From a virus: DNA of 23,434 bases. Made by a program: the position numbers and the translations under genes. The notes beneath the pieces were generated by a model. That model saw nothing but the letters and a program-made list of their open reading frames with translations. It had not been told where the DNA came from and did not search any database. This document shows, piece by piece, positions 1-23,434 of this stretch. How positions within the stretch are numbered: position 1 is the stretch's first letter; every line of letters starts with the position of its first letter. The stretch covers positions 1 to 23,434 of IMG/VR virus record IMGVR_UViG_3300049222_000008; one strand, 5' to 3'.

Positions 1-2
1 TG

Positions 3-212
3 GGTACATCGTTGTCTAATGGACACAAGGAGTACTTATCGCAGTTTTCAACGGCAATAATTGCACTAGACCCTGACGCACTACCCAAGACACTGCAATT
101 TGCCAAGGAATTACGTGGCTATGTTGACACCGTAAAGGTGCTACGGCTACAAGACGATATAAAATACCGAATGCCAACCGACATGGCAAACCTTTCAGCA
201 CTAGGAGACTGA
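3..212 (+). CDS. DNA primase, C-terminal end (Toprim domain), partial
   Basis: The reading frame is open from the left edge, so the 5' end lies outside the window; about 69 residues remain. The visible part fits the end of a Toprim fold: a GTSLS-like turn, then the acidic ALDPDA stretch matching the Toprim D-x-D metal-binding motif, then a helix and a final strand. In phage primases this domain, behind an N-terminal zinc ribbon and catalytic core, makes the RNA primers for lagging-strand synthesis. The helicase gene starts four bases downstream, the usual primase-helicase pairing. The TTG at 12 is merely internal. The zinc-binding part cannot be checked here; another Toprim protein is possible but less likely given the neighbour. 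Confidence 0.7.
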   Translation, partial: GTSLSNGHKEYLSQFSTAIIALDPDALPKTLQFAKELRGYVDTVKVLRLQDDIKYRMPTDMANLSALGD

Positions 213-216
213 CCCA

Positions 217-1440
217 ATGGAACTATCCCTTATCCGAAGCTTGATGGACAAGACTTTCTATGACGATCATCGTGGCGCACGTTGCCCCGACCGATTGTTC
301 AGCAAGGATGTCCGTAAGATCAAACAAGCAATCGACACAGCAATGGATCGCTATGAGCGTACCGTTACACCAGCAGAGATTGAGGCTCTGTTCATGGCTA
401 ACAACCCTACCCTCACAACGGCACAGAGACAGGCATACAGCCACCTGTTCGTACAGGTGAGTAAGGAGCAGCCAATGGGCAGTGACGTAGCACAGGAGGT
501 GCTCTCCAAGCTGTTCCAACAGGTAGTAGGCGAAGACATTGCCAATCTTGGCTTCGACTATGTAAACGGTAGCAAGTCCAGCCTTGACCCACTACGCCAG
601 ATGCTTGAGCAATACGGAGATGACTTCACTCCCAACCTCAAGGTTGAGTGGGAGGACATTGACCTAGACACAATCATTGCCATGACTGACCTTGAGTCAC
701 AGTGGACGTTCAACATCCCTACGTTGACACGTAAGGTTGAGGGTATCAATGCTGGTCACCTAATTGAGGTAGGTGCTAGACCTAATACAGGTAAGACATC
801 CTTCCATGCCTCACTTGTCGCTGGGCCTAACGGCTTTGCTTGGCAGGGTGCTAAGGTAGTTGTACTGTGTAACGAGGAGGGCTACCACCGTGTAGCTCAC
901 CGCTACATTACCGCCGCAACTGGTATGGACAAGCACGAGATCGTGACAAACAAAGCACAGGCTATGTCTATCTTTGGCAAGATACGTGACAAGATCATGT
1001 TCAAGGATGCAACAGGCCGTGACATGAATTGGGTTGAGTCAGTGTGCAAGTCATACAAACCTGACGTAGTTATACTGGACATGGGCGATAAGTTTGCCCG
1101 TACCGCTGGCTTCTCACGTCCTGATGAAGCACTCAAGGCTAACGCCATTCATGCCCGTCAGATTGCGAAGCAACAGGACTGTGCAGTATTCTACATGTCT
1201 CAGCTATCGGCAGAGGCAGAGGGCAAGGTTGTACTCAACCAAGCCATGATGGAGGGGTCACGTACAGGTAAGGCGGCAGAGGCAGACCTAATGATCATGA
1301 TCTCCAAGAACCCTACAGTTGAGGGACAAGAAGAAGAAGACAACCAACGTCACATCAATGTGGTGAAGAACAAGTTGTCAGGGTGGCATGGTATTGTACA
1401 CACCGATCTGGAGTACAAGATTGCACGGTACGTATCATGA
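217..1440 (+). CDS. Replicative DNA helicase, DnaB/RecA-fold type
   Basis: This 407-residue protein is a replicative helicase that would unwind the phage fork using ATP or dTTP. Walker A is GARPNTGKT at residues 186-194 and Walker B is DVVILDM at 283-289. An MSQL segment near 327-330 and SRTGKAAEADLMI at about 348-360 match later core motifs of DnaB-type ATPases. Residues 1-165 are mostly helical and take the place of the DnaB N-terminal domain. ATG at 217 follows an AGGAG 10 nt upstream. The primase end lies just upstream, and a small membrane protein overlaps the stop by 4 nt (ATGA), indicating translational coupling. T7-like phages fuse primase and helicase; here they are separate genes. 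Confidence 0.9.
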   Translation: MELSLIRSLMDKTFYDDHRGARCPDRLFSKDVRKIKQAIDTAMDRYERTVTPAEIEALFMANNPTLTTAQRQAYSHLFVQVSKEQPMGSDVAQEVLSKLFQQVVGEDIANLGFDYVNGSKSSLDPLRQMLEQYGDDFTPNLKVEWEDIDLDTIIAMTDLESQWTFNIPTLTRKVEGINAGHLIEVGARPNTGKTSFHASLVAGPNGFAWQGAKVVVLCNEEGYHRVAHRYITAATGMDKHEIVTNKAQAMSIFGKIRDKIMFKDATGRDMNWVESVCKSYKPDVVILDMGDKFARTAGFSRPDEALKANAIHARQIAKQQDCAVFYMSQLSAEAEGKVVLNQAMMEGSRTGKAAEADLMIMISKNPTVEGQEEEDNQRHINVVKNKLSGWHGIVHTDLEYKIARYVS

Positions 1441-1637
1441 TTGATATATCCGTACTGATAGAGATTGGTTTCAGTTTATGTATTGGCCTTGTATTATGGG
1501 AACAACACAAGCAACGAGAGAATTTGATGGTGTTCCAAAAAGCGTTGCTTGATATGATGGACAAACACAATCAACTTGCAGATGTAGTAGTTGAGATTGA
1601 TGAAGCACTTGAGGAAGTAGAGGAGGCCATACAGTGA
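1437..1637 (+). CDS. Small single-pass membrane protein, unknown function
   Basis: A 66-residue protein starting at the ATGA that overlaps the helicase stop. Residues about 4-21 are hydrophobic (ISVLIEIGFSLCIGLVL) and can span a membrane. The rest is a charged, probably coiled-coil helix ending in an acidic stretch (EIDEALEEVEEAI). An in-frame upstream extension to 1383 is possible but would overlap the helicase gene by more than 50 nt and has no advantage. I do not recognise the family. A host-membrane role such as superinfection exclusion, holin-like activity or anchoring of replication is conceivable, but nothing in the sequence selects one. Confidence 0.7.
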   Translation: MIDISVLIEIGFSLCIGLVLWEQHKQRENLMVFQKALLDMMDKHNQLADVVVEIDEALEEVEEAIQ

Positions 1638-1969
1638 TTACACAGGAAGACATAGATGCATTCGCAGATGAACAAGTACAAGCCGGGTATGTGTACGCAC
1701 TATCCAATGATGCTTGGCCCGGATGGATCAAGATAGGTAAGTCTCGTGACGCAGAAGTTAGGTTGAACAACTACCAAACAGGCTCACCCAAGCGGGACTA
1801 CAAGCTAGTACACTGTGTGCAGTGCTCCGACTACAACGAGTCAGAACGTAAGGCACACTTACTTGGCGCAGCCAAGACAAAGCAACCTTGGAACAAACCG
1901 GACAACGGTGAGTGGTTCAGCCTATCTGAAGACGAAGCAAAAGATATACTGTGGGAGTCCATTACATGA
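1634..1969 (+). CDS. GIY-YIG superfamily protein (T5orf172/MUG113-like)
   Basis: A 111-residue protein with a compact GIY-YIG-like nuclease signature: GYVYAL at residues 18-23, WIKIGKS at 31-37, an arginine at 43 followed by a tyrosine at 47, a glutamate at 71 and EWFSL at 93-97. These fit the T5orf172/MUG113 branch of the superfamily, in which KIG replaces the YIG half and the Arg and Glu are catalytic. The gene starts at a GTG whose GTGA overlaps the previous stop, with AGGAGG at 1621-1626. It lies between helicase and thyX. No extra DNA-binding domain is visible, so it is either a small stand-alone nuclease or a relic of a homing endonuclease. Substrate unknown. Confidence 0.75.
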   Translation: MITQEDIDAFADEQVQAGYVYALSNDAWPGWIKIGKSRDAEVRLNNYQTGSPKRDYKLVHCVQCSDYNESERKAHLLGAAKTKQPWNKPDNGEWFSLSEDEAKDILWESIT

Positions 1970-2619
1970 TTAAAGTAACATACATTGACCACATGGGTAG
2001 TGACTTAACAGTAGCTAACGCTGCTCGTGTGTCATTCGGCAAGACAAGTGAGATGGAAGACGATCCTTGGGGGCCACCTCGACTAAAGAAGAAAGACGAT
2101 AAGCTGATCCGTTACCTTGCCAAGCACAAGCACATCAGTCCATTCGGTCATTGCTTCGCCAGCTTCCACATCAAGGCTCCGATCTTTGTAGCACGACAGC
2201 TAGTCAAGCATAAGTTCCTACGTTGGAATGAGATCAGTCGTAGGTATGTTGATGATGGGCCTGAGTGCTATGTACCTGATGTGTGGCGTGGACGTAGTGC
2301 TGATAAGAAGCAGGGGTCTGATGGTGAAGTAACTGTACCTGTCGTAGCCCGAACACTATACGGTTCCCAAGTAGAGGTTTATCAAAGCCTATTGCAGTGT
2401 GGTGTAGCACCTGAGCAAGCACGTATGGTACTACCACAGTCTACTATGACAGAGTGGTACTGGTCAGGTAGCCTAGATGCATTTGCTGATATGTGTAGGC
2501 TAAGGATTACACCGGATACCCAATACGAGAGTAGACAGGTAGCCCTTGGTGTAGATAAAATAATGTTAAGAATATTCCCTGTATCATGGGAAGCACTTGA
2601 AGGGTACGGTAATGACTAA
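1966..2619 (+). CDS. thyX: Flavin-dependent thymidylate synthase ThyX
   Basis: ThyX converts dUMP to dTMP using methylene-tetrahydrofolate, FAD and NADPH, independently of the host ThyA route. The ThyX signature RHRxxSxNExSxRY appears at residues 81-94 as KHKFLRWNEISRRY. The preceding HKHISPFGH block (53-62) and the later LPQSTMTEWYW and TPDTQYESRQ segments also fit the family. At 217 residues the length is normal. The start is the ATG at 1966, which forms an ATGA overlap with the upstream stop; an alternative in-frame start at 1951 would run deeper into the upstream gene. The two Arg-to-Lys changes and Ser-to-Arg change in the signature are non-canonical but keep the basic charge. It acts with NrdJ, glutaredoxin and MazG in dNTP supply. 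Confidence 0.92.
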   Translation: MIKVTYIDHMGSDLTVANAARVSFGKTSEMEDDPWGPPRLKKKDDKLIRYLAKHKHISPFGHCFASFHIKAPIFVARQLVKHKFLRWNEISRRYVDDGPECYVPDVWRGRSADKKQGSDGEVTVPVVARTLYGSQVEVYQSLLQCGVAPEQARMVLPQSTMTEWYWSGSLDAFADMCRLRITPDTQYESRQVALGVDKIMLRIFPVSWEALEGYGND

Positions 2620-2788
2620 GTATGTAAGTGAACCCGTCAAGATAACTGACATAACAGAGCATGAGGATGGCAGTGCCACGTTGCAGGTAGAGTGTGACCC
2701 TGAGACCTTTGCTGCTATCTTTAACGTAGGCTTTGTGTCACTGGTTAAGACAGGCTTATACTGGGAGACAGACAATGACAGACAATGA
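2612..2788 (+). CDS. Small hypothetical protein (58 aa)
   Basis: A short acidic protein starting at the ATG at 2612, overlapping the thyX stop by 8 nt. GAAGGG upstream (2599-2604) can serve as ribosome binding site. A TTG at 2597 is in frame but would place the start before that site. The sequence alternates strand-like segments (YVSEPVKITDI, SATLQVEC) and a helix (DPETFAAIFNVGFVSLV), suggesting a small alpha-beta domain. No signal peptide or membrane segment is visible, and I do not recognise the family. The tight overlaps on both sides support it as a real gene of the early operon. Confidence 0.6.
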   Translation: MTKYVSEPVKITDITEHEDGSATLQVECDPETFAAIFNVGFVSLVKTGLYWETDNDRQ

Positions 2789-2945
2789 GTGGCCCTTAGA
2801 GGCAGACTTTACAGATGTCAGACCCATGACACCAGAGGAACGCAAGGCATCCTTGGAGCGTGATGAAAAGAACAAGTGGCGCAAGTGTGTCAGTTGTGGC
2901 AATGCAAGTAGAGGCACATGGTGTGGCTTCTGTCTGGAGGAATAA
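2775..2945 (+). CDS. Small zinc-ribbon-like protein (56 aa)
   Basis: A 56-residue protein whose C-terminal end has two Cys-x-x-Cys pairs (CVSC and CGFC, ten residues between them), a typical knuckle geometry for one zinc ion. The N-terminal half is acidic and ends in a charged helix (TPEERKASLERDEKNKW). The start is the ATG at 2775, inside the end of the previous gene (14 nt overlap), behind a GGGAGA at 2763-2768. Such small zinc ribbons in phage early operons often bind nucleic acid or a host protein, but no specific function can be assigned here. Confidence 0.65.
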   Translation: MTDNEWPLEADFTDVRPMTPEERKASLERDEKNKWRKCVSCGNASRGTWCGFCLEE

Positions 2946-3235
2946 TGATTAGTAGTGAATGGAAACGCTTGGTAAAAGAGCACGAAGATTTTAAGGAGAA
3001 AGTATTGTCGGAACATACACCAGATAACGTAAACAACCCGCCACACTACGGCAAGGGTAAGATAGAATGTATTGATTACATTGAAGACTTCTTAACCACA
3101 GAGGAATACATAGGATACTTACGTGGAAACATAGCTAAGTACTTGCACCGCTGGCGTTACAAGAACAAACAAGAAGACTTGTTGAAATCGCAATGGTATC
3201 TGGAACGATTGATACATCTACAGGTAAAGGAGTAA
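2945..3235 (+). CDS. DUF3310 family protein (T7 gp1.7-like)
   Basis: A 96-residue protein matching the DUF3310 pattern: VNNPPHYG at residues 29-36, an IECIDYIEDF helix at 40-49 and the hallmark GNIAKYLHRWRYKN at 61-74 followed by a WYLERLI helix. DUF3310 is a small phage domain of mostly unknown role; the related region of T7 gp1.7 belongs to a nucleotide kinase that affects sensitivity to dideoxythymidine. Its place between thyX and the polymerase agrees with a nucleotide-related role, but that is inference. The start ATG overlaps the previous stop by one base (TAATG). Residues 1-28 are a charged helix outside the core domain. Confidence 0.8.
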   Translation: MISSEWKRLVKEHEDFKEKVLSEHTPDNVNNPPHYGKGKIECIDYIEDFLTTEEYIGYLRGNIAKYLHRWRYKNKQEDLLKSQWYLERLIHLQVKE

Positions 3236-3242
3236 CCATATA

Positions 3243-3428
3243 ATGAGTACAGCGACACAGGCAACAGAAATTAAATTGTACAACGCAATGATTGAGAGCA
3301 ACCTTAGTGTAACTGAGGCAGTTGAAGCCATGAAAAGATACGCAAACGATAAAGAGTTTGAAGATGCACTTGACAGGGTGTACAAAAATGATACATTACT
3401 AACGGATGAATGGGACGTTTGGTCCTAA
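3243..3428 (+). CDS. Small hypothetical protein (61 aa)
   Basis: A 61-residue, mainly helical, acidic protein starting at an ATG 7 nt after the DUF3310 gene, with AAGGAG at 3227-3232. The first half reads as a helix-turn-helix-like pair (IKLYNAMIESNLSVTEAVEAMKRY), the second as an acidic helix. It could be a small regulator, but the motif is too short to claim DNA binding. The gene also contains a promoter-like sequence (3370-3397) that could drive the polymerase gene beginning 15 nt after its stop. I do not recognise the family. Confidence 0.6.
   Translation: MSTATQATEIKLYNAMIESNLSVTEAVEAMKRYANDKEFEDALDRVYKNDTLLTDEWDVWS
3370..3397 (+). promoter_or_regulatory. Candidate sigma70 promoter with extended -10, upstream of DNA polymerase gene
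   Basis: TTGACA at 3370-3375, a 16-nt spacer and TACATT at 3392-3397. The -10 is preceded by TGA, giving an extended -10 (TGn) element. Transcription would start near 3404, about 40 nt before the polymerase ATG. The -10 matches consensus at only four positions and the site lies inside the preceding small gene, so it may be chance. Confidence 0.35.
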
Positions 3429-3442
3429 CAGCAGGAGAATAT

Positions 3443-5491
3443 ATGAGACACCTAACACTTGACGTAGAAAACACAACGGTCAAACGCAATGGCAAGTTAC
3501 ACCTTGATCCGTTTGAGCCAGAGAATACGTTGGTGATGGTAGGTATGTTAGAGGACAACGGTGTAGAAACCATTGTCACATTTGATCATGCAGACCATGC
3601 ACCTACCCCCAATGGTCACCGCATTGTACAAGACGCACTAGACAATACGTCTTTGCTAATAGCACACAACGCACCACACGATCTGTTGTGGTTGTGGGAG
3701 TCAGGCTTTACCTATGATGGTAACGTATACGACACCATGCTTGGCGAGTACGTACTACAACGTGGACAGAAACAACCCCTGTCTCTTGAGGCTTGTGCAG
3801 AACGCTATGCTCTGGACACACAGAAGCAAGACACATTGAAGGAGTACTTTAAGAATGGATATTCCACACGTGATATTCCTCATGATGAACTATCGGAATA
3901 TTTATCGCACGATCTACATGCAACTCAACAGTTGTACATTACTTTGCAGACTAAGTACGAGGGATGCATCTCCTTAGTGCCAACCCTAGAGTTGACCAAC
4001 CAACTTGCCATACATCTTGCACGTATCTATCAACGTGGCTTCAAGGTTGACCTAGCTGCACTAGACGAAGTGCGTCAGGAGTTCGAGAGTGAACGCAACC
4101 TACTCAAGATCGCACTAGAGGAACAGGCCGCTGACTTGATGGGTGACAGACCTATCAACCTCAACAGCCCCGAGCAATTGTCTTGGGTTATCTACAGCCG
4201 CAAGCCACACGACAAGAAAGTATGGGCTGACTTGTTCGATGAACGTATGCCTGATGTAGAATACAAACGCACAGTCAACAGACACAGTGACAAGTTGTAC
4301 AAGCAGAAAGCACACCAGTGCAGTACATGTAACGGCAGTGGACAAATACGTAAACAAAAGAAGGATGGGACATTATATGCTCGAACAAATAGATGCAGCA
4401 ATTGCAACGCTACTGGATATATCTTTAGTGATATGGGTAATAACATTGCTGGCCTAAAGTTCACACCCCCTAACTCCAAGTGGGTTAGTGCTAACGGATT
4501 CGGTACAGGAAAGGACAACTTAATATTCTTGGAGGGCATCGCAAGATCACGTGGTATGAAAGAGGCAGAGACATTCCTACGTAATGTTCGTAGGCTCTCA
4601 GCCGTTGAGACATACCTCAGTAGTTTTGTTGAGGGTATCTCCAACCACATGAAGCCAGACGGTTTGTTGCATGTACGTTTGTTACAGCATCGTACAGGTA
4701 CAGGCCGACTATCCGGTGCAGACCCCAACATGCAGAACATGCCACGTGGCGGCACATTCCCCGTCAAGAAAGTGTTCGTGTCTCGCTGGGAGGGTGGCAA
4801 GATTATGGAAGCTGACTTCGCACAGCTTGAGTTCCGTGTCGCTGCGTTCCTGTCACAGGATATGACAGCCATTGACGAGGTAGTCACAGGCTTTGATGTA
4901 CACAGCTACACTGCACAGGTTATCACAGATGCAGGTCAGCCTATGTCACGTCAAGAAGCCAAGGCGCATACCTTCGCTCCTCTGTACGGCGCTAGTGGTT
5001 TCGGTAGATCAGAGGCAGAAGCGGCATACTACAAACAGTTTACGACAAAGTATTCCGGTGTATCTGACTGGCACAAGCGTCTTGCCACTGAGGCACTCAA
5101 CACAGGTACGATAACTACTCCATCAGGTAGGGAGTTCTCCTTTCCAGATGTAACACGTAGACGGTATGGGGGTGTGACATATTTCACACAGATTAAAAAT
5201 TATCCTGTACAATCGTTTGCAACGGCTGACATAGTACCAATATCTCTGATATACATTGATAAGCTATTGACAGCAAACAAGCTACGTAGTTGCGTAGTAA
5301 ACACGGTGCATGACTCAATTGTAATTGACGTACACCCAGATGAAGAGGACATGGTACTAAGAGTAATAGAAGCGGCTAATGACAAGCTGATACCTATCGT
5401 CAACAGAAAGTGGGGTATTGATTTCAACATACCACTTCTACTTGAGGCAAAGATTGGTCCTAATTGGCTTGACACAAAAGACGTAGCATGA
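3443..5491 (+). CDS. Family A DNA polymerase with 3'-5' exonuclease and DnaJ-like zinc insert
   Basis: This 682-residue protein is the replicative polymerase. The proofreading domain shows Exo I (D7, E9), Exo II (N76 to D80) and Exo III (Y153 to D157). Between it and the palm lie two DnaJ-type knuckles, CSTCNGSG (C293, C296) and CSNCNATG (C318, C321), an unusual zinc insert. Polymerase motif A is at 456-470 (D458), motif B has R503, K507, F511 and Y515, and motif C has H623-D624. F511 aligns with E. coli Pol I Phe762, a state usually linked to lytic phages. Start chosen at the ATG at 3443 behind GGAG (3434-3437); an in-frame start at 3410 overlaps the upstream gene. In general knowledge, a partial DnaJ-like central domain marks HMO-2011-type phages. 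No 5'-3' exonuclease domain is present. Confidence 0.95.
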   Translation: MRHLTLDVENTTVKRNGKLHLDPFEPENTLVMVGMLEDNGVETIVTFDHADHAPTPNGHRIVQDALDNTSLLIAHNAPHDLLWLWESGFTYDGNVYDTMLGEYVLQRGQKQPLSLEACAERYALDTQKQDTLKEYFKNGYSTRDIPHDELSEYLSHDLHATQQLYITLQTKYEGCISLVPTLELTNQLAIHLARIYQRGFKVDLAALDEVRQEFESERNLLKIALEEQAADLMGDRPINLNSPEQLSWVIYSRKPHDKKVWADLFDERMPDVEYKRTVNRHSDKLYKQKAHQCSTCNGSGQIRKQKKDGTLYARTNRCSNCNATGYIFSDMGNNIAGLKFTPPNSKWVSANGFGTGKDNLIFLEGIARSRGMKEAETFLRNVRRLSAVETYLSSFVEGISNHMKPDGLLHVRLLQHRTGTGRLSGADPNMQNMPRGGTFPVKKVFVSRWEGGKIMEADFAQLEFRVAAFLSQDMTAIDEVVTGFDVHSYTAQVITDAGQPMSRQEAKAHTFAPLYGASGFGRSEAEAAYYKQFTTKYSGVSDWHKRLATEALNTGTITTPSGREFSFPDVTRRRYGGVTYFTQIKNYPVQSFATADIVPISLIYIDKLLTANKLRSCVVNTVHDSIVIDVHPDEEDMVLRVIEAANDKLIPIVNRKWGIDFNIPLLLEAKIGPNWLDTKDVA

Positions 5492-5497
5492 TATAAC
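5469..5497 (+). promoter_or_regulatory. Sigma70-type promoter upstream of the putative SSB gene
   Basis: TTGACA at 5469-5474, a 17-nt spacer and TATAAC at 5492-5497: a perfect -35, optimal spacing and a five-of-six -10. The site straddles the end of the polymerase gene and the 38-nt gap after it. Transcription would start near 5504, giving a leader of about 25 nt that carries the strong AAAAGGAG at 5514-5521. It would boost an abundant protein such as an ssDNA-binding protein. Confidence 0.7.
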
Positions 5498-5529
5498 TAA
5501 CTTTCGTTTATTCAAAAGGAGACTACAAT

Positions 5530-6423
5530 ATGAATGAAGTAGCAACAATCGACACCAACAATTTCTCTGCAATGGCTAAGGCTATGGGCATGGAGGCAGA
5601 CGCACCGAAGTCAAACAGTAAGTCAAGTACACTTGCACGGTTGCGTATCCATCACACACCTATCATGGGTCAGCAAGAGATTGGTGGCAAGATGAAGAAC
5701 GTAGAGGTAATCTCAGGTGGTGCATACAAACTGGAGATACCTGATGGTCCTACCTACTACGCAGAGAACGTGGCTATCCGCCCATTCCTACAGCGGTTTA
5801 TGTACAAGAAGTTCATCAAAGGTAATGACAACACAGCTAACCGTTTCGTAAAGACTGTCATGGCTAACGACCTCAATGGTGACATGAAGGACAACGATGG
5901 TGGCTTCAACTGTGGTAAACCCGCTGGCTTTATCAAAGATTGGGCAGCACTACCAGACAATATGAAAGACCTTATCAAGTCTATCAAACGTGTACGTGCT
6001 ATCTTTGGTACAGTAGAACTGGTGAACCCTACAGACGCAGACGGTAACTCTGTAGACGTAGACACTACCCCGTTCATCTGGGAGGTGGACAATCGTGACG
6101 CCTTCAAGACTATGGGTGACCAGTTCACCAAGCTGTCGAAGATGCGCCGACTGCCACCACAGCATCATGTGATGTGCAGCACTAAGGAAGTACCACTACC
6201 AAACGGTAGCAGCTTCTACGTACCTGAAGCAGACTTAGACTTGGGTACTACACTGGACATGGACAACGATACACAGGAAGTGTTCGGCAACTTCATGGCG
6301 TGGATTCAGAACTACAATACGTACATCCTGAATACATGGGACGAGAACATGCACAAGAACGAGGAGGTTGACGTAGATACTGTGGAAGCTTTCGTTGACA
6401 TTAGCGAAGAGGACTTTGCATAA
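5530..6423 (+). CDS. Putative single-stranded DNA-binding protein with acidic C-terminal tail
   Basis: A 297-residue protein without a motif I can name with certainty. Three features suggest an SSB role: it lies directly between polymerase and recombination nucleases; it has its own strong promoter and a strong AAAAGGAG site, as expected for an abundant protein; and its last 20 or so residues are very acidic and end in EEDFA, like the acidic aromatic-ending tails by which T7 gp2.5 and bacterial SSB bind partners. The N-terminal 40 residues look disordered, followed by strand-rich segments (MKNVEVISGGAYKLEIPDG) and basic, aromatic stretches such as FLQRFMYKKFIKG. An OB fold is not proven by eye. 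It could instead be an unrelated replication accessory protein. Confidence 0.5.
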   Translation: MNEVATIDTNNFSAMAKAMGMEADAPKSNSKSSTLARLRIHHTPIMGQQEIGGKMKNVEVISGGAYKLEIPDGPTYYAENVAIRPFLQRFMYKKFIKGNDNTANRFVKTVMANDLNGDMKDNDGGFNCGKPAGFIKDWAALPDNMKDLIKSIKRVRAIFGTVELVNPTDADGNSVDVDTTPFIWEVDNRDAFKTMGDQFTKLSKMRRLPPQHHVMCSTKEVPLPNGSSFYVPEADLDLGTTLDMDNDTQEVFGNFMAWIQNYNTYILNTWDENMHKNEEVDVDTVEAFVDISEEDFA

Positions 6424-7271
6424 TGAACCACCCCGCTGAACTGGCAATCAATCAGTATCTGGAAGATGCTACATCCGGTAAGTCAACAATGTCCGAAGAG
6501 ACAATTGAACAAGTTGGCAAGGATGTAATGGATGCTATGCGACGCCAGTTCGGCAGTGGCAAAGGGCGTGACGAGTTTCGTTTACGGATGTCCAACATCG
6601 GTAAGCCTACTTGTCAGCTCTGGTTTGCTAAGAATGAGCCAGAGAAAGCCCTACCATTGCCGACCACATTCGTAATGAACATGCTACTAGGAGACATCGT
6701 TGAAGCTGCATTCAAGGGTATACTCAAGGAAGCTGACGTTCCTTACGAGGATGAAGATAACTTCGTTACACTAGAGATAGGGGAACACAAGATCAAAGGC
6801 AGCTATGACTTGGTAATGAATGGACGATTGGATGACGTTAAGTCTGCATCTGATTGGTCATACAGAAACAAGTTTGAGTCCTTCGACACACTCAAGAAGA
6901 GTGATCCATTCGGGTATGTAGGGCAGTTAGCTGGCTACGCCAAAGCCTCTGGTAAAAAGGTAGGTGGTTGGTGGGTAGTCAACAAAGCCAACGGCAACAT
7001 CAAGTATGTACCTGCAGACAGCATGGACTTTGACGCAGAGCTACAGAAGTTAGAGGAAAACATTGACACAGTAAATGCCAATGAGTTCAAGCGTTGCTTT
7101 AGTCCTGTACCAGAAACCTTTAGAGGTAAACCATCTGGTAACATGGTACTAAACGACAACTGTAAATTCTGTGACTACCGTTTCTCATGCTACAACATTG
7201 AGGAGCTACCGTCAAAGGTATCACAAGCACGTACTAAACCCATTGTAGCGTACATCAAAGAAGGAGCGTGA
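6423..7271 (+). CDS. Cas4/RecB-like PD-(D/E)XK exonuclease with predicted Fe-S cluster
   Basis: A 282-residue nuclease. Catalytic residues of the PD-(D/E)XK fold are visible: D129 in KGSYDLVM, then D138-V-K140 in the strand LDDVKS, followed by the QxxxY motif (Q168, Y172). Four cysteines, C64 before the core and C247, C250 and C256 after it, match the iron-sulfur arrangement of Cas4 and AddB-type nucleases, where one N-terminal and three C-terminal cysteines staple the domain. In phages such proteins act as exonucleases in recombination, end processing and host DNA degradation. The start ATG overlaps the previous stop (TAATG), and a T7 endonuclease I-like gene follows. No cas1, cas2 or repeat array is present, so it is not a CRISPR adaptation gene. 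Confidence 0.88.
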   Translation: MNHPAELAINQYLEDATSGKSTMSEETIEQVGKDVMDAMRRQFGSGKGRDEFRLRMSNIGKPTCQLWFAKNEPEKALPLPTTFVMNMLLGDIVEAAFKGILKEADVPYEDEDNFVTLEIGEHKIKGSYDLVMNGRLDDVKSASDWSYRNKFESFDTLKKSDPFGYVGQLAGYAKASGKKVGGWWVVNKANGNIKYVPADSMDFDAELQKLEENIDTVNANEFKRCFSPVPETFRGKPSGNMVLNDNCKFCDYRFSCYNIEELPSKVSQARTKPIVAYIKEGA

Positions 7272-7274
7272 CCT

Positions 7275-7736
7275 ATGAAGGCATCTCAATTTTCTGCCGC
7301 CATGAAGCATGGGTATAGGAGTGGGCTTGAGCTTCGCACTAAAGACTATCTTGTAGAACATAATATTAAATTCAAGTACGAGAAGGTAAAGATAGAGTGG
7401 GAAGACCTCATGTACCGTACATATACTCCAGACTTTGTATTGGGTAACGGTATTATAATTGAGACAAAGGGGTTGTTTACTGCAGACGATAGACGTAAGC
7501 ATTTAGCTGTTAAGGAGCAGCACCCCAAGCTGGATATACGTTTTGTATTTACCAGTAGTAAACGTAAATTGAGTAAGGGTGCTAAAACTACCTATGGACA
7601 ATGGTGTGAGAAGAATGGTATACAGTATAGTGACCGCATCATTCCAGAAGATTGGTTGCATGAGAAGGGCAAAGACATGCACCCTATGCTGATACACTGC
7701 CCATACAAGAAAGTTAAAAGGAGACAGAAAAAATGA
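7275..7736 (+). CDS. Endonuclease I-like Holliday junction resolvase (T7 gp3 family)
   Basis: A 153-residue protein with the T7 endonuclease I layout: YRSGLE with the first catalytic glutamate (E19), TPDF with D53, and the strand IIIETKG with E63 and K65, together the dimeric PD-(D/E)XK-like active site that cuts four-way junctions. The later KLDIRFVF strand and the basic C terminus (KKVKRRQKK) are also typical. It resolves branched replication and recombination intermediates and helps break down host DNA. The ATG at 7275 has AAGGAG at 7261-7266. It follows the Cas4-like exonuclease gene by 3 nt and overlaps the next gene by 4 nt. Length is close to T7 gp3 (149 residues). Confidence 0.92.
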   Translation: MKASQFSAAMKHGYRSGLELRTKDYLVEHNIKFKYEKVKIEWEDLMYRTYTPDFVLGNGIIIETKGLFTADDRRKHLAVKEQHPKLDIRFVFTSSKRKLSKGAKTTYGQWCEKNGIQYSDRIIPEDWLHEKGKDMHPMLIHCPYKKVKRRQKK

Positions 7737-8074
7737 ATGAGGATGAAAACCTTCCCGTGTTTGTAGACTTTGACGCCAATGATTATATCATTCGTTTGTC
7801 TCCGTTCTTGGATGAACGTGGTGACTGGACGGGGGAGTTACTGGTAGGCAGTGTTACTACCGGAGAGAACACCATGTCAGACGAAGATCACTACAGCCTA
7901 ATGAAGCTATCGCAGCTTGTGTGTGCTGCAGTACCCGCTTTGGAGGAACACGAAAGTGTTCGTACCATACTATCAAACATAGCTGAAGATACTTTGCAGG
8001 ATGAAGCAGAAAAGGAAAAGGTAGAACCCAAGGTTAAAGAGGTAACAGAAAATGTCATACGTGTTAATTTTTAA
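7733..8074 (+). CDS. Hypothetical acidic protein (113 aa)
   Basis: A 113-residue strongly acidic protein starting at an ATGA overlap with the resolvase stop; the ribosome binding site AAAAGGAG lies in the resolvase's last codons. The first 50 residues look like a beta-sheet domain (VFVDFDANDYIIRLSPF, GELLVGSVTTG), followed by a long helix and an E/K-rich tail that ends in a strand-like NVIRVNF. No catalytic motif, signal peptide or membrane segment is visible. I do not recognise the family. Acidic phage early proteins often bind host nucleic-acid-binding proteins, but this is only a possibility. Confidence 0.65.
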   Translation: MNEDENLPVFVDFDANDYIIRLSPFLDERGDWTGELLVGSVTTGENTMSDEDHYSLMKLSQLVCAAVPALEEHESVRTILSNIAEDTLQDEAEKEKVEPKVKEVTENVIRVNF

Positions 8075-8091
8075 TACAGGAGAATACTGAT

Positions 8092-8250
8092 ATGATAGTT
8101 AAAGTATTTCTTACGTTAGACATAGACGAAGAAGACTATCCAATGCCAACAGACGGAGCCGTTACGGAAGAAGTCGAGAGTGTACTACACGAGCTTATCT
8201 TTGACGTAGATGGGTGGAACATTAAAACAGTAAAAACAATATCGGAGTAA
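8092..8250 (+). CDS. Small conserved-looking acidic protein (52 aa)
   Basis: A 52-residue reading frame from the ATG at 8092, preceded by AGGAGA at 8078-8083 and filling the space between two larger genes. It reads as a beta strand (MIVKVFLTLDID), a proline turn (DYPMPTDG), a helix (VTEEVESVLHELI) and a final strand pair (GWNIKTVKTI), a plausible small beta-alpha-beta domain. The pattern of a MIVKV-like strand, D-DYP-P-DG and a WNIKTVK ending is familiar to me from small proteins near replication genes of marine phages, though I cannot name a function. It ends 6 nt before nrdJ, and its stop region holds the GGAG for nrdJ. Confidence 0.7.
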   Translation: MIVKVFLTLDIDEEDYPMPTDGAVTEEVESVLHELIFDVDGWNIKTVKTISE

Positions 8251-8256
8251 TGTAAT

Positions 8257-10158
8257 ATGAGCAATCAATTACCAACAGACTATCAAGCATTCATCCACAA
8301 ATCACGCTACGCTAAGTACTTTGATGGCAAGGGGCGTGAGTCATGGGGTGAAACAGTAGGCCGCTACATGGATAATGTAGTACGCCGTTCCGTTAAGGTA
8401 GAGAATAGTTACATTGACAGCATTGAGCAAGCTATCCTTGGTCAAGAGATCATGCCATCTATGAGGGCCATGATGACAGCTGGCCCCGCACTAGATCGTG
8501 ACAACACTGCAGGGTACAACTGTAGTTACTTGCCTGTCGATGATCCCAAATCATTCGATGAAGCTATGTACATCCTTCTCTGTGGCACTGGCGTAGGTTT
8601 CAGTGTAGAGCGGCAGTTCATCAGCAAGCTTCCAGAAGTGCCAGAGTTGTTCCAAAGTGAAACGGTCGTTGTCGTTAAGGACAGTAAGGAAGGTTGGGCT
8701 AAAGGTTTCCGTCAAGTTCTTGCGCTCCTATGGGCTGGTGAAATCCCTAAGTGGGATGTGTCACAGGTACGCCCTGCAGGTGCAAGGCTAAAGACATTTG
8801 GTGGTAGGGCATCAGGCCCAGCACCTCTCGTAGAGTTGTTCAACTTCGCTGTGTCTACATTCAAGGCTGCACAAGGACGTAAGCTATCCTCTATGGAATG
8901 TCACGACTTGATGTGCTTCATTGGGCAGATCGTTGTTGTAGGCGGTGTACGCCGTTCAGCTATGATCTCACTGTCTAACTTGTCAGATGACCGTATGCGT
9001 CACGCTAAGTCAGGTCAGTGGTGGGAGACAGCAGGTCACCGTGCTTTGGCTAACAACTCCGTAGCGTACACAGAGAAGCCAGATATGGAAACATTCATGC
9101 GTGAATGGCTGTCTCTGGTCGAGTCTAAGTCTGGTGAGCGTGGTATCTTCAATCGTGAAGCATCCAAGAAGCAAGCAGCTAAGTTTGGTAGACGTGATCC
9201 TAACTATGAGTTCGGTACAAACCCTTGTTCTGAAATAATTTTACGTCCATATCAGTTTTGTAACCTAACGGAGTGTGTTGTACGAGCAACGGACACGTTG
9301 CAAGACCTTGAGCGTAAGGTTAAACTTGCTACTATCTTGGGTACTATTCAGTCTACCATGATTAAGTTCCCCTACCTACGTAAGGTATGGCAGAACAACA
9401 CCGCAGAAGAGCGGTTGCTTGGTGTGTCTATGACAGGCATTATGGACAACCCACTTATGACTAACTCTAACAAAGGATTGGATAAGACCCTTGAGCATTT
9501 ACGTTCTATCGCTGTCGCTACTAACGCTGAGTGGGCTGAATTGCTTGGCATCCCTGCTTCTGCTTCTATCAGCTGCGTTAAACCTTCCGGTACGGTATCA
9601 CAGTTGGTTGACTCCGCTTCTGGTATCCATGCTCGTCACAGCCCCTATTATATTCGGACTGTCCGTGGCGATAACAAAGACCCTCTGACAAACTTCATGA
9701 TTGACCAAGGTATTCCTAATGAGCCTTGTGTTATGAAGCCTGACTCCACTGTGGTGTTTAGCTTCCCTGTTATGTCACCCACACAGGCAGTCACACGCAA
9801 CGATATGACAGCCGTAGAGCAGCTTCAGCTGTGGTTGACCTATCAGCGCCACTGGTGCGAACATAAGCCATCCGTGACTATCTCAGTACGTGATGGTGAG
9901 TGGATGGAAGTGGGTGCATTTGTGTACAAACACTTTGATGAAATGTCAGGTGTGTCATTCTTGCCACACTCGGATCATACTTACCAGCAAGCACCCTATC
10001 AGGACTGCACTAAAGAAGAGTATGAAGAGATGCTTACCAAGATGCCTAGCAGCATTGATTGGGAACTTCTTAATGAATACGAAAACGAAGACAACACAGT
10101 GTCTATGCAGACAATGGCTTGCTCCGGTGACAGTTGTGAAATAGTAGACCTAGTGTAA
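8257..10158 (+). CDS. nrdJ: Class II (adenosylcobalamin-dependent) ribonucleotide reductase
   Basis: A 633-residue monomeric reductase that turns ribonucleotides into deoxyribonucleotides. The active-site loop NPCSEIILRP (C324, E326) carries the thiyl-radical cysteine and catalytic glutamate. C89 (YNCS) and C335 (QFCNLTEC) are the likely redox pair. The C terminus ends with C622 and C627 (ACSGDSCEI), the swinging dithiol of Lactobacillus-type RTPR. No separate small radical subunit (NrdB) or glycyl-radical site is present, which points to class II and dependence on the host's vitamin B12. The start ATG at 8257 has GGAG at 8244-8247. Glutaredoxin, its likely reductant, overlaps its stop by one base. 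Length is typical of phage versions. Confidence 0.93.
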   Translation: MSNQLPTDYQAFIHKSRYAKYFDGKGRESWGETVGRYMDNVVRRSVKVENSYIDSIEQAILGQEIMPSMRAMMTAGPALDRDNTAGYNCSYLPVDDPKSFDEAMYILLCGTGVGFSVERQFISKLPEVPELFQSETVVVVKDSKEGWAKGFRQVLALLWAGEIPKWDVSQVRPAGARLKTFGGRASGPAPLVELFNFAVSTFKAAQGRKLSSMECHDLMCFIGQIVVVGGVRRSAMISLSNLSDDRMRHAKSGQWWETAGHRALANNSVAYTEKPDMETFMREWLSLVESKSGERGIFNREASKKQAAKFGRRDPNYEFGTNPCSEIILRPYQFCNLTECVVRATDTLQDLERKVKLATILGTIQSTMIKFPYLRKVWQNNTAEERLLGVSMTGIMDNPLMTNSNKGLDKTLEHLRSIAVATNAEWAELLGIPASASISCVKPSGTVSQLVDSASGIHARHSPYYIRTVRGDNKDPLTNFMIDQGIPNEPCVMKPDSTVVFSFPVMSPTQAVTRNDMTAVEQLQLWLTYQRHWCEHKPSVTISVRDGEWMEVGAFVYKHFDEMSGVSFLPHSDHTYQQAPYQDCTKEEYEEMLTKMPSSIDWELLNEYENEDNTVSMQTMACSGDSCEIVDLV

Positions 10159-10409
10159 TGTGGGTCATACTAGGAAGGACACAATGCAACTTCTGTGATA
10201 GTGCAAAAGCACTATTGCAGGGTGCAAATAAACAGTACACTTACTATACTTTAGATGATCCAAGTAGTAAATGGCTGTTGACATTGGTTAAGAAGGCGGG
10301 TTATACTACCGTTCCACAGATATTCAACAATCAAGGGAACTATATTGGTGGTTACACAGAACTAAAACAACACTTAGAGGAGATTGAACATGGCAAAACT
10401 GACACTTGA
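10158..10409 (+). CDS. Glutaredoxin
   Basis: An 83-residue thioredoxin-fold protein with the redox motif CNFC (C10, C13), the cis-proline loop TVPQIF (51-56) and GGYTEL (64-69) for glutathione or partner binding. It would pass electrons to the C-terminal dithiol of the reductase whose stop codon it overlaps (TAATG), so the two are coupled. The gene contains a promoter-like sequence (10,278-10,307) and overlaps the next gene by 20 nt. Size and motif order match small phage glutaredoxins such as T4 NrdC-type proteins. Confidence 0.92.
   Translation: MWVILGRTQCNFCDSAKALLQGANKQYTYYTLDDPSSKWLLTLVKKAGYTTVPQIFNNQGNYIGGYTELKQHLEEIEHGKTDT
10278..10307 (+). promoter_or_regulatory. Promoter-like sequence inside the glutaredoxin gene
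   Basis: TTGACA at 10,278-10,283, an 18-nt spacer and TATACT at 10,302-10,307. Hexamer quality equals that of the late - strand promoter, but the spacer is one base longer and it lies wholly in coding sequence (LTLVKKAGYT). If active it would transcribe the small gene at 10,390 and the genes through mazG. It may be chance. Confidence 0.3.
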
Positions 10410-10599
10410 TGATGTAGAATATGAAACGGATGACTTCACAGAGGAACAAAACAAACTACTCCAAGAGATACAATACAACAATCGTATTCAAGCCGACATG
10501 GGCTACAAGTTGCAAGGCTTACGTAGTATGTCGGATTCTCTGGTGGCTGCACTGAAGCAGTCACTTACAACGGAAACAGAACAACCAGAATCGGAGTAA
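10390..10599 (+). CDS. Small coiled-coil protein, paralogue of the protein at 21,381-21,590
   Basis: A 69-residue acidic helical protein. The start is the ATG at 10,390, behind GGAG at 10,379-10,382; the in-frame TTG at 10,384 is too close to that site. It begins with a short strand (LTLDDVEYETDDFT) and continues as one long helix. Aligned without gaps over 57 positions with the 69-residue protein on the - strand at 21,381-21,590, about 17 positions are identical, including EY, D-x-T-x-x-Q and the final SL. The two are therefore probably paralogues, one in the early arm and one in the late arm. Function is unknown; the helix suggests oligomerisation. Confidence 0.7.
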   Translation: MAKLTLDDVEYETDDFTEEQNKLLQEIQYNNRIQADMGYKLQGLRSMSDSLVAALKQSLTTETEQPESE

Positions 10600-10604
10600 C
10601 TCCA

Positions 10605-11042
10605 ATGGCGTACAGAAAACCTTTCTCCAAAAATCTTTATGGCAAGTACGATGGTGTAGCTAAGAATACACTAATCAATCACCTACTCAAGGATGGTCAT
10701 ATACTGGTAGACAGTACTGAATCCTATGATGCTGACGTAGTGACAGAGAAGCTAGGTGAGAAACACTACAGCGAAGCGGAAGTAAAGACTGCATGGAAGG
10801 GTGATTGGCCTACCAATTGGGCCGAGATACGTATACCAGAACGCAAAAAGAAGCTACTGTCAAAGCACGGTAACAACCTAAAGTTCTACATCTTCAGTGG
10901 TGATATGACTAAGGCTTGGTGCATTGACAGTAGCCTACTAACGGATGACAAACTACGTGAGGCACAAGGACGTAACATCTATGCAGGTGAACAGTTCTAT
11001 CACGTGCCATATAAAGAGGCGGAGTTAATCAACGTAGCATGA
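10605..11042 (+). CDS. Putative PD-(D/E)XK-fold protein, possible endonuclease
   Basis: A 145-residue protein. D44 in YDADVV is followed fourteen residues later by AEVKTAW (E59, K61), which fits the D...ExK core of PD-(D/E)XK nucleases. A basic segment IPERKKKLLSKHG follows, then strands KFYIFSGD and KAWCIDS as in the rest of that fold. The N terminus (KNTLINHLLKDGH) is a helix that could carry the first acidic residue. The fold assignment is by eye and moderate. If right, it could be another DNA-cutting enzyme for host DNA breakdown or a small restriction-like nuclease. Start ATG is 5 nt after the previous stop, with GGAG at 10,593-10,596. Confidence 0.5.
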   Translation: MAYRKPFSKNLYGKYDGVAKNTLINHLLKDGHILVDSTESYDADVVTEKLGEKHYSEAEVKTAWKGDWPTNWAEIRIPERKKKLLSKHGNNLKFYIFSGDMTKAWCIDSSLLTDDKLREAQGRNIYAGEQFYHVPYKEAELINVA

Positions 11043-11054
11043 GGAGTAATACTT

Positions 11055-11312
11055 ATGAAGATTCGTACAAGAGAACAACGTGGACTAGGTAAATATGATG
11101 CACCTCTAAAGGTACAGCAGACAATGGGTTACAATAGTTTTAAAAGAGGTGACCGTGTTAACCCGTATCCTGAAGATACTATGCAGTACCGTGAATGGAA
11201 TAGGGGCTACAACAAAGCCTACTATGACAACTTAAACTGGGTAAGGAAATATGAAACTAGAGCAAGAGGTAGAACAGTTTTTAAAGGAGAAGTACAGCAT
11301 GTCGGATTTTAA
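11055..11312 (+). CDS. RMF/CrpP-like small basic protein
   Basis: An 85-residue basic, aromatic-rich protein. The stretch from N36-P-Y38 through W48 to G51-Y52 and the following helix resembles ribosome modulation factor, where CPY is followed by a W-x-x-G-W/Y helix. RMF dimerises ribosomes during hibernation, and related small domains occur in many phages and in the CrpP group, whose proposed enzymatic role is debated. Flanking regions (RTREQRGLGKYD at the start, RKYETRARGR later) are basic and could bind RNA. GAGG at 11,041-11,044 precedes the ATG. The end overlaps the start of mazG. The similarity is short, so the functional link is inference. Confidence 0.5.
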   Translation: MKIRTREQRGLGKYDAPLKVQQTMGYNSFKRGDRVNPYPEDTMQYREWNRGYNKAYYDNLNWVRKYETRARGRTVFKGEVQHVGF

Positions 11313-11628
11313 TTCCTATCAACGTAGCGCATCCAAAACCGCCATTTATCCAGATGAACATCGTATCCTGTACCCTGCGTTGGGTCTTGCAGGTGAAGCG
11401 GGTGAGGTAGCCAACAAGGTAAAGAAACTTGTACGTGATGGGCCAGACAATAGACCCGATACATGGAGAGAGGATATTGCAAGTGAGATCGGTGATGTGT
11501 TGTGGTACTGTGCTGCACTCGCTACTGACCTCAACCTTACTCTGGGTATGATTGCCAGCCAGAACGAAATCAAACTGTCGAGGCGAAAAGAACAGGGTAC
11601 AATTGGTGGTAGTGGCGACACACGATAG
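11299..11628 (+). CDS. mazG: MazG-like nucleotide pyrophosphohydrolase
   Basis: A 109-residue all-alpha NTP pyrophosphatase-type protein. The metal-binding residues are E33 and E36 in LGLAGEAGEVANK and E63 and D66 in SEIGDVLWY, the ExxE...ExxD pattern of MazG. The C-terminal tail (KEQGTIGGSGDTR) is also family-like. Marine phage MazG proteins may remove non-canonical or excess nucleotides or influence (p)ppGpp; which applies here is unknown. The ATG at 11,299 is preferred because AAAGGAG sits at 11,283-11,289, whereas the in-frame ATG at 11,251 lies upstream of that site and deep in the previous gene. It is the last gene of the + strand arm, ten bases before the hairpin. Confidence 0.88.
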   Translation: MSDFNSYQRSASKTAIYPDEHRILYPALGLAGEAGEVANKVKKLVRDGPDNRPDTWREDIASEIGDVLWYCAALATDLNLTLGMIASQNEIKLSRRKEQGTIGGSGDTR

Positions 11629-11638
11629 ACAAAAATAA

Positions 11639-11658
11639 AGGGGGCTTAATTGCCCCCT
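11639..11658. terminator. Bidirectional intrinsic terminator between converging arms
   Basis: AGGGGGC (11,639-11,645), a six-base loop TTAATT, and GCCCCCT (11,652-11,658) form a perfect 7-bp GC-rich stem. On the + strand it is followed by CTTTTA; on the - strand by a TTTATTTTTG run. It sits exactly between the mazG stop (11,628) and the stop of the convergent 1171-residue virion gene (11,662), so it can end both transcripts. Confidence 0.88.
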
Positions 11659-11661
11659 CTT

Positions 11662-14600
11662 TTACATTGCATCTTCCGCTAACTCTAGCAGCATCATTAT
11701 GTCCTCTACAGATCGGGGATCGGGACTTCTCCCATTATTTAGTTTCTTGAACATTATTTGGGCGTACTGCCTATCATCATAGGGAACACGAGATAGATCG
11801 TCAACTGCAGTAGCATAAGGCGAAGCAAAGCCATCCGTAAGAAAGTCCTGTTTAGCATCCGCTAACAAATCTTTAATGTACTTACGTGCAATTTTATTCT
11901 TTTCACTTTTATTACCGCCCATATCTTCTGCAATATCTTTTGATACTTCAGTAACAAGAGGTAGTATAGCAGATAGGTACTGGTTTTCTGCACGTTTTTC
12001 TGATGGTACTTTAGACCTACTGCCTAACTCGTATGTCGGGTCTTCAAAACCAATCTCCAAAAGATACTCTGTTAAATCGCTGTCTGCCTCTTTTATGTTT
12101 AAACCAAAAAACAGTTTCTTTAACGGATCGTACCTTTTTATATCACCAGTATTTATGGATACTCTATTTGGCATACTCTCTTCATAAGAAGGAGCCGCTA
12201 TGCCACGTTGAATAAGTGATCTACTAAAGCCACTACCAAAAGAGGTAGACCAGTCATCATTTAACGTAGGATCACTGGCGGCATCTACATACACGTCACT
12301 CTTTATACCTGCGGCACGTTGTGCTTCTACACCTTGGAACAGAGGAGTAAGGAAAGTGTTTACATACTGCCCAACGGCACCGCCAATAGCTTTAGCCCGT
12401 CTATTCTGGTCTACCATATCTTCCGTACCAACAATTATGTCACGGATTTCATCAATCATCACGTTGCCCACACCAGTACGTGCAGATGTACCTAGCCATG
12501 TTTCAGCTATATGATCCATGTCTGCGCCGTACCATGTATCAAGTGTACCTTCTTCCGCACGTCTTGCGAACTCTGCTACCCATCCAATCTGTCTCATAGG
12601 ATATACAGGCGTAAGATCAACTTGATTATCTTCGTATTCCATAGATTCATAACGCTCACCCGCATCATCAGATTTTCTGTACTGATACATACCAGTTATT
12701 GCCGCTATGCCTACAAGGTTACGTGTTATATCCTGCCTGTCTCTTGCCGTAAGAACGCCACGTGTATCCTTAAACATAGCCTTACGAGCAGCCATGATAC
12801 CCACACCGCCTACGTTCTGTGCCATGTACTCCATAGAGTTAAACATGAAGCGAGGGAACGGTACAATAACAGTAAGACCTGACTTAGTAATTGTATCAGA
12901 GATTACTTTAAAGGGATAGAAGTCTGGTTGCTTTGCGTATGTAACGTCTAATGCTTTTGTAGTAGCTTCATCCATAATATCTATGAAAGACCTACCGTTC
13001 TTACCACGCAAATCGGGTGCATCATTTATTACATCTTTGATGCGCCCTTCGTCTAGTGTTTTACGTAAATCTACACCCCACTCTGCGCTAGTCAACCTTT
13101 CCAACTCTGAAAAGAAAGTAGATCGACGTAGCATCATCTCTTGCCAACGGTTAGGTGTATTAAGAAACGCAACACCATCCTCAAGTGTAGAAGCCATTGC
13201 GTCTAAACCCTGACCAGCACGAGTAGTAGCCTGTCCTCTACCAGTTAACTCCTGTAGTTCTGCAATGTTACTACTAAGACGCTCAAACTGTTGGGCCAAC
13301 TCAGGTCTATCTAAAATATAATTTGTGTATTGCTCTGCAGTATTTTGGTCTGCAAACATATATTTCATTTGTCGGAAGGCATTTGAATAGGTTCCATCAC
13401 GAACAAATGGCATAACATTTTTAGTTGCGCCAACTATACCACCTATCCTGTCTCCTTCACTTGCAGCTTTAGCATAGGTAATAAGGGCAGTGTCAAATAC
13501 ATTTCCAAGCCCTTCCATAGGAGAACGAATGACGCCTGATTGAAGGTTTCGTGCAGCTGTAGCCAACGAAGATACCATCAAACCTCTGCGAATGTTTTCA
13601 GTTCGTAGCACCGTACTAGACCAGAACTTTGCAATACCTTTTTGTGAAGCACGATTGGCGAGTTCTGCCCTTCTCTCTGTCATTCCTTTAGGTTTAAACC
13701 TAGACATCTGGCTAACTCTATTTAGAAGTCTACCAGCTTCTGACACGGAACCTACTACGCCAAGCATGTAGTCTTCATACGACATGCCGTGCTTGTTCAG
13801 GATATTGTAAAGAGTATCGTCTGCAAGTAAATCTTTTGTAACGGTAAGATCAAACAGCTGATCTACTAGTGGTCTATCGGAACCAACTTTTAAAAGATCG
13901 GGATTGCTTTTGCGCAAGTCTGCAACAACACCAACTAATGCATCTAGCTTTTCTGGGTTAAGCATCGGGATAGCCAATACATCTTCATCATCAAAGCCCA
14001 ACTCATCTAGTGGGTTTATGTCACCGTCCGCAATCCTACCTTCATATACACCATCTACGTAGTAATCTTTTACTTTAGTCTTACCTGCGGCACGAACTTT
14101 AACAGGGTCAATAGTTAAACTACCATCTTTATTCTGTCTTGAAATGTCTACATCGGTACGGTTTTGAAAGTTTATTATTAGTTCATCTTTAATGTCGGCG
14201 TTAGCTTTAGCTTTTGCCTTATTAGTTTTACGTATTTGCTCACCAAGTTTACTTTCATTAAGCATTGCATCTTGTACACGGTTATACTCACCGCCACTAC
14301 CTACTTTTTTCCATACCTTAGTTACTCCTTTAGTAAGTAAAGCTGCTCCCGGTAAAGCTGACGCTGCATCTAGTCCCGCCCATGCCACATCAGCAGCGGC
14401 GGAACCGTACTCACCGTTAGCAACATGCTCCTGTACATTGGCAAAATGCTGTGGCACTTCAGCAACTGCCGTTAGAGGATTTAACATTTCGTCTGCGAAT
14501 ACTATAGCATTTACTTGCGGTAAATTTAACGTACCGTTTTCTGCAGCCTCAAGTAACTTAGAAGTAAGACCACTTGTAACAAAATTATTACTTTTTAGTC

Positions 14601-15177
14601 TGGCAAGCAAGGCATCTTTTTGTCCTTGTGCGCCTTCTATGTGGGTAAGTATGCGCTCTTTAACACGTTGATCTGCAGACAACATCAACTGTGACTCTGG
14701 ATCTTTACTCGCCATCTCTTCTTTTACAACAGACAAAGGTACGCCACGTGCGTCTGCCAAACCTTGTAAAAATTTATTTTCTTTTGCAATTTCTTTATTT
14801 GCTACGTTAAGTTGAGCATTATAGTAGTCTTCATTTACTACTTGTTCTCTGCGCATTTCAATATTATCATCAAACAATTTTGAAATCAGATCGTCTATCT
14901 GAGACATATCCTGTGTTATAATAGGCGTTTCATCTTGAGGTATAATAGGTTCTTCAACTGCAGGATCAATAGATAAATCAAAATCTTCTTCATCTGTTTC
15001 TATGTCATTAAACACAGGAACACCGCCCTCTTGCAAAGGCAGTGTGGGTTCCTGCGGAACATAGGTAGGTTCATCATCTATGTCATTGAATAAAGAATTA
15101 GAGTCTGTTTCTGTGGGTAATGTAGTTGTAGTATAGACTTCTTCTTCTTCAATGTCGTTAAACAGAGAGTTATCCAT
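11662..15177 (-). CDS. Very large virion protein, probable internal/ejected protein
   Basis: This 1171-residue protein is the largest in the window and ends the late arm. The first 100 residues are acidic, disordered-looking and contain three LFNDI-type motifs (residues 5-10, 29-34, 55-60). After that it is mostly helical with amphipathic or hydrophobic stretches, for example around AALLTKGVTK and NLVGIAAITGMY. Segments such as VSSLATAARNLQSGV and VIVPFPRFMFNSMEY resemble those I associate with giant internal or ejected proteins of marine phages. No lysozyme or transglycosylase catalytic motif is evident. Its ATG directly abuts the previous stop, with only a weak AGG upstream. A role in DNA ejection or as core protein is inference from size, position and composition. 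Confidence 0.75.
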   Translation of the reverse strand: MDNSLFNDIEEEEVYTTTTLPTETDSNSLFNDIDDEPTYVPQEPTLPLQEGGVPVFNDIETDEEDFDLSIDPAVEEPIIPQDETPIITQDMSQIDDLISKLFDDNIEMRREQVVNEDYYNAQLNVANKEIAKENKFLQGLADARGVPLSVVKEEMASKDPESQLMLSADQRVKERILTHIEGAQGQKDALLARLKSNNFVTSGLTSKLLEAAENGTLNLPQVNAIVFADEMLNPLTAVAEVPQHFANVQEHVANGEYGSAAADVAWAGLDAASALPGAALLTKGVTKVWKKVGSGGEYNRVQDAMLNESKLGEQIRKTNKAKAKANADIKDELIINFQNRTDVDISRQNKDGSLTIDPVKVRAAGKTKVKDYYVDGVYEGRIADGDINPLDELGFDDEDVLAIPMLNPEKLDALVGVVADLRKSNPDLLKVGSDRPLVDQLFDLTVTKDLLADDTLYNILNKHGMSYEDYMLGVVGSVSEAGRLLNRVSQMSRFKPKGMTERRAELANRASQKGIAKFWSSTVLRTENIRRGLMVSSLATAARNLQSGVIRSPMEGLGNVFDTALITYAKAASEGDRIGGIVGATKNVMPFVRDGTYSNAFRQMKYMFADQNTAEQYTNYILDRPELAQQFERLSSNIAELQELTGRGQATTRAGQGLDAMASTLEDGVAFLNTPNRWQEMMLRRSTFFSELERLTSAEWGVDLRKTLDEGRIKDVINDAPDLRGKNGRSFIDIMDEATTKALDVTYAKQPDFYPFKVISDTITKSGLTVIVPFPRFMFNSMEYMAQNVGGVGIMAARKAMFKDTRGVLTARDRQDITRNLVGIAAITGMYQYRKSDDAGERYESMEYEDNQVDLTPVYPMRQIGWVAEFARRAEEGTLDTWYGADMDHIAETWLGTSARTGVGNVMIDEIRDIIVGTEDMVDQNRRAKAIGGAVGQYVNTFLTPLFQGVEAQRAAGIKSDVYVDAASDPTLNDDWSTSFGSGFSRSLIQRGIAAPSYEESMPNRVSINTGDIKRYDPLKKLFFGLNIKEADSDLTEYLLEIGFEDPTYELGSRSKVPSEKRAENQYLSAILPLVTEVSKDIAEDMGGNKSEKNKIARKYIKDLLADAKQDFLTDGFASPYATAVDDLSRVPYDDRQYAQIMFKKLNNGRSPDPRSVEDIMMLLELAEDAM
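14998..15165 (-). repeat. Triple LFNDI[E/D] short linear motif at the N terminus of the large virion protein
   Basis: LFNDIE (residues 5-10), LFNDID (29-34) and VFNDIE (55-60) recur every 24-26 residues, each followed by an acidic run. A degenerate fourth (LFDDNIE) lies at 101-107. The intervening sequence is Pro/Thr/Glu-rich and not conserved, so the motif itself looks selected. Confidence 0.8.
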
Positions 15178-16392
15178 TTAGATTTTACCTGCATCAATAA
15201 AATTCTTATGCTTATCTGACGTGTACACTCCTGTATATACGTGTATCTTTGTTACAGGTATACCATCTTGTACTTCAGTAACATAAACAATGTCACCAAT
15301 CTTGTAGGCTCCTTGACTTGCACGTTGCTGTAGCACGTCCACTTGTTTACCGCTTTCATTTGTTGCGAAGCGTTCAAAGGGTTCATTTGGATTGACTCTA
15401 CGATCTGTTAATTGAGAAGTAGGTTCTATAGTGTGTTGATTACGTGCGTGTAATTGTATTTTCTTAACAGCGTTTTGAACATTACTTTTTGTCACTAAAT
15501 TTAACTGTGGAACCATGGGAGTATTGTCTTCACCCGTGTTAAGGGTACGAACATTTTTATTAGCCACAATAACTGCTACATTATACTCGGGTACTCTGTC
15601 TCCAATTTTTTGAGATAGTCTTCCTTCAAGGTCTACAGAAAAATCATTAGCCTCTAATGCTAATTTCATTTGAGTTTTTAACATACTTTCTATGGTAGAT
15701 TTACTAAAGGGGCTTGAGACAGCAGAGTCATCGTCTGTTTTTAGAGCGGCGTCTTTTGCTTTTATCTGCGTCAGTAACTCACTAGCCAATTTAGCTTGTT
15801 TATCTCTAATATCTGGAGTTTTACCATTGATAGATTTTTGGATAGCAATAGCATAAGCAGCATCTAACGTAGCCTGTTCTTTATCTGCAGGTTTCATGCT
15901 ACTAGTGTAGTAGTCTAAATTTAAAATACCACTTTTCGTAGGTGTAGCACTAGTCGAAGTCGCCTCCAAATCACCTGTCTCGGCTGCCGCTGTTGCAGTA
16001 CCTACACTGGGTGCTGCAGCAATGTCTGTAATTAACTCACTTGTTTCCGCCTCGGACATATTTTGCGAAGAAGAAAAGTTAAGTAGGGGTGCAGGAGAAA
16101 ATCCTTTAGATACAAGATCGCCACTCATGCGTAAGGTTTCTTGTGCCGCTCCTATACCTTTACCCATAATTTCTGAAGCCTGTTCAGGCGTAAAGTAAAG
16201 GCTAAGTTTACTCGTAAGCTCCTCTGCAATTTTCTTTTCCTGATCTCGTTGTGCTTGTTTAGCCAACCGTTGACGTGTAGCAATCTGACGATTTTCATCA
16301 ATCAGTTTTTCTGCACGTACACGATCTTCATCTAATCTTTCCGATAACTTGCCAGCAAAGCCAGCGCCAAATCCTGCTAAACTAAATGCCAT
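15178..16392 (-). CDS. Virion-associated protein, unknown function (404 aa)
   Basis: A 404-residue protein. Residues 1-17 are small and hydrophobic (AGFGAGFAG), then comes a long charged helix (about 18-65; KLSERLDEDRVRAEKLIDEN and following), typical of a coiled coil. The middle (about 110-160) is Ala/Thr/Ser-rich and linker-like. The C terminus has strand-rich sequence (KIGDIVYVTEVQDGIPVTKIHVYTG) like a small SH3-type beta barrel. I recognise no enzyme motif. Its place between four other late genes downstream of one strong promoter marks it as a likely structural or core protein. The start ATG overlaps the stop of the preceding gene by one base (TAATG). Confidence 0.65.
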   Translation of the reverse strand: MAFSLAGFGAGFAGKLSERLDEDRVRAEKLIDENRQIATRQRLAKQAQRDQEKKIAEELTSKLSLYFTPEQASEIMGKGIGAAQETLRMSGDLVSKGFSPAPLLNFSSSQNMSEAETSELITDIAAAPSVGTATAAAETGDLEATSTSATPTKSGILNLDYYTSSMKPADKEQATLDAAYAIAIQKSINGKTPDIRDKQAKLASELLTQIKAKDAALKTDDDSAVSSPFSKSTIESMLKTQMKLALEANDFSVDLEGRLSQKIGDRVPEYNVAVIVANKNVRTLNTGEDNTPMVPQLNLVTKSNVQNAVKKIQLHARNQHTIEPTSQLTDRRVNPNEPFERFATNESGKQVDVLQQRASQGAYKIGDIVYVTEVQDGIPVTKIHVYTGVYTSDKHKNFIDAGKI

Positions 16393-16898
16393 TATGATCT
16401 CCTCGCCATAAGACCACCCGGACGTGGTTCGGTTTCTTTTATTTCTACAGGCTCTTCTTCTTTTTCTTCAAGTGCCTCTGGTAATTCTTTGCGCATTTTC
16501 TTTAAGGCAAGTGCAATTTTAGTATCACTAATCTTATCTTCATCAATACGCTGTTCAGTACCAAGATCGTAATCAATACCTGCGTCATCGCCTATGTACG
16601 CCAACATCTCAACAATTACGGGTGTTACAAGAATACCTACATCAATTGTGTGCATACCCTGCATAACACCTGCAGACTGCATAGAGTTAGCCATAGTAGT
16701 TAGTGGTATACCTAATTCCATGCTATCCAGTAGTGAGTCATATATATCATCGGATACAAGACGTGGAATGTAGAACTCTAACGCAGACTCTACAGTAGTA
16801 TACTGAGGTGGGTTTTGCCAAGGTCTACTGCCGACTTCAGCAGTCATACCTTGACCGGGAATTGGGTAGTCTACATAAAGTTCTGATGGTTCAGCCAT
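16392..16898 (-). CDS. Hypothetical late protein (168 aa)
   Basis: A 168-residue acidic protein. The N-terminal 35 residues contain Pro/Gly/Tyr-rich segments (DYPIPGQGM, PWQNPPQY), then helices (ESALEFYIPRLV, DDIYDSLLDSMELG), and a hydrophobic stretch (IDVGILVTPVIVEMLAYIG, about 85-103) that could be a buried helix or weak membrane segment. The end is a Glu/Lys-rich tail finishing in PGGLMARRS. Interestingly the neighbouring 68-residue protein also has a SMGLLSRNS segment, so a GL[LM][AS]R[RN]S element occurs in both. The family is unknown to me. It overlaps the upstream gene by 8 nt and the downstream one by 1 nt, so it belongs to the late operon. Confidence 0.65.
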   Translation of the reverse strand: MAEPSELYVDYPIPGQGMTAEVGSRPWQNPPQYTTVESALEFYIPRLVSDDIYDSLLDSMELGIPLTTMANSMQSAGVMQGMHTIDVGILVTPVIVEMLAYIGDDAGIDYDLGTEQRIDEDKISDTKIALALKKMRKELPEALEEKEEEPVEIKETEPRPGGLMARRS

Positions 16899-17097
16899 TG
16901 TTTATCTGCTTTCTTGCTTTACGAATATCTTTTACGTAGAGTTTAACTCTGTCCAATGGTGCGTTTGCAGTTGGCGTTTCTTTAGGTTGCGAGTTACGAG
17001 ACAATAAACCCATACTTGCTACAGGCTTTGCCACATTTTCTTCTTCGTCCATAATACCTAAATTTGTATATGCCGTTAGTACAGGGTTAGTATTCAT
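16891..17097 (-). CDS. Small hypothetical late protein (68 aa)
   Basis: A 68-residue protein with a Pro/Thr-rich middle and a basic helical C terminus (DRVKLYVKDIRKARKQI). GAGGAAG lies just upstream of the ATG at 17,097. It contains SMGLLSRNS (about residues 28-36), which resembles the GLMARRS terminus of the next protein; both may bind the same partner or this may be coincidence. No motif of known function. Its 8-nt overlap with the downstream gene and 15-nt gap to the upstream one place it firmly in the late operon. Confidence 0.6.
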   Translation of the reverse strand: MNTNPVLTAYTNLGIMDEEENVAKPVASMGLLSRNSQPKETPTANAPLDRVKLYVKDIRKARKQINNG

Positions 17098-17112
17098 CTT
17101 TACTTCCTCTTA

Positions 17113-19035
17113 TTAAAATATACCGCTTACAAAGTTAAGACCCTTACCCAACAGTGTATCACCACCCATAGGAGATGTAAACATTGTTGCTACAAGATTA
17201 CCCCAACTAGCAGAAGTTTTAAAGTCTAAGTCTGCTTCAGCCACAGATGCATTTGCGTCTATTGCCAACTTAGCTTGTGTTAAATCTGAAATACGTTGCC
17301 GCTCATTTTCGGCACTATTCCATGCCCACTCCATACTATCTTGGTAGTATGACCAAAGATCATTATAGGCAGTGTTAGATATACCAAGAATAGAGGCTGC
17401 GTTTAATTCGTTAGCACGGTTGATAGCTGCAGTATCTGCAGTTGCAATTTGTCTACGCCAGTTTGCATTGTTCTGATCAATAACTAATCTGTTCTGTGCG
17501 TTGAACTGGTCACGCTGGTTCATCATCTCAGATGCAAACCTATCTTGAGCATTGACTTGACCTGCATTGAACTGGTTCTGTGCATTAGCTTGTGAAGCAT
17601 TAAACTGTGATGCCTGTGTAGTTAGATTAGCAAAGAACTGATCAGTTTGATTTTGGCTCGTAGCATTAAACTGTGCAGCGGCGTTAGCGGCAGCTTGATC
17701 TGTAAACAAAGATTGTACTTGCTGTTGCGCTTTAAACATGCTAGTCTGTTGTTGATTGTTTAGATTAGCCATATCCATTTGTAAGAATGACTGTGCATTC
17801 ATTACGGCAGCTTGTTGACGATTGTTGAGGTTAGCCATGTCCATATTGGCTAATGCTGCAGCCTCGGACATTACAAGAGCTTGACGGTTATTTAGATTAG
17901 AAAGGTTTACCGTGTTAGCATTGCGGCTATTCTCCAAAGCTACTTGCTGCTCTGCAGTAAAGTTCATGTTAGCAATGTCGCTAATCTTACTTGCATTCAT
18001 TACACGAGATTGGAAAGCTTGATCAAACTCCATGCCCATAAATGTAGCACGTTGTTGCGCCGCAAGCATAGCACGTTGCTGACGGTTAGAAAGATTCTGT
18101 GACTCAAACTGTGCAAGTGTCTGTGCATCAGCTGAAGCAATTGGCAGTGCAGATTCCATAGCGGCTTGTATAATAGCCTGACCAGCCATAGAGGATGCAC
18201 CAAGGCCACGGGCCGACATAGTTGCAGTAGCTGCCCTCATTGCACCTGCAGCCCATGCTGGTGTATTACCACCCTCAAACTGCTGCATTAACCCTTCAAG
18301 CTGTCCTTGTACAGTAGCTTGTTTAGTAGGGGTAGCTTCTGCAGCTTGTAGTTCTTCAGTAAACTTAGCGGCAGTTTCAGCATTAGCTACACCGCTAACT
18401 AACTCACCTTCTTCTACCTTACGTTGTACAGGGTTTTCCATAAGAATGGCTTTGCCCTGTGCAGCTTCAAGATCGGACACACTAGAAGATGTAGCTTGCT
18501 CTGCATCTACAATAGCACGTGGATCAACGGAGCCTTGCGCTGCAGTAGTCTGTGCAATTACATCACCTACCTTGTCGGATACTTTTTCTGGTTCCATCAA
18601 GGTTGCATCAGTTGTAGTAGGTGCAGTGGCAGTGGCAGTAGTAGCTGTAGTAGTAGGTGTAATAATATCACCAGCTACCTGACCACTTGTAGGCGCTACA
18701 AATTGCTCTGGTGTAGCTACAGTACCTACAGGTTGAACTGTAGCACCGGGCAAAAGAGTAGGGGCTATAGCACGATTTGCTTGTAGTTCTGTAATGGAAG
18801 GAATAGTTAATGTAGTATCTTCCTCTTCATCTGTTACAGAACCACCTTCGGCATACTTTTTTACGTAACCACCACTTGCCATTTGCATAGCTTTCTGTTG
18901 ATACATATTCATAGTATTCATCTTGTCAGGGTTTTGATTCAAGTAGTTACTAAAACCATTCATGTCACCCTGATAGCCTAAGTTACCTGCAATACGCTGC
19001 AGGGCATCTGGTTTAAATCCTTTGAATTGCATCAT
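17113..19035 (-). CDS. Repeat-rich structural protein with hendecad helices (640 aa)
   Basis: A 640-residue Ala/Gln/Asn-rich protein, first gene after the late promoter. Residues 52-66 contain ASGGYVKKYAEGGS, a Gly/Lys element I have seen in phage virion proteins. Residues 120-190 are Thr/Ala-rich linker. From about 315 to 430 an LxNRQ-like element recurs every 22 residues (315, 381, 403, 425 clearest), and from 455 to 513 QFNA-like elements recur every 11 residues (455, 466, 477, 488, 499, 510). This suggests a long right-handed helical rod, as in internal core or tail-needle type proteins. The C terminus is compact and Gly-rich (LLGKGLNFVSGIF). The start may be either ATG of the ATGATG at 19,035; the purine-rich AGAAGA upstream fits the second at 19,032 slightly better. 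Confidence 0.75.
   Translation of the reverse strand: MMQFKGFKPDALQRIAGNLGYQGDMNGFSNYLNQNPDKMNTMNMYQQKAMQMASGGYVKKYAEGGSVTDEEEDTTLTIPSITELQANRAIAPTLLPGATVQPVGTVATPEQFVAPTSGQVAGDIITPTTTATTATATAPTTTDATLMEPEKVSDKVGDVIAQTTAAQGSVDPRAIVDAEQATSSSVSDLEAAQGKAILMENPVQRKVEEGELVSGVANAETAAKFTEELQAAEATPTKQATVQGQLEGLMQQFEGGNTPAWAAGAMRAATATMSARGLGASSMAGQAIIQAAMESALPIASADAQTLAQFESQNLSNRQQRAMLAAQQRATFMGMEFDQAFQSRVMNASKISDIANMNFTAEQQVALENSRNANTVNLSNLNNRQALVMSEAAALANMDMANLNNRQQAAVMNAQSFLQMDMANLNNQQQTSMFKAQQQVQSLFTDQAAANAAAQFNATSQNQTDQFFANLTTQASQFNASQANAQNQFNAGQVNAQDRFASEMMNQRDQFNAQNRLVIDQNNANWRRQIATADTAAINRANELNAASILGISNTAYNDLWSYYQDSMEWAWNSAENERQRISDLTQAKLAIDANASVAEADLDFKTSASWGNLVATMFTSPMGGDTLLGKGLNFVSGIF
17497..17673 (-). 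repeat. Hendecad (11-residue) QFNA repeat within the 640-aa protein
   Basis: QFNA, QFFA, QFNA, QFNA, RFAS and QFNA begin at residues 455, 466, 477, 488, 499 and 510, exactly 11 residues apart. An 11-residue period is the hendecad repeat, compatible with a nearly straight or right-handed coiled coil. Confidence 0.85.
17743..18093 (-). repeat. 22-residue (double hendecad) repeat within the 640-aa protein
   Basis: LSNRQQ (315), FTAEQQ (359), LNNRQA (381), LNNRQQ (403) and LNNQQQ (425) are spaced by 22 residues or a multiple of it; the copy at 337 is degenerate. The last three copies include repeated MDMAN before LNN. 22 is twice the 11-residue period found further on. Confidence 0.8.
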
Positions 19036-19068
19036 TCTTCTATCTTTCTATGTATTGTCATGAGACAA

Positions 19069-19097
19069 AGTATACTCACGTGTGTATTACGTGTCAA
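19069..19097 (-). promoter_or_regulatory. Strong sigma70-type late promoter
   Basis: On the - strand: TTGACA (19,092-19,097), a 17-nt spacer (19,075-19,091) and TATACT (19,069-19,074). It lies in the 83-nt gap between the membrane protein gene (19,119) and the 640-residue virion gene (19,035), the only sizeable gap in the late arm, and points at the five virion genes. Transcription would start near 19,062. ACGTGT occurs twice on the + strand at 19,078 and 19,089, 11 bp apart, within the spacer and edge of the -35, and could form an operator. Confidence 0.78.
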
Positions 19098-19118
19098 TAG
19101 TAAATCTTTCATACCGTA

Positions 19119-19538
19119 CTACTTTAGAGGATTAGCGACTAATTCATCATACGCATCCCATATATCGTCTATCTCTACTGCGTATGTATCCATCTTATCG
19201 GACATGCTATCCGTAATAGCTGTGCTCTTTTCAACTTGAGAGCGTAGGTTTAGTAGGGTTCTTTGTTGCTCTAAAATTGTAGCCATTTGAGTGCTAATCT
19301 GTGTTAGCTTAACACCTAGTTGCGCTACATTATTATCACCAATTGTTTGTTCAAGAGATTGAATACGTGATGTAGCATCTACTACTTCTTCAAACCCTGA
19401 CTCAACGTCTAAGAAACGATTCAGTACATCGTAGCCCCAGTATGCACCGCCAGCTACGGCACTAAGAATAGGTAGTGCAAATAAGGCATGTGCAGCCTTA
19501 AACGAGTAACCACCTACTTTTAGTTCTGCATCACCCAT
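19119..19538 (-). CDS. Membrane-anchored coiled-coil protein (139 aa)
   Basis: A 139-residue protein with a single hydrophobic segment at about 15-36 (AHALFALPILSAVAGGAYWGY) and a long coiled-coil C terminus (about 45-130; for example IQSLEQTIGDN and QMATILEQQRTLLNLRSQ). There is no cleavable signal. The Gly-Tyr-Ser-Phe start KVGGYSFKAAH reminds me of membrane proteins in marine podophage late regions with no known function. It is the last gene before the late promoter, overlapping the previous secreted-protein gene by 8 nt. A holin-like, spanin-like or tail-tube membrane role is possible; the extended coiled coil argues against a simple holin. Confidence 0.65.
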   Translation of the reverse strand: MGDAELKVGGYSFKAAHALFALPILSAVAGGAYWGYDVLNRFLDVESGFEEVVDATSRIQSLEQTIGDNNVAQLGVKLTQISTQMATILEQQRTLLNLRSQVEKSTAITDSMSDKMDTYAVEIDDIWDAYDELVANPLK

Positions 19539-20292
19539 TGTAGTTAATAGCCTCGTAGATTTCTTGCGCTGTTTTAGTATTGCCCGTCATGTAGCCATGA
19601 AATGAAATGTAAGCGTTAGACTGCTCAAATGAAATCATTAACTTATCTACACTTTGTACGTAACTAACTGCAGTGTAAGATGCCATAGCAATGTTATTCT
19701 GTGAAGCAAAGCTATCTATCTGATTTGTGATGCTGGTATTTTCTGATGCCGCAAGATACGCACCTGCCTGTTGAGCAAAAGTTTGTACGTCAGTAATAGC
19801 ATCATTAAAATTATCTACGTCTTGCTGATCAATAGACATATCAGTTATAGTAACAGCCTGTTGCACTTCCATCATGTCATCTGTAGTAGTTGCAGATTCA
19901 GCCATATCTGCTACAGCGGATACAGTTTGTAATACTGATGTAGCTTCTACCAGATTATCAATTGCAGTGTGCATATTATCTATAGCAGTATCATGCTGCT
20001 CCGCAAGAATATCTGATGCAGTCAAATAACTTGCATTACGTACATTAGATAGCGCATCATTGTAAGCTGATACCATCTGTTCATTAATAAAAGCTGCGTT
20101 TGCTGTACCATCCTCTACAATGAAACCCGTATGGGCATTCATATCAATTTCCCAAGCTAAGTTATTTGCCAGCTGTAGCTGTAGTTCTATCACCTGTGCC
20201 GCTGTGTGAAGATCGCTCATTGTTGTTTCTGCGAAGGCTACTTCTGAACTGATCGCTAATGGAACGGCTAGGAGCATTTTGTGTAGGCGCAT
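19531..20292 (-). CDS. Secreted protein with Sec signal peptide, unknown function (253 aa)
   Basis: A 253-residue protein with a clear signal peptide: basic MRLHK, hydrophobic MLLAVPLAISSEV and a likely cut after AFA (residue 21). The mature part is acidic, helical and Ala/Asp/Thr-rich, with no cysteine, so it should be exported to the periplasm or beyond. The ATG at 20,292 is chosen because GGAAGGAAG lies 7 nt upstream (20,300-20,308); the TTG at 20,310 would put six residues before the signal and precedes that site. Its first 131 nt overlap the end of the previous gene in a different frame. Sec-exported phage proteins of this size are unusual; it could block superinfection, act in envelope disruption or be a virion-surface protein. 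Confidence 0.7.
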   Translation of the reverse strand: MRLHKMLLAVPLAISSEVAFAETTMSDLHTAAQVIELQLQLANNLAWEIDMNAHTGFIVEDGTANAAFINEQMVSAYNDALSNVRNASYLTASDILAEQHDTAIDNMHTAIDNLVEATSVLQTVSAVADMAESATTTDDMMEVQQAVTITDMSIDQQDVDNFNDAITDVQTFAQQAGAYLAASENTSITNQIDSFASQNNIAMASYTAVSYVQSVDKLMISFEQSNAYISFHGYMTGNTKTAQEIYEAINYNG

Positions 20293-20896
20293 CTGGTATC
20301 TTCCTTCCAATGTATAGTAAGTTATTCCAAAATGATTTATTTTGATTGTAGCCTACAATGTAGACCTTTGGTTTACTACGCATCTTCATATATGCGTCAC
20401 GTCCAATTAACAGTTTACCTGTAGAGACATCTACAATTGGACAAGGTGTGTTAGCTAACGCCATAGCTTTAAACACATTTGGGTTAGAGCACATTATACT
20501 TATGCCACTTACTTGTAGACCTAAGCCACCTACCTGTTGAGGTGCTCCAATTAATCTAGCATCTTTACGCCTGTTACATTCAGGGTCTTGTTGCATTTCA
20601 CCACGAGATACACCGATTATACTAATCTGCACACCTTGTGAGCTAGGTATAAGGCAGCTATCGTTACCACCGCCACCCATCATTGTAGGTGATATTGCAC
20701 TTGGTACTGGTTGTGAACCGGGACTTGAACCCGCTCCATTATAGTTAGTTGTACTGCTTGCGTTGTTACTATCTACACTGTTATTGTCGCCCATGTTAGT
20801 GTTAAGATCACCATTCGTAGAACCGTCACCAACATTGTCTTGAGCTACTGCATTACTTGCAGACAGTAGAGTAAGTATTACAAGCCATTTCCACAT
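20162..20896 (-). CDS. Secreted cysteine-containing protein, unknown function (244 aa)
   Basis: A 244-residue protein with a Sec signal peptide (MWKWLVILTLLSASNAVAQ, likely cut after VAQ or AVA). Residues 20-78 are a low-complexity Asn/Ser/Gly/Asp linker. The central domain (80-195) has four cysteines (C81, C107, C136, C152) that could form two disulfides in the periplasm, and strand-rich segments (VQISIIGVSRG, KPKVYIVGYNQ). The final 43 residues are basic and low-complexity and coincide with the region shared with the downstream gene's start, so they look shaped by the other frame. GGAAG precedes the ATG. It overlaps the upstream lipoprotein gene by 19 nt. I do not recognise the family. Confidence 0.7.
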   Translation of the reverse strand: MWKWLVILTLLSASNAVAQDNVGDGSTNGDLNTNMGDNNSVDSNNASSTTNYNGAGSSPGSQPVPSAISPTMMGGGGNDSCLIPSSQGVQISIIGVSRGEMQQDPECNRRKDARLIGAPQQVGGLGLQVSGISIMCSNPNVFKAMALANTPCPIVDVSTGKLLIGRDAYMKMRSKPKVYIVGYNQNKSFWNNLLYIGRKIPDAPTQNAPSRSISDQFRSSLRRNNNERSSHSGTGDRTTATAGK

Positions 20897-21105
20897 TCGT
20901 CTTCCATTACTTCTCTAACATTCTTATCACTACACATAAGCTCAGTAGCTGCGTACTGATGTCCTAAGTAATGCAACGTCTGTGCGTTTAAGTTTCTTTG
21001 GCAGTGTAAGTCTTCACTACAAACTGAAGGATATGCAATGGGTGTACCCATATCTACTGACAGACAACCCGACAGCAAAAAGACAAAAGGTGCTACCTTA
21101 ATCAT
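20878..21105 (-). CDS. Small lipoprotein (75 aa), candidate outer spanin
   Basis: A 75-residue protein whose start (MIKVAPFVFLLSGC) is a short signal ending in a lipobox LSGC with C14 as the lipidated cysteine. The residue after the cysteine is Leu, not Asp, so outer-membrane sorting is expected. Four further cysteines (C29, C35, C58, C71) could pair in the periplasm. It overlaps the upstream membrane coiled-coil gene by 8 nt, the order of an inner spanin followed by an outer spanin. Unlike classical Rz1 it is not proline-rich and is cysteine-rich, so the spanin assignment is only a candidate. It could also be an exclusion lipoprotein like T5 Llp. Confidence 0.65.
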   Translation of the reverse strand: MIKVAPFVFLLSGCLSVDMGTPIAYPSVCSEDLHCQRNLNAQTLHYLGHQYAATELMCSDKNVREVMEDECGNGL

Positions 21106-21379
21106 TTTGTAACCTGTTAGACCTCTCCGCCATTTGTTCTACAAGGTTACGAATAGCTTTTATATTCTCGTCAATACGACCAAGTGATACGGCCTGTGAT
21201 TGCACAGTCTTTTCTAGTGTATTTATACGTGTCTCTTGCCGTAGCAAATCACGTGCGTTATTCTTAACAGAAGCGTCAAGAGTTGACACATACCATACCA
21301 ATGCCATTGTTTGTAAAGCAATACCTACAATAAATGTAATAGGTACTGACTTAGATAGGTGCCAACTCTCTTGCTTCAT
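21098..21379 (-). CDS. Membrane coiled-coil protein, candidate inner spanin (93 aa)
   Basis: A 93-residue protein from the ATG at 21,379, one base after the previous stop and behind GGAAG. An upstream in-frame ATG at 21,433 would overlap the previous gene by 53 nt. Topology: short basic/polar N terminus (MKQESWHLSKS), one membrane helix (VPITFIVGIALQTMALVWYV, about 12-31), then a coiled coil to the end (LEKTVQSQAVSLGRIDENIKA). This N-in, C-out layout with a periplasmic coiled coil fits an inner-membrane spanin, and a lipoprotein gene follows immediately. A class III holin-like or other membrane role cannot be excluded. No endolysin is present in the window to confirm a lysis cassette. Confidence 0.65.
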   Translation of the reverse strand: MKQESWHLSKSVPITFIVGIALQTMALVWYVSTLDASVKNNARDLLRQETRINTLEKTVQSQAVSLGRIDENIKAIRNLVEQMAERSNRLQND

Positions 21380-21380
21380 T

Positions 21381-21590
21381 TTAGTCTTCCGTTTGTTCCA
21401 ATGATCCAGCCAGCATTTTAACAAAGGCATCACGGCCCACGTTAAGCTGATCCAAGTTAAACTGTGCAGACCCTAGCTTACGATCCAAATCATTGATGTG
21501 GTTCAGCATAATCTTCTGTGCGTCAGTCATGTCTTCGATGTTGTATTCGATGTCGTTAACGGTGATGAGGTTCTTTTCATTTTTACTCAT
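21381..21590 (-). CDS. Small coiled-coil protein, paralogue of the protein at 10,390-10,599
   Basis: A 69-residue acidic helical protein starting at the ATG at 21,590, with a strong AAAGGAG 6 nt upstream; an in-frame upstream start at 21,638 lies before that site. ITVNDIEYNIEDMTDAQ aligns with LTLDDVEYETDDFTEEQ of the + strand protein, and the similarity continues without gaps to the ending SL, about 17 of 57 identical. Both are exactly 69 residues. This copy lies just before the membrane/lipoprotein genes. Function is unknown; a homo- or hetero-oligomeric helix bundle is plausible. Confidence 0.7.
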   Translation of the reverse strand: MSKNEKNLITVNDIEYNIEDMTDAQKIMLNHINDLDRKLGSAQFNLDQLNVGRDAFVKMLAGSLEQTED

Positions 21591-21612
21591 GACAGTCTCC
21601 TTTAGGTTTGAG

Positions 21613-21834
21613 TTAAGAGTTGGCTGCGATTGCAGCATTGGCGGCAGTCATATCTTCTGTAGTCCAGAAGTCTTTGGCTACCATGATTTCCAGATGCTCA
21701 ACATTACGAGCAACTGTGTCTGTCCAGTCAGCGTCTTCCATGCCCTCTGGTTGCCCAGCATTTAGCAAGTCAACAGAGTGACCCATTGCTGTGTAGTGTT
21801 GTGCGATTTCTTCGGTGGTTGGTGTGTCGGTCAT
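21613..21834 (-). CDS. Small hypothetical protein after the tail fibre (73 aa)
   Basis: A 73-residue acidic helical protein with AAAGGAG upstream of the ATG at 21,834. It starts MTDTPTTEEIAQHYTAMGHS and has a DADWTDTVARNVEHLEIMVAK helix. Similar short proteins with an EIA-HY-AMGHS start seem familiar from positions next to tail-fibre genes in marine phages, but I know of no function. It could be a tail-fibre chaperone, since small helical proteins downstream of fibres often are; nothing in the sequence proves this. It begins 27 nt after the fibre stop. Confidence 0.65.
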   Translation of the reverse strand: MTDTPTTEEIAQHYTAMGHSVDLLNAGQPEGMEDADWTDTVARNVEHLEIMVAKDFWTTEDMTAANAAIAANS

Positions 21835-21861
21835 GTCTTTCTCCTTTTCTGACTTTTACGA

Positions 21862-23434
21862 TTAACATGCCATCAGCACACATGGCACACAGTAGGAGCC
21901 ATCATCGTATGTGCATGTGACATGGGTTGAAGTAACTTTTGCGATTGTCTTGCTGCGAACAATGTCATCGCCCTGTGGTTTGGCTGTGCCATCACCCGCC
22001 GACATAAGCAGATCGCCACGCTGCACGGTTGTGCCTTGCGCAATGCGGATAATCATATCGCCTGTCATAGCGACATTCATGTCAGCCGTATAGGTTTCAT
22101 CACCATCATCCCAATTAACAAAAACACCCGCAACATTCGGATCACCTTCAACAGACGATACTGCCATGCAGTTGAGCTGCTCATTATCTTCATCACCCCA
22201 CACAGCCATTTGATCCAAGTTGGTCATAACTGTACCTTTAAGAAGATCAATTCGGGTGTTTTCAGCAGTTTGCGACCAACGTGCAAGGTGTCCACCGTTA
22301 TAAGAAACAGTTGTACCAGATACAGATATACTACCCTCAACAGAGCCTTGAGCATAAAAAATTACTAACCCACCATCGTTTGTTAGCCTGTGAACAAACA
22401 ACGGATCATTGCCATCTCTAACCGCCTCAATAGCACCATCTACCCGCATTCTTGCGCCAGCAGTATTAAAGTCAGTCGTAAACTTATTTACATACCAGTT
22501 CCCAGAAGAATCAAATCTACCCCTAGGATTACCATCACCATCCGACAGCACGATGTTGTTGCTTGAGGTGCGGATGTTTAAGCCGCCTTGGTTGCCATCG
22601 TAGCGGCCTAGGATGGTGTTTTTTGCACCAGAAGATACAAGGTTGCCAGAGCTTTCGCCTATGAAAGTGTTAGCATGGCCCGTGGTATTGTTGCGCCCAC
22701 AGTAATACCCAAGAAAAGTGTTTTGCGCAGACGTTGATGTATAGCCAGCTTGTGCGCCCAGATAGACACTTTGAACCGCAGTAGTATTACTATACCCAGC
22801 CTGATACCCAACGGCAGTGTTGTTGTTGGCGGTGGTGTTGGAGTACAACGCCTGACGTCCTATCGCCACGTTATATGCGCCTGTCGTGTTGCTATATAGA
22901 GGACGATACGCACCTACCGCTGTATTACTTTCACCTGTCGTTGTGCTATAACCCGCTTCACGACCAACAAATAATTGCGGCCCTGTGTCATTGTTATAAC
23001 CTGCTTGATACCCAATCGCTGTCACTCCTGCGGCATTAGCATCGCTTTGAGTGAATGCGGCCTGATACCCAACCGCTGTGTTGTTGGAAGCGGTGGTGTT
23101 GGTTTCTAAAGCAGATCGACCAATAGCTACGTTATTTCCACCAGTAGTGTTTGAGTACAATGCAGCACTACCAAAAGCATTGTTCTTTGTACCCGATGTA
23201 TTTGAGTACAAAGCACTAGAGCCAACAGCAGTGTTTTCCGCACCAGTAGTATGGTAAGCAGCCTGATACCCAACTGCCGTACTGTTATTTGAAGTGGTGT
23301 TATTGCGTAAGGCATCACGACCTACAGCTACATTTTGTACACCAGTAGTATTACTATACCCTGCCTGATACCCCACGGCAGTGTTGTTGGATGCGGTGGT
23401 GTTGGTTTCTAAAGCAGATCGACCAATAGCTACG
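21862..23434 (-). CDS. Tail fibre with YadA-head-like repeats, 5' partial
   Basis: The frame is open to the right edge, so the N terminus is missing; about 523 residues are visible. The first part consists of roughly 17 copies of a 16-17-residue unit (pattern T-A-V-G-x-x-A-x-x-x-N-T-T-G-x-x-N), as in YadA/trimeric adhesin heads, a left-handed trimeric beta-roll that makes a rigid shaft. After LNIRTSSNNIVLSDGDGN comes a globular C-terminal part with KGTVMTNLDQ, QRGDLLMSAGDGTA and a Cys-containing end (CVPCVLMAC). That end resembles terminal domains of marine phage fibres related to autoproteolytic chaperone-type (Peptidase_G2-like) domains; I hold this with moderate confidence. It should bind the host surface. 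The GTG at 23,376 is an internal valine, not the start. Confidence 0.88.
   Translation of the reverse strand, partial: VAIGRSALETNTTASNNTAVGYQAGYSNTTGVQNVAVGRDALRNNTTSNNSTAVGYQAAYHTTGAENTAVGSSALYSNTSGTKNNAFGSAALYSNTTGGNNVAIGRSALETNTTASNNTAVGYQAAFTQSDANAAGVTAIGYQAGYNNDTGPQLFVGREAGYSTTTGESNTAVGAYRPLYSNTTGAYNVAIGRQALYSNTTANNNTAVGYQAGYSNTTAVQSVYLGAQAGYTSTSAQNTFLGYYCGRNNTTGHANTFIGESSGNLVSSGAKNTILGRYDGNQGGLNIRTSSNNIVLSDGDGNPRGRFDSSGNWYVNKFTTDFNTAGARMRVDGAIEAVRDGNDPLFVHRLTNDGGLVIFYAQGSVEGSISVSGTTVSYNGGHLARWSQTAENTRIDLLKGTVMTNLDQMAVWGDEDNEQLNCMAVSSVEGDPNVAGVFVNWDDGDETYTADMNVAMTGDMIIRIAQGTTVQRGDLLMSAGDGTAKPQGDDIVRSKTIAKVTSTHVTCTYDDGSYCVPCVLMAC
23090..23131 (-). repeat. Long exact DNA repeat in tail fibre, copy 1
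   Basis: These 42 nt are identical to 23,393-23,434, 303 bp away (101 codons), and similarity continues for about a dozen bases on the left with one or two mismatches. It encodes VAIGRSALETNTTASNN in both. The second copy touches the window edge, so the identity may extend beyond it. Confidence 0.85.
23393..23434 (-). repeat. Long exact DNA repeat in tail fibre, copy 2 (reaches window edge)
   Basis: Identical in 42 of 42 nt to 23,090-23,131; its right boundary lies outside the window. Confidence 0.85.

Follow-up and report, generated by a model that had tools for sequence, protein, structure and literature searches.

A repeated motif replaced between lineages in the N-terminal tail of a predicted ejection protein of HMO-2011-type marine podoviruses

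Introduction

Why should a large phage protein carry the same short motif several times at its very start, and what might the copies bind? The question is raised by the window analysed here, a stretch of 23,434 nucleotides of viral DNA (IMG/VR record IMGVR_UViG_3300049222_000008), in which a six-residue motif occurs three times near the N terminus of a long late protein, here called E. Judged by sequence and gene order, E belongs to the HMO-2011-type marine podoviruses, a group reported as dominant and widespread in the ocean (PMC9038755, consulted in part). No account of the ejection apparatus of these phages was found in the portions of the literature examined. The motif is not mentioned in the sections of PMC9038755 and PMC6918029 covered, which is not proof of its being unpublished. 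Here the copies are followed through the family, the causes that could keep them alike are weighed, and the late proteins are compared as possible partners.

Results

Three motif copies in a disordered tail

The features of E in the window are as follows.

11662..15177, minus strand: gene E, 1171 amino acids, candidate internal virion (ejection) protein, mostly helical; orthologue of HMO-2011 gp22, CRP-1 gp31 and CRP-345 gp40
14911..15177, minus strand: disordered acidic N-terminal tail of E, residues 1-89, bearing the three copies (AlphaFold pLDDT <50)
15148..15165, minus strand: motif copy 1, LFNDIE, E residues 5-10, followed by EEE; kept as LF[NDGS]DI in close relatives
15076..15093, minus strand: motif copy 2, LFNDID, E residues 29-34, followed by DE
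14998..15015, minus strand: motif copy 3, VFNDIE, E residues 55-60, followed by TDEED
14857..14877, minus strand: LFDDNIE, E residues 101-107, supposed fourth copy, rejected; inside predicted helix 91-114

The copies start at residues 5, 29 and 55, as the original prediction had it, and its coordinates were right. It had counted LFNDI three times; what occurs three times is FNDI (residues 6-9, 30-33 and 56-59), since the third copy begins with valine and not leucine. Shuffling residues 2-89 of E gave not even two FNDI in any of 200,000 trials, and a four-residue word of any kind occurred three times in 18 of 20,000. The pattern [LVIMF]F[NDSG]D[ILVM][EDK] had no further match in the 7,730 amino acids of the non-overlapping open reading frames of the window. 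At the DNA level LFNDI is written CTG TTT AAC GAC ATT in copy 1 and TTA TTC AAT GAC ATA in copy 2, a difference at four of the five codon positions. Identity to the window over five close relatives is 77% in the six-residue cores, 63% in the remainder of residues 2-68 and 71% in residues 69-85, so that the spacers, first described as unconserved, are not simply so, though the cores are higher.

The AlphaFold model of E, built with 70 sequences (mean pLDDT 70.8, pTM 0.57), is a mostly helical protein from residue 91 onwards. Residues 1-89 are unstructured and undocked with a pLDDT of about 26-37, and the predicted disorder of the N terminus was borne out in this sense, disorder here being low AlphaFold pLDDT. 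A degenerate fourth copy had been proposed near residue 101 (KLFDDNIE, residues 100-107); it lies in the predicted helix 91-114, beyond the disordered tail, and was rejected.

Gene order and the probable identity of E and D

Orthologues of E were found by tblastn in CRP-1, CRP-345 and HMO-2011 (four records, two of them HMO-2011), and CRP-2 has a distant one. By tblastn and annotated synteny the late genes run collinear with those of HMO-2011, CRP-1 and CRP-345, and both the late-gene order A-B-C-D-E and the replication genes are as in these three phages. In the DNA polymerase of the window (3410-5491), where the motifs of a DnaJ domain were checked by reading them from the sequence, CSTCNGSG fits and CSNCNATG departs at one position. 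The order A-B-C-D-E upstream of E recurs in relatives with enough flank, where A has about 620-1330 residues, B about 65-83, C about 160-184 and D about 340-570; among the 82 homologues described below, those with sufficient flank yielded D in 72 cases, C in 69, B in 65 and A in 53. The genes next to E in the window are these.

15178..16392, minus strand: gene D, 404 amino acids, at the gp15 position directly upstream of E (synteny); candidate partner of the motif, tracking E and the motif
15181..15924, minus strand: C-terminal folded module of D, residues 157-404 (helical 159-321, beta 330-404), from AlphaFold and matrix regression
16392-16898, minus strand: protein C, 168 amino acids
16891-17097, minus strand: protein B, 68 amino acids

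In T7 a gp14-like gene adjoins gp15, which is followed by the larger gp16 (PMC8954989, consulted in part). E is likewise the large last gene of its ejection operon, downstream of the gene in the gp15 position. A fold search of E against BFVD matched internal virion proteins of the Synechococcus phages S-RIP1 (E-value 2.7e-7) and S-CBP2 (5.3e-6), and the fold also matches proteins annotated as ‘large polyvalent protein associated domain’. From operon order and fold we infer that E is the gp16-position ejection protein and D the gp15-position one; that E is a virion protein is a prediction from the same gene position and fold. The term ‘mass spectrometry’ does not occur in the portion of PMC6918029 covered.

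Neither D nor E has a sequence match to T7 gp15 or gp16 in the PDB, where the best sequence match of E was an unrelated designed bundle (E-value 0.42). The models of E and D found no fold match in the PDB at an E-value of 0.001, and the best VIA-align Z scores, 4.9 for E and 7.4 for D (to a designed helical repeat), both fall in the uninformative range. The five window proteins A to E have no match in PHROG (E-value 0.001) or Pfam (E-value 0.1); weak PHROG matches of unknown function were obtained for two D homologues and for the E of CRP-2. Among 16 stretches of genome contigs that match two peptide patterns there was no prophage relative.

Several other features of the late region were observed. 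Protein C ends in an acidic tail with a GLMARR-type motif, found in 64 of 64 relatives as G[LI]MxR among the final 30 residues, and a GL[LM]xR-like motif is present in protein B in 59 of 61. By sequence this looks like one conserved docking motif common to two small late proteins, the opposite of the lineage-specific motif of E; GLMARR, GLMSRR and GLLSRN were not found in the literature searched. Protein A (640 amino acids, 17113-19035, minus strand) has NLNNRQQA-like repeats in its second half. A tail-fibre-like reading frame, open at the window end (21862-23433, minus strand), has many GYQAGY..NTTG repeats and matches PHROG families of virion structural and tail spike proteins. Two late reading frames at 20162-20896 and 19531-20310 (minus strand), in different frames, overlap by up to 149 bases depending on the true start of the second.

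The repeat is a trait of the family

Homologues were collected from eight viral scans, three of which gave the best 80 of 247, 114 and 395 relatives, together with the named phages. The 204 full-length E frames, among which the same contig may recur, reduced to 109 unique sequences and to 82 after dereplication at 90%, a set made up of homologues of at least 1000 residues lying whole within their contigs; the window's protein is represented in it by a relative of 97% identity. Residues 1-25 of each protein were compared with residues 26-90 against shuffles, other segments of the same proteins serving as controls. The repeat was significant in 53 of the 82 at p <= 0.05 and in 43 at p <= 0.01, compared with 27 and 6 of 328 control segments. 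An earlier set gave a similar picture, with a significant repeat in 50 of 74 dereplicated homologues (one truncated frame, L164, having been dropped from 75) against 4-9 of 73-74 for each internal control segment. In the 53 proteins copy 1 starts at a median of residue 3 and the spacing has a median of 33 residues (interquartile range 30-37).

The test was not significant in 29 of the 82, and in several of these copies can be seen by eye, as in CRP-345 (FLNFLNA/FLDFLNS) and L288 (DYFAFDTPL/DYFSFSTPL). No convincing copies were seen by eye in CRP-2, L043, L159, L229 and L285. In L285, a homologue of 1155 residues, the usual tail is replaced by an EPVVIDK-like heptapeptide repeated about five times in tandem, which may be an alternative solution or have expanded recently.

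The motif changes between lineages and the copies change together

The motif itself differs from lineage to lineage, with FNDIEEE, NPFFSRE, LNFLNA, SLKDKLKARR and VRIGSRH as examples. Within one protein the copies agree: NPFFSRE/NPFLTRE in the CRP-1 type, AEEMLQFIQG/ANEMLQFIQG in L133, LLDRKRKLMG/LLERKRQLMG/LLERKKALMN in L150, SLREQLKLKR/SLKDKLRARR/SLKDRLKARR in L116 and VRIGSRHQED/VRIGSRHDDD in L114. The comparison was made over 50 proteins, CRP-2 and homologues with a repeat p >0.05 having been dropped. Mean copy similarity was 37.5 within a protein and 14.9 between proteins of 45-55% core identity, and the within-protein score exceeded that of every protein of <60% core identity in 45 of 50 cases; being that of the best self-match, the within-protein score overestimates the agreement. 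Random drift of the repeats, which the original prediction had set against a docking motif, is not what is seen: the motif drifts between lineages, and the copies drift together.

A functionless, recent tandem duplication of the disordered segment would also leave similar copies, and a few lineages do look recently duplicated: seven or eight of the identical residues share their codon in L120 (8 of 9), L116 (7 of 9) and L114 (7 of 8), and in L026 two stretches of 20 residues, compared at the protein level, are identical. Across the 50 copy pairs, however, 381 of 728 aligned residues are identical, while the identical residues with degenerate codons share their codon in 182 of 367 cases, close to the 167.1 expected from codon usage alone. 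Since residues are kept and codon sharing is near random, selection on the protein, and not recent duplication, holds most copies alike. Codon divergence thus rules out recent DNA duplication as the general cause, though it is likely in a few lineages, and as an explanation of the repeats it is highly improbable. In most lineages, then, the copies parted long ago as DNA and are kept alike by a common constraint.

At least two copies in a disordered region, kept by selection on the protein, are what a multivalent short linear motif consists of. That part of the original prediction is well supported, by recurrence across the family, by synonymous divergence between copies and by their matching within proteins; each copy would then bind one partner site.

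Protein D as a candidate partner

Among A to D, D is the most variable (mean identity 23%), and its pairwise identity follows that of the E core most closely (r 0.67; A 0.30, B 0.29, C 0.34). In a matrix regression over 50 genomes the one term with a contribution of its own to motif similarity was D 200-404 (beta 0.56, permutation p 0.001), and when D was split by structure residues 157-325 and 326-404 each had an effect (beta 0.27 and 0.32, p 0.002 each); the tests of D reuse overlapping data, with p values uncorrected for the number of analyses. In the later covariation sets homologues with a repeat p >0.1 were dropped. The partial correlation with the motif is about 0 over D residues 1-165 and 0.12-0.19 from residue 176 on, and it is 0.02 for E residues 90-129, the nearest downstream DNA tested. 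As the AlphaFold model of D runs from a long helix (12-66) through a disordered linker to a confidently predicted module (157-404), the signal coincides with a structural unit.

Other results run against D. The spacers between copies, used as a control, were also associated with these two D segments, though less strongly than the motif was (beta 0.15, p 0.022 for D 157-325; beta 0.17, p 0.002 for D 326-404), so that part of the D signal is linkage. For pairs <70% identical over E 500-960 no D term was significant for the motif, the only such term being E 1000-1171 (p 0.048). The first whole-gene partial Mantel test of D was negative (p 0.42, n=45 genomes), and the D window signal was at first barely above threshold (0.143 vs 0.134) and was then seen in a larger set. 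Windows of E itself exceeded the permutation threshold of the scan (p 0.016), and E 250-289 (0.17) and E 370-409 (0.16) have partial correlations like those of D. In near-complete genomes, a set in which D is comparable in only five, the correlation with the motif was 0.73 for E, 0.67 for C (n=13) and 0.61 for a variable HMO-2011 protein of 762 residues (n=12). Proteins A, B and C were rejected as partners, showing no covariation beyond E in 36-52 genomes, in spite of the value for C in the 13 near-complete ones. D is therefore a candidate partner, supported statistically and confounded by linkage; because the linkage, distant-pair, E-segment and other-protein results run against it, its sequence covariation leaves it at slightly less than an even chance.

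Discussion

Taken as a whole, the N terminus of E may be a multivalent docking tail, with the C-terminal module of D as its most likely partner, an explanation that we hold tentatively and put just short of evenly balanced. Two or three copies, about 33 residues apart on a disordered acidic chain, would each engage a site of one kind, and a single E chain could thereby hold together several subunits of a ring-forming partner, most likely D; with this spacing the chain could reach neighbouring D subunits. This would take place during core assembly in the head, or at the stage when the proteins, once ejected, reassemble into a channel through the host envelope, or both. The partner site and the motif would change together along each lineage: many equal sites on D would constrain the copies, and when the site changes all copies must follow. 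Binding, the stitching of a ring and the stage of action are each put forward here as parts of a model.

Docking of the tail on E itself, on neighbouring subunits or on its own C-terminal region, would make the motifs multivalent latches for self-assembly. The permutation scan of E agrees with this, as does E 1000-1171, the best of the E segments (raw r 0.51; beta 0.24, p 0.034 with the mean-score measure) and the one term to persist in distant pairs. Over all pairs, however, the D terms are stronger, and AlphaFold leaves the tail undocked at very low confidence; we regard self-docking as rather unlikely. The original prediction had allowed for a docking or packaging signal directed to a capsid, portal or core partner. 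Placement of E in the head through portal, capsid or scaffold would follow the general logic of internal virion proteins, and portal identity does correlate with motif similarity (r 0.59, 11 genomes). Yet the head proteins correlate with the motif less well (0.45-0.59) than E itself does, and portal, capsid, scaffold and TerL have mean identities of 81, 77, 68 and 86% over 11-13 genomes (11 for portal, 13 for capsid) in which the motifs are mostly unrelated. Such proteins seem too conserved to be likely partners of a motif that changes beyond recognition, and a head-protein partner is distinctly unlikely; of the partners named, the core is favoured over capsid and portal. Nor did a packaging tag shared with other proteins appear: none of the 13 genomes scanned had another protein that matched the lineage motif better than did the proteins of other genomes, in a scan that missed reading frames crossing the edge of a 20-kb piece, HMO-2011's own E among them.

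A host factor, such as a chaperone, a translocon or an envelope protein, might instead be bound, lineage specificity then mirroring host range. Ejection proteins act in the host envelope (PMC8954989, consulted in part), and fast lineage-specific turnover would fit the tracking of hosts; motif similarity follows the relatedness of E and D, however, and we consider a host partner very unlikely. Returning to D as the partner, the E tail and the D module might further be a diversifying lock-and-key pair, a code by which the ejection proteins of one lineage recognise each other; this is an unlikely extension of the model. Were it true, each virion core in a cell co-infected by several related phages would assemble solely from its own D and E, and one multivalent tail would both stitch the ejection channel and tell self from non-self.

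Multivalent motifs and gp15-gp16 contacts are already known kinds of interaction. The literature consulted, which includes the portions covered of PMC9038755, PMC6918029 and PMC8954989, yielded no description of an internal phage protein in which the docking motif is exchanged from lineage to lineage and the number, position and spacing of its copies stay the same. If the proposal is right, E offers a phage protein-interaction interface in which the sequence turns over at constant valency and spacing. The repeats point to one particular contact that can be tested, that of the E tail with the candidate D module, and the natural variants supply many lineage-specific pairs of peptide and partner for comparing cognate with non-cognate binding.

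One of the closest parallels is T7, in which residues 157-228 of gp16, the ‘molecular tape’, cement the gp15 interfaces of the ejectosome and stabilise the hexamer (PMC8954989, consulted in part). As predicted for E, gp16 is a large internal protein whose gene directly follows the one in the gp15 position, and an extended segment stitches the subunits of the neighbouring protein, which for the E tail is proposed by analogy. The tape lies behind a transglycosylase domain in the same description, whereas the E tail is the extreme N terminus and has two or three motif copies, and D and E are without sequence homology to the T7 pair in the PDB.

In the cyanopodoviruses S-RIP1 and S-CBP2 the predicted fold of the internal virion proteins is similar over much of E, and in S-RIP1 a smaller ‘internal virion protein’ gene lies just upstream, as D does before E. 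Unlike E, the S-RIP1 protein has by eye no repeated disordered tail at its start, and no repeat was seen by eye in the proteins of S-RIP1 and P12053L.

Scaffolds built on multivalent short linear motifs, such as CsoS2 with its repeats that bind Rubisco, resemble E in repeating a short motif along a disordered chain to gain avidity. In those scaffolds the motif is conserved across the family, whereas in E the motif sequence turns over between lineages and it is the architecture of the copies that stays.
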